A stretch of DNA of 49,048 nucleotides from Opitutales bacterium (GTDB taxonomy: Bacteria > Verrucomicrobiota > Verrucomicrobiia > Opitutales > Oceanipulchritudinaceae). Position 1 is the first letter of the stretch. Each line of letters starts with the position of its first letter. Shown one piece after another: positions 1 through 49,048 of this stretch. Under the pieces are notes generated by a model, which was given only the letters and a program-made list of their open reading frames with translations, searched no databases and was not told the origin of the DNA. The translations under genes were made by a program, and so were the position numbers. The stretch is from assembly GCA_020831585.1 (NCBI GenBank), contig JAFIGE010000022.1, positions 1 to 49,048 on the forward strand. Direction: 5' to 3'.

Positions 1-8
1 CGACTCAT

Positions 9-42
9 GCGAAGTAAGCTGCATTACTTCGCTTTATTTTTC
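9..42 (+). terminator. Intrinsic terminator for a gene left of the window
   Basis: A perfect 9-bp inverted repeat (GCGAAGTAA at 9-17, TTACTTCGC at 24-32) with a 6-nt loop is followed on the plus strand by TTTATTTTT. The T-tract lies on the plus side only, so it should end a plus-strand transcript entering from the left. It sits just past the stop codon of the convergent kinase gene. Confidence 0.6.
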
Positions 43-1966
43 AAGTAAATACTAGGATGGCATCCATCCGCAAGGGTTTGGGGAGGTGATCGTTCATTCC
101 TGCTTTGAGGCACTCGGCGCGGTCCTGCTCCATCGCCCGGGCCGTGAGGCCGATGATCGGGACAGTGGGCGGCGTCTTTCCAGCAGAAGCCGTTCGCAGC
201 GCACGGGTGGCTTCGAGCCCGTTCATGCGCGGCATTTGCAGGTCCATGAGGATCAGATCGAAGCGCGTTTCAGCGGCTTGCCGGACGGCCGCTTCGCCGT
301 TGTTCGAGGTCGAGACCTTGAGGCCGAGGTTTTTCAGGAGCCCGCAGACAACGCGGCGGTTGGTGGCGTTGTCCTCGACCACAAGGACATGGGTCGCGCC
401 GCCGGAAAAGGCTGGTGGGGGAGATGCGAGCCGGTTGGCTTTGACCTCTGACGGGGTCGGCTCGGTCGCTTCGGGCAACCGAACCGAAAAAGAAAAACAG
501 GAGCCGCCGCCGACCTCGCTCTTCACCGAAATCGTACCGCCCATGAGTTCGCTCAACTGCTTCGAGATGGCCAGACCGAGACCCGTGCCCCCGTAATGAC
601 GGGTGTCGGAGACATCCACCTGGCTGAATTTCTCGAAGAGCCGATCGATCTTTTCCGAGTGGATGCCGATGCCGGTATCCTCCACCGAGAGGTTGAGGTC
701 GACGGAACCGGGCTCCGGGGCGTCCTCGCTGGCACGGGCCTGAAGGCGCACGGCCACACGTCCGGCGGGGGTAAACTTGATCGCATTCCCTACCAGATTA
801 TCGAGTATCTGGCGAAAGCGGGAGGGATCGCCCGTGACCCATGGGGCGTAACCTTGGTCCACCGAACAGGTGAGTTCGAGCCCGCGCCGATCAGCTTCGA
901 TCCGGTGAGCGGCGATGGCATCTGTAGCCACCGCCACGGGGTCGAAGGCAATGGCCTCGAGAGTGAGTTTTCCGGCCTCGATTTTTGAGAAGTCGAGGAT
1001 GTCGTTGACGAGGGAAAGGAGTGTCTCGCTACAACTGCGGAGGAGTTCCGTGTGTTTGCGCTGTTCGGCGTCGAGAGCGGTGTCGAGGAGAAGAGAGGTG
1101 AGGCCGATGACCCCGTTCAGGGGAGTGCGGACCTCGTGGCTCATGTTTGCGAGAAACTCGGACTTGGCGGCGTTGGCGGCATCCGCCTGTTCGCGGGCGG
1201 CCCGCATCTCCTCTTCCGCCCGGCGACGCTCCGTGAGATCCATATTCGTCCCGGTCACGCGGACCGGTTTGCCTGCGGCATCGCGCGAGATGAAACCGCG
1301 CGAGAGGACGGGGACGTAGTGACCGTCGCGGTGCCGCAGTCGGAACTCCACCTGATAGCTCCTCCGCCCGTCTTTCAGAGCTCCGCCGAAAACCGCTTCC
1401 ATCTTGGCCTTGTCGTTCGGATGCATGATGCATTCCCAAAAACTCGCATCAGCGGTGAGTCCGCCCGGCGGGTAGCCGATCTGTGCCCACCACTGGGGGG
1501 AATAATAGAGTTCGTTCCGGACGAGGTCCCAGTCCCAGGGCGCATCGTTGGAGCCCTTGATGACCAGTTCGAGGCGCTCCTCGCTGTGTTTGAGGGCATC
1601 CTTCGCGAGTTTGTATTCGGTGATGTCTTTGTCGGAACTGCGGGCGGCAATCACCCTGCCGGAAGCATCGCGCATGGGAAGGCAGGAAGTGAGCATCCAG
1701 CGCACACGACCGCCTTTCACCTGTTTGGGGTTTTCCGCATCCATGATGACCTTTCCGGAATGGATGACGGACAATCCCCGCTCGCGTGCTTCCGCCCGCC
1801 CTTCCTCCGGGTGGAGATCGTAGAAATTCATCTTTCCCACGAGTTCAGCCGGATGGTAACCAAAGACTTGCGCGGCGCTCTCGCTGGCGTAGGTGAAACA
1901 CCCGTCGAGATCCAACTCCCAGATGACTGTTTGGCTCTGTCGGGCCAGTTCCTCGAAGCGCGCCAA
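41..1966 (-). CDS. Hybrid sensor histidine kinase (PAS-PAS-HisKA-HATPase-REC)
   Basis: Predicted soluble two-component hybrid kinase of about 641 residues. Two PAS/PAC domains (about 1-125 and 127-255) lead by a coiled linker to a HisKA dimerisation domain with phosphoacceptor His277 in [10 protein letters not shown]. An ATPase domain follows ([12 protein letters not shown] box, DTGIGI and [10 protein letters not shown] boxes), then a receiver with Asp575 in LMDLQMP. No membrane segment is visible, so it probably senses a cytoplasmic signal. There is no ATG at the N-terminus: the likely start is TTG at 1966 (GAGAGG just upstream) or CTG at 1978, and a stop closes the frame at 1997-1999. The receiver ends abruptly 9 residues after the KP motif (ILVFT), shorter than usual, so both ends look trimmed. 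The target is unknown; no response regulator lies beside it. Confidence 0.85.
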
Positions 1967-1976
1967 GGCCTCTCGC

Positions 1977-2001
1977 AGTGACCGGATGGAATCCGGTCAC
2001 T
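1977..2001. other. Strong 11-bp hairpin before the kinase gene
   Basis: AGTGACCGGAT (1977-1987) and ATCCGGTCACT (1991-2001) are perfect inverted repeats around a 3-nt loop. The element lies between the oxidoreductase stop (2074) and the kinase start (1966), about 10 nt before the putative TTG. Neither side has a T-tract, so it is not a classical terminator. It could protect an mRNA end, attenuate the kinase, or mark a rearrangement point. Confidence 0.55.
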
Positions 2002-2073
2002 CGGGGGAAGGATGGCAACCGGAAGTGGGCTTGGCGGAAAGGCAGTTTTTTGAAGCGGCTAAGCGGATTGGGC

Positions 2074-3141
2074 TCAAAGATAGGCGAGGGCGGGACCGGC
2101 GAAGTCCTCCACGAGAATCTCCCGTCCTTGGCGTGCGCTTTCATAGAGCGCGTCCAGGATGATTTGCAGGCGAATGCCGTCTTGCGCCGTCGAGGGGAAG
2201 GCATCGCCCGAAGCGAGACACCGCGCCACTTCTTCGTAGGAGGTGATCTCCGGTCCCGGTCGAACAGGCACTGAAACCATGTGCGTCCCTGCCGTGTGGT
2301 GGCAGTAGTGGAGCGTGTAGTCGCCGTGTACGCCGGGACCACCCTCGATGGCTCCGGTTTCTCCCTGCAGGCGCAGGCTCTGCTCCTCGTGCCGGATCTG
2401 GTAGTTGGCCCAGGAAACCTCGAAGGCAATGGACGCACCGTTGTCCAGGCGGACGAGGCCTGTGGCAAAATCCTCCACGTCAAAGCTTTTTCCTTGCACT
2501 TTCGCGCGCGGCACACCGATCCGGTGGTGGGTGACACCGCTTACGGTGACTGGCTTAACCTTGCCCATGAGCCACAAAACAAGATCGAGACGGTGGACGC
2601 CAAGATCGATGAGCGGTCCACCTCCGGAAGCCGATTTTTGGCCAAACCAGCCCCCGAAATTGGGCATCCCGTCCCGCCGGGTCCATTGCACATAAGCGTG
2701 GTAAAGCGGGCCGAGGCTTCCTTCGTCGACCAGGCGCCGGGCGGTCTGCGAGAACGGGCTGAAGCGCTGGGAAAAGTTGATGTAGAGCTGCCGTTTGGCC
2801 TTTTCCGCGGCATCCCGCATGCGCAGCGCGGACGCCACGTTCATGCTCATTGGCTTTTCGCAGAGCACATGCGCGCCCGCCTCCAAACAATCCACACTCA
2901 CAGACTCGTGCAGCACGTTGGGCAGAGCCACAGAGACGAGATCGGGCTTCACCGCCCGCAGCATCTCCTTGTGATTGCTGAAGGTTTGGCTCTGCGGAGC
3001 CAGCTTGTGCACGTCGGCGAGACGTCCCGCGTCGAGATCGACGAGAGCGACAACTTCGGCAAACGGGCTCTTGAGGTAGTGCTGAAGGTGGAATCGGCCC
3101 ATGCCCATTCCGATGATGGCGATACGAATTTTTGAACTCAT
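2074..3141 (-). CDS. Gfo/Idh/MocA family NAD(P)-dependent oxidoreductase
   Basis: A 355-residue protein of the glucose-fructose oxidoreductase/inositol dehydrogenase family. The N-terminal Rossmann fold carries IIGMGMGRFH. The family EKP signature (LCEKPMS, about residues 94-100) holds the catalytic-region lysine, and GGGPLIDLGVHRLDL in the C-terminal domain holds the Asp and His typical of the active site. Length and start (ATG at 3141) are normal for the family. The substrate cannot be told from sequence; such proteins act on sugars, cyclitols or their acids, and many occur in polysaccharide-degrading Verrucomicrobiota. A probable terminator separates it from prs upstream, so it is probably transcribed separately, with the kinase 107 bp downstream. 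Confidence 0.88.
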   Translation of the reverse strand: MSSKIRIAIIGMGMGRFHLQHYLKSPFAEVVALVDLDAGRLADVHKLAPQSQTFSNHKEMLRAVKPDLVSVALPNVLHESVSVDCLEAGAHVLCEKPMSMNVASALRMRDAAEKAKRQLYINFSQRFSPFSQTARRLVDEGSLGPLYHAYVQWTRRDGMPNFGGWFGQKSASGGGPLIDLGVHRLDLVLWLMGKVKPVTVSGVTHHRIGVPRAKVQGKSFDVEDFATGLVRLDNGASIAFEVSWANYQIRHEEQSLRLQGETGAIEGGPGVHGDYTLHYCHHTAGTHMVSVPVRPGPEITSYEEVARCLASGDAFPSTAQDGIRLQIILDALYESARQGREILVEDFAGPALAYL

Positions 3142-3160
3142 TGTCAGAAAATTTGAAATT

Positions 3161-3200
3161 GGGAAAAAGGGGAGCAGGGGAACAATGCGCTCTCCTGCTC
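3161..3200 (-). terminator. Probable intrinsic terminator downstream of prs
   Basis: On the minus strand GAGCAGG (3200-3194) pairs with CCTGCTC (3178-3172) and is followed by CCCTTTTTCCC. It starts 19 bp past the prs stop. The loop is long (15 nt) and the T run is short (five), so efficiency is uncertain. Confidence 0.5.
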
Positions 3201-3218
3201 AAGAAAGCCTACTCCACC

Positions 3219-4166
3219 TTACACTCCCTTGATGCGGAAGAGACTGGTGACGCTCTGGTGGTTGTTGATGCGCAACATGGCTTCGCCGAGGAGGGGAGCA
3301 ATGCTCAGGACCGTGATCGGCAAGTCGCGACAATCGATGGGATTGGAGTTCGTCGTTAGGAGTTCGTCGATGAAGCCTGTTTTCAGGCGCTCGTAGCCCT
3401 TTTCGTTGAGCACGGCATGGCTTACGGCGGCGCGCACGCGGGTGGCCCCGTTTTCCCGCACGATCCGTGCAGCCGCTTCCAGTGTACCGCCTGATTCGGT
3501 GAGGTCGTCGACGAGCAAAACAGATTTTCCGCGCACATCGCCCACCATGCTGATTGCTTCCACACTGGCCGCATCCCAGCGTCGCTTGGCCACAAATCCG
3601 AACTCTGTACCCAGCGCATCGGCATACGCCGCCACCATCTTGATGCCGCCGACGTCCGGAGAAATGATGACGAGATCCTCCTCTTTGTATTTTCGCAGGT
3701 AGTCAAAGAAGACGCTCGAAGCGTAGAGGTGGTCGACGGGGATGTCGAAAAAGCCCTGGATCTGAGGCGCGTGCAGATCCATTGTGAGCACGCGGTTGGC
3801 CCCCGCCACAGTGAGAAGGTTTGCCACCAGTTTCGCGGTGATCGGTACGCGCGGCTGATCCTTGCGGTCCTGCCGGGCATAGCCGAAAAAGGGCAAAACG
3901 GCCGTGATACGCTGCGCCGATGCCCGGCGGGCCGCGTCAATCATGATGAGCAGCTCCATGAGGTTGTCGTTCGCCGGCGGGCAGGTCGGCTGCACGATGA
4001 AGACGTCCTTGCCGCGGACATTTTCATCGATCTTCACGAAAACTTCCTGATCGGGAAATCGTTTCAGGGTCACGTGGCACGGTTCCACGCCAATAAACTC
4101 ACAGATCGAGCGCGCCAGTTCACGATGCGCGCTCCCCATGAGAATTTTCATTTGTCCAATCTGCAT
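3219..4166 (-). CDS. prs: Ribose-phosphate pyrophosphokinase (PRPP synthetase)
   Basis: Makes phosphoribosyl pyrophosphate from ribose-5-phosphate and ATP, feeding purine, pyrimidine, histidine, tryptophan and NAD synthesis. Diagnostic stretches are NENVRG-like DENVRGKDVFIVQ, the ATP-binding FGYARQDRK loop, MDLHAPQIQGFFDIP, the flexible KRRWDA region and the PRPP-binding loop LLVDDLTESGGT. The reading frame stays open upstream to a TTG at 4235, but starting at ATG 4166 (MQIGQMKIL) aligns with known Prs N-termini and gives 315 residues, the usual class I length. It lies 72 bp downstream of lpxD on the same strand, so the two may share a transcript. Confidence 0.96.
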   Translation of the reverse strand: MQIGQMKILMGSAHRELARSICEFIGVEPCHVTLKRFPDQEVFVKIDENVRGKDVFIVQPTCPPANDNLMELLIMIDAARRASAQRITAVLPFFGYARQDRKDQPRVPITAKLVANLLTVAGANRVLTMDLHAPQIQGFFDIPVDHLYASSVFFDYLRKYKEEDLVIISPDVGGIKMVAAYADALGTEFGFVAKRRWDAASVEAISMVGDVRGKSVLLVDDLTESGGTLEAAARIVRENGATRVRAAVSHAVLNEKGYERLKTGFIDELLTTNSNPIDCRDLPITVLSIAPLLGEAMLRINNHQSVTSLFRIKGV

Positions 4167-4238
4167 GACGGGCTCAGTTCGGGGTTTCACCTCTTCAGGG
4201 AGCAAGAGATACGGGTATGCCTCCGCTTCACGCAACAG

Positions 4239-5294
4239 CTATTTCGCCGAAATATCTTTGGGTAGGCGGTTCTCCAGGTCGCGAAAGCGCTGAAACAACT
4301 CGGGCAGGCGCCGCACCATGCCCTCGAGGCGGCGTTGTTCGGTGAAAGCGCGCGCGGGCGTCCCCGTCACGAGGCTCTTTGGCGGGAGCGATTTCCCAAG
4401 GCCCGCCTGGCCCCCGACTTGGGAGAAGCTACCGATTTCGATGTGCCCTGAAATTCCCGCCTGGCCAGCCAGGGTCACAAAGTCGCCAAGCTTTGCGCTT
4501 CCCGCTATGCCGACACCCGAACAGAGGAGGCAATGTCTACCGACCACACAGTTGTGGCCGATCTGCACCAGATTGTCGATCTTCGTGCCCGTCCCGATGC
4601 GGGTTTCGGTTAGGCGGGCGCGGTCGATCGTCGAATTCGAACCGATCTCCACGCGGTCCTCCAACACCACCCGACCAATCTGCGGCACTTTCCGGTGGCC
4701 CTCCTTGCCCGATTCGTAGCCGAACCCATCCCCTCCGATACGCACGCCGCTGTGCAGGAGACAGTCCGCCCCCACCACGCACTCGTGGGCGATCGTCACC
4801 TGAGGAAAAAGCCGGGTGTTCCGCCCGATATGCGCACCCTTTCCGATAAAGCACTGGGCGCCGATGATGGCATCTGCCTCCACCACCGCACCCGCCTCAA
4901 TCACACAGAGCGGACCGATGTGGGCCGATGAATCGACCCGCGCCAAAGCATCCACCACGGCGGACGGGTGCACGCCGCCGGGCGGGCGGGGGAGGGCCTT
5001 CCGTTCAACTTCCTCCGCGATGAGCGCAAGCCCCAGCGATGGGTTGGGCAGCCAGAAGTAAACCTGCCCGGGCTTCGGCAGTACCTCGCAACCCTCCGGA
5101 AGCAGCACGATACCCGCCCCTGATTTCTCCAGACGCGCCCGGTTTGCGGCTTTATTGAGGAACGAAATATCCTCCGGACCGGCCGCCTCCAGCGGGGCCA
5201 TGCCCGAGAAAACCCCGGAGCCGCACGCTCCGGCCGACCGCGTCCCCTCAGGCAGCAAACTCTTCACGTCCTCCAACGTGTAGCGGAATTCCAT
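4239..5294 (-). CDS. lpxD: UDP-3-O-acylglucosamine N-acyltransferase
   Basis: Third step of lipid A synthesis: transfers a 3-hydroxyacyl chain from acyl-ACP to the 2-amino group of UDP-3-O-acylglucosamine in the cytoplasm. The N-terminal LpxD domain (about 1-105) is followed by a left-handed beta-helix of hexapeptide repeats (about 110-310), including IGGDGFGY and NLVQIGHNC, the latter bearing the expected catalytic His. A C-terminal helix ([24 protein letters not shown]) completes the fold. I chose ATG 5294 (MEFRYTLED, preceded by GGGGAAT) over an in-frame GTG at 5315, giving 351 residues. It shows that the organism has an LPS-type outer membrane. Confidence 0.95.
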
Positions 5295-5610
5295 ATTCCC
5301 CAAAAAAAGGCGCACCCATCCATTCTGCGCAATCGCAAACGCTCAACCAAATTTAAAATGGTAAAATTTATTGCCGTTCGTGGTTGATCGCTTTGGGTTG
5401 CATGGATGTGAGATAACTAAAGCTTCGTTCGCGAGAGAGGGTGGGGGTGTTTTTATGTGGTGCGGTTTTGCGTCGGGGCGATTGGGATAATTTTAGGTTG
5501 TGAATTTTCCGCTGCCGGGAATTTTCTCATCTACGAGTCTTGACAGCTTTGAAAGCTTTTGATCGAATTCTTCCAGTTTCTTTCATTTCGCATTTTCGAT
5601 AACCCCTTTC
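5295..5610. promoter_or_regulatory. Divergent intergenic region lpxD / BMC operon
   Basis: 316 bp with no credible gene. It must hold the lpxD-prs promoter (minus) and the BMC operon promoter (plus). The lpxD-proximal part (5345-5372) is A+T-rich with repeated AAATTT blocks. The best plus-strand promoter is listed separately. Confidence 0.6.
5540..5568 (+). promoter_or_regulatory. Candidate sigma70-type promoter with embedded palindrome, BMC operon
   Basis: TTGACA (5540-5545), a 17-bp spacer and TCGAAT (5563-5568) give a plausible housekeeping promoter about 40 bp before the pduL start. The spacer contains a perfect 13-bp palindrome AGCTTTGAAAGCT (5545-5557) touching the -35 box, a good position for a repressor operator. 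No regulator gene is found beside it. Promoter consensus in this phylum is poorly known. Confidence 0.45.
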
Positions 5611-6294
5611 ATGCAACTTCCTTCCCCCATTGATCGATCCCAAGTGGAGCGTCTTGTGAGAGAGGCCCTGCGGGCTCAGCGGTCGGCTCCTGTCGTTGTG
5701 GAAAGATCGCGTAGCGCGCCCCCTCCTTTGGTGGTCAATATCAGTGCGCGGCATTGTCACCTCACCCAGGAGGCGGTGGAGCAGCTTTTTGGTCCGGGCC
5801 ATCGTCTCACGCCGATGAAGTGGCTCTATCAGGAGGGTCAATTTGCTGCCAAGGAAATGGTCACGCTCGTCGGGCCGCGCAGCCGGGTGATTTCGAATCT
5901 GCGCATTCTGGGGCCGTGCCGCACACTCAATCAGGTGGAACTGGCTTTCACGGATGCGATCGCCCTCGGCTTTCAAATCCCGGTGCGCCCATCGGGTTCG
6001 ATTGAGGGAACGCCGGGTTGTATGCTTATGGGACCAGCGGGCTTTTTTGAGCTGCCGGAGGGTGTTATCCGGGCCGCTCCCCACGCCCACCTCAGCCCTG
6101 CGGATGCCGAGTTTTACGGCGTCAAGGCCGGGGATATGATGAAGCTGCGGATCGGCGGCGACCTCGGGGTCACTTTTGACCGTATCCTTGCCCGCGTGGA
6201 TCCGTCTTTCAAACTGGAGGTCCACATCGACACCGATGAAGGCAACGCCTGCGGGCTCGGGCCGGACACCCCCGTCGAACTCCTCCCTTCCTGA
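5611..6294 (+). CDS. pduL: PduL-type phosphotransacylase of the microcompartment
   Basis: Converts acyl-CoA and phosphate to acyl-phosphate and CoA, regenerating CoA inside the BMC lumen; here the likely substrate is lactyl-CoA. The 227-residue protein shows the PduL zinc ligands: His48 and His50 (SARHCHLT), His158 and His160 (PHAHLSP) and His205 (EVHIDTDEGNA). Residues about 5-24 (SPIDRSQVERLVREALRAQR) form an amphipathic helix joined by a Pro-rich linker, the usual encapsulation peptide of BMC cargo. It is the first gene of the operon. PduL is not homologous to Pta; use of lactyl- rather than propionyl-CoA is inferred from the aldolase at the far end. Confidence 0.94.
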   Translation: MQLPSPIDRSQVERLVREALRAQRSAPVVVERSRSAPPPLVVNISARHCHLTQEAVEQLFGPGHRLTPMKWLYQEGQFAAKEMVTLVGPRSRVISNLRILGPCRTLNQVELAFTDAIALGFQIPVRPSGSIEGTPGCMLMGPAGFFELPEGVIRAAPHAHLSPADAEFYGVKAGDMMKLRIGGDLGVTFDRILARVDPSFKLEVHIDTDEGNACGLGPDTPVELLPS

Positions 6295-6352
6295 ACTTTT
6301 TTGAATTTAAACGAGGTGCTCGTCACCGCCACAACTCAACCCACAGAACGAT

Positions 6353-6622
6353 ATGAATGAATCACTCGGATTGGTAGAAACAAAGGGCTTCACCGGCGCG
6401 GTCGAAGCGAGCGATGCGATGGTCAAGGCGGCCAGCGTGCAGTTGGTCAAAACCGTGCAGATCGGGGGCGGCTACATCACCGCGCTCGTGAAGGGCGATG
6501 TTGGCAGTGTGAAGGCCGCCGTCGAAGCGGGCGCCGCCGCCGCCAGCAAAGTCGGTGAGCTCGTCAGCTCCCACGTCATCCCGCGCCCGCACGCGGATCT
6601 CCTCAAACAATTCAACGTCTAA
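6353..6622 (+). CDS. BMC-H hexameric shell protein (pore GGG)
   Basis: An 89-residue single BMC-domain protein, the hexagonal tile of microcompartment facets. It has the family pattern: N-terminal [24 protein letters not shown] after the pore, and IPRPHADL near the C-terminus. The pore tripeptide that aligns with GSG in PduA is Gly38-Gly39-Gly40 (QIGGGYIT), so the pore lacks the serine hydroxyl seen in the next paralogue. It is 58 bp after pduL and 20 bp before the second BMC-H gene. Confidence 0.95.
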
Positions 6623-6642
6623 TTTTTCGAAGGACAAACATC

Positions 6643-6918
6643 ATGGCACCGAAAGCATTGGGAATGATTGAAGCCAAGGGCTTCGTAACCCTCCTCGAAG
6701 CGGCCGATGCCGCTCTCAAATCAGCCGACGTCACCCTCACGGGCTGGGAGTCGGTTGGGAGCGGCCTCGTAACGGCCTTCTTCCGCGGAGATGTGGCGGC
6801 CGTCAAGGCGGCTGTCGACGCGGGCGCGGCCGCTGGCCAAGCCGTCGGCGAAGTCATCAGCGTGCAGGTGATCCCGCGCCCGCACGATGATCTCTGCAAG
6901 CTCAACAAGAGCCTTTAA
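6643..6918 (+). CDS. BMC-H hexameric shell protein (pore GSG)
   Basis: A 91-residue BMC-H tile with LGMIEAKGF at the N-terminus, [15 protein letters not shown] and IPRPHDDL. The pore motif is Gly39-Ser40-Gly41, as in PduA, whose pore passes small polar metabolites. AAGG precedes the ATG. It lies between the first BMC-H and acetate kinase genes and probably arose by tandem duplication. Confidence 0.95.
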
Positions 6919-6967
6919 AACCCACCCGGATCGCACGACCAACACGCCGCGTCGCATTCTTTGCCGG

Positions 6968-8152
6968 ATGAAAATCCTCGTCGCCAACCTCGGTTCGACC
7001 TCGTTCAAGTATCGCCTCTTCTCCTTTAGCGGAGAAGCGGAGACGCTCTTGGCCAAGGGCGGATACGAGCGCGTGGAGGACTTCGGCGCGGTCATTTCCG
7101 ATGCCCTGAAAAATCTCATCGACGGCGGGCATCTGGAGTCGATGGACGATTTGGCGGGAGTCGGTTTTAAAACCGTTCTCGGCAAAGACCTCTCCGGTTG
7201 TGTCCTCGCTGATGAACGCACACTTGCCGCGCTGGACGGGTTTGCGCAGATTGCGCCGGCTCATAACCCCGCTTATGCCGCCGGTATCCGGCAGTTTCAG
7301 CGGCTTACCCGCGCGCCTTGTGTGGCCCTCTTCGAGACGAGTTTTTACCAATGGATGCCGGAGTCGGCGAAGCACTATGGCGTTCCGCGGGCATGGCGCG
7401 AGGCGGGTATCCGGCGTTACGGGTTCCACGGGGCAAGTCACAAGTTCATCGCCGAACGCTCCGCCGAGCTGCTTGGGCGGGACGATGTCGCCGGGCGGGT
7501 GCGCCAGCTCTACGTGCGGGGTCCGGGCGAAGAGCCCGCACAACCGCTGCGCGTGATCTCCTGCCACTTGGGCGGAAGCAGCTCCGTCGCCGGCATGCGC
7601 TCGGGCGTAGCCATGGGTTGCAGCTTTGGCCTCTCTCCGCAGAGCGGTCTTCCGCACAACAACCGCGTGGGCGATCTCGATTCCATGGCCATCGCCGTGG
7701 CCATGAAGGAACTCGGCATCTCCTTCGACGAAGCCCTCCGCCAGCTCTCCAAAGAGGGCGGTCTCCTTGGGCTGAGCGGTTGCAGCAACGATATCCGCGA
7801 TGTCGTTGCGGCCATGGAGGCGGGCAACGCGGATGCCGCAGTGGCGATCGATGTTTTTGTGCACTCGATCCGGCAATGGATCGGATCCTTTTTCTTCGAG
7901 ATGGGCGGTGCGGAAGCGCTCGTCTTCACGGCTGGTATCGGTGAAAATCAGGCACTCGTGCGCGAGCGCGTGTGCGCCGGGCTGGCCCCCCTCGGGATCG
8001 AACTCGACACCGGTCGCAACGCCGGGTTCCGCGCCGCCGAAGGCGATCTCGCCACCCCCGCTTCGCGGACGCGCATCCTCGTGATTCCCACCAATGAAGA
8101 ACTCGTGGTGGCGCGGGAGACGCGGCGCCTGCTCCTTTCCCGGTCCTCCTAG
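6968..8152 (+). CDS. ackA: Acetate kinase-family enzyme of the BMC operon
   Basis: Transfers phosphate from an acyl-phosphate to ADP, the ATP-yielding last step after PduL; lactyl-phosphate to lactate is the inferred physiological reaction. The 394-residue protein carries the acetokinase signatures VANLGSTSFKY at the N-terminus, RRYGFHGASHKFI, the adenosine-binding HLGGSSSV loop and FTAGIGENQ near the C-terminus. The frame is open further upstream, but ATG 6968 matches family N-termini and avoids overlap with the BMC-H gene. It has no obvious encapsulation helix, so it may act outside the shell. Its place between shell genes ties it to the BMC rather than to general acetate metabolism. Confidence 0.9.
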   Translation: MKILVANLGSTSFKYRLFSFSGEAETLLAKGGYERVEDFGAVISDALKNLIDGGHLESMDDLAGVGFKTVLGKDLSGCVLADERTLAALDGFAQIAPAHNPAYAAGIRQFQRLTRAPCVALFETSFYQWMPESAKHYGVPRAWREAGIRRYGFHGASHKFIAERSAELLGRDDVAGRVRQLYVRGPGEEPAQPLRVISCHLGGSSSVAGMRSGVAMGCSFGLSPQSGLPHNNRVGDLDSMAIAVAMKELGISFDEALRQLSKEGGLLGLSGCSNDIRDVVAAMEAGNADAAVAIDVFVHSIRQWIGSFFFEMGGAEALVFTAGIGENQALVRERVCAGLAPLGIELDTGRNAGFRAAEGDLATPASRTRILVIPTNEELVVARETRRLLLSRSS

Positions 8153-8200
8153 GACCTTCTTTCAAACGTATCCACTTTTTCCATCCACCCAACAAATATT

Positions 8201-8497
8201 ATGGCTAGTCAAGCAATTGGAATGCTCGAGACGAAAGGTCTCGTTGCCCTCGTAACCGGAACAGACGCTATGCTCAAAGCGGCCAACGTTGAGCTCGCCG
8301 GCCCCCTCAAGCAGGTGGGCAGCGCCCTCGTCACGGCCACAGTCACCGGTGACGTGGCAGCGGTGAAAGCCGCGATCGAAGCCGGTGCCCAAGCGGCACA
8401 GGCAGTCGGTGAGGTCATCAGTGTGCAAGTGATCCCCCGCCCGGCGGCCGAGGTCATGAGCATCATCCCGACCGCACCCGCGGCCAAGGGCAAGTAA
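8201..8497 (+). CDS. BMC-H hexameric shell protein (pore GSA, C-terminal tail)
   Basis: Third BMC-H paralogue, 98 residues: [37 protein letters not shown]. The pore tripeptide is Gly40-Ser41-Ala42, differing from both other tiles. After the IPRP motif the protein runs on as an Ala/Pro tail ending in Lys-Gly-Lys. It is followed after 9 bp by a BMC-P gene. Confidence 0.95.
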   Translation: MASQAIGMLETKGLVALVTGTDAMLKAANVELAGPLKQVGSALVTATVTGDVAAVKAAIEAGAQAAQAVGEVISVQVIPRPAAEVMSIIPTAPAAKGK

Positions 8498-8506
8498 AGC
8501 AACACG

Positions 8507-8902
8507 ATGTTCCTCGCCCGCGTCATCGGCTCTGTCGTGGCGACGAAGAAGGACGAAAGCATGAAGGGGCGCAAGCTCCTCCTGCTGCGCCCGCTTCTCG
8601 TCGACGAAGCCCAGCCCGACCGCTTCCGGTCGGGGCAGAATACCATCGTGGCGGTGGATTCCCACGGAGCCGGAAAGGACGAAATCGTTCTTTTCTGCCA
8701 GGGGAGCAGTGCCCGCCAGGCGACCGGTATGAAGCAGTTGCCCGTCGATGCCGCCGTGATCGGAATCGTCGACCGTATCGAGGTCCTCGGCAAGTCGACC
8801 TACTGCGCAGGCGACGACACCGCCTCCGCTCAATCGGCTTCCCCGACAAACGTCAAGTCCACCGCCCCCGCCAAGAAAACCTCCCGTTCCCAAACTAAAT
8901 GA
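8507..8902 (+). CDS. BMC-P (EutN/CcmL) pentameric vertex protein with basic tail
   Basis: Shell vertex protein of the EutN/CcmL family, which caps the corners of BMC polyhedra. The N-terminus MFLARVIGSVVATKKDESMKG and VDSHGAGKDEIVLFCQGSSAR are typical. At 131 residues it is longer than the usual 85-100: about 30 extra Ser/Thr/Ala/Lys-rich residues follow the domain and look disordered. Its stop overlaps the start of the aldehyde dehydrogenase gene (ATGA at 8899), implying translational coupling. Confidence 0.93.
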   Translation: MFLARVIGSVVATKKDESMKGRKLLLLRPLLVDEAQPDRFRSGQNTIVAVDSHGAGKDEIVLFCQGSSARQATGMKQLPVDAAVIGIVDRIEVLGKSTYCAGDDTASAQSASPTNVKSTAPAKKTSRSQTK

Positions 8903-10335
8903 ACGAAACGCTCATTCGCTCCGTTGTCGAAGAAGTCCTGTCCCGTATCCAAAATGCGCCGTCGCTGGAGGCCGCACCGGTCGCCAAGCGGCCCGCCCGG
9001 CGTCAGGATGGCGTGTTCACCGATGCCGGTGAGGCCTGTGCCGCCGCGCACGAGGCTTATCTGCAACTGCGCCGCATCGGTCTCGCCGGTCGTGAGAAGA
9101 TCGTTCAGACGGTGAAGACCATTTGCCGCGACAAGGCGCGCGAGTGGGGGCAGTTGGAATTTGCCGAAACGAAGATTGGCCGCCTCGAACACAAGGTCGC
9201 CAAGCTCGTCGGCATTCCCAATTTGCCCGGCACGGAGTGGCTTTCGCCCCAAGGCATGAGCGGGGACCACGGGATCACCCTCGAGGAGAATTGCCCCTTC
9301 GGCGTGATCGGGGCAATCACGCCGGTGACCCATTCCATTCCCACGCTCGCCTGCAACATTATCAGCATGGTGGCGGCGGGCAATACGGTTGTCTTCAATG
9401 CGCACCCGAAAGGAGCGCGATGCGCCGCCGAGGCTGTGCGTGTCTTCAACGAGGCTTTTCGCAAGGTTGTCGGTATCGAAAATATCGCGACAATTGTGGA
9501 GACGCCCACCGTTGAGTCGTTCGACCAGATTTGCGCGCATGAATCCGTGCGGTTGATTTGTGTGACCGGGGGGCCGGGTATCGTGAAGGCCGCCATGCGC
9601 AGTGGCAAACGCGCGATTTGCGCGGGTCCGGGGAATCCGCCCGTGGTCGTCGATGAGTCCGCCGACCTCGATAAGGCCGCCCGCGACATCATTCTGGGGG
9701 GGGCGTTCGACAACAATCTTCTCTGCATCGGTGAGAAGGAAATTTTCGTTGTTGATAAGGTCTATGGTGCCTTCCTGGAAGCCTTCAAACGGGCCGGTGC
9801 CGCTCAACTGAGTTCACCGCAGTTGGAAAAGCTCAAAGGCGAGGCCTTCACCTTTACCAAAGACGCCGGAGGGTGCTCACACCCAGCCGTGAACCGCGAC
9901 CTCGTCGGTGCGGACGCCGCGGTCCTGGCCAAGATCGCCGGGGCTGCTGTACCGTCGAAGACGGAAATGCTCTTCGCGGAGACGGATGCCGACGACCTCT
10001 TCGTTATCGAAGAACAGATGATGCCGGTGCTCCCCGTCGTGCGCGCCCGCAATATTACTGAAGCCATCGAAATGGCGCGCGTTGCCGAGCACGGCTACAA
10101 GCACTCGTCCATTATCCACACCCTCAACGTGCGTCACATGAGTCTCATGTCGCGTGCGCTTGAGTCGACTCTGTTCATTAAAAACGGCTCCTGCCTCGCC
10201 GGTCTGGGCAGTGGAGGGGAGGGCTACGCGAGCTTCTCCATCGCCACCACCACCGGAGAAGGCATCACCACCCCCACCACCTTCACCCGCAAGCGGCGGT
10301 GCGTCCTCGTCGACGACCTCGCCATGGTACCCTAA
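8899..10335 (+). CDS. CoA-acylating aldehyde dehydrogenase (PduP-like), BMC cargo
   Basis: Oxidises an aldehyde with NAD+ and CoA to acyl-CoA. By operon context the substrate is L-lactaldehyde, giving lactyl-CoA for PduL. The 478-residue aldehyde dehydrogenase fold has nucleophile Cys276 in NNLLCIGEKE, a context typical of acylating PduP/EutE enzymes, plus GNTVVFNAHP and VTGGPGIV in the nucleotide-binding part. Residues about 1-20 (NETLIRSVVEEVLSRIQ) form an amphipathic helix followed by an Ala/Pro/Arg linker, a clear encapsulation peptide. It overlaps the upstream BMC-P gene by 4 bp. Substrate is inferred. Confidence 0.93.
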   Translation: MNETLIRSVVEEVLSRIQNAPSLEAAPVAKRPARRQDGVFTDAGEACAAAHEAYLQLRRIGLAGREKIVQTVKTICRDKAREWGQLEFAETKIGRLEHKVAKLVGIPNLPGTEWLSPQGMSGDHGITLEENCPFGVIGAITPVTHSIPTLACNIISMVAAGNTVVFNAHPKGARCAAEAVRVFNEAFRKVVGIENIATIVETPTVESFDQICAHESVRLICVTGGPGIVKAAMRSGKRAICAGPGNPPVVVDESADLDKAARDIILGGAFDNNLLCIGEKEIFVVDKVYGAFLEAFKRAGAAQLSSPQLEKLKGEAFTFTKDAGGCSHPAVNRDLVGADAAVLAKIAGAAVPSKTEMLFAETDADDLFVIEEQMMPVLPVVRARNITEAIEMARVAEHGYKHSSIIHTLNVRHMSLMSRALESTLFIKNGSCLAGLGSGGEGYASFSIATTTGEGITTPTTFTRKRRCVLVDDLAMVP

Positions 10336-10352
10336 CCCCCTCCCGATAACCA

Positions 10353-10640
10353 ATGCTCATCTGCCGGGTAGAAGGAAGCGCTGTATCCACCATTCACCAT
10401 CCCACGCTCAAGGGATGGCGCCAGCTCCTTTGCCAGCCCCTCGACCAGTCCAACGGTGAAATAGGCGATCCGGTTCTCGTGGCCGATATTCTCGGCGCGG
10501 GTATGCACCAGCACATTCTCGTGACGAGCGATGGCAAAGCCGTGCGCGAGGCGGTTGGCGACCCACACACGCCCATGCGCTACATGAGTGTCGCCGTCCT
10601 CGATTCCACTGCGCCGGTTCAGGAGGAGGTCTCCGCGTGA
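10353..10640 (+). CDS. BMC-P (EutN/CcmL) pentameric vertex protein
   Basis: A 95-residue EutN/CcmL domain protein (LICRVEGSAVSTIHHPTLKG; LGAGMHQHILVTSDG). Second of three vertex paralogues, as expected of PVC-type loci, which carry several BMC-P genes and few facet types. Its stop overlaps the next start by 4 bp (GTGA). Confidence 0.93.
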   Translation: MLICRVEGSAVSTIHHPTLKGWRQLLCQPLDQSNGEIGDPVLVADILGAGMHQHILVTSDGKAVREAVGDPHTPMRYMSVAVLDSTAPVQEEVSA

Positions 10641-10936
10641 AACTCGCCCGTATCATCGGACGCGTGACTCTCCATAGCGTGGATCCCGCCTATCGCGGCG
10701 CGCGCTTCCTCCTGGCCCATCCGTGGTCGCCCAAAGTTCCGGAGCCCACCGACGGCACGCTGCGCAAAGCCAACTCCTTTGTCGTCTATGACAACCTGGG
10801 TGCCTCGCCCGGGGACCTCATTGGCTACACGGATGGCGGCGAGGCCGCCGCGCCTTTTGCCGACGACACACCCTGTGACGCCTACACCAGCGCGATTATC
10901 GATACCCTCACACACGTGCCCTTCCCCGCAAAGTAA
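10637..10936 (+). CDS. BMC-P (EutN/CcmL) pentameric vertex protein, GTG start
   Basis: A 99-residue EutN/CcmL protein (MKLARIIGRVTLHSVDPAYRG; VVYDNLGASPGDLIGYTDGGEAA). Translation begins at GTG 10637 inside the stop of the previous gene, consistent with coupled expression. It lacks the basic tail of the first BMC-P; the three vertex proteins are clearly diverged and may fill different positions. Confidence 0.92.
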   Translation: MKLARIIGRVTLHSVDPAYRGARFLLAHPWSPKVPEPTDGTLRKANSFVVYDNLGASPGDLIGYTDGGEAAAPFADDTPCDAYTSAIIDTLTHVPFPAK

Positions 10937-10945
10937 TTTTCTCCC

Positions 10946-12061
10946 ATGGCCAAACGTATCTTTACCGAATCCGACGCCCGCGACCTCCTTGCCAAAGGCG
11001 GGTCTGCCGCCGATGTGCCCGCCGGGGTTCTCCTTACACCCTCCGCTCGCGATGTGCTCTCCGCCGCGCCAAATGGTCATCGGTCGCCCTCTCCCTGGGC
11101 AAAGGCCGCCGCCCCGGCCGCATCGGGGAGTCCCCCGCCGGCCAGCGAGCCCATTCTCCCAAACTATGTCTACACCTGGGTGCCCGGCAGCGATCCCAAG
11201 ACCCCCGCCGACATTGAACGCTTCTTCCGCTCGGCACCCATCGAAGAACTCAAGCAGCGCATGTGTGACATCGGTCGCCGCATGTGGGAACGCGAGTACA
11301 CCGATGGCAATGGCGGCAACATGGTCATTCGGGTCGGCGACAATCTCTTTCTCACCACCCAGACCCTGATCTCCAAAGGTTTCATGACGCCGGAGACCAT
11401 TGCGCTGGTCGATTTCGACGGACGGCAACTCGCCGGAAAATACAAGCGCACAAGTGAGTGTATGACCCACTTGGCGATTTTCCGCAACCAACCGAAGGCT
11501 CGCGCAACCTGCCACGCCCACCCCGTGCACGCGACCGCTTATGCCGTGGCAAATGTGCGCCCGCCTACTTGCATGATTCCCGAGGCGGAAGTCTTCCTTG
11601 GACAAATCGGGATGGCTGAATACCAAACGCCCGGCTCCCCGGCAAATGCGGAGGCAGTCGGCCGGGTGGCCAAGGACCACCACGCCATCCTCATGGTGAA
11701 CCACGGGGTCATCACATGGGGCGACCACATCGAGGATGCCTACTGGAAGATGGAAAACACCGATTCCTACTGCAAAACGATCTGGATCGCCTCGCAGTTG
11801 GGTAATGGGCTCAAAACCATCACCGGCGGCCAGGCGCGTGAACTTATCGACCTGCGCAAGCAGTTGGGCATGTTCGACAAACGCGAGAACTGGAAAGAGT
11901 GTGAGCTCTGCGATAACAGCGAGTTTCGCCCCGGAGTTGTCTGCGTGAACGCGGGAAGTCCCCCCGTGGCCCCGGTCTCCTCTTCAGCCAATCCTGCCGA
12001 TGAAGAAGCCCTCGTGCAAATGATCACCGACCTTATCATGGAAAAGGTCGCCCGCTCTTAA
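10946..12061 (+). CDS. Class II (zinc) aldolase, fuculose/rhamnulose-1-phosphate type, BMC cargo
   Basis: Cleaves a 6-deoxyketose-1-phosphate to dihydroxyacetone phosphate and L-lactaldehyde, the step that makes the toxic aldehyde the shell contains. The class II aldolase/adducin core spans about 95-310, with zinc ligands His190 and His192 in CHAHPVHA, His253 in NHGVI, and the GNGGNMVIR phosphate-binding loop. The protein is long (371 residues) because of an N-terminal part (AKRIFTESDARDLLAKGG, then a 40-residue Ala/Pro/Ser linker) and a C-terminal helix (EEALVQMITDLIMEKVAR) after a Pro/Ser linker. Both ends resemble encapsulation peptides. Fuculose versus rhamnulose phosphate cannot be decided here. 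Confidence 0.9.
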   Translation: MAKRIFTESDARDLLAKGGSAADVPAGVLLTPSARDVLSAAPNGHRSPSPWAKAAAPAASGSPPPASEPILPNYVYTWVPGSDPKTPADIERFFRSAPIEELKQRMCDIGRRMWEREYTDGNGGNMVIRVGDNLFLTTQTLISKGFMTPETIALVDFDGRQLAGKYKRTSECMTHLAIFRNQPKARATCHAHPVHATAYAVANVRPPTCMIPEAEVFLGQIGMAEYQTPGSPANAEAVGRVAKDHHAILMVNHGVITWGDHIEDAYWKMENTDSYCKTIWIASQLGNGLKTITGGQARELIDLRKQLGMFDKRENWKECELCDNSEFRPGVVCVNAGSPPVAPVSSSANPADEEALVQMITDLIMEKVARS

Positions 12062-12086
12062 TCGCCCATACGAAAGATTCGCCAAT

Positions 12087-13013
12087 ATGAAAGTCACCAT
12101 CATCGGAGGGGGAGGGCGCGTCGGTTCCAATGCCGCGTTTGCTCTCCAATGCGCCAACCTTGTATCGGAAATTCAGATACTCGACGCCAATACCGATCTT
12201 GCCCAAGGCGAGGCCCTCGACCTTCTTCACGGTGCCTCCTCCCTTGGCGATACGCGCATCTACGCGGGAGATTACGACCGCGCGCGCGACACCAACGTCT
12301 TTGTTATCACGGCCGGGTTGCGGCGAAAGCCCGAGGAATCCCGCCTTGATCTCATCAATCGCAACGTTGCGCTTTTTCGCAACATCCTCAAAGACATCCG
12401 GCGGGCCGGGCATTTGGGGTGCGCGAAGTTTTTCATCGTTTCCAACCCAGTCGATCTCCTCACACATCTTGCCACGCTCGAACTGGAAGTTCCCGCGCAC
12501 CAGGTCCTTGGTCTCGGCACCATGTTGGATACGGCCCGTTTCCGATCCCTCATCGCCGACGAGCTCCAGCTCGCCCCCTCTCAAGTCAAGGCCCTCATCC
12601 TCGGCGAGCATGGCGATTCCATGATCCCCGTCTGGTCCTCCGCGACCTACGGAGGCCTGCCCCTGGCGGGGTATCCCGGTTGCACGCCCCAATTCCAGAA
12701 GCAAATTTTCGAGCGCGCCCGCGGCAGTGGGGCCGAAGTCATCCGCCAAAAAGGCGGTGCCGGCTGGGCCGTCGGGGCAACCATTGCCGACGTCGTGCAC
12801 GCCATCGCTCTTGACCGCCGCCAACTCCTCCCCGTCTCCTCCCGCCAAAGCGGGCGCGTCTACGGTATCCGCGACATCTCCCTCAGCGTGCCCACCATCG
12901 TTGGCCGCGACGGCGTCGTCGACCACGTCGAAATCGACCTCTGGCCCAAGGAAAAGCAAGGCCTCCAAGCCTCCGCGCAAACCCTCCGCCAAACGCTCCT
13001 TAAGATTTCCTGA
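12087..13013 (+). CDS. L-lactate/malate dehydrogenase family protein of the BMC operon
   Basis: A 308-residue NAD-dependent 2-hydroxyacid dehydrogenase fold: glycine-rich IIGGGGRVGSNAA at the N-terminus, catalytic His175 in GEHGDSM, and Arg86 in ESRLDL. The residue that separates lactate (Gln) from malate (Arg) enzymes aligns with Arg80 (LRRKPEE), while the flanking helix is lactate-dehydrogenase-like. As last gene of the operon it probably recycles NAD+ for the aldehyde dehydrogenase; reduction of lactaldehyde to propanediol or an oxo-acid reaction are both possible. It has no visible encapsulation peptide. Confidence 0.85.
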   Translation: MKVTIIGGGGRVGSNAAFALQCANLVSEIQILDANTDLAQGEALDLLHGASSLGDTRIYAGDYDRARDTNVFVITAGLRRKPEESRLDLINRNVALFRNILKDIRRAGHLGCAKFFIVSNPVDLLTHLATLELEVPAHQVLGLGTMLDTARFRSLIADELQLAPSQVKALILGEHGDSMIPVWSSATYGGLPLAGYPGCTPQFQKQIFERARGSGAEVIRQKGGAGWAVGATIADVVHAIALDRRQLLPVSSRQSGRVYGIRDISLSVPTIVGRDGVVDHVEIDLWPKEKQGLQASAQTLRQTLLKIS

Positions 13014-13112
13014 TCCCGCCCCGACTACCCGGTTGTGATGATCGCTCGATTTCTCGCTTTTAAAATACCAGGAATAATTTATTGCTCTTGTTGTGTGGAG
13101 TGAATGGAAGAC

Positions 13113-14117
13113 CTATCCATTGCGCAGCGAGAAGAGGGGCGTGTTTTCGGTATTGGTCTGTTTCCGCGGACTGCGGGGACGTTTAGGAAAAATATGGGTT
13201 TTGTTCCGCTCAATCCAGGCCTCGATATAAGCTTGGGTTCCAAGGATCGCTCCTCTCGTCATGAACCTCAGACGACAGCGGAGAAGTTCAGCCGCACTCA
13301 ACTCACCCTTCTGTGCAAGCGCTTTTGCCATGGCTTTCTGCGAAACCGTCCCTCCTTTCGTTGGGTTCGATCCTTTGATGAACAGGAGCCTCCGGTAGGC
13401 GGCCGCGATCTCATCAACGGACTCCGCATAGCGCTCCGCGATCATTTGAAAGAGGGGGTGGCTCCGGATGCCTGCTTTCTTCCCCACAGCTTCCCCGTAT
13501 CCGGAAAACCGGTAGTCTTTCGGATCATCGACAATGGCCGCGCGAACAGGATTGAGATCAATATAAGCCGCCACAGCCATGAGCACCGCCGGGCGGTCTT
13601 CGACCAAAACACTGTGATAGCGATCCTCCCAGAGCGTTCCGCAGCGGTCATGTCCTTTGTTGTAGGCGATTGAAAAGCGTTGCTTCAGGATCTTCATGAA
13701 CATCGGAAGTGAGCCCATTCGCCCGATAAGGATCTGACGCATCTGCTCGCGCACGGTTCCCCCCGCCCGCAGGGCCAAATCGATTCGGGCGAAGGAAAGA
13801 GGCTGACCGGGTCGCTCCTTGCCGTAGATCAGACGCGCCCGCCGACGCAGTTCCTCGTCGTCCGGGTTTCCGGCCGTTTCCGGCACCTCCAGCAACAAGT
13901 GGAAATGGTTATCGAGCAGAGCGTAGGTGAGCAAGCGGACTCCGCAGAAATCCGCGACCCGCGCCAGCAGATTTCGGAAGAGCTCCTTCTCCTTTTCCAA
14001 AAGAAGAAAGGCCCGCCCGTTTATTCGGCTGACCACGTGATAATGGGCCTTCCGGCCCGTCTGCAAGATGCGCGGCGCTCGCCGACGCTTTTGGGGAATC
14101 AGGTTCATCGCATTCAT
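13113..14117 (-). CDS. REP-associated tyrosine transposase-like protein (HUH/Y1), copy 1
   Basis: A 334-residue protein of the IS200/IS605-related TnpREP (RAYT) family, single-strand endonucleases linked to REP hairpin repeats. Visible are the HUH motif His71-Phe-His73 in LLDNHFHLLLEV, the probable nucleophile Tyr152 in FSIAYNKGH, and family stretches LWEDRYHSVLVED and AAYIDLNPVRAA. A C-terminal basic tail follows a helical region. The start is ambiguous: ATG 14117 or ATG 14108, because a 25-bp duplication repeats the start region. It sits convergent to the BMC operon, and no terminal repeats of an insertion sequence are evident, as usual for domesticated RAYTs. Confidence 0.85.
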   Translation of the reverse strand: MNAMNLIPQKRRRAPRILQTGRKAHYHVVSRINGRAFLLLEKEKELFRNLLARVADFCGVRLLTYALLDNHFHLLLEVPETAGNPDDEELRRRARLIYGKERPGQPLSFARIDLALRAGGTVREQMRQILIGRMGSLPMFMKILKQRFSIAYNKGHDRCGTLWEDRYHSVLVEDRPAVLMAVAAYIDLNPVRAAIVDDPKDYRFSGYGEAVGKKAGIRSHPLFQMIAERYAESVDEIAAAYRRLLFIKGSNPTKGGTVSQKAMAKALAQKGELSAAELLRCRLRFMTRGAILGTQAYIEAWIERNKTHIFPKRPRSPRKQTNTENTPLFSLRNG

Positions 14118-14130
14118 CGGGAATCAGGTT
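14093..14130. repeat. 25-bp-period direct repeat over the RAYT copy 1 start
   Basis: GGGAATCAGGTT occurs at 14094-14105 and 14119-14130, the first inside the coding start and the second just upstream. The repeat gives two possible start codons and looks like local slippage. Confidence 0.6.
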
Positions 14131-14196
14131 GGCCGATTTCTGCGGAATTATCAAGAAAAATACTGCCTGGAATGCTATTTTGGTTAGTTGGAGAAT

Positions 14197-14859
14197 TCAG
14201 GATGAGGAGAGGAGGCGGCGGATGGTTTCTTTGAGGAGGTCGAAGAAGTGGGCGAAGGCGTGCCAACCGTATTCCTGGAAGAAGGCGATGAGGAAGTAGA
14301 GGGCACCGGCGTAGAGAGCGATGGTGAGGCAACCGCCAATGGCGGCGAGGACGGCGAAGGCACCGTCCTCCTCGGTGAGGCCGACGCCGATGAGGAAGAT
14401 GATGAGAGCCGGGAGGGTGTTGGTCCAGGGTATGGGGATGACCATGAGGAAGGCCATGAGGAGGACGAGTGCGCTGAGAAAGGCGCGCCCGCCGCGTGAG
14501 TTTATCCAGCGGAGGCGGGGGCGGACAAAAAATTCAAGGCGGCGAAAGAAGGCTTCGGCGCCAGCGAGCATGGCCTTGGCGAGGGTCGCTTGGAGCCGTA
14601 TGTTGCGCAGCCTGCGGGGTAGGGTGGGGTGGTGGCGACCGATGGCCATTTGCAGGCCGAGGATGAAGAGAAGAATACCAAAGGGGATGCTGTATCCGGG
14701 TGCGGGGACGGGGAGCGCGCTGGGTAGGCTGAGGATGACAAGGAGGAGCCCGAAGCCTTTTTCGCCGACGCGATCAAGGAGATCTCCGACGGTGAGGGCC
14801 TGGCCGGGGAGGGCGGCATCTTGGGCGAGGAGCGCGCGGATGTCTTGGGAGAGACGCAT
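14197..14859 (-). CDS. ExoD-family membrane protein
   Basis: A 220-residue integral membrane protein of the exopolysaccharide synthesis ExoD family. Typical features are LPVPAPGYSIPFGILLFILGLQMAIGR with the proline-rich first hairpin, HPTLPRRL, a basic loop, VIPIPWTNTLPALIIFLIGVGL, and TEEDGAF before the last membrane segments. About five to six membrane spans are predicted. ExoD was named from rhizobial exopolysaccharide mutants and its biochemical role is unknown. Its start lies 9 bp after the stop of the large hybrid kinase on the same strand, so the two are probably co-transcribed. Confidence 0.85.
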   Translation of the reverse strand: MRLSQDIRALLAQDAALPGQALTVGDLLDRVGEKGFGLLLVILSLPSALPVPAPGYSIPFGILLFILGLQMAIGRHHPTLPRRLRNIRLQATLAKAMLAGAEAFFRRLEFFVRPRLRWINSRGGRAFLSALVLLMAFLMVIPIPWTNTLPALIIFLIGVGLTEEDGAFAVLAAIGGCLTIALYAGALYFLIAFFQEYGWHAFAHFFDLLKETIRRLLSSS

Positions 14860-14868
14860 CGGGTGATA

Positions 14869-17800
14869 TCAGGATTTGTTGGTGCTCTCAGAGAGCATTT
14901 CGTGCAGACTCGTGAGGAGCGTCTCGGTGGAGTAGGGTTTCGTGAGGAAGTAGTGCACTTGGTTGCGTACAGCCCGCAGGCTGGCGCGGTCGCCGCTGAT
15001 TCCGCTAACGGCGATAATGCGGGCTGCGGGGTTCGCATCAAGAATGGCTTCGACGGTAGCGGTGCCGTCCATCACGGGCATCATCATATCGACAATGACA
15101 GCCTCGATTTCAGTGCGATGGGTCTGATATAGGCTGACACCTTCCGCTCCGTTGGCGGCGAGGAGAACGCGGTAACCATAGGTTTCGAGGGTGTCTTTGG
15201 TGATCTCGCGAATTGCGGCTTCGTCGTCGATTACGAGGATCTGTTGCTGGTTGCCGATCGGGAGCGCAATGGCCTCGTTGTCCTGAACCGCGGGTTTTGC
15301 CTGGGTGACAGTCGGGAAATAGACGGAGAAGGTAGTTCCCTGGCCGGGTGTACTTTCTACGCGGAAGAAACCTCCATGACTGCGGACGATCGCTTGCGAC
15401 GTGGAGAGGCCCAATCCTGTGCCTTTTCCGATTTCTTTGGTTGTGAAAAAGGGATCGAAGATTTGCTCCAAGTGGGCGGGATCGATGCCACATCCTGTAT
15501 CGCTCACCTGGATCATTGCATAGGGGCCGGGTTGAAGGTCGGGAGTGGTCGCGACCCCGGGGGTGGAGACATCGACGTTGCCGGCAAAAATGCTCAGGGT
15601 TCCTCCGCTTTCCATCGCGTCGCGGGCATTGACGCATAGGTTGAGGAGGACTTGGTGAATCTGTGTGGGGTCTCCGCGCACAGGGGACAGATCACGCTGT
15701 ACGCGGTATTTGAGATCGATATTTTTCGGAAAAGTTTCGCGAAGGATTTTGTGCACATCATTGAGGATGTGGCGCACTTGCACTTCGATGCGGCGACCGT
15801 CCATGCCGCGGGCAAAGGAGAGGACTTGACCGACCATATCGGCCCCCCGTTTCGCACTGGAGGCAATGGTTTCGAGAAGGCGATGGCAACGGGGTTCCGT
15901 CATGTAAGACCGCAGCAGGTCGATGGCCATGCTGATGGGCGCGAGGACGTTGTTGAGGTCATGGGCGATTCCGCCGGCGAGGGTGCCGATGCTCTCCATA
16001 CGCTGGGCGCGGAGGAGTTGGCGTTCGAGTTGCTTGCGTTCGGTTATATTGGTGTGAAGGGAGAGAATCTGGGGGGTCCCTTCCGTGGCGCTTTCAATGA
16101 GGGTTAGGCGTGTTTCCGCGAGAATGCGTTTACCGCTCTTGGAGACGTGTTCAAGCTCACCGATCCACTCCCCATCGCGGAGAACGGCTTGCTGCGCATC
16201 TTCGAAAGCATCGGTCTCGGGGGGGAGAAGATCGAAGGCGGTTTTTCCGCGGATCTCCTCCGCCGTCCATCCGAAGAGGTTTTCGGCTCCTTTGTTCCAG
16301 TATTCAATGCGGTGGTCGAGTGTGCGGACGATGATGGCGTCCTGGGCTTTGTCGAGGAGGGAGGCTTGTTCGTGAATGCGTGCTTCGGACTCTGCCCGGC
16401 TGATTTCGGCGGCGGCCCGGGCAGCAAAGATTCTCAGCATGGAGGCGGCGAAAGTGGTATCTTCCAAGCGGCTGCTAAAGAGAATGAAGAGGCAACCGAC
16501 GGGATTTCCTTGAGCATTGATGAGGCACCGGCCGACGAAGGCCTCGCTCTCAAAAGCCGCCGGCATGGATGGGAATTTTCTGCGCAGATCAGCGGGGATG
16601 ACCACTTCATCCTCCGTGAAAAGCTCTGCGCACGGCGTATCTGCTGCGGTAAACTTCAGATTGTCGACGGATTTTCCATCGATCCAGGCACCGATGGTTT
16701 GGAGCATGCCGGGTTCGCCGACGACGGTGCGCACCACTCCCGCGCCTCGCACGCCGAGGGCCTCGGTGACATCGCGGGCGAGGTTGTGGAAGAACGTGGA
16801 GCCTGTGGCAGAGGAGACGCTGGAGGCGACCTTGATGACCGCCGATTCCAATTGGCGGCGCGCGCGGCGCGAGCGCATGGACTGAATACCGTAGGCGAGA
16901 TCATCGGCGAGATTGCGGAGGAGGTCAGTCTCGTCATCGCGGGGGCGTTTGCCGATGGGCGTGTGGAGCGCCATGACTCCAAACACCTGATCTTCTGTTT
17001 CGAGAGGAAGCAGGAGCAATCCGCCGTGTTCTTCGCGCCATGTTTTTCCGTCTTCGAGAAAGATGCCGGGGGTCACCCGAACATCGGCGCACTGGAAGGA
17101 CTGACCGGAGCTGAGAATCCGGGCAGGTGCTCCTTCCCGGGAGGGCGTCCTTTCATTCCAGACGAGGCTGATGGCTTGGACGTAAGCTGTATCCGTGCCG
17201 GAGTGAGCCGTGGGCCGGAGAATGCCGGGGTTGTGCGCGGGAGCAAAACCGACCCATGAAAGCGGGTATCCGCCAATATCGACGGCGAGACGGCAGGCTT
17301 CTGCCAGAAGTTCTTGTTCATTGTCGGCGCGAATGAGGGCTTCGTTGAAGGCGCTGAGGAGTTGAAGCGCCCGGTTTGAGCGAGCGAGACTCAGCTCGAT
17401 GGACTTGTGATCGGTGAGATCCGTGACGCCCCCAACGACGCGGGTGGCCCGGCCTGCCGCGTCGCGGATGATGTAGGCCCGGTCGAGAACGTGGGCGATT
17501 GCGCCTCCCGCGTGGAGGAAGCGGTACTCCTTCACCCATTTCTCTTCGCCCTGGCGAATACTGTTTTGGAGGGATTCATAGAAGCCCTCGCGGTCTTCGG
17601 GATGGATGCGGGTGGTCCAGTAATCCGGATCGCGCGGGAGGTCTTCCAGCTTATAACCGAACAAGCGGGTGAGCCCTTCATTCCAGTGGACTTCGTTGGT
17701 GGTCAAGTCCCACTCCCAAAGAGCATCGTTGGTTGCGCGTGCGAGCGCCTGCAGCCTCCGTTCACTTTCGCGCAGCTGGGTGCCGGCGCGGGTGCGTTCG

Positions 17801-18720
17801 ATGGCGAGGCTCACGACCTTGGCGGCGTCTCCGGCCCATCGGCGTTCGTCGTCGTTTGGGTGGCGATTGATCGGTGAAAAGATACCGATAGTGCCCAAGA
17901 CTTTTTCTTCCGAACCGATAACGGGCACCGACCACGCCGAGCGCAATCCGTGTCGTGTGATGAGGGGGCGAAAGGGTTCAAAGATAGGGTGGGTCCCAGT
18001 GTCCTGGACAATGACGGGTTCGCCGAGAGCGGCCGCCAGGCCGCAGGTGCCCGCCTGGTTACTGATGGGGATGGAGCGGAGAGCTTCTGCGATTTCAATG
18101 GGAAGGCTGGGCGCGGCTGCGAGTTCGAGGTGTTTCTCGTCTGTGGCTGTGAGGGTAATGCAGATGAGTGTGCCCGCTGGTGAAACCGCCTCCATTTTTC
18201 GGGCTAGGTGAGAGAGGATAATGGCGAGAGATTCACCCCGGAGGATCATCTCCAGCACCTCTGCCTGGCCGGAGGAAAAGCGTTCGAAGCGCCGTCGGCG
18301 TTGACGCGCGGCCACGCGGCATTGGGCTTGCTCAACGGCAAGAGGGGCGCGGTTGAGATCGCGTGAAGTGAGGATGTCCTCCGCTCCCTTTCTCATGATT
18401 TCGACCGCTAGTGTTGCCTCCGGCATATCCTCGAAGGCGACGATCACGGGGACCTCTGTTCCGATCGCGCGAATATTTTCAAGTTGTTCACGAGCGGAGA
18501 GACCGCTGGGGTTGTGTGCGCAGATGACGACGTCCCAGGGTGCCTTCTGCAAATGTTCGGACAACTCGTTCCGATTGGTGGCATACTCCATATAGATGGA
18601 GCGATTCGCCTGCAAAGCATCCCTGACTTGTTCGGCCAGGGCACCGGGAGCGCCTGCCCAGAGTAGGCGAAGCTGCGTATCGTTATTTGCCGTAGACATC
18701 AATGAGTTAGGCCCAGCCAT
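14869..18720 (-). CDS. Multi-sensor hybrid histidine kinase (1283 aa) with degenerate N-terminal receiver
   Basis: Large cytoplasmic signalling protein. Rough domain order: receiver-like fold (17-130), GAF (165-310), PAS/PAC (320-440), GAF (450-610), GAF (620-775), PAS (782-900), HisKA with His920 in GGIAHDLNN, HATPase (about 1015-1135; [27 protein letters not shown]) and receiver with Asp1211 in [11 protein letters not shown]. The first receiver has no phosphoacceptor: the site reads VICAHNPSG and the conserved Lys is Ser, so it is probably a protein-interaction module. No membrane segments are seen, and the GAF domains suggest small-molecule or redox sensing. Start is ATG 18720 or the in-frame ATG 18699. 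ExoD follows directly and may be a functional partner. Confidence 0.9.
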
Positions 18721-18907
18721 CGTGGGGATTCAATCGAGGGAAGACACAAGACTAGGAAGAGGGATTGAGGAAAGCGGTTTTGCCTATGGCAACCTATCTT
18801 TCTGCAATCTTGTGAGGTTTGCGGGGCAGCGTGCTTATTCTCCGGGGCACCTGCTCCCGCAAAAAGGCCTCGCCTCCAGAGATATCGCTTTCCTTACTCT
18901 TGACCAG

Positions 18908-19186
18908 ATGAATGCGCCGAAGATGCATGAGCGGGTCTACTTTTCGGGCCACGTGCAGGGGGTGGGGTTTCGCTACCAAACGCGCCGGATCGCCTGCGAA
19001 TTTGAAGTGGCGGGCTATGTGCGGAACCTTCCCGATGGCCGCGTGGAAATGGAAGCGGTGGGCGAAGCCGGCGAGGTGAACGCTTTCATTGCGGCGGTGG
19101 GTGACCGATTAAGCATGTACATCCGCCGGACCGAGCGCCAGGCGATGGAGGTGGCCGGCAACTTTAATGGCTTTGTTATTCGTTGA
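18908..19186 (+). CDS. acyP: Acylphosphatase
   Basis: A 92-residue protein hydrolysing carboxyl-phosphate bonds such as acetyl-phosphate. The signature VYFSGHVQGVGFRYQTRR carries the catalytic Arg, and GYVRNLPDGRVEMEAVG the catalytic Asn; both are intact. ATG 18908 gives the normal size for the family; the longer open frame upstream is not coding. Six bp separate it from the ABC ATPase gene, so it heads that operon. Divergent from the large kinase, with 187 bp between the two starts. A link to acyl-phosphates made by the BMC is only speculation. Confidence 0.92.
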   Translation: MNAPKMHERVYFSGHVQGVGFRYQTRRIACEFEVAGYVRNLPDGRVEMEAVGEAGEVNAFIAAVGDRLSMYIRRTERQAMEVAGNFNGFVIR

Positions 19187-19192
19187 ACAGGT

Positions 19193-19951
19193 ATGGCTCT
19201 GATCGAGCTTATCGCGGTAAAAAAGACCTTTCGCTCCAGCGGGAGAGGGGTGGAGGCGTTGCGGGGAGTGAGCCTCTCGGCGGCTGCGGGAGAGGTGACT
19301 GTGCTGCTCGGTCCGAATGGTTCGGGCAAATCCACGGCACTCAAGATCCTCGTGGGTCTGATGGGTGCCGATGCCGGAACCTGTCGTCTATTTGGCGGTA
19401 ATCCGGAGGACCCGGCGATACGCCGACGCTTTGGATACATGCCGGAGGGTGCTTATTTCAACGGCATGGCCAAGGGCGGGGCGAGCCTTCGTTTTTTGGG
19501 CCGCCTCAGCGGATTGCACGGGGCGCGCTTGGCGAAACGCATAGCCGAGGTGGCCGCCGTCACGGGCATCCGCGATTGTCTGAATCGTCCGGTCCGTACC
19601 TATTCGAAAGGGGAAGCGCAGCGATTGGGCTTAGCCCAGGCGCTCTTGCATGAGCCGGAAGTGCTCATCCTCGACGAACCCACGACGGGTCTCGATCCCC
19701 TGGCGACTCATCGCTTTCTTGAGACCTTGCGAGAAATCCGCGCCGGAGGAACCGGTATCCTCCTCTGTACCCATGCTCTGGCTCAGGTGGAAACGCTGTG
19801 TGACGCGGTAGTTATCCTCAACAGCGGTGAGGTGGCCGCGCAAGGGTCGTTGCCGGAGCTGCTGTTGAAATTCGGGGCGACTTCTCTAGAGGATCTGTTT
19901 CTGCGGTTGTGCGCGTCGCCCCGCCGCCCTCGCGCCGAGGTGAGCCCATGA
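19193..19951 (+). CDS. ABC transporter ATP-binding protein
   Basis: A 252-residue nucleotide-binding subunit: Walker A LLGPNGSGKST, a signature loop YSKGEAQRLGLAQAL (YSKGE instead of LSGGQ, common in the export-type CcmA/DrrA branch), Walker B VLILDEPTTGLDP and switch His in CTHAL. A C-terminal LPELLLKFGATSLEDLFLRL tail is typical of this branch. Its stop overlaps the permease start (ATGA at 19948). It probably drives export or membrane remodelling; the substrate is unknown. Confidence 0.92.
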   Translation: MALIELIAVKKTFRSSGRGVEALRGVSLSAAAGEVTVLLGPNGSGKSTALKILVGLMGADAGTCRLFGGNPEDPAIRRRFGYMPEGAYFNGMAKGGASLRFLGRLSGLHGARLAKRIAEVAAVTGIRDCLNRPVRTYSKGEAQRLGLAQALLHEPEVLILDEPTTGLDPLATHRFLETLREIRAGGTGILLCTHALAQVETLCDAVVILNSGEVAAQGSLPELLLKFGATSLEDLFLRLCASPRRPRAEVSP

Positions 19952-20784
19952 TTCAAATCCCTTCAAATGGCCGATTGTTTCTGCTCATTGCGCTGGAAAC
20001 CCTCTGTGAGGCAGCTCGCCGCCGGGTTGGGCAAGCTCTGCTTTGGGTGGCGATTGCCTTTCTTTTCCTCGGTTGGTTTTTTGCCGAAATTGATTTTGGT
20101 GGGGACCGTGTGCGTTTTGGGGTGCAGTTTGGTTTTGGGGTCCTTTTTCTATTTGGGACAGCAGCGGCGATTCTTCTTCCGGCGCTCATTCTCCACGCGA
20201 CAATGGAGAGCCGGACGCACTGGATGATCCTTTCCAGACCCGTGCGGGCAGAGGTCTATGTGCTCGGTTTGTGGGGAGGCGTGGTCCTCACGCTTTGGCT
20301 TTTCACTTCTTTTTTGGCCTTGTTTGTGAGCGGCCTTTTGTGGGTCTTGTGGCCGGGGGTCGCGGATGTGCCTCCCGGCATGGAGGCACCGGCAGGTCCG
20401 GAATTTTCTGCATTCGGGTTCTTGTTGCAATGGATGCTGCAGGGGTTGCGCCTCTCGTTGATCGCGGCGGTGAGCCTGTTTTTTGCCGTTTTCTTTCGGG
20501 CGGTCGCACCGGCTCTGGTGGTGACCGTGATTGCAGTGCTGATTGGTGAGATGCGCGGGGTGGCCGAGGCGGTTTATGCGCGTGGCGAAGGCGGAGCGGG
20601 CATGGTTGTGGGGTGGATATTCAGAGTCTTTCCGGATCTTGCCGGTTTTCATGGGCATGATCGCGTTTTCGGCGGGGGTGTCGGCGCGGTTGATTTGGCA
20701 ATGTTGGCCGGTCATGCCGTTCTTTATGGGGGAGCGATCCTTGTCTTTGCCGCTGTGCTCTTTGGAAAGCGGAAAGCGCAGTGA
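19948..20784 (+). CDS. ABC transporter permease (ABC-2-like)
   Basis: A 278-residue membrane protein with about six hydrophobic segments: LLWVAIAFLFLGWFF, a long FGFGVLFLFGTAAAILLPALIL, GGVVLTLWLFTSFLALFVSGLLWVLW, two central ones and a last near the C-terminus. The gene overlaps the ATPase gene by 4 bp and touches the next gene (TGATG), so the three are made together. A conserved-looking ESRTHWMILSRPVRAEVYVLG between spans 2 and 3 resembles the coupling region of ABC-2 permeases. It is assigned as permease by topology and context. Confidence 0.85.
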   Translation: MIQIPSNGRLFLLIALETLCEAARRRVGQALLWVAIAFLFLGWFFAEIDFGGDRVRFGVQFGFGVLFLFGTAAAILLPALILHATMESRTHWMILSRPVRAEVYVLGLWGGVVLTLWLFTSFLALFVSGLLWVLWPGVADVPPGMEAPAGPEFSAFGFLLQWMLQGLRLSLIAAVSLFFAVFFRAVAPALVVTVIAVLIGEMRGVAEAVYARGEGGAGMVVGWIFRVFPDLAGFHGHDRVFGGGVGAVDLAMLAGHAVLYGGAILVFAAVLFGKRKAQ

Positions 20785-21548
20785 TGCAAAGTGCCGTCAG
20801 CACATGTATGAAGAGGGGGCTTGTATACGGGGCAATCGTTTTCCTCGGGCTTGTCGGGATGGGGCTGCGTATTCCCGGAGTCGGACCGGATGAGGCCGCG
20901 CAGACCGCTTCGGCTCAGGTCTCCAGTGATGTGTCGGCGGCCTTCCTCGGCGGTTTGCGCCCGACCGTCGCGAATCTTATTTGGATCCAGGCATACGGGC
21001 ATTGGGAACGCCGTGATGTGGCCGCCCTGGAGCAATCGGTTGGCTGGGTTTTGCGACTGGAACCGCGCAACCGCGCATTTTGGGTCCAGAGTGCGCGCAT
21101 GTTTGCCTACGATGTTCCCCGCTGGGAAGCGCGGGCGGCTCTCGGTCCTGGTTTTCACGATCCGGAAGTGATTCAACCCTTTCGGCTGCGCGGCGCGGAG
21201 CGAGCTTTGGTATATCTGGACGCCGCGACCCTCTTTTTCCCGGAGGATCCGGTGATCGAGGTCGACCGGGCACTTTTGCACCTGAATGTCACCGGAGATC
21301 TGGCGGCGGCGGCCCAAGCTTTTCGGGCGGCTTGGGAAGCTCCCGGCGGCCCGTATTTTGCGGCCCGGCTCTATGGAGAGCTGCTCCGGCGATTGGGGCA
21401 AACCGAAGATGCGCTTGCCTGGTATATCGCGCTCTTGCCCGGGTTGGACGAGAGTTCCCCCGCTGCGCAGCGCGAAACCGTGCTTCGCCGCATCGTCGAC
21501 ATCGAAAGAGAGCTGGACAACCCGGGTGCATTTTCCGGGGAAAATTAA
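20784..21548 (+). CDS. Membrane-anchored TPR-like protein of the ABC operon
   Basis: A 254-residue protein with one N-terminal membrane segment (GLVYGAIVFLGLVGMGLRI) and a helical remainder, probably periplasmic. Stretches such as GGLRPTVANLIWIQAYGHWERRD, VGWVLRLEPRNRAFWVQSARM, AAAAQAFRAAWEAP and LYGELLRRLGQTEDALAWYIALL fit TPR-type helix pairs. The start is ATG 20784, overlapping the permease stop by one base. I do not recognise a named family. Similar TPR proteins next to ABC-2 systems may act as periplasmic adaptors, but that is inference. Confidence 0.75.
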   Translation: MQSAVSTCMKRGLVYGAIVFLGLVGMGLRIPGVGPDEAAQTASAQVSSDVSAAFLGGLRPTVANLIWIQAYGHWERRDVAALEQSVGWVLRLEPRNRAFWVQSARMFAYDVPRWEARAALGPGFHDPEVIQPFRLRGAERALVYLDAATLFFPEDPVIEVDRALLHLNVTGDLAAAAQAFRAAWEAPGGPYFAARLYGELLRRLGQTEDALAWYIALLPGLDESSPAAQRETVLRRIVDIERELDNPGAFSGEN

Positions 21549-21597
21549 CCTTGCCAGAACCCTGCCCTCTACGCCAATTTTGATCGCTTTTATTGAA

Positions 21598-21673
21598 GCC
21601 AGCCTAGCTCAGTTGGTAGAGCAGCTCATTCGTAATGAGCAGGTCGTCGGTTCAAGTCCGATGGCTGGCTCCA
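21598..21673 (+). tRNA. tRNA-Thr(CGT)
   Basis: A complete 76-nt cloverleaf: acceptor GCCAGCC/GGCTGGC, D arm GCTC/GAGC, anticodon stem GCTCA/TGAGC around loop TTCGTAA (anticodon CGT), T arm with TTCAAGT, and encoded CCA. It reads ACG threonine codons. Confidence 0.96.
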
Positions 21674-21930
21674 TTTTCCTCCGGCAAACAGGGATGTTGA
21701 GTGGGGATTGTCTCCTTGGGGGAAGGATGGCGCGTAATGGAGTGTGCGGGGATTTTTTAGGCGTGGATTTTCGCCCAGGGTCAATGGCCTTGAGGGATTG
21801 GGAATGGGCGCATCGCTCCTTCTTTCAGCGTTCGCCCGCTGCCGTATCCGCCGCACCTGAAAAACTGATTTTTTTAAATTTCCCTATTGACACAGGGACT
21901 TTCCAAGACCTTTCTCCTCAACTTTATTTT

Positions 21931-22006
<76 letters not shown>

Positions 22007-22010
22007 CTTT

Positions 22011-22035
22011 CCCGCCCGAAAAGGCGGGTTTTTTT
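22011..22035 (+). terminator. Intrinsic terminator after tRNA-Gly
   Basis: CCCGCC (22011-22016) and GGCGGG (22023-22028) form a GC-only stem with a 6-nt loop, followed by seven T residues (22029-22035), 4 bp past the tRNA end. A textbook rho-independent terminator. Confidence 0.93.
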
Positions 22036-22527
22036 ATGTCGGGACACGGAGATTTTCAGAGTCCGGGAACTCTCCTTTCACTATTTCTTCCCGGCGAGAC
22101 CTCGCCTCAAATCGTCCTTGGGGGCGGGTTGTCAGCCCGGCCGGGCGTTCCTCTGCCGCGCTGCCCAATCTCCCAAGTGGACCCATCAGTCTATTATTAT
22201 TATGAACTCTGCTCGGAGGTATTGAGTTTGCTTATGCAGCAGTTTTTGAGCAGGCACTCTCAAAAGAAGGGACTGCCCGCCAGCTATAAGGGTGTGTAAC
22301 GCGTTGCTATAAGCGCGACTTGCGCGGGTGAGCGCGTTTTGTGATAATGATTTTGCGTGGAATTGGTTCGAAAAAGGCACCTTGGAAAGCGTCAAAGCGG
22401 GGGGGAGGACCGGCGAATCCGGGTGCGATTTTTCTATTGCCTCGCTTAGGCAAGAATCCCTCAATTGCGCCCAGATTCGGGGAGGAGGTTTCCTTTCCGA
22501 GCCTTTCAAGACTGCTTACAACTACGC
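22036..22527. other. 492-bp non-coding region before the respiratory operon
   Basis: No convincing gene on either strand; the open frames here lack family features and run through the tRNAs or a GC-rich antisense. It contains a short TAT microsatellite near 22191-22203, a repeated GCTATAAG, and the promoter candidate described separately. It probably holds the control region of the act-cco operon. Confidence 0.55.
22320..22348 (+). promoter_or_regulatory. Candidate extended -10 promoter for the act-cco operon
   Basis: TGTGATAAT (22340-22348) is an extended -10 element with GATAAT; TTGCGC lies 17 bp upstream (22320-22325). The -35 matches the consensus at only three of six positions, typical where an extended -10 compensates. 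It would leave a leader of about 170 nt before the ORF at 22528. Confidence 0.35.
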
Positions 22528-22725
22528 ATGCCTGTGGAAAAAAAATTGAATCGAAAGACCTTCCTCGCTTCGGCGGGGGCGGCTTTGGTGGCCGTCGGGA
22601 CACTGGGGGGGCACCTCTTCAGGAGTTCCCCGGAATCCGCTCCCCGTGAGGCCACGGGCGAATCGGCGCGCAATGTTCCGCGCACCGATCCACGAGCCGT
22701 TCCTTACGGTCGGATGGACGTTTGA
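22528..22725 (+). CDS. Small Tat-like/signal-anchored protein upstream of actA
   Basis: A 65-residue ORF ending 38 bp before actA. It begins with a basic stretch and an N-R-K-T-F-L motif, then a hydrophobic segment ASAGAALVAVGTLGGH, giving a Tat-like or membrane-anchor N-terminus; the Arg pair of a classical Tat motif is Arg-Lys here. The rest is short, charged and ends PRAVPYGRMDV. No family is recognised. Supporting it: position, strand and a plausible N-terminus. Against it: no Shine-Dalgarno sequence and small size. Confidence 0.45.
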   Translation: MPVEKKLNRKTFLASAGAALVAVGTLGGHLFRSSPESAPREATGESARNVPRTDPRAVPYGRMDV

Positions 22726-22763
22726 GTCCGCGATTTTCCTTTCCCTTCTAGCGTCACCAAGGC

Positions 22764-23417
22764 ATGGCCAATCTCTTTCCGAAATCCGCAAACAACGTTC
22801 CCGCGCAAATCGCCCTCATTCTGGGCATTCTGGCTGTCACAACAGTCGCCGGGGTTACGTATTATTTCACGCCCAAATACACGCGGGTCGGCTATATGCC
22901 CACGCAGCCGGTTCCTTACAGCCACTACCTGCACGCGGAGCAGCTCGGGATCGATTGCCGCTATTGCCACACGCATGTGAATCAATCCGGCCACGCCAAT
23001 GTGCCGGCGGCGGAGATCTGCATGAACTGCCACACCCACGTGCAGCGCGAGAGCCCGCTGCTTGAGCTTGTCCGCGACAGTTATCTGAATAATGAACCGA
23101 TTGAGTGGGTGCGTATCCACAAAGTTCCGGATTATGTGTATTTTAACCATGCCGTGCACGTGAACCGCGGCATCAGCTGCGTGGAGTGCCACGGCCAGGT
23201 GAATGAGATGGAGGTCGTCTGGCACGACCAACCCTTCTCCATGGCCTGGTGCCTGGAGTGCCACCGCAACCCGGAACAGTTTATTCGTCCGCTGGATCAG
23301 GTCTATAATTTGAATTGGACGCCCGACAACGCGGAGGCCCACGCACAATGGGCGCGCGAACAAGTTGTCGCTTGGAATGTGAACCCTCCGCAAAGCTGCT
23401 CCGGCTGCCACCAATGA
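22764..23417 (+). CDS. actA: Alternative complex III pentahaem cytochrome c subunit ActA
   Basis: A 217-residue membrane-anchored cytochrome with five CXXCH haem sites (CRYCH, CMNCH, CVECH, CLECH, CSGCH). A single N-terminal span (AQIALILGILAVTTVAGVTYYF) anchors it facing the periplasm. In ACIII (quinol:electron acceptor oxidoreductase) ActA passes electrons from ActB towards a cytochrome c or oxidase. Many His residues outside CXXCH can serve as distal ligands. Its stop overlaps the actB start (ATGA at 23414). Confidence 0.95.
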   Translation: MANLFPKSANNVPAQIALILGILAVTTVAGVTYYFTPKYTRVGYMPTQPVPYSHYLHAEQLGIDCRYCHTHVNQSGHANVPAAEICMNCHTHVQRESPLLELVRDSYLNNEPIEWVRIHKVPDYVYFNHAVHVNRGISCVECHGQVNEMEVVWHDQPFSMAWCLECHRNPEQFIRPLDQVYNLNWTPDNAEAHAQWAREQVVAWNVNPPQSCSGCHQ

Positions 23418-26400
23418 GTTCGAAAACCACTGAGCCTAACGCTGCCGCCACCCCGTCCACCGTTCCGACCGACGGGCGGGCTTACTGGCGCAGCCTCGAT
23501 GAATTGGCCGAGCGCCCCGACTTCAAGGAGTGGCTCCACAGGGAGTTTCCGCAGGGTGCTTCGGAGGCCGACGGCGTCAACCGCCGGCACTTCCTCAAGA
23601 TCATGGCGGCCTCTTTTGCGCTTTCCGGCGCGGGCCTGGCTGGCTGCCGCCGCCCGGAGAAGTACATTGTCCCCTACGGCAAGCAGCCGGAGAACTCCAT
23701 TCCCGGCATCCCGGTATACTACTCGACGAGCTTTCCCGATGCGGTGGACAACCTGCCGCTCATCGTCGAGACGCACCAAAACCGCCCCACCCACATTGAG
23801 GGCAATCCGAAGTATGCCCCTTACGGCGGTGCGGTGAATGCTTTTGCCAGCGCGTCCGTCCTCAATCTTTACGATCCGGACCGTATGACGGCGTCCACCC
23901 GGGGTCGCCGCCGCGTCTCCAAGGATGCCGTGAACGACCACCTCGAGGCCCTGCGCGAACGCTTCGCGCCCACCGGTGGCACGGGCCTGGCCGTCCTCGC
24001 CGCGCCTTCGACCTCGCCGAGCCGCGAGCGCCTCATGCGCCAACTGCGGGATCAGTTCCCCCGGATGACCTGGGCGGAATACGAGCCCGCCGCCCGCGAT
24101 AACGGCGACCGCGCCGCCACCGCGCTCTTCAACGGTGACCCGACCCGTCCCGTCTACGATCTTGCCGCTGCGAAGCGCATCCTTTCTATCGACAGCGATT
24201 TCCTCGGTGTCTCCGAACCCGGTGCCAACGGGCTCCAGCGCGGCTTTGCCAAGGGGCGCAAAGTTCGCAACCGCGACGAAGCCGCCACCATGAGCCGTCT
24301 CTACGTGGCCGAGAGTCCCTTCACATCGACCGGGGCGATGGCCGATCACCGGCTGCGTTTGGCGAGTTCCCGCATGGCTTCTCTCGCCGCCCTCGTTGCA
24401 GCAGAGGTGCTCGACCAGCTGGGACAGGAACGCGATCTCGCGCAAAACCTGCGCAGCCAAGCCGCCGGACTCGAATCCCACCAGCAGTGGGTTTCGGAGT
24501 GTGTGCGCGATCTTCTCGCCGAGCGCGGGGGCAGCGTTGTCCTCGCCGGCGCGCATCTGCCGGTGGCTGTGCACCAGCTCGTCGTTCTCATCAATGAGAA
24601 GATTGGTGCCAACGGGCACACCGTGCGCTACGTGCGCAAGCCGCGCGCCCGCCGCGACAATCTGGAATCCCTCGTGCAAAGCATCGGCGAGGGTAGGGTG
24701 GAGACGCTTATCGTTCTCGGTGGCAACCCCGCTTACGATTTTCCCGCCGACCTCGACTGGTCCGTCCTCCGGGGACGCGTGAACGAGGTCATCCGCCACG
24801 GATACTATTTCGACGAGACCGGCCTCGATGCCGATTGGAGCATCGCTTCGACCCATTATCTGGAGGCGTGGAGCGACGGGCGCGCTTACGATGGCACCTA
24901 CGTGCCCGTGCAGCCCATGATTCTGCCGCTCTTCGAGGGGATCTCCGAGCTTGAGCTGCTCTCCCGCCTCGCCGGCACGAGTCGCGCCGATGCCTTTGAG
25001 ATCGTGCTCGAAACCTTCCGCACAGATGTCTCGCCCGGTGCCTCCCGGCACGACTTCAACCGCTTCCTCAGCGAGGGCTTTCTCGCCGACTCCGCGTTCC
25101 CCGCCGTCACGACAGCCCTTTCCACGAGCAATCTCCGCTCCGTCCTCGCGCGGGCCGATTTCCGCTCCGCCGCGCCGTCTTCCGGTTCGCTGTCCGTTCG
25201 CCTCGTCAAGGACACCAAGGTGGGCGACGGCTTCTACGCCAACAACGGTTGGCTCCAGGAGCTGCCCGATCCCATGACGAAGCTCACTTGGGACAATGCC
25301 ATCACGATCAGTCCCGCCCTCGCCCGCGAACTGGGCTACGATGTGAAGTCGGGCAGGTTCCTCATCGGCGGGATCGCGGCGGCGCGTGGCAATGTGCGTG
25401 GCAGCCGCGAGTTTGCCCCCGTCGGGGAGTTGACAATCGACGGCGTCACTTTGCGTGGTCCCGTGCAAATCCAGCCCGGACTGCCGGACTATGAGGTGGT
25501 CATTCCCATCGGTTATGGTCGTCGCCGGACCGGTCGCGTGGGTTCTGGGGTGGGCTTCAGCGCCTACCCGGCCCTTACCCACACCCATGGTCTGAGCCGG
25601 ACCGGAGCCACCATCACCCTCACGCGCGACACCTTCCTTCTCGCCAATACCCAGATGCACTGGAACATGGAGGGACGCGCGATTATCCGCGAGGCCAACG
25701 TGTCCACCCACCTCGCCAATTCCAATTGGGCCAACGAGATGGGCATGGAGTCCCACTCCCCGCCGATTTACGGCAAAGACAAGGACATGTCGCTGGCCGA
25801 GAAGTCGCTCACGCAACCACGCGGAGCTTCCTCTCACCACCTCCCGGCCTTTGGTGAACCCGCCCCGAATCTGCGCGTCTGGCGTGATCCCGAGGCGCGG
25901 GCGCAGTTTATCCCCGAGCAGCAGTGGGGGATGAGTATCGACCTCAATACCTGCACGGGCTGCAATGTCTGTGTCATCGCCTGTCAGAGCGAAAACAACA
26001 TCCCCATTGTGGGCAAGGATCAGGTGGCGCGTGGTCGTGAGATGTCGTGGATCCGCCTCGACCGCTACTACAGCACCGGCGACATCGACGAAAATCGGGA
26101 AATGCTTCCGGCAGATCCGCAGGCCTCTGTCATGCCCATGGCCTGTGTGCACTGCGAGCGCGCACCCTGCGAGCAGGTTTGCCCGGTCAATGCCACCGTG
26201 CACGATACCCAGGGGCTCAACGTGATGGCCTACAACCGCTGCGTGGGCACCCGCTATTGCGCCAACAACTGCCCCTACAAGGTTCGCCGCTTCAATTTCT
26301 TCGATTACAACAAGCGCGCCATCGACGAGTTCTACAAGGGCCCGCTCGGTCGCAATCTATACAAGACCGAAGGGGGCATCCTCGCATCCATGCAGCGCAA

Positions 26401-26800
26401 CCCCGATGTCACGGTGCGCATGCGCGGTGTCATGGAAAAGTGCACCTACTGCACTCAGCGCATCCAGGCCGCGCGCATTGCCCAGAAGGTCAAGGCGCGG
26501 GACAGCAACAACATCCACATTCCCGAGGGTGCCTTCAAAGTTGCCTGCCAGGCTGCCTGCCCGACGGAGTCGATTGTCTTTGGGGACATCTCCAACACCG
26601 AATCTGCTGTTTACAAGGCGAAGGATAATGATCGCGACTACGCCGTTCTGGGCTACCTGAACGTGCGCCCGCGCACCACCTACCTCGCCCGTCTGCGCAA
26701 CCCCAATCCGGCCATGCCCGACTACCGCAAGTATCCGGGCAGCTACGAGGAATACAAGGGCATGCAGCCCCAACCGCGCGCGGTCCCCGAACCCGCCTGA
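23414..26800 (+). CDS. actB: Alternative complex III iron-sulfur subunit ActB
   Basis: A 1128-residue fusion of a molybdopterin-oxidoreductase-like part (about 60-790) and a ferredoxin-like part (about 830-1085). The N-terminus has a twin-arginine motif (VNRRHFLKIMAAS, residues about 56-68) and a following SGAGLAGC. Cluster motifs are CTGCNVCVIAC, CVHCERAPCEQVCP, CVGTRYCANNCP, CTYCTQRI and CQAACP, enough for three [4Fe-4S] and one [3Fe-4S] as in known ACIII structures. The ActB Mo-like domain carries no molybdenum cofactor in characterised complexes. ATG 23414 is used; the frame is open further upstream inside actA but not coding there. Confidence 0.95.
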   Translation: MSSKTTEPNAAATPSTVPTDGRAYWRSLDELAERPDFKEWLHREFPQGASEADGVNRRHFLKIMAASFALSGAGLAGCRRPEKYIVPYGKQPENSIPGIPVYYSTSFPDAVDNLPLIVETHQNRPTHIEGNPKYAPYGGAVNAFASASVLNLYDPDRMTASTRGRRRVSKDAVNDHLEALRERFAPTGGTGLAVLAAPSTSPSRERLMRQLRDQFPRMTWAEYEPAARDNGDRAATALFNGDPTRPVYDLAAAKRILSIDSDFLGVSEPGANGLQRGFAKGRKVRNRDEAATMSRLYVAESPFTSTGAMADHRLRLASSRMASLAALVAAEVLDQLGQERDLAQNLRSQAAGLESHQQWVSECVRDLLAERGGSVVLAGAHLPVAVHQLVVLINEKIGANGHTVRYVRKPRARRDNLESLVQSIGEGRVETLIVLGGNPAYDFPADLDWSVLRGRVNEVIRHGYYFDETGLDADWSIASTHYLEAWSDGRAYDGTYVPVQPMILPLFEGISELELLSRLAGTSRADAFEIVLETFRTDVSPGASRHDFNRFLSEGFLADSAFPAVTTALSTSNLRSVLARADFRSAAPSSGSLSVRLVKDTKVGDGFYANNGWLQELPDPMTKLTWDNAITISPALARELGYDVKSGRFLIGGIAAARGNVRGSREFAPVGELTIDGVTLRGPVQIQPGLPDYEVVIPIGYGRRRTGRVGSGVGFSAYPALTHTHGLSRTGATITLTRDTFLLANTQMHWNMEGRAIIREANVSTHLANSNWANEMGMESHSPPIYGKDKDMSLAEKSLTQPRGASSHHLPAFGEPAPNLRVWRDPEARAQFIPEQQWGMSIDLNTCTGCNVCVIACQSENNIPIVGKDQVARGREMSWIRLDRYYSTGDIDENREMLPADPQASVMPMACVHCERAPCEQVCPVNATVHDTQGLNVMAYNRCVGTRYCANNCPYKVRRFNFFDYNKRAIDEFYKGPLGRNLYKTEGGILASMQRNPDVTVRMRGVMEKCTYCTQRIQAARIAQKVKARDSNNIHIPEGAFKVACQAACPTESIVFGDISNTESAVYKAKDNDRDYAVLGYLNVRPRTTYLARLRNPNPAMPDYRKYPGSYEEYKGMQPQPRAVPEPA

Positions 26801-26830
26801 TTGCTATCCACCTTCAACGACTGAGAAACC

Positions 26831-28354
26831 TTGAGCACACATACACAACACGGCACAGGCCACGGTGGAGCGGACGGATTCCAACCGGCCGTCTTGCAGG
26901 AGGTGAGGCCCGCGAATATGCCGCGGGCTCCCATCATCGAGAACGCCCGTTCTTTCGCCTGGATCACCGATAAGGTCTGCGGCATCGTCGAAGGCCGCGC
27001 CCCCCGCTGGTGGTGGATCGGCTTCATCCTCTCCGGGATGCTCGCCAGCTTCACCCTCATGGGCCTGATCTATCTCACGGCTGTCGGGGTCGGGGTCTGG
27101 GGCCTCTCGCATCCCGTGTTCTGGGGCTGGGCCATTATCAACTTCGTTTTCTGGATCGGTATCGGCCACGCCGGCACGCTCATCTCGGCCATTCTCTGCC
27201 TTCTTAAGCAAAAGTGGCGCACCTCCATCAATCGTGCGGCTGAGGCCATGACGATTTTCGCGGTGGCCTGTGCGGGTATTTTTCCGCTCTTCCACGTGGG
27301 GCGTGTGTGGTTTGGCTGGTGGCTCTTCCCGCTCCCCAACTCCAACGTCATTTGGCCGAACTACCGCTCGCCTCTGGAGTGGGACGTGTTCGCGGTCTCG
27401 ACCTACGGCACCGTTTCCCTGCTCTTTTGGTATATGGGCATGATTCCCGACCTCGCCACCCTCCGGGACCGCGTGACGATGGTCTACGAGAAGCGCGCGG
27501 CGGAGGCTAAGACTGCCTTCGCCAAGTCTTTCGAGTTTGCCTTCTATCAGTTCCGGCGCGTCTTTTACGGCGTTCTGGCAATGGGTTGGCGCGGTTCCAA
27601 TCGCCACTGGAGCAACTACGAAATGGCCTACCTGCTCCTTGCCGGCTTGAGCACCCCGCTGGTGCTTTCGGTGCACACGGTCGTCTCTTTCGACTTCGCC
27701 GTTTCCCACCTCCCCGGCTGGCACGCCACCATCTTTCCGCCCTACTTCGTCGCAGGGGCCATCTTCTCCGGGTTTGGCATGGTGCTCACGCTCATGCTGC
27801 CCCTTCGGGCGCTTTTCGGTCTGCACGATTTGATCACGCAGTATCACATCGATTGCATGTGCAAAATCTGCCTCGCGACGGGTTCCATGGTTGGCTACGC
27901 CTACGCCATTGAGTTCTTCATCGCCTGGTATGGTGCCAATCCGTTCGAAGCCTTCGCTTTTGTGAATCGTGCCTTCGGTCAATATGCGTGGGCCTACTGG
28001 ATCATGATTACCTGCAATGTCATCTCGCCCCAGTTCTTCTGGTTCAAGTGGGCGCGCAGCAAGCTTTGGCTCGTCTGGATACTCTCCATCTTCATCAACG
28101 TGGGTATGTGGTTCGAGCGCTTCGTCATCACCGTGACCTCCCTCGCCAACGATTTCCTCCCGGCCAACTGGAACTATTACAGCCCCACAGCCGTCGACAT
28201 CTTCACCTTCATGGGCACGTTCGGGCTCTTCGGTGTCCTCTTCCTTCTTTTCCTCCGCTTCCTTCCGCTCCTCGCGTTTGCGGAAATCAAGTCGGTCTCG
28301 CCCCAGGCGGACGTCCACGGCCACGCTCATGGCAACACTGACAAAGCCCACTAA
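26831..28354 (+). CDS. actC: Alternative complex III quinol-binding membrane subunit ActC
   Basis: A 507-residue NrfD/PsrC-like protein with about ten membrane spans; oxidises quinol near the periplasmic face. Recognisable stretches: [49 protein letters not shown] and [16 protein letters not shown]. The assigned start is TTG 26831, giving a His/Gly-rich head; an ATG at 26918 (MPRAPIIEN) is possible but would leave a 117-bp gap in an otherwise tight operon. A His-rich tail follows the last span. Confidence 0.93.
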
Positions 28355-28366
28355 TCCGCGATCCAC

Positions 28367-28918
28367 ATGAAAAAGATACACGGAATGCTCGCGCTCTTCG
28401 ACACCGCCCCGGCCATTTATCAGGCCGCGAACACGGTGCGGGAAGCCGGTTACAAGCAGTGGGATGTCTTCACGCCCTTCCCGGTCCACGGACTCGATGG
28501 GGCCATGGGGCTGAAGCGCTCGCGGGTGCCTCTCTTTACTCTCGTGGGTGGGTTTGTCGGCTTCTGGACAGGTATGTTCATCGCCTGGTACATGGGTGCC
28601 TTCGACTACCCGCTCATCGTTGGAGGCATGCCTTACTTCAGCCCGGTCTTTCCTTTTCCGGTGGCCTATGAGATGACCATTCTCTTTGCCGCCTTCGGCA
28701 CACTCGGCGGGATGTTTTTCTTCAATCGCCTCCCCATGCATCACCACCCGGTGTTTAACTACGAAAAGTTCCGCCGCCTGACCGACGACCAGTTCGCCGT
28801 GGTTATTGAGGCGGGCGACGCCCTCTTCAATGAAGAAGAGACCCGCCGATTCCTCGAAGAACTCGAACCGCTCGAAGTCGTCGCCGTTTACGAAGACGAG
28901 GAGGCTGTCTCCGCATGA
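28367..28918 (+). CDS. actD: Alternative complex III membrane subunit ActD (DUF3341)
   Basis: A 183-residue protein of the DUF3341 family. An N-terminal ferredoxin-like part (ALFDTAPAIYQAANTVREAGYKQWDVFTPFPVHGLDGAMGL) precedes two membrane spans and the conserved RLPMHHHPVF near the second. ActD is structural in known complexes. The gene begins 12 bp after actC and overlaps actE by 4 bp. Confidence 0.94.
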   Translation: MKKIHGMLALFDTAPAIYQAANTVREAGYKQWDVFTPFPVHGLDGAMGLKRSRVPLFTLVGGFVGFWTGMFIAWYMGAFDYPLIVGGMPYFSPVFPFPVAYEMTILFAAFGTLGGMFFFNRLPMHHHPVFNYEKFRRLTDDQFAVVIEAGDALFNEEETRRFLEELEPLEVVAVYEDEEAVSA

Positions 28919-29577
28919 TCCGCAATTTTCTCATCATTTATTTCTTCGCCATTCTCATGGTGTTCTCGGTCTTCGGCTTTCGCGGCTGCAAGTCGCAGCG
29001 CACGCCCATCGAGATCTTTCCGGACATGGATCACCAGGCGAAGTTCCACCCGCAGGACCGCACGAGCTTTTTCCCCGATGGGCGCACCGACCGTCCACCT
29101 GTCCCCGGAGCTGTGCCCTTTGTCACCACCAAGCAGGAGATCTTCGATCACCTCCGCCCCGGCGGCCATTTTCGTGAGGATGCCTACGTCGTCACGGGGC
29201 GCAACGGAAACGGCGAGTGGGGCGATGGCATCCCCGTCGAGATCAGCCGCGTGAACATGGAGCACGGGCGCGAGCTCTACAACATTTACTGCGCTATCTG
29301 CCACGGCACTTCCGGTAACGGGCGCGGCGTGATCGCCGCCGAACGCTACGGCTATCCCACCATTGTGAGCCTTCTTCAGGAGCGCCTCATCGATCAACCC
29401 GACGGCCAGGTCTACAACACCGTGGCCAACGGTTGGAACACCATGAAGGGATACGCCAGCCAGATCAACGTCGAGGACCGCTGGAAGGTTGTGCTCTATG
29501 TGCGCGCCCTGCAACGGGCCTCCGCCGGCACTATGGAAGACGTCCCCGAGGCACGGAGAGGAGAATTGGAATTATGA
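28915..29577 (+). CDS. actE: Alternative complex III monohaem cytochrome c subunit ActE
   Basis: A 220-residue cytochrome c with one haem site CAICH and a distal Met in NGWNTMKGYAS. The N-terminal hydrophobic segment ends FRGCKSQ: Cys25 may be the lipid-modified residue seen in ActE of characterised complexes, although the lipobox is not canonical. Start and stop overlap actD and actF by 4 bp each. Confidence 0.93.
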   Translation: MIRNFLIIYFFAILMVFSVFGFRGCKSQRTPIEIFPDMDHQAKFHPQDRTSFFPDGRTDRPPVPGAVPFVTTKQEIFDHLRPGGHFREDAYVVTGRNGNGEWGDGIPVEISRVNMEHGRELYNIYCAICHGTSGNGRGVIAAERYGYPTIVSLLQERLIDQPDGQVYNTVANGWNTMKGYASQINVEDRWKVVLYVRALQRASAGTMEDVPEARRGELEL

Positions 29578-30866
29578 CCACGAGCTCTGAAGTTTTTGCG
29601 CCCAGTGCAGCGGGTGCCGCCGGTCGGCGGGATCCCTCTCTGCCTTTCCTTATCGGAGGGCTTGTCCTCCTCGCGGTCTCCATTGGTCTCCTTTTCACCG
29701 GCAGTGCGGCGGATCCCGTCCGTCCCTTTCTCGGATACCTCGTCGGTCTTACTTTCTGGACCTCTATCCTCGTGGGGATGCTCTTCCTCGTCATGATCTG
29801 GTGGATGTTCGATTCCGGTTGGTCGGTCATCATCCGGCGCCAGATGGAGTTCTTTCTTGTGGGCTTCGTTGTGATTGCGGTGGCTTTTCTCCCCCTTGTC
29901 TTTCTCGCCATATCCGGCAGTGATGTCGTCGCCTGGACGTGGATTGATGAAACGCGGGAGAAACCGGGCACTTTCGGAATGGTTGCCGAAGACACCCTCT
30001 TCCTCGCCAAGGCCGCTTACCTTAACGTCCCCTTCTTCACCGCACGATATATTCTAATATTCGCCGCGTGGATTGGCCTCGCCTTCCTTCTCCGGCAATG
30101 GTCCTTCCGCATGGATGAAACCGGTGATCACAAATATGTCCTGTGGTCCCGTCGGCTCTCCGCCGTCGGCCTCTTCGTTGCTGCTCTCGTCACGACGATG
30201 GCCGCGATGGACTGGTTCATGACTTTGAACTATCACTGGTTCTCCACCATGTATGGAATCTGGTTTTTCTCCGCCAGTATGCGTGCCGCGCTCGCCGCGA
30301 CGGTGCTCATCCTCTTCTGGCAGGCCGGGCGCAAAGAGGGACTGCGCGGACTCATTCAGCCGACGCACTTCTATTTCATGGGCTGCCTTCTCCTGGCCTT
30401 CACCGTCTTCTGGGCCTACATCAGTTTCTCCCAGTATTTCCTCATTTACAGCGCGAATATTCCCGAGGTTACTTTTTGGTACAACATCCGTGAGAAGAGT
30501 GTCGACGGTTCGCTCAACGCCTGGTGGTGGGTGAGCATGGCCCTGATCTTTCTGCACTTCCTCGTGCCCTTCCTGTTTCTTCTCTTTCACAAGAATAAGT
30601 TCGGGAAGCCCCTGATCTTCATCGCGGTGTGGATTCTCTTCTTCCACATCATCGACATTTACTGGAACATCCTCCCGCAAAAGCTGTCCGCCGAAGGTTT
30701 GCTCGGCTACACGGAACGCGGATTTGTTCCGCACCTCACCGATCTGACGGCCTTTCTGGCCGTGGGCGCGCTCGTCATCTGGGCCTTCCTCCGCAGCGCC
30801 TCGAAGCACCGCCCCATCCCCATCCGTGATCCCCGCATCAGCGAATCTTTGAACCTCCATGAGTAA
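29574..30866 (+). CDS. actF: Alternative complex III membrane subunit ActF
   Basis: A 430-residue polytopic protein with about ten spans, paralogous in fold to ActC. ATG 29574 is preceded by a good Shine-Dalgarno (GGAGAGGAG region) and overlaps the actE stop; the longer frame upstream is inside actE. Typical features: WMFDSGWSVIIRRQMEF, MAAMDWFMTLNYHWFSTMYGIWFFS, and TVFWAYISFSQYFLIYSANIPEE-like IPEVTFWY. The last 8 bp overlap the next small gene. Confidence 0.93.
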   Translation: MTTSSEVFAPSAAGAAGRRDPSLPFLIGGLVLLAVSIGLLFTGSAADPVRPFLGYLVGLTFWTSILVGMLFLVMIWWMFDSGWSVIIRRQMEFFLVGFVVIAVAFLPLVFLAISGSDVVAWTWIDETREKPGTFGMVAEDTLFLAKAAYLNVPFFTARYILIFAAWIGLAFLLRQWSFRMDETGDHKYVLWSRRLSAVGLFVAALVTTMAAMDWFMTLNYHWFSTMYGIWFFSASMRAALAATVLILFWQAGRKEGLRGLIQPTHFYFMGCLLLAFTVFWAYISFSQYFLIYSANIPEVTFWYNIREKSVDGSLNAWWWVSMALIFLHFLVPFLFLLFHKNKFGKPLIFIAVWILFFHIIDIYWNILPQKLSAEGLLGYTERGFVPHLTDLTAFLAVGALVIWAFLRSASKHRPIPIRDPRISESLNLHE

Positions 30867-31194
30867 TCCGCACTCCCATCATGGTCCCGCCGGTGAACCC
30901 GGCGAGCGCACCCTCTTCATGTCCGCCCTCGGGTGGATTGGGGTGATGCTCGTTTTTGCGTTCATCGTCGTGGTGGCATACCTGCCCAATCGGCCGGCTT
31001 CGCCCGATGCCGCCGCCGCCGCCGAGCGCTATGAGATCCGCCGCGAGGTCGACCGCGAACAACGCCGTCTCATCGAGCGCTACCAATGGGAAGATGCCAA
31101 TGCGGGCATCGTGCGGCTCCCTATCGAGCGGGCGATGGAGCTTACCGTTGAGGAACGCCGGCGAACCAACAGCGCCCGCCTCACCAGCGATTGA
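30859..31194 (+). CDS. Small single-span protein between actF and ccoS
   Basis: A 111-residue protein with a His-rich N-terminus (NPHSHHGP), one membrane span (SALGWIGVMLVFAFIVVVAYL) and a charged helical domain ending with GIVRLPIERAMELTVEERRR. The IPIERAMEL-type motif after a Tyr/Trp stretch resembles short tails of proteins seen near ACIII and oxidase genes. I do not know a named family. It overlaps actF by 8 bp and touches the next start (TGATG), so it is made with the complex. It may be an accessory subunit or assembly factor. Confidence 0.75.
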   Translation: MSNPHSHHGPAGEPGERTLFMSALGWIGVMLVFAFIVVVAYLPNRPASPDAAAAAERYEIRREVDREQRRLIERYQWEDANAGIVRLPIERAMELTVEERRRTNSARLTSD

Positions 31195-31400
31195 TGGAAT
31201 TCACCTCCTACATCATTCTTGGACTCTTTTTCTCCAGCTTCCTTTTTATCGGTGCGGCCTGTGTCCTCTATTGGGCCTACCGCAACGGACAGTTAAACAA
31301 CCTCGAAGCCGGTGCGCGCAGCATCTTCGATGAGGAAGAGGAACCGCTTGGCACCCAAACCGATTTTTTCCCTGACAAACGGCGCAAATCCAAGCGCTGA
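31194..31400 (+). CDS. ccoS: cbb3-type oxidase assembly protein CcoS
   Basis: A 68-residue single-span protein of the CcoS/FixS family: a hydrophobic N-terminus leads to VLYWAYRNGQLNNLEAGARSIFDEEEEP, which matches the family core (FWAxRxGQxDDLExxAxxIL). CcoS is needed to load haem b and copper into CcoN. ATG 31194 overlaps the previous stop by one base. Followed after 6 bp by ccoN. Confidence 0.85.
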   Translation: MEFTSYIILGLFFSSFLFIGAACVLYWAYRNGQLNNLEAGARSIFDEEEEPLGTQTDFFPDKRRKSKR

Positions 31401-31406
31401 TCCCAC

Positions 31407-32888
31407 ATGAGTGTTCCCGCATCCATCGCCACCGCCATTGATCCCCGGACCGAAAGCCCGGAGGCCATCCGCGTGCGCCTCAGCGAAGTCGATACCTCCA
31501 TGAAGGTGCCGGGCGTCTTCTTCATGATTTCGGCCCTCTTCTGGCTCATGGCCGGCACCGTCTTTGCCCTCATTGCCGCGATCAAGTTCCACAATGTCGA
31601 TTTTCTCGGGGACAGCGAAGCGTTTACCTTCGGACGGGTGCGCTCGGCCCACCTCAACGCCATGATCTATGGCTGGGGCACCAATGTCATCTTTGCCGTG
31701 GCCCCATGGATCATGGGCCGCTTGTGCCGCACGCGTATCCGCTTCACCAACATTCTCGTCATCGGCGGTGTTTTCTGGAACATCGGCGTGACGATAGGGA
31801 TTTTCGGTATCCTCGCGGGCGACAAAATTGGCGTGGAGTGGCTGGAGATGCCTGCCTACGCCACGCCGCTCCTCGCCATTGCCTTTGCCTGCACCGGCGT
31901 GTGGGTCGTCCTCCTCTTCCGCTGGCGCGAATCGGGCCACGTCTACGTGTCGCAATGGTATTTTCTCGCGGCCTTCTTCTGGCTCCCGTGGCTCTACACG
32001 ATTGCCCAGATCATGCTCGTCTTCGAGCCCGCCCGCGGCGTTGTGCAATCGCTTACCAATTGGTGGTTTGCGCACAATGTCCTTGGCCTCTGGCTCACGC
32101 CCATCGCGCTGGGGGCGGCCTATTACCTCATTCCCAAGGTCCTCGGGCGTCCGATCTACAGCTACTACCTCTCGGTCATCGGTTTTTGGTCGCTCGCGCT
32201 CTTTTACAACTGGGCCGGCGTGCACCACCTCATCGGCGGCCCCATCCCCGCCTGGCTCATTTCCGCCGGTACGGTGGCGAGCGTCATGATGGTCATCCCC
32301 GTCATCGTGGTCGCCATCAATCACCACATGACGGTGGTTGGACTCCACAAAGAAGGGTGGGCCAGCCCCACGATCCGTTTTGTCGTCTTCGGGGCGATCA
32401 ATTATACGGCTGTCAGTCTCCTCGGCTCCGCCATGGCTCTGCGCAGCGTCAACGAGGTCACCCACTTTACCCACTTCACAGTGGGCCACGCACACCACGG
32501 GGTGTATTCTTTCTTCACTATGATCATGTTCGGGGCTGTCTATTACATGATGCCCCGCCTGCTCAACCGCGAATGGCCCAGCGCCATGCTCATCTCCCTG
32601 CACTGGTGGGCCACCGCTGTCGGGGTCACCCTCATGGTCGTGGTGCTCTCCCTCGGCGGCTGGATACAGGGTCTGCGCCTGAATGCCATTTCAGACGACG
32701 GTACTGTTGTCTACCAATTCATGGAGGTCATGGAATACCTCAACCCCTACATGGTGATGCGTTCCCTCACGGGCGTCCTTATCACCATCGGGCACGTGGC
32801 CTTCTTCATCAACTTCTTCTGGATGCTCTGCCAGCGTCCCGATCCGCGGACCCCCGCCCGGCCCACTTTGCTCACCAACGAGGCCTGA
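31407..32888 (+). CDS. ccoN: cbb3-type cytochrome c oxidase catalytic subunit I
   Basis: Membrane subunit that reduces oxygen and pumps protons, 493 residues, about twelve spans. Ligands are visible: His82 (RSAHLNAM) and His363 for low-spin haem b, His361 (VGHAHHG) for haem b3, and His223 (WWFAHN), His273 and His274 (GVHHL) for CuB. Tyr267, six residues before His273, is where the cross-linked active-site Tyr of cbb3 enzymes lies. Haem-copper type C oxidases bind oxygen tightly and usually work at low oxygen. Confidence 0.95.
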   Translation: MSVPASIATAIDPRTESPEAIRVRLSEVDTSMKVPGVFFMISALFWLMAGTVFALIAAIKFHNVDFLGDSEAFTFGRVRSAHLNAMIYGWGTNVIFAVAPWIMGRLCRTRIRFTNILVIGGVFWNIGVTIGIFGILAGDKIGVEWLEMPAYATPLLAIAFACTGVWVVLLFRWRESGHVYVSQWYFLAAFFWLPWLYTIAQIMLVFEPARGVVQSLTNWWFAHNVLGLWLTPIALGAAYYLIPKVLGRPIYSYYLSVIGFWSLALFYNWAGVHHLIGGPIPAWLISAGTVASVMMVIPVIVVAINHHMTVVGLHKEGWASPTIRFVVFGAINYTAVSLLGSAMALRSVNEVTHFTHFTVGHAHHGVYSFFTMIMFGAVYYMMPRLLNREWPSAMLISLHWWATAVGVTLMVVVLSLGGWIQGLRLNAISDDGTVVYQFMEVMEYLNPYMVMRSLTGVLITIGHVAFFINFFWMLCQRPDPRTPARPTLLTNEA

Positions 32889-32894
32889 TCGACC

Positions 32895-33602
32895 ATGCGC
32901 AGCTTACCGCTCATCTTCCTCGGTGTGTTTTTCACCCTCGCTCTCTCTTGGGTCGGGATTGTCCTCGTGGGCCATCTCCAGCTTGGGGATCTCGAGCCCG
33001 CCTCCGCCGTTCTCGTTAATCAGGAGGCCGAGCCCATCGCGGGGGTGTTCTTCCGCGACGACCGCACGGGCGCTTACCGGATGGGAGCCAACCAGCCCGG
33101 CGAACCCGTTTTCCCGATCCAGCTCACCGGTTCGGCCCAGCGCGGCAAACGCATTTACGAGTCCATGGGTTGTATCTACTGCCACTCACAGCAGGTGCGC
33201 CGCCAGGGCTTCGGCTCCGACTTTGAGCGCGGTTGGGGCGACCGGCAGTCCGTGCCCCGCGACTACATTCATCACGAGCGGGTGATGCTCGGCACGATGC
33301 GCACCGGTCCGGATCTTTCCAACGTGGGCCTGCGCTACAGCGAACTTTGGCAGCACCAGCACCTCTTTAATCCGCAGATCACCTCGCCGGGCTCCATCAT
33401 GCCGCGCTACGCCTTCCTCTACGAGGTGCGCCCAATCAGTGAAGACCGCGGCCCGTCCCCCCGGGCCATTCAGATCCCCGACGCCTTCCACCCCGGCCCG
33501 GGCCTCGAAGTGGTGCCCACGCAGCGCGCCGTCGATCTCGTCGCCTATCTAATGAATCTCCGTCAAGACTACGATCTGCCGGAGATTCGCCGCGCCGAAT
33601 AA
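32895..33602 (+). CDS. ccoO: cbb3-type oxidase monohaem cytochrome c subunit
   Basis: A 235-residue membrane-anchored cytochrome c with N-terminal span (LIFLGVFFTLALSWVGIVLV), haem site CIYCHSQQVR and the FixO-type RGWGDRQSVPRDYIHHERVMLGTMRTGPDLSNVG. A probable distal Met is in PGSIMPRYAFL. Begins 6 bp after ccoN and ends 3 bp before the next gene. Confidence 0.94.
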   Translation: MRSLPLIFLGVFFTLALSWVGIVLVGHLQLGDLEPASAVLVNQEAEPIAGVFFRDDRTGAYRMGANQPGEPVFPIQLTGSAQRGKRIYESMGCIYCHSQQVRRQGFGSDFERGWGDRQSVPRDYIHHERVMLGTMRTGPDLSNVGLRYSELWQHQHLFNPQITSPGSIMPRYAFLYEVRPISEDRGPSPRAIQIPDAFHPGPGLEVVPTQRAVDLVAYLMNLRQDYDLPEIRRAE

Positions 33603-33605
33603 GCC

Positions 33606-34346
33606 ATGAGCGATTCCGACAAGTCTCCCTACCCGCCGAGCGGTGAGTCCCGGTCGACCTTCGAAGGTCACCGCTTTTCCGACGAAGGCCTTCAGCGCAA
33701 ACACGCCCAGCTCCTGCGCGAAAAGGAAGAGCCCTCCGAAGGCTTCTCGCCCATGCCCCTCTTTCTCGTTTTCCTCATCATGATCCTCAGTTTCTGGGCC
33801 GGGATCTACATGGTGGAGTATGGAGGCTATTTCGACGCCTTCCACTTCGATGAGACGGCCACCCCGGGTATCCTCGTTCAGGACACCGGCCCCCAGGAAG
33901 TCGACATGCTTGCCCTCGGTCGCCGCGTCTATTCTCAAAATTGCGCCATCTGCCACGGTGCCGACGGTTCCGGCCAAGCCGGTGTCTTCCCTCCCGTCGC
34001 CCGGGCGGACTGGGTGCAAGACAATCCCGAGCGCCTCATCAAGGTCACGCTCGCAGGACTCGCCGGCCCCATCGAAGTCAACGGTCGTCCCTACAACAAT
34101 GCCATGACCGCCTTCGGGCGCTTGAGCGACCAGCAGATTGCCGCCGTCCTCACCTACATCCGTACTGACCCCGCTTTGGGTAACAATTCCTATCCCGTCT
34201 CGCCCGAACTTGTTGCCCAAGTCCGCGCCGAATGGGGTGCCCGCCGCAACGCCTGGACCGGCCCCGAGCTCGAAGAGATCCACGGCCCCGTCACCGGCAA
34301 CTGGAGCCCCTCCAACGGTTCCACCCCTGAGACTGCCGAGGAGTAG
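33606..34346 (+). CDS. ccoP: CcoP-like cytochrome c subunit with one haem
   Basis: A 246-residue protein: cytoplasmic N-terminus of about 50 residues, one span (PLFLVFLIMILSFWAGIYMV), then a cytochrome c domain with a single CXXCH (CAICHGADGSG) and a distal Met in YNNAMTAFG. Standard CcoP carries two haems; only one is present. Position after ccoN-ccoO suggests it fills the CcoP role. The gene ends the tight respiratory cluster; 154 bp follow before the next start. Confidence 0.82.
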   Translation: MSDSDKSPYPPSGESRSTFEGHRFSDEGLQRKHAQLLREKEEPSEGFSPMPLFLVFLIMILSFWAGIYMVEYGGYFDAFHFDETATPGILVQDTGPQEVDMLALGRRVYSQNCAICHGADGSGQAGVFPPVARADWVQDNPERLIKVTLAGLAGPIEVNGRPYNNAMTAFGRLSDQQIAAVLTYIRTDPALGNNSYPVSPELVAQVRAEWGARRNAWTGPELEEIHGPVTGNWSPSNGSTPETAEE

Positions 34347-34475
34347 ATCTCCCGACCTCCCGCGCACATGCGCGCGCGCTCAGAGCGGGTTTCGATCCTC
34401 CTCTTGCTCTCGCACCTGCCTTCCGCGGAAATCGACTCTTCTGTCTCGCAAAACGCGCAGGGCCTGCTCTAGTTT

Positions 34476-34498
34476 GGGCATTCTCTTTTGAGAAGCCC
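34476..34498 (+). promoter_or_regulatory. Hairpin overlapping the ribosome-binding region of the DUF2071 gene
   Basis: GGGC-A-TTCTC (34476-34485), loop TTTT, and GAGAA-GCCC (34490-34498) form a stem of nine pairs with one bulged A. It ends two bases before the ATG at 34501, and its 3' arm contains the only Shine-Dalgarno-like sequence (GAGAAG). It could block translation initiation, or act as a weak terminator of the respiratory operon. Confidence 0.5.
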
Positions 34499-34500
34499 TT

Positions 34501-35265
34501 ATGCACACCGCGACGACTCATGCTGCCGCCGAAGACCTTTCGGCTCACGGATTCGCCAGGGAGCACTGGGTGATGACGCAGTCCTGGCGAGACCTGCTCT
34601 TCCTCCACTGGCGGTGGGATCCCGATGAAATCCAGCAGCGCCTACCGCCCGGCCTCGAAGTGGATGTCTTCGAGGGCAGGGCATGGATCGGGATTGTTCC
34701 TTTTGTCATGGAGAACATCCGTCCCTTTCGCCTGCCCGCTGTGCGGGGCCTTTCCTCCTTCCCCGAGCTCAATCTGCGCACATACGTGCACGACGCAAAG
34801 GGACGCCGGGGAGTCTGGTTCTTCAGTCTCGATGCCCACAGTTGGCTGGGGGTGAAAATCGCCCGCAATTTTTTTCATTTGCCCTATCACCACGCAAACA
34901 TGCGGGTCGCCAAAGTGGACGGGGGATCCGTCCGTTTTTCTTCACAGAGACGCTCCCGGAAGAAGGAGCCGCCCTTGGTCTACTCGTGGGAGGCCCCCGA
35001 CGCGGGCCGGACGGCCCCGGCGGGTTCGCTGGAGTGTTTTCTCTGCGAGCGTTACCGCCTTTTCGCGCACGACGCCCGGCGGGACCGTCTCTATTGCGGC
35101 GAGGTTGTTCATTCGCCCTATCTCCTTTCCCGCACACGGGTACACGCATGGGATGCCCGTCTCTTTACGCTCAATGGCTTTGCGGCTCCTCAGCGGGCAC
35201 CGGATCACGTGGTGGCCTCGCCGGGAGTGGACGTCGGCATCCGTCCCCTTCGCCGACTGCGTTGA
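34501..35265 (+). CDS. DUF2071 family protein (YqjF-like)
   Basis: A 254-residue soluble protein of the DUF2071/COG3361 family: MTQSWRDLLFLHWRWDPDEIQQRLPPGLEVDVFEGRAWIGIVPF, then NLRTYVH and GVWFFSLDAHSWLGVKIARNFFHLPYHHANM. The fold resembles acetoacetate decarboxylase-like beta barrels. No enzymatic role is established. It lies between the oxidase genes and the copper ATPase on the same strand, but does not look like a respiratory protein, so the association may be accidental. Confidence 0.85.
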   Translation: MHTATTHAAAEDLSAHGFAREHWVMTQSWRDLLFLHWRWDPDEIQQRLPPGLEVDVFEGRAWIGIVPFVMENIRPFRLPAVRGLSSFPELNLRTYVHDAKGRRGVWFFSLDAHSWLGVKIARNFFHLPYHHANMRVAKVDGGSVRFSSQRRSRKKEPPLVYSWEAPDAGRTAPAGSLECFLCERYRLFAHDARRDRLYCGEVVHSPYLLSRTRVHAWDARLFTLNGFAAPQRAPDHVVASPGVDVGIRPLRRLR

Positions 35266-35391
35266 GGGGGGATTGACGCGCCAAAGGACGCCTTGCAGGG
35301 TGGGGGTGATGATCAGATTGGCGCAGTTCTTTTCAGGCTTTCCTGTTCGCCTTGGGCGGATGGTTTTTGCGCGGCGGATGCGTTGCGGAGC

Positions 35392-37779
35392 ATGACGGCC
35401 CCCTCGTCAACCTCCCAACGCGCGGAGTGCCGCCATTGCGGGACCGCCTTCACTCCGGTTCGCGCGGACGAGGCCTTTTGCTGCGGGGGCTGCGCCTTCG
35501 TCCACGACCTTATCCAGGAGCAGGGACTGGGGGAGTTTTACGACTTGCGCGACCGTGCTGTCGCCCCGGTGAAAGCCACGGTCCTGCAGCGGCGCGACTA
35601 CTCTTGGCTGAACGAAGTCGAAGCCGAGGCCAGCGCCGCCAGCGAACGCGAGTTTGCCGCCGCCTTCGAGTTGCAGGGTATCTCCTGCATCGGCTGTGTC
35701 TGGCTCATCGAGCGCGTCTTTCACCAGCAGCCCGGAGCGCTCAAGATCGATATCAACGCCCAACTCGGCGAACTTCATCTCCTCTTTCAACCCGGCGTTT
35801 TTTCCGTCAAAGACTTCGCCGCCACCATACAGCGCTTCGGCTATCTGCTCGGGCCGCCGGGCACAAAAACGCGTGGGGAGAGCGATGCCCTGCTTACGCG
35901 CGTCGGCATCTGTGCGGCCCTCGCCCTCAACACCATGCTCTTCACCCTGCCGGGCTACCTCGGCATGGGAGCGGATTTTCTCTTTGCGGACCTTTTTCGC
36001 CTCCTCACGGTGGTGTTTGCTTCGCTCTCTTTTCTCGTTGGCGGAGTCTACTTCATCAAGCGGGCAGTGGCCGGCTTGCGGCGGGGCGCGCTGCATATCG
36101 ACCTGCCCATTGCCCTCGGGGTGACGGCCGCTTACATCGGCTCGCTCGCCGGTTGGCTGATCGGCGAGGAGCGTTTCATGTATTTCGATTTCGTTGCCGT
36201 CTTCATGCTCCTCATGCTCCTCGGGCGGTGGACGCAGGAGCGCGTGCTCGAACGCAACCGCCAACTCCTTCTCGGCTGGAACCCGCGCGCCGACACCGTT
36301 CGCCGGTTCGCTGAACAGGGAGGGGAGGGCGACGCCGGGCTCGCCTGCGAGGTCCGCGAACTCCGGCGCGGCGATCAGTTTGCCGTGCGCATGGGCCAAT
36401 CCATCCCCGTGCGCAGCCGCTTGCTCTCCGAACGCGTCGAAATCAGCCTCGAATGGATCAATGGCGAACCGGAAGCGCGCCTCATCCATGCGGGCGATTC
36501 CATTCCCTCCGGCGCGGTCTGCCTCAGCCAGGGAGGAGCCCGCTGCGCCGCTGTCGAGGGCTGGGAGGATTCGCTCCTTGGGCGGCTCCTGCAGATGACC
36601 CCCAAGGCCGACCGCTTCACCGGCCTCGAAAAGATTCTCAAAATCTACATCCTCCTGGTCATTGTCGTGGGCATGGCGGGTTTTGCCGTATGGGCCTTCC
36701 ATATGCGGGATGTCGTGTCGGCCTTTCAGGTTTTGATCTCGGTTTTGGTGGTATCCTGCCCCTGCGCGCTCGGCGTGGCCTATCCGCTCACGAATGAAAT
36801 GGCGGTCGTTCGGCTGCGGCGCATTGGCCTCTTCGTGCGCGCCGAATCCTTTTGGGCTCGCTTCAAGCGCATTCGCCGGGTGGTTTTCGACAAAACAGGC
36901 ACCCTCACGCTGGAGAACCCTGTTCTCGTCGACCGGACCGGCCTGGACAACCTCACCGAAGACGCGCGCGGGGTCCTTTGGCACCTCGTTGAGGGCAATC
37001 TCCATCCGATTTGCCGGGGTCTGCGCGAGGCCCTCCTCGGCCAGCGCGGACACACGCCCCCCGGCGCGGGCGAAGTCTCCGAAGTCGTCGGCAAAGGTCT
37101 GGAGGTCACGGTGGCCGGGGCGCGCTGGCGCCTGGGCCGGAGCGATTGGGCGCTCACCGGGTGCGGGGAGGATGTTGCGGAAGTCTCCGCTGATACCGTC
37201 CTCAGTCGGGACGGGGCCTGCTTGGCCGCCTTTTCCTTCCGCGAGGAGCCCCGGCCCGATGCCCGCGCCGAAATCCAGAATCTGCGGCGGATGGGATGGG
37301 CCGTCCACATCCTCAGCGGCGACCGCCCGGAGAAAGTCCGCCACATGACCGACGCCCTTGGGCTGCCGCCCGAGAGCGGCCACGGCAATTGTTCGCCCGA
37401 CGACAAAGCCGCCTGGATCCGCCGTCACGACCCCGACCACCTTCTCTTCGTCGGTGATGGGGCCAACGACAGCCTTGCCTTCGATCTAGCCGGTTGCACG
37501 GGCACGCCCGTAGCCGATTCCCCGCTCCTGCAAAGCAAAGCCGACTTCTATTTCTTCGGGCGCAGCCTCAACGCCCTCCGCGCACTCATTTCCGCCGGTC
37601 GCCTCCGCGCCCGCACCGCCCGGCAGGTTTTCCTTTTCGCCATCCTCTACAACATCGCCGTGGTCATCGTCGCCCTCGCCGGGCACATGCACCCCCTCCT
37701 CGCGGCCATCCTCATGCCCCTGTCCTCCCTCGTCACCCTCGTCATTGTGCGCCTCGGCTTCCGCGCACGGGCACCCTAA
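35392..37779 (+). CDS. ccoI: Copper-transporting P-type ATPase, CcoI/FixI type
   Basis: A 795-residue P1B-type ATPase exporting Cu(I) for cbb3 oxidase assembly. Domain order: a Cys-rich N-terminus (CRHCGTAFTP, FCCGGCAFVHDLI), a heavy-metal-associated domain with Cys99-x-x-Cys102 (SCIGCVW), membrane spans, CPC motif Cys456-Pro-Cys458 (SCPCALGVA), phosphorylation Asp500 in DKTGTLT, and GDGANDS with Asp689. The Cys-rich N-terminus plus one HMA is typical of the CcoI/FixI branch rather than detoxifying CopA. ATG 35392 fits; the frame is open upstream. Nearness to ccoNOP and ccoS supports this. Confidence 0.9.
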   Translation: MTAPSSTSQRAECRHCGTAFTPVRADEAFCCGGCAFVHDLIQEQGLGEFYDLRDRAVAPVKATVLQRRDYSWLNEVEAEASAASEREFAAAFELQGISCIGCVWLIERVFHQQPGALKIDINAQLGELHLLFQPGVFSVKDFAATIQRFGYLLGPPGTKTRGESDALLTRVGICAALALNTMLFTLPGYLGMGADFLFADLFRLLTVVFASLSFLVGGVYFIKRAVAGLRRGALHIDLPIALGVTAAYIGSLAGWLIGEERFMYFDFVAVFMLLMLLGRWTQERVLERNRQLLLGWNPRADTVRRFAEQGGEGDAGLACEVRELRRGDQFAVRMGQSIPVRSRLLSERVEISLEWINGEPEARLIHAGDSIPSGAVCLSQGGARCAAVEGWEDSLLGRLLQMTPKADRFTGLEKILKIYILLVIVVGMAGFAVWAFHMRDVVSAFQVLISVLVVSCPCALGVAYPLTNEMAVVRLRRIGLFVRAESFWARFKRIRRVVFDKTGTLTLENPVLVDRTGLDNLTEDARGVLWHLVEGNLHPICRGLREALLGQRGHTPPGAGEVSEVVGKGLEVTVAGARWRLGRSDWALTGCGEDVAEVSADTVLSRDGACLAAFSFREEPRPDARAEIQNLRRMGWAVHILSGDRPEKVRHMTDALGLPPESGHGNCSPDDKAAWIRRHDPDHLLFVGDGANDSLAFDLAGCTGTPVADSPLLQSKADFYFFGRSLNALRALISAGRLRARTARQVFLFAILYNIAVVIVALAGHMHPLLAAILMPLSSLVTLVIVRLGFRARAP

Positions 37780-37800
37780 CCAAATTTTCCCCGAGCCCCG

Positions 37801-37826
37801 TAGCCAGCCTCGCAAGAGGGTGGATC
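37801..37826. repeat. REP-like hairpin repeat, copy 1
   Basis: A 26-bp sequence beginning TAGCCAGCCTCGC and ending AGGGTGGATC, identical to 37899-37924. It folds as an imperfect hairpin: CCAGCCTC pairs with GAGGGTGG through one G-G mismatch, closed by a GCAA loop. Size, structure and place between genes are those of repetitive extragenic palindromes. Confidence 0.72.
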
Positions 37827-37898
37827 AACCGGATTCGAAAAGCCCGACCATTCCCAAACGGGTTCGCGCTTTGGCCAGCGCAGCTTCAACCGAGCCTT

Positions 37899-37924
37899 TA
37901 GCCAGCCTCGCAAGAGGGTGGATC
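37899..37924. repeat. REP-like hairpin repeat, copy 2
   Basis: Second identical copy in the same orientation, 98 bp after the first. Outside the core the flanks differ, so this is not a simple duplication of the whole interval. Confidence 0.72.
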
Positions 37925-38094
37925 CCGAACATTCTCGCTTGGAAAACCGGCTCCCAACTGCGGGTTTTAGATTTAAACGGACGGCCGCTTCCATCGATGA
38001 ATTTCAAACCGCCGTTTCAATTGCACCCCGTGGCATTTGAGAAGAAGGAATTACCTTGTCGGGTCGGGCCAGGCGTGCGTATACCTTCAGGCTA

Positions 38095-38670
38095 ATGGGT
38101 CGGTGCTGCGCAATTTCCATCTGGTTTCTGCTGTTCGTTGGGGGGGGCTCTCTCTGGGCCGCTCCCGAGCGTATGCAGGTCTTGATCGGAGAGGGGGCAG
38201 GACCCGAGGGTTTGGTCTTCACGGGGTTTCAGCCCTGCGGAGAGCCTGCTTTTCATCTCTCGGTGGAGTTTGCGCGCGTGAAGCCGCGCTCCCTGCGTTT
38301 CCTGCGCACGCGGCTGCATTACCGCCCCGAATTGACCGGTGTTGTGCTCAGAATCGAGCATCCGGGCACCGTCCCTTCGCTGGAAGACATTCTCCGCCTA
38401 TTTACCCCGCACCCGCCCACGGTGGATCTCCGGCAGGTCACTGTGATTTCGCGCGAGGAAACTCTGCGGGGAGATTTTGCCCGTCTTCTCTCTTGCGGCA
38501 CGCTGGTCTTCCTTCCCGGAGAGTGGACGTCGGCGGGTGAAGACCGGCGCGGGCGCATCACCTTGGCAGATTGGCTTCGCAAGACATCTGTAGGCTCCTT
38601 GCCTGGTCAAGGCCCGGCCACTCCCTTTATTCACGCTTCTTCTCTTCCTATTGATTCAGAAAATCTATGA
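38095..38670 (+). CDS. Secreted protein of unknown function
   Basis: A 191-residue protein with a signal peptide (hydrophobic ISIWFLLFVGGGSLWAA, probable cleavage after Ala23). The mature part has no recognised domain; it is rich in beta-type stretches (MQVLIGEGAGPEGLVF, AFHLSVEF, LTGVVLRIEHPG) and has two Cys (in QPCGEP and LLSCGT) that could pair. ATG 38095 is chosen because it gives a clean signal peptide. Its stop overlaps the next start by 4 bp (ATGA at 38667), so the two products probably work together. Confidence 0.7.
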   Translation: MGRCCAISIWFLLFVGGGSLWAAPERMQVLIGEGAGPEGLVFTGFQPCGEPAFHLSVEFARVKPRSLRFLRTRLHYRPELTGVVLRIEHPGTVPSLEDILRLFTPHPPTVDLRQVTVISREETLRGDFARLLSCGTLVFLPGEWTSAGEDRRGRITLADWLRKTSVGSLPGQGPATPFIHASSLPIDSENL

Positions 38671-40085
38671 AACGAACCTGTGCTTTCCTCTCTGTTTTTG
38701 CGCTCAGCGCACCCCTGTCCTACGCTTTGGACGTCGATCCGCAGTTGCAGGAAGCGCGGATGGCTTTGCAGAACCGCGATATCGCGGCAGCCACGACGGT
38801 TTTCCGTAGCGTGCTCGAGGAGTCAGCCAGCCCGGCCCCCACGGTTGAGCGCGCCCGCTTCGGCTTGGCCGTTGTCGAGCTGCTCCAGGTCTATGAGCAA
38901 CCGGCGGCGCGCGCTGTTCTTGACCGCTGGGGTTTTTCGAGAGAGGGGCGCGATCTCTTCGACTGGACCTCTCGCTCGGAGGTTTTCGAAACGGGGGAGG
39001 GCGTTCCGGACCACGCGAATCTCGAAGAAGTCTCCAGTGTTTTTTCGGAGGTCATCATCCCGGCGCTGGATCGCTTCCTCGAGCTCACGGAGGGAATCAC
39101 CGACACCTTCTCCTTTTCCTTTGATCCGCAGGTATACGGTTGGTCAGGTGCCGATGAGACGGTCGTGGTGGACTTTACGGACGTGGTGCTGTTGCGCGCG
39201 GCCGCTCACCTGGTCCGTGGGTTGTCGCGATTGGCAATCACTTCGAACGACTGGGATTTGCCTGCCGAGGTCATTACCGACCTCTTGGAAGAGGATATGG
39301 ATCCTGCCGAGTTGCTCGATCTCTATCCGGGCTTGGGCGCGTTGCTCGATGGCGAAGAGCGGACGCAGGCAGGGCTCGATTTCTTTGCGGCGATCGACGG
39401 CTACCTCTCGCAGTCTCTCGCCCTCATCAACCCTGAGCGGGAAAATGCCCTCTTTTTTGTGGATGCCGACGGGGAGGCCGGAGCCGGGGAGTTTCGCGAT
39501 GCGCTCGGGCAACTGCGTGCCGCCCTCGAGGAACCCACCGAGGTCAACCCCGGTGGTATCGATGCGGAAGTCCTGGACCTCAGTGTGCTTTTCTCCTCCT
39601 GGAGCCTGCCGCAAATTCTCACCGGCTTTGATGGCGGGAGCGTGTTGATCGACGCATCCACGGATCCGACCTTCGGGGGACTTTTTCCGGCCTTCGGGAT
39701 CGTGCGCTATGCCGAGGTATTAAGTGATCTTGGGGTCGATTGGGTGACGACGGATTGGATGAGTGCGCTGCCTCTGGGAGACGACTGGTTTTATCTCTTT
39801 TGGTATGGCCTTTGGCGGGAGTTTTCCGGCAATTGGATCTATCACATGGAACACGGGGTTCTCTATCTCGACCGAAGCGAAAACACCGACTGGGGCTTTT
39901 TTGCCTACGATGTGGGCCTGGGCGACTGGAGCTGGACATCTCCTTGGATTTTCCCCTGGACTTACTACTTCGGCGGGCTGTCCCAGTGGGTTTACCACGC
40001 CCGTGGAAGCACTCCCGGAAATCGCTGGATTTTCCTGGATGACGAAGGTCTTTGGGTGAATGAAGCGGAGCGCTTCGGCCCGTAG
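38667..40085 (+). CDS. Secreted TPR-like protein with aromatic C-terminal module
   Basis: A 472-residue exported protein (signal peptide about residues 1-20, ending PLSYA). The N-terminal 30-110 looks like TPR helices (EARMALQNRDIAAATTVFRSVLEES). The acidic middle is unassigned. From about 370 to the end it is extremely rich in Trp, Tyr and Phe: repeats of the type GNWIYHMEHGVLYL, WGFFAYDVGLGDWSWT, GLSQWVYHA and RWIFLDDEGLWV. Such Trp-rich beta repeats recur at C-termini of surface proteins in Verrucomicrobiota as far as I know and may bind cell wall or carbohydrate. Function unknown. Confidence 0.78.
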   Translation: MKRTCAFLSVFALSAPLSYALDVDPQLQEARMALQNRDIAAATTVFRSVLEESASPAPTVERARFGLAVVELLQVYEQPAARAVLDRWGFSREGRDLFDWTSRSEVFETGEGVPDHANLEEVSSVFSEVIIPALDRFLELTEGITDTFSFSFDPQVYGWSGADETVVVDFTDVVLLRAAAHLVRGLSRLAITSNDWDLPAEVITDLLEEDMDPAELLDLYPGLGALLDGEERTQAGLDFFAAIDGYLSQSLALINPERENALFFVDADGEAGAGEFRDALGQLRAALEEPTEVNPGGIDAEVLDLSVLFSSWSLPQILTGFDGGSVLIDASTDPTFGGLFPAFGIVRYAEVLSDLGVDWVTTDWMSALPLGDDWFYLFWYGLWREFSGNWIYHMEHGVLYLDRSENTDWGFFAYDVGLGDWSWTSPWIFPWTYYFGGLSQWVYHARGSTPGNRWIFLDDEGLWVNEAERFGP

Positions 40086-40146
40086 GCTCGCTGAAGTCAA
40101 GACAGGCTAGGCGTCTCTGTCGGGGCGGAGGCTCTTGCGTGAAGGA

Positions 40147-40172
40147 GGCTGGCCTCTCATTGGGGGCCAGCC
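40147..40172. terminator. Hairpin at convergent gene ends
   Basis: GGCTGGCC (40147-40154) and GGCCAGCC (40165-40172) form an 8-bp GC-rich stem with a 10-nt loop between the convergent secreted-protein and acetyltransferase genes, overlapping the latter's last codons. No T-tract; it may act with Rho or as an mRNA end stabiliser. Confidence 0.35.
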
Positions 40173-40654
40173 GGAGCGCTGAGCGCCCGCAGTGAATCAT
40201 TGGAGACCCGGCAAGGAATCCAATCCCGCATGACCCGGGCACCGACCTCCTCATAAAAAGCAATCGCAGGAGCGTTCCAATCGAGAACGGACCACTCCAG
40301 TCGACCATAGTTGCGCTCGACGGCGATCCGGGCCAATTCAGTGAGCAGGGCCTTGCCGATTCCCCGCCGTCGAAAGGCCGGATCAACAAAGAGGTCCTCG
40401 AGGTAGAGACCCGGGCGACCGAGAAAGGTGGAAAAGTTTTGGAAGAAGATGGCGAAGCCAGCTGCTTCACCGTCGACTTCCGCAATCAGCACTTCGGCTG
40501 CGGGCCGTTCCCCAAACAGGTGTTGTCGGAGCGAGTCCGCGCTGGCCTCCACCTCATGAAGAAGCCGTTCATATTTCGCAAGGGATCGGATAAACCCGAG
40601 GATAATAGGCAGGTCGGCCTCCTGAGCAAATCGGATGACGGCGGGATTGGGCAT
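40157..40654 (-). CDS. GNAT-family N-acetyltransferase (SSAT-like)
   Basis: A 165-residue acetyl-CoA-dependent acetyltransferase. The fold markers are IRFAQEADLPIILGFIRSLAKYERL at the N-terminus, GFAIFFQNFSTFLGRPGLYLEDLFVDPAFRRRGIGKALL (acetyl-CoA pyrophosphate loop RRRGIG) and WNAPAIAFYEEVGA. The LYLEDLFV and YERL stretches resemble spermidine/spermine and diamine acetyltransferases, so a polyamine or amino-acid-like amine is a fair guess. ATG 40654 matches the family start; the longer open frame is not used. It lies 28 bp after a small membrane-protein gene. Confidence 0.9.
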   Translation of the reverse strand: MPNPAVIRFAQEADLPIILGFIRSLAKYERLLHEVEASADSLRQHLFGERPAAEVLIAEVDGEAAGFAIFFQNFSTFLGRPGLYLEDLFVDPAFRRRGIGKALLTELARIAVERNYGRLEWSVLDWNAPAIAFYEEVGARVMRDWIPCRVSNDSLRALSAPAGPQ

Positions 40655-40682
40655 AAAAGAAGGTGTGGGCAGCAGGAAGTGA

Positions 40683-40907
40683 TCAAGAGCGCCGTGACAA
40701 AGGCCCTGCCGAGATCCACAGAAGAGCCCCCAGGAAGACGGCAATGCCCGGCCGGAGCAGTTGTGAGCCCAAGAAGTGCCCGGCATAACTCGGTTCAAAG
40801 GAAAAGATGGATTCCCCCACATTGGCCGCTCCCTGCCACGCGCCAATCGCGATAAGCGCCACCGCCACCGTTCGCACACCGGCGAAGACGCCGTTCTCTC
40901 GGTCCAT
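40683..40907 (-). CDS. Small two-span membrane protein
   Basis: A 74-residue protein with two hydrophobic stretches (GVRTVAVALIAIGAWQGAAN and LLRPGIAVFLGALLWISAG). I choose ATG 40907 because GAAGAG lies six bases upstream; in-frame ATGs at 40931 and 40913 and a GTG at 40934 are alternatives. No family recognised. Located just upstream of the acetyltransferase on the same strand, so probably co-transcribed. Confidence 0.6.
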   Translation of the reverse strand: MDRENGVFAGVRTVAVALIAIGAWQGAANVGESIFSFEPSYAGHFLGSQLLRPGIAVFLGALLWISAGPLSRRS

Positions 40908-40994
40908 TGCCATCTCTTCAGTTGGGGGCATCACCGGCCCGTTGGCAAGTCGAGCCGCCGGATCATTGCGGGAAAACTTTCGGATGAATCCGCT

Positions 40995-41034
40995 GGCCGT
41001 TTGTAATGTTCAGAGGCCGTTTGTAATGTTCAGA
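40995..41034. repeat. Perfect 2 x 20-bp tandem repeat upstream of RAYT copy 2
   Basis: A 20-bp unit starting GGCCGTTTGTAATG and ending TTCAGA occurs twice head-to-tail (40995-41014, 41015-41034), 45 bp before the transposase start. Such short perfect repeats can be substrate or insertion-site remnants of HUH transposases. Confidence 0.75.
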
Positions 41035-41079
41035 TCATTTTCGCGTTGACAGACATGATAGGAGTATTTGAGTGCAATC

Positions 41080-42084
41080 ATGAGCAGAAGATTTTGTCGT
41101 AGACTACGTTATCCGCGACTGGCGTGCCACCACCTTATTTCGCGGGTGGTGCAGAAAAGGCGGCTGATGGATGAGGAGGCGATGGAGGCGATGCGCCATA
41201 TTATGCGCTCGCAGGCGGCGTTTGCGGGGATGGAGGTGCTGACGTATTGCTTTATGGCCAATCACTTTCACATCTTCGTGCGGCTGGATCCGAAGGAGAC
41301 CGAGCACCTGGACGATGCGGGTCTGGTGGCGCGCTTTCGGGCCCTGTATGGTGGGACGCGCTGTGCTTCGCTGGGGATCGATGCGGATGATTTGGAGGTC
41401 ATTCTGAGACATGATGGGAACTCCGCAGGGGGCATCCGGCGACGGCTGAAGGCGCGGATGGGGGATGTGTCGGTCTTTATGCGGGAGGTGAAAACGCGCT
41501 TCACTTTGTGGTATAATCGGAAGCGCGGGACGGTGGGCACGTTCTGGGCGGAGCGTTTCCGCAGTGTAATCGTGGAGGCGGATACGGAGGCGCAAAGGAT
41601 GGTGGCGGCGTATATCGACTTGAACCCGGTGCGGGCGGGGCTGGTGGAGGACGCGGGCGACTATGGTTTCAGTGGTTTCGGGGAGGCTTGCGCGGGTGGC
41701 TCGGCGGCACGGCGGGGGATCGCCCGGATCGAGGGCAAGATGACTTGGATGACCAAATGGCATGAACGCTACCGTGCGCGGTTGTGCAGTCGGATGGGTC
41801 CGGGAACGGGAATGCGGCCTCTTCGGGGAGACCAGAGGACTGCGGAAGCCGGTGCAACTGAGGAGAAATCGATGCCTGGAGCGGTTATGACAGAAGGATC
41901 CGGGCTGCTCTCGAAGATCCGGGCCTTTAGTGAGAGCTGGGTAGTGGGGTCGGTAGCCTGGGTGGAAAACTTCTGCGCGGCAGATGGCTGGCTCGGGTTT
42001 CGAAGGGGAAGGCAGCCCAAACCGCTCGTGGCGGACGGAGGTGCTGAATTTGCGACGGTCGCGATAGTGGTGAAACGCCACTGA
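41080..42084 (+). CDS. REP-associated tyrosine transposase-like protein (HUH/Y1), copy 2
   Basis: A 334-residue RAYT-family protein: HUH motif His62-Phe-His64 in YCFMANHFHIFVRL, nucleophile candidate Tyr145 in FTLWYNRKRG, and FWAERFRSVIVEAD, AAYIDLNPVRAG. It is related to the copy at 13113-14117 but clearly diverged, so the two arrived or evolved separately. The C-terminal 110 residues are poorly conserved in appearance. ATG 41080 is preferred over TTG 41068. No IS ends seen. Confidence 0.85.
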   Translation: MSRRFCRRLRYPRLACHHLISRVVQKRRLMDEEAMEAMRHIMRSQAAFAGMEVLTYCFMANHFHIFVRLDPKETEHLDDAGLVARFRALYGGTRCASLGIDADDLEVILRHDGNSAGGIRRRLKARMGDVSVFMREVKTRFTLWYNRKRGTVGTFWAERFRSVIVEADTEAQRMVAAYIDLNPVRAGLVEDAGDYGFSGFGEACAGGSAARRGIARIEGKMTWMTKWHERYRARLCSRMGPGTGMRPLRGDQRTAEAGATEEKSMPGAVMTEGSGLLSKIRAFSESWVVGSVAWVENFCAADGWLGFRRGRQPKPLVADGGAEFATVAIVVKRH

Positions 42085-42176
42085 AAAATGTGACATCCTT
42101 TGTGATGACACCTGTTGCTTTGGTCGTTTCTCTTTGCCGCTTGCCATAACTGTCCGGCCTTCGAATAAACAACTTT

Positions 42177-42773
42177 ATGGATTTTGCTCTCCCAGGTGTT
42201 CGCCGCATCGGGCTGACCGGCGGAATCGGCTGCGGCAAAAGCACCGCCCTCGCTTACTTCGGCGACTGCGGGGCGACCACTTTTGAGGCCGATGCCGAAG
42301 TGCGCCGCCTACTCCGGGAGGATGCCGGGGTGCGGGAGGCGGTGGTCGCCGCCTTTGGTGAGCCGGTGCGCGCTCCCGATGGCGCGATCGACCGGGCGGC
42401 CCTTGCCCATATTGTCTTTCATTCCGCTTCCCAACTCGCCCGCTTGGAAGCGATTTTGCACCCGCGCGTGCGGAAAGCCTGGCAGGATCTCCTCGAATCC
42501 CCGAAGGGCTGGGTCGTGGTGGAGATTCCCCTCCTCTTTGAAAATGACTTGCAATCCCTCTTCGATTGCACGATCTGTCTTTTCGTTGGTCAAAAAACCC
42601 AAACGACCCGTTTACGGGATCGCGGTCTTTCTCTTTCTCAAATTGAGCTTCGCCGCTCACGGCAATGGCCATTGGCGAGAAAAATGGAATCGGCGGACAC
42701 GGTCTTTGTAAACGAGGGTTCAACCGATCATTTGCGGTCTCAAGTTGAGGATTTTCTGAAGTTGTCTCTTTGA
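42177..42773 (+). CDS. coaE: Dephospho-CoA kinase
   Basis: Last step of coenzyme A synthesis: phosphorylates the 3'-hydroxyl of dephospho-CoA. A 198-residue P-loop kinase with TGGIGCGKST (residues 14-23), FEADAEVRRLL in place of the usual DAD motif, LHPRVRKAW, VVEIPLLFEN and the lid region RLRDRGLSLSQIELRRSRQWP. Length is normal. Followed by rho after 108 bp. Confidence 0.94.
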   Translation: MDFALPGVRRIGLTGGIGCGKSTALAYFGDCGATTFEADAEVRRLLREDAGVREAVVAAFGEPVRAPDGAIDRAALAHIVFHSASQLARLEAILHPRVRKAWQDLLESPKGWVVVEIPLLFENDLQSLFDCTICLFVGQKTQTTRLRDRGLSLSQIELRRSRQWPLARKMESADTVFVNEGSTDHLRSQVEDFLKLSL

Positions 42774-42881
42774 TTCCGGATTCGCTCGTCCCGACTCTCA
42801 TCGTTTGTTCCCCGGCTGTGCCTGTTTTTTTCCGGCTCCCCTCTGTATCCATTTTCCATTCATTTTGCCCATTCCTTCACC

Positions 42882-45389
42882 ATGAGTGACTCCCAACAAA
42901 ACCTTTTCGACGATGAGGTCGGCGAGCAGGCCAAGGCCGCGCCCGCAAAAAAATCCGCAGCTAAAAAGGCTGCCCGCAAGACGGCCCGCAAGAGCACTGC
43001 CACAAAAAGCACCGCCACAAAAAAGACCGCGCCGCGCCGCCGTGCCGGCAAGACGGATGAAGTCGACTCTCCGCCCGCCGCCGCCGAACAGAGGTCTTCG
43101 GAAAAGACCAAGGCCCCGGCGCGGCCCTCCGAAAGCGCTTCGGCTGAACCGAAGAGAGCTTTCGAACGCCCGGCCGCGCCGCCCGTGGCCCCGCGCATCC
43201 AGGCACCCTCTTTACGCAAGAGCGTGCCCGGCGATGTGCCCACCGTTTTTTCCACCAGTGATGATGACGGCGACACCATGTTGCGCTACGACGACCCGGC
43301 CTCCGGCAAGGAGAAGACCGTGCTCCCGCCAAAGGCTGCCGCCTCTGTCGAAAAGGAGGAAAAGGAAGCCGAAGCCGAACCCGCCAAGCCCGAAAAAGCT
43401 ACCGATTTGCCCGAGCGGGGAGGGGACGTTCGTCCGTCCGGACCCCGTGGCGATCGCGACGACCGGGGCAACCGTTCCGATCAAAACAACAACCCCCGCG
43501 ACGACCGGGACAGTCGCGAACGCAACCGCGGGGACCGGGGCGATCAAGGCAACCGGGGCGACCGCGGCGACCAGGGCAACCGCAGCGACCAAGGCGGTTT
43601 TCGTGATCGCGACGACCGGGGCGGCTTCAATAAGAATTTCCCGAACAAAAAGAAGTTCGGCAAAGGCGGTCCCCCCGATGCGGGCAATCGGCCTCCCTTT
43701 GGCAAGCAGGCGCGTAAAGGAACAGGCACGCCTTTCAACCCGAAGGCCGCCCAACAACCGGTTGGTCGGCCGGGCAAGAAAGAGAAGTTCCGTGACCGCC
43801 CGAAGGCGAAACCCAGCCGCTTCGGATCGGAGGATACCTTCGTCCACGAGGTCGGCGAACTGCCCGGATTGCCCGTTTTTGCGAAGCCCGAGCAACTGGC
43901 CGCCTTGGCCGCCGATTGCGCTTCCGGTGGCGGCGAAGCGGTTCGGCTGAACGATCTTCTCACTCTCCCGATCCGTGAACTCGTCGATCTCGCCAAAGAG
44001 CAATTTTCCTTGCGCATCGATACCGCGCCCATTCGCCATCAAATCATCGAGCGCATTCTCGATGCCGCTTTTGCCGCCCGTCGGCCCATCGTCGCCGATG
44101 GGGTCGTCGAGACAACCGAAGACGGCTACGGGCTCCTCACTTACGAGAGCGACAGCTACCGGGTGCGCCCGCTCAATGTTTTTATTGCCAAGCAGCTCAT
44201 GCGGCGCTTTGCCATCAAGCGGGGCACAGTCATTGAAGCCCAGATCCACCCTCGCCGCAAACCTCTTCCCGACGATGCCCTTGATCAGTTGAAGGCCGCC
44301 GCGCAGGGTGCCGCTGAGGCCGCTCCCGCTGTCGAAGAAGCACCCATCGAAGCGCTTCCTGATGAGGTCGAGGACGAGATCGCTGTCGAAGCCCTTGCCG
44401 CACTCTTCCCGGCCACGGACTACCTGCAGGATGTCGATGGCGAGGAGGAGACCGCGCCCTATGTCGTCGAGATCCGCACCATCATGGGCAAGGAGCCCGA
44501 AAAGAATCTGGAGGTCGTGGTTTTCGAAGACCTCATTCCCTATTACCCGACCGAGCGCATCATTCTCGAAACCGATCCGAAGTCCAAGTGGGACAACATT
44601 GCCATGCGCATTGTCGACCTTCTCACGCCCGTCGGTCTCGGTCAGCGGGGCCTTATCGTCGCCCCCCCGCGGACGGGCAAAACGGTCCTCCAGCAGTCCA
44701 TCGCCAATGCCGTTGCGGTGAACAAACCCAACGCCCACCTCATCGTTCTCCTTATTGATGAGCGCCCGGAGGAGGTGACCGATTTTCGGCGGCAGATCCA
44801 GGTGGGCGAGGTCATCGCTTCGACCTTCGACGAGTCGCCGGAGAATCACGTGCACTGCGCGGAGATGGTCATCGAGAAAGCCCGCCGCATGGTCGAAGAC
44901 GGGCGCGATGTCATTATTCTCCTCGACTCGATTACCCGCCTCGCCCGCGCCTACAACGCCCTTGCCGCGAACAGCGGGAAAATCCTCTCCGGGGGTGTCG
45001 AAGCCACCGCCCTGCAGAAGCCCAAGCGCTTCTTCGGGAGCGCGCGCAACATCGAGGGCGGGGGTTCGCTCACCATCCTCGGCACCGCCCTCGTCGAAAC
45101 CGGCAGCCGCATGGACGAAGTGATTTTCGAGGAGTTCAAGGGCACCGGCAACATGGAGCTGCACCTCGACCGCGCCCTCTCCGACAAACGCGTCTTCCCC
45201 GCGATCGACATGAACAAGAGCGGCACCCGCAAGGAAGAGCTCCTCTACCACCCGGATGAAATGCAAAAAGTTTACGGCCTCCGCCGCGCCATGAAGGGCG
45301 TGCCGCCGACCGATGCCATGGAAATGCTCATCACCCGCGTGCGAAAAACGCAAACGAACATACAGTTCCTCGTCGGCATCAATACCTGA
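42882..45389 (+). CDS. rho: Transcription termination factor Rho with long disordered N-terminus
   Basis: RNA-dependent ATPase that ends transcription. The conserved core starts near residue 356 ([19 protein letters not shown], Rho N domain) and carries the cold-shock-like RNA-binding part, Walker A APPRTGKT (594-601), Walker [18 protein letters not shown] and the arginine-finger region. At 835 residues it is twice the E. coli length. The first ~350 residues are low-complexity: Lys/Ala-rich like histone H1 (about 20-65), acidic, then Asp/Arg/Gly/Asn-rich with repeats of RGDRGDQGN (about 200-245). A second insertion of about 60 acidic, Ala-rich residues (about 463-527) splits the RNA-binding domain from the ATPase core. 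Confidence 0.96.
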
Positions 45390-45441
45390 GGCTCTCGCCC
45401 CCAACCATCTGCAAACCTTGTCCACCACTGAATTAAGAACA

Positions 45442-47352
45442 ATGCCCATCCGCACAAAATGGACGACGGAGAAATCCGCCGAGACCTACGCCCTCGATAT
45501 GTGGGGCAAGGATTTTTTTGATATTAGCGAGAAAGGCGAGGTTCGCGCGCTGCTCCGTGAGGGTGAAGACGTTCACCCCGTGAGTATGTATGAGGTCATC
45601 GAGGGCTTGCGCGAACGCGGGTTTGAACTGCCGCTCCTGCTCCGCTTTCCCGATTTCCTCGAAACGCGCATCCGCCAGCTCAACGAGACTTTTCGCGCAG
45701 CCATGACCGAGGTGGGTTTCCAGGGCCAGTATCGCGGCGTTTACCCCATCAAGGTGAACCAGCAGGACCAAGTCATCGAAGCCATTACCCGCTTCGGGCG
45801 GCAATACAACTACGGTCTCGAAGCGGGCAGCAAAGCCGAACTCATCGCCGCCCTCAGCTACATGCACGACCCCGAGGCCTACATCGTCTGCAATGGCTAC
45901 AAGGATGATGAGTTTATCGATCTCGCCCTCTACGCCAACCAACTCGGTCTCCGCTGTGTCCTCGTCATCGAAATGCCCGAGGAACTCCCGCTCATCCTCA
46001 GCCGCTCGGAGGCCCTTGGGATTGATCCCATGATCGGCGTGCGCATCAAGCTCACGACCGAAAGCTCCGGCCACTGGAATGATTCCGGGGGCGAGCGCAG
46101 CGTCTTCGGTCTCACCATTTCCCAATTGGTCGATCTCGTCGACCGCCTCAAGGCGGCCGACCGCCTCGATACGCTCAAGCTTTTGCATTATCATCAGGGC
46201 TCGCAGATTCCCAACATCCGAAGCATTCGCGAAGCCGCTTCCGAAGCCGCCCGCGTTTATGTGAGCCTTGTCAAAGAAGGCGCGCCGATGGGCATTCTCG
46301 ACATTGGTGGAGGCCTCGCGGTCGATTACGATGGCTCCAAGACCAATTTCCAGGCGAGCTGTAACTACAGCATCCGCGAGTATTGCGTCGACGTGATCGA
46401 GGCCATCATGGGTGTTCTCAATCAGGAGGAAGTGGCCCACCCGACAATCATCAGCGAGTCCGGGCGCGCCATTGTGGCCCACTGTTCCGTGCTTCTCTTC
46501 AACGTCTTTGAGGTCACCCGCTTTGCCCCGCAGACCGCTCCCGAAAAGCCCGCCAAAGAAGATCCGGAAATGCTCCGGTACCTGTTTCATGTATACGACA
46601 ACCTGAACCCCAAAAACATTCAGGAAGCCTACAACGATGCCGTCTACTACCGGCAGGAACTCATCAACCAGTTCAAGACCGGCATCATTTCCATGCGCGA
46701 GCGTGCGCGGGGCGACCACATGTTTTGGAACATCGTTGCCCGCATCGCCAAGGAGGCCGAGCGTGCCGGGCGCTTTTGCCCGCCTGATCTCGTCGACCTC
46801 GGGGCCAGCCTCGTCGACATTTATCACGTCAATTTCAGCGTCTTCCAGTCCCTTCCCGATGCCTGGGCGATCGACCAGCTTTTCCCCATCATGCCCATTC
46901 ACCGGCTCACCGAAGAGCCCAAGAGCAGCGGTATCATGGCCGACATCACCTGCGACTGTGACGGCAAGATGGACAAGTTCATCGACTTCCACGGAGTTAA
47001 GCGCGCCCTCCCGCTGCACGACCTGCGGGAAAACGAAGACTATGTTCTCGGGGCCTTCCTCGTCGGGGCCTATCAGGAAACTCTCGGCGATCTCCACAAT
47101 CTTCTCGGCGATACCAACGTCGTGAGCATGCGTATCGAAGACGGCGAACTCTTCTTCGAGCGCGAACAGCACGGCGACTCCATCGCCGACGTTCTCAGCT
47201 ACGTCGAATTTGATCCCAAGCAGCTCACGGAAAACTTCCGTAACCTCGCCGAACGCGCCGTGCGCCACAAGCGAATCAGCCCCCAGCAGCGCCGCACCAT
47301 CATGCGCGCCTTTGAGGAGGGCCTCCGCAGCTATACCTATTTCCGGGATTGA
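45442..47352 (+). CDS. speA: Biosynthetic arginine decarboxylase
   Basis: PLP enzyme that converts arginine to agmatine, the first step of polyamine synthesis by the agmatine route. The 636-residue length fits SpeA. Features: PLP lysine Lys104 in GVYPIKVNQQ, EAGSKAELIAAL, LLHYHQGSQIPNI, LDIGGGLAVDYDG and the substrate-side ESGRAIVAHCS. ATG 45442 matches the family start; the frame is open further upstream inside rho but not coding. Located 52 bp after rho, with the sulfatase gene 32 bp downstream. Confidence 0.95.
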   Translation: MPIRTKWTTEKSAETYALDMWGKDFFDISEKGEVRALLREGEDVHPVSMYEVIEGLRERGFELPLLLRFPDFLETRIRQLNETFRAAMTEVGFQGQYRGVYPIKVNQQDQVIEAITRFGRQYNYGLEAGSKAELIAALSYMHDPEAYIVCNGYKDDEFIDLALYANQLGLRCVLVIEMPEELPLILSRSEALGIDPMIGVRIKLTTESSGHWNDSGGERSVFGLTISQLVDLVDRLKAADRLDTLKLLHYHQGSQIPNIRSIREAASEAARVYVSLVKEGAPMGILDIGGGLAVDYDGSKTNFQASCNYSIREYCVDVIEAIMGVLNQEEVAHPTIISESGRAIVAHCSVLLFNVFEVTRFAPQTAPEKPAKEDPEMLRYLFHVYDNLNPKNIQEAYNDAVYYRQELINQFKTGIISMRERARGDHMFWNIVARIAKEAERAGRFCPPDLVDLGASLVDIYHVNFSVFQSLPDAWAIDQLFPIMPIHRLTEEPKSSGIMADITCDCDGKMDKFIDFHGVKRALPLHDLRENEDYVLGAFLVGAYQETLGDLHNLLGDTNVVSMRIEDGELFFEREQHGDSIADVLSYVEFDPKQLTENFRNLAERAVRHKRISPQQRRTIMRAFEEGLRSYTYFRD

Positions 47353-47384
47353 CCGTTTCTCAACGGGGAACCTCTCTCATTTCC

Positions 47385-48950
47385 ATGACGTCCCCCAACA
47401 TTCTCGTCATTCTCAACGACGATATGGGCTATTCCGATATCGGTTGTTATGGCGGCGAAATCGACACCCCGCATCTCGACGGTTTGGCGCGCGCGGGCTT
47501 GCGCATGACGCAGTTCTACAACACCGCCCGCTGTTGCCCCTCCCGCGCCTCTCTCCTCACCGGCCTCTATCCGCATCAGGCCGACGTCGGCCACATGATC
47601 GGCAATGATCGTGTCGACGGTTACCTTGGCGACCTCAGCCGAAAAGCCGTCACCATAGCCGAAGCCCTCAAGCCCGCCGGATACGCCACCGCCATGAGCG
47701 GCAAATGGCACGTCACCGGGCACCTCGATGCTCCCGGCAACTGGCCCTGCCAGCGGGGCTTCGACGAGTTTTACGGCATGCTTTGCGGGGCTGGCAGCTA
47801 TTTTGATCCCCACCACCTCAAGCGAAACGACGAAGCCATCCGCCTCAACCCCGGGGAGTATTTCACCGACACGATCAGCGATGAAGCCGTGGCCCAGATC
47901 AACCGGCACCACGAGCGCCGCCCCGATCAACCCCTCTTTCAATACGTTGCTTACACCGCTCCGCACTGGCCCCTCCACGCCCTCCCCGAAGACATCGAAA
48001 AATACCGGGGCCGCTTTGCTGAGGGGTGGGACCGCCTGCGCGAACGCCGCCTCCAGCGCCTCCGTGCCGAAGGGCTCCTCGATCCCCGCTGGGATCTCAG
48101 CCCGCGCGATCCCAACGTCCTTCCCTGGGAGGAAGCGCCCGACAAGGCGTGGCAGCAACGCCGCATGGAAGCCTACGCCGCCCAAATCGATCGCATGGAT
48201 CAGGGCGTCGGGCGCATTCTTGACGCCCTTCGCACCACCGGTCGCTTCGAAGACACCCTCATCCTCTTTCTTTCCGACAACGGCGGCTGTGCCGAGGGCA
48301 TCAGCGGCGACGGTTCCCGTTATCACAGCAATGGCCGCTGCAGCGGGCGCGAGATAACCCGCGACGGCCAGCACCGCGTGCGCTACGGCAACGATCCCGC
48401 CATCGTCCCCGGCCCCGAGGACACCTATTGCAGCTACGGCACCGAGTGGGCCAATCTCAGCAACACCCCCTTCCGCAAATACAAAGTCTGGACGCACGAA
48501 GGCGGCATCGCCACTCCCCTCATCGCGCACTGGCCCGTCGGCAACCTCCCTGCCGGGGCCATTCGCCACCAGCCCGCCCAGCTTCCCGACATCCTCCCCA
48601 CACTCCTCGCCGCCGCCGGCGCACCCTATCCGCAGACCCACCAGGGCCACCCCATCCAGCCCGGCGAAGGTCATTCCCTTCTTCCCGCCTGGCGCGACGA
48701 CCTCCCCCACGCCCGCGAAGTCCTCTACTGGGAGCACGAAGGCAACGCCGCCGTCCGCAAAGGCCCCTGGAAACTCGTCCGCGACTATCCCGGCCCCTGG
48801 GAACTCTACCACGTGGAAAACGACCGATCCGAGCTACACGACCTCGCCTCCACTCACCCCGAAACCGTCGCCGACCTCAACGCTCTCTGGCAGGCCTGGG
48901 CCGACCGCTGCCACGTCCTCGATTGGAACACCCTTCGCTCCCGCCGATAG
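47385..48950 (+). CDS. Formylglycine-dependent sulfatase (arylsulfatase family)
   Basis: Hydrolyses sulfate esters, probably of a polysaccharide or its fragments. The 521-residue protein shows the N-terminal metal-binding NDDMGYSDIGCYGG, the sulfatase motif Cys50-Cys51-Pro-Ser-Arg54 with LLTG (Cys50 becomes formylglycine), the GKWHVTGH loop, and the LFLSDNGG metal site. The C-terminal domain contains the usual WKLVRDYPGPWELYHVENDRSELHDLA. No signal peptide is visible at ATG 47385, so it may be cytoplasmic, or the true start may differ. A sulfatase-maturing enzyme is needed and is not in the window. Substrate unknown. Confidence 0.9.
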   Translation: MTSPNILVILNDDMGYSDIGCYGGEIDTPHLDGLARAGLRMTQFYNTARCCPSRASLLTGLYPHQADVGHMIGNDRVDGYLGDLSRKAVTIAEALKPAGYATAMSGKWHVTGHLDAPGNWPCQRGFDEFYGMLCGAGSYFDPHHLKRNDEAIRLNPGEYFTDTISDEAVAQINRHHERRPDQPLFQYVAYTAPHWPLHALPEDIEKYRGRFAEGWDRLRERRLQRLRAEGLLDPRWDLSPRDPNVLPWEEAPDKAWQQRRMEAYAAQIDRMDQGVGRILDALRTTGRFEDTLILFLSDNGGCAEGISGDGSRYHSNGRCSGREITRDGQHRVRYGNDPAIVPGPEDTYCSYGTEWANLSNTPFRKYKVWTHEGGIATPLIAHWPVGNLPAGAIRHQPAQLPDILPTLLAAAGAPYPQTHQGHPIQPGEGHSLLPAWRDDLPHAREVLYWEHEGNAAVRKGPWKLVRDYPGPWELYHVENDRSELHDLASTHPETVADLNALWQAWADRCHVLDWNTLRSRR

Positions 48951-49048
48951 GATTCTCGGCAACATAAATTTAAACCAGGTTTTTGCTTGTGTTTTGGTTG
49001 GGGTGTGTCAGGGTGGGGGGATGTCGAAGATGCACTTGATTCCACCGA

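Follow-up and report, generated by a model that had tools for sequence, protein, structure and literature searches.

REPs, and the REPINs that they build, have been described in several bacteria together with the RAYT transposases to which they are linked. In Pseudomonas fluorescens SBW25, according to the sections of PMC3116915 on these elements, a REPIN consists of two inverted REPs, single REPs are read as remnants, tandem arrays include flanking sequence, and the family is linked to a RAYT; a simulation in that work placed 1,422 16-mers. The family descriptions in PMC3733652 cover 24 families and report GTAG-type REPs from Opitutus terrae and other bacteria. That a REP tag can supply the TAG stop codon of a flanking open reading frame is reported there as well, and is known in kind from the relevant part of PMC2817692. 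On the side of the enzyme, TnpAREP binds the folded, single-stranded REP and cleaves nearby, and recognition depends, to differing degrees, on the GTAG tag and on irregularities of the hairpin (PMC8266576, in its account of recognition).

The stretch of DNA considered here, referred to as the window, comprises 49,048 nucleotides from an Opitutales bacterium. It contains a pair of REP hairpins that we regard, with a probability of roughly 0.9, as what is left of a short REPIN array. REPINs are non-autonomous elements in which two GTAG-tagged hairpins stand in inverted orientation. Those considered here very likely spread, now or formerly, through the cleavage and joining of single-stranded DNA by a RAYT/TnpAREP acting in trans, most likely the one encoded at C70:5018-5665.

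The unit in the window and its family

Two identical copies of the 26-mer TAGCCAGCCTCGCAAGAGGGTGGATC lie on a common strand at 37801-37826 and 37899-37924, 98 bp apart, exactly as the initial annotation had described them. Its proposed fold was reproduced as well: the arms CCA-G-CCTC and GAGG-G-TGG enclose a GCAA loop and contain one G.G mismatch. When up to three mismatches are allowed, the 20-bp core occurs at just two places in the window, while dinucleotide shuffles contain 0.01 places on average and none of 100 contained two. The assignment to a REP-like class was right in so far as this is a GTAG-type REP hairpin, but the unit is larger than had been supposed: an inverted partner lies between the two copies, the GTAG tag begins at 37800, and the second copy carries TTAG. 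The following features can be distinguished.

37800..37888, plus strand: REPIN unit 1, consisting of a left REP, a spacer of about 38 bp and an inverted right REP; it matches the family model R1 with 85.9 bits (E 2.8e-29), a score inflated by the presence of the unit itself in the alignment behind the model
37800..37824, plus strand: left REP, copy 1, with GTAG tag (37800-37803), hairpin (37804-37823), GCAA loop and G.G mismatch; no mismatches to the 25-mer
37863..37888, minus strand: inverted right REP of unit 1, decayed, with GAAG in place of the GTAG tag; recognised by at most five mismatches from the right-REP consensus and by the model alignment
37898..37922, plus strand: left REP, copy 2, with TTAG tag and hairpin at 37902-37921; one mismatch to the 25-mer

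The match of copy 2 to the family model extends over 37898-37962 with 33.9 bits and skips the right half, and the model recognises no right REP 3' of this copy. A third match in the window is unit 1 read on the opposite strand; elsewhere in the window, the model finds nothing with an E value below 0.27. The letters that had been quoted for a degenerate half at 40132-40153, on the minus strand, do exist, but the stretch is not recognisable as a REP of this family, since it is missing from the 37 unfiltered model matches obtained in the window at E values up to 10.

An inverted, partly decayed REP lies between the copies, so that copy 1 forms the left end of a complete REPIN. Unit 1 and the first unit in the array C42 have clearly homologous spacers (8.3 standard deviations; none of 500 shuffles scored as high), an observation in favour of units having been copied as a whole. 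The flanks 5' of the two window copies resemble each other at chance level (621 of 1000 shuffles as high), and those 3' of them show a weak similarity (7 of 1000). The pair is a decayed REPIN followed by a leftover left half, rather than two independent REPs. As DNA, the decayed unit does not fold end to end into a single hairpin; a unit from the array C70, by contrast, does so with -22.8 kcal/mol.

The initial annotation had named the absence of further copies in the genome as the result that would speak against a REP. The genome (5.28 Mb in 262 contigs) contains the 20-bp core, at up to three mismatches, at 45 places, of which 11 are exact, compared with 0 for the reversed control. Two of the places with three mismatches, on C190 and C256, lack the tag GTAG and probably match by chance. 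Searched on its own at the same stringency, the right REP is found at 52 places, again with 0 for the reversed control. This inverted mate, TCCACGCTTTGGCAAGCG(T/C)(A/G)GCTAC, lies about 55-70 bp downstream of the left REP; in the stretches around the copies that were examined, it is present for 34 of 44 left REPs, and GTAG precedes nearly all left hairpins. Read as its reverse complement, it starts with GTAGC and continues into a hairpin that ends in GTGGA, with a stem and a loop unlike those of the left REP. Each unit is therefore composed of two unlike REPs, the tags being outermost. The tag is intact at 42 of the 43 listed places of the 25-mer, including window copy 1, the exception being window copy 2 with TTAG; the pattern used included the tag and may have missed places in which it differs.

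The covariance model R1 was built on 23 of the 34 units, picked to span the variants. One pair of the left stem, never broken, occurs as C-G in 16 of these units and as U-A in the other 7, which constitutes a compensatory change. Over the whole structure, nine cells have changed on both sides, and neither this count nor the covariation score was reached by any of 500 shuffles. Two other counts do not exceed those of the shuffles: two pairs have changed on both sides (385 of 500 shuffles as high), and there are five further pair types (495 of 500). Two pairs of the right stem are poorly kept, being paired in 10 and 16 of the 23 cells. The alignment thus suggests a stem-loop maintained by selection or by mechanism, mainly on account of a single pair.

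Applied to the entire genome, the model yields at least 76 matches at E values up to 0.01 from the 150 candidates scored out of 4334; 11 of these matches were dropped as opposite-strand readings of one place. There remain at least 65 distinct places, whole units and halves taken together, at 31 sites on 25 contigs. The largest arrays are C70 with 14, C255 with 8 and C42 with 4 units. At nine of the 31 sites, a contig end is no more than 320 bp away, and arrays have therefore probably been shortened by assembly. With respect to genes, 17 sites lie outside every open reading frame call of at least 100 aa, these calls being uncurated. Among the other 14, the overlapped call is shorter than 200 aa in seven cases (the window among them), measures 214-266 aa in three, and reaches at least 493 aa in four. 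The long calls, of 493-841 aa, are overlapped at L265 (C231:26890-27107), L266 and L267 (C240:4388-4558 and 12260-12356) and L036 (C206:25-296); these are possibly REPs within genes, or else the calls are spurious.

The RAYT in the largest array and its relatives

The array C70 has one interruption: the left REPs at 4994 and 5662 are separated by an open reading frame that stands where one spacer and a right REP would be expected.

C70:5018-5665 (L031): RAYT open reading frame inside the C70 array, identified by the motifs PDHLH and YMAENP

Nine left REPs of the array precede this frame and five follow it, and a right mate is found for 13 of these 14. The tag of the following REP provides the TAG with which the RAYT frame stops. 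The start of the frame is uncertain, since the alignments with strong relatives begin only at residues 26 to 37. One candidate ATG overlaps with the REP before it, at the end of that REP, and is preceded by a purine-rich stem arm. The gene is present in a single copy in the genome. It is not among the 134 genomic matches to PF01797 and was recognised from the list of open reading frames in the array; a comparison of its product with Pfam at E values up to 10 gives nothing relevant and one chance-level row (E 0.22). Against the NCBIfam model REP_Tyr_transpos the protein scores 59.1 bits, under the cut-off of 80, which is read as divergence given the E value of 4.2e-16. At E values up to 0.01 the same model is matched by all 12 aligned members, the C70 RAYT included, and both histidines, the tyrosine and the asparagine are invariant in these 12 sequences.

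Structural comparison points in the same direction. The sole sequence match in the PDB at E values up to 0.01 is 4er8, the TnpAREP of E. coli (E 7.7e-5), and the E value falls to 3.7e-8 when a profile of 34 relatives is used; 34 of 80 RAYT loci entered the structure alignment. A relative that is 57% identical over residues 38-202 (L190) was modelled with a pLDDT of 94, and a Foldseek search with this model gives as best PDB fold again 4er8, a RAYT bound to a REP hairpin (E 1.6e-8). The C70 RAYT has the HUH motif and the tyrosine of Y---NP, and by way of this relative's model it is predicted to have the TnpAREP fold. It is the likely enzyme partner of the REP, judging from its place in the array and from its sequence.

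Relatives of this enzyme are repeatedly found with REPs of their own. Matches to the C70 RAYT occur in 19 of 89 genomes, of which 12 are strong (E below 1e-30), its own genome being included in both counts. At all 11 strong loci in other genomes (L093-L103), tagged hairpins lie near the RAYT, mostly repeated and on both sides, in a loose scan that allowed GTAG or GGAG and had no control. L096 uses GGAG instead of GTAG, and L100 has convincing hairpins on one side only. A search of the 88 other genomes for the window's 25-mer, with up to three mismatches allowed, gives a single place. It lies in G047, has three mismatches and precedes a broken RAYT copy by about 55 bp. This second RAYT copy of G047 (L111, C1:2670126-2670611) contains one TAG and one TAA within its frame.

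A wider scan of named genomes took the best 80 of 344 confirmed relatives. Most of these 80 loci carry the titles of Verrucomicrobiota or of its subgroups, in addition to a few Planctomycetes, one from Armatimonadetes, one from Kiritimatiellaeota and unnamed bacteria. Within the best 80 of 344, GTAG hairpins occur upstream of the RAYT at 43 loci, downstream at 44 and on both sides at 39, whereas 11 permuted tags give 0-5 two-sided cases; with other tags, two-sided cases number 11 for GTGG, 9 for GTCG, 4 for GCAG, 2 for CTAC and 0 for CATG. The best upstream and downstream hairpins are at least 80% identical at 38 of the 39 two-sided loci, compared with 2.46 on average, and 6 at most, when loci are mismatched. 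Over these 38 loci, the one with less similar hairpins being omitted, REP distance correlates with RAYT distance (r 0.371, a value reached by none of 5000 permutations). Hence, on these sequence comparisons, REP and RAYT seem to diverge together.

The strict scanner finds a GTAG hairpin on neither side at 32 of the best 80 of 344 loci. At 29 of these 32, a repeat with at least 17 of 22 letters in common flanks the RAYT on both sides, with a high control value (36.5% of 312 pairings), and many of the 29 shared repeats have GTAG and an imperfect hairpin. By eye, the GTAG repeats of L184, L188, L192, L227-L229 and similar loci resemble hairpins with a tandem G.A mismatch, for example GTAGCAGCCGACGTAAGGAGGCT, a type that the strict scan misses. 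The REP tag supplies the stop codon of the RAYT at 11 of the best 80 of 344 loci. More generally, 30 of 79 RAYT frames end in GTAG, compared with 34 of 194 uncurated neighbouring frames (Fisher p 4.9e-4).

Explanations for the spread of the family

By analogy with TnpAREP, the C70 enzyme would act on an exposed strand, at the left and the right REP of one REPIN. It would cut at the GTAG foot, and whole REPINs could in this manner be moved or copied. The unit in the window is probably no longer a substrate: of the four tags expected, one reads GAAG, one reads TTAG and one is absent, and the copy would therefore now be immobile.

It could also be imagined that tandem recombination and segmental duplication account for most of the family's growth and that the RAYT is in the largest array by coincidence. 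The largest sites are indeed tandem arrays of similar units, and in two other genomes the REPs that flank a RAYT are concentrated locally. In a search of 12 RAYT-bearing genomes at up to two mismatches, one such flanking REP has nine copies in its own genome, seven of them on the RAYT contig, and elsewhere only three copies, each with two mismatches, in another genome of that genus; a second flanking REP has 14 copies in its own genome, nine of them on the RAYT contig, and none elsewhere. Local growth of arrays could therefore explain part of the copy number. As the main explanation it is unlikely: the 31 sites are separate and spread over 25 contigs, and RAYT relatives elsewhere repeatedly have matching REPs of their own, with coupled divergence of the two.

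Another possibility concerns the genes that surround the site.

35293..37779, plus strand: upstream gene for a copper-type P-ATPase (putative start codon), with the Pfam domains E1-E2_ATPase, Hydrolase and ATPase-cat_bd
38056..38670, plus strand: downstream open reading frame of 204 aa, from the list of open reading frames

From its set of domains, we take the upstream product to be a P1B ATPase of the CcoI/FixI-like type. The 204-aa frame has no Pfam match at E values up to 0.001. The REPIN begins 20 bp past the stop codon of the ATPase gene, between these two frames on the same strand, and the hairpins might have been kept as RNA elements of the 3' end of that gene, stabilising the mRNA or acting as weak terminators, with a spread that is unrelated to any RAYT today. 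A position 3' of coding regions is frequent for REPs, as stated in the family descriptions of PMC3733652. However, between 37401 and 38400 no site resembling an intrinsic terminator was found, compared with 1.8 in shuffles, and Rfam gives no match at the gathering score in the same interval. Moreover, the identical kind of hairpin occurs at 31 sites, some of them arrayed, and an RNA element leaves both the GTAG tags and the inverted partner unexplained. We regard this explanation as quite improbable; the site is an ordinary worn repeat 3' of a copper ATPase gene.

The window itself contains two transposase genes, which the initial annotation had pointed to as RAYT-like.

41068..42084, plus strand: Y1 transposase gene of a heavily amplified group (Y1_Tnp, E 1.3e-9)
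13113..14117, minus strand: second Y1 transposase gene, from the PF01797 search and motifs

Their products measure 338 and 334 aa, are 30% identical to each other and share the motifs NHFH and YIDLNP. The 134 matches to PF01797 in the genome are of all kinds, many of them at contig ends. Over the aligned part, identity to the 41068 gene amounts to 82-98% at the ten closest of the loci compared, several of which are truncated by a contig end; the amplification of this group is partly recent. That the repeats are miniature elements moved by this group is hardly credible. It is abundant, and one copy lies 3.1 kb from the repeats, but neither the left nor the right REP was detected, with four mismatches allowed, at any of the 30 top-scoring Y1_Tnp loci, 25 of which are relatives of the 41068 gene (E values up to 1e-5). 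The ten closest copies have a different upstream palindrome in common, and it is the C70 RAYT that the REP flanks on either side. Both window genes belong to a separate Y1 group and, to judge from these 30 loci, are not the likely partners. The link between the REP and a RAYT, which the initial annotation had also proposed, was borne out by the RAYT inside the C70 array and by the flanking GTAG hairpins at its relatives; as to which clade co-occurs with the REP, it is that of the single-copy C70 RAYT. A RAYT-like gene in the vicinity of a REP is not necessarily its partner.

Ten copies of the Y1 group (L059, L062, L063, L065-L068, L071, L074 and L075) share an upstream palindrome close to AATGTTCWGAWCATT. 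It is followed by ATTGAC in most of them and lies about 50 bp before the start of the open reading frame, with unrelated DNA further up; it may represent the left end and promoter of the Y1 element. In the window, at 40995-41050, upstream of the 41068 gene, GGCCGTTTGTAATGTTCAGA occurs twice in tandem, and this 20-mer is absent near the other ten copies.

Two other classes of repeat were set aside: CRISPR, since the spacers themselves contain the conserved inverted REP, and, provisionally, integron attC, on the basis of its motifs.

Comparison with known systems

The attribution of the repeats to a RAYT of the TnpAREP type places them beside several described systems. The window Y1 genes resemble subclass 2.3 of TnpAY1, or TIRYT-like genes, as characterised in the pertinent part of PMC6006769: about 335 aa, NH[FY]H, Y-DLNP, many copies and freedom from REPs, a likeness judged by motif, length and copy number.

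With the E. coli TnpAREP (4er8), the C70 RAYT has in common the core of HUH and tyrosine, 4er8 being the best PDB fold for its close relative, and both systems have an imperfect hairpin after GTAG, to go by the recognition data of PMC8266576. The two differ in that identity amounts to about 18% in the fold alignment, and in that the hairpin has a four-base loop and a single G.G mismatch here and a bulge in E. coli. It may be speculated that the C70 RAYT belongs to a separate subclass of TnpAREP, of Verrucomicrobiota and Planctomycetes, outside the published subclasses. Such a subclass would read REP hairpins that contain internal mismatches (G.G in the present family, apparently G.A in other members), as a third mode of recognition besides the bulged and the perfect-hairpin groups. 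This proposal is tentative, and rather doubtful at present. Its candidate motifs are [LI]MPDHxH and, in most members, YxxxNPxR, and the one member so scored falls below the NCBIfam cut-off and is invisible to Pfam.

The REPINs of P. fluorescens SBW25 are like the present family in their inverted pair, singlet remnants, tandem arrays and link to a RAYT, as presented in the REPIN sections of PMC3116915. In comparison, the present family differs in sequence and has a smaller population (at least 65 places, versus the 1,422 16-mers of the simulation), the two REPs of its unit are unlike in stem and loop, and its RAYT lies inside the largest array.

A closer resemblance of form is found in PMC3733652, whose family descriptions share the GTAG foot, the short stem, head-head dimers (including those of unlike REPs), tandem clusters and REPtrons. 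In so far as these families are compared by description, the repeat is a new family of a known kind, the GTAG REP/REPIN. REP-tag stop codons, heterodimers and tandem clusters have all been described before, in the respective parts of PMC3733652, PMC3116915 and PMC2817692. What the present locus adds to these systems is a matched pair of enzyme and repeat with dozens of sister pairs whose hairpins differ, which makes it useful for understanding how a RAYT recognises its own hairpin; at the level of the phylum, the literature that we found relevant to such pairs is PMC3733652.
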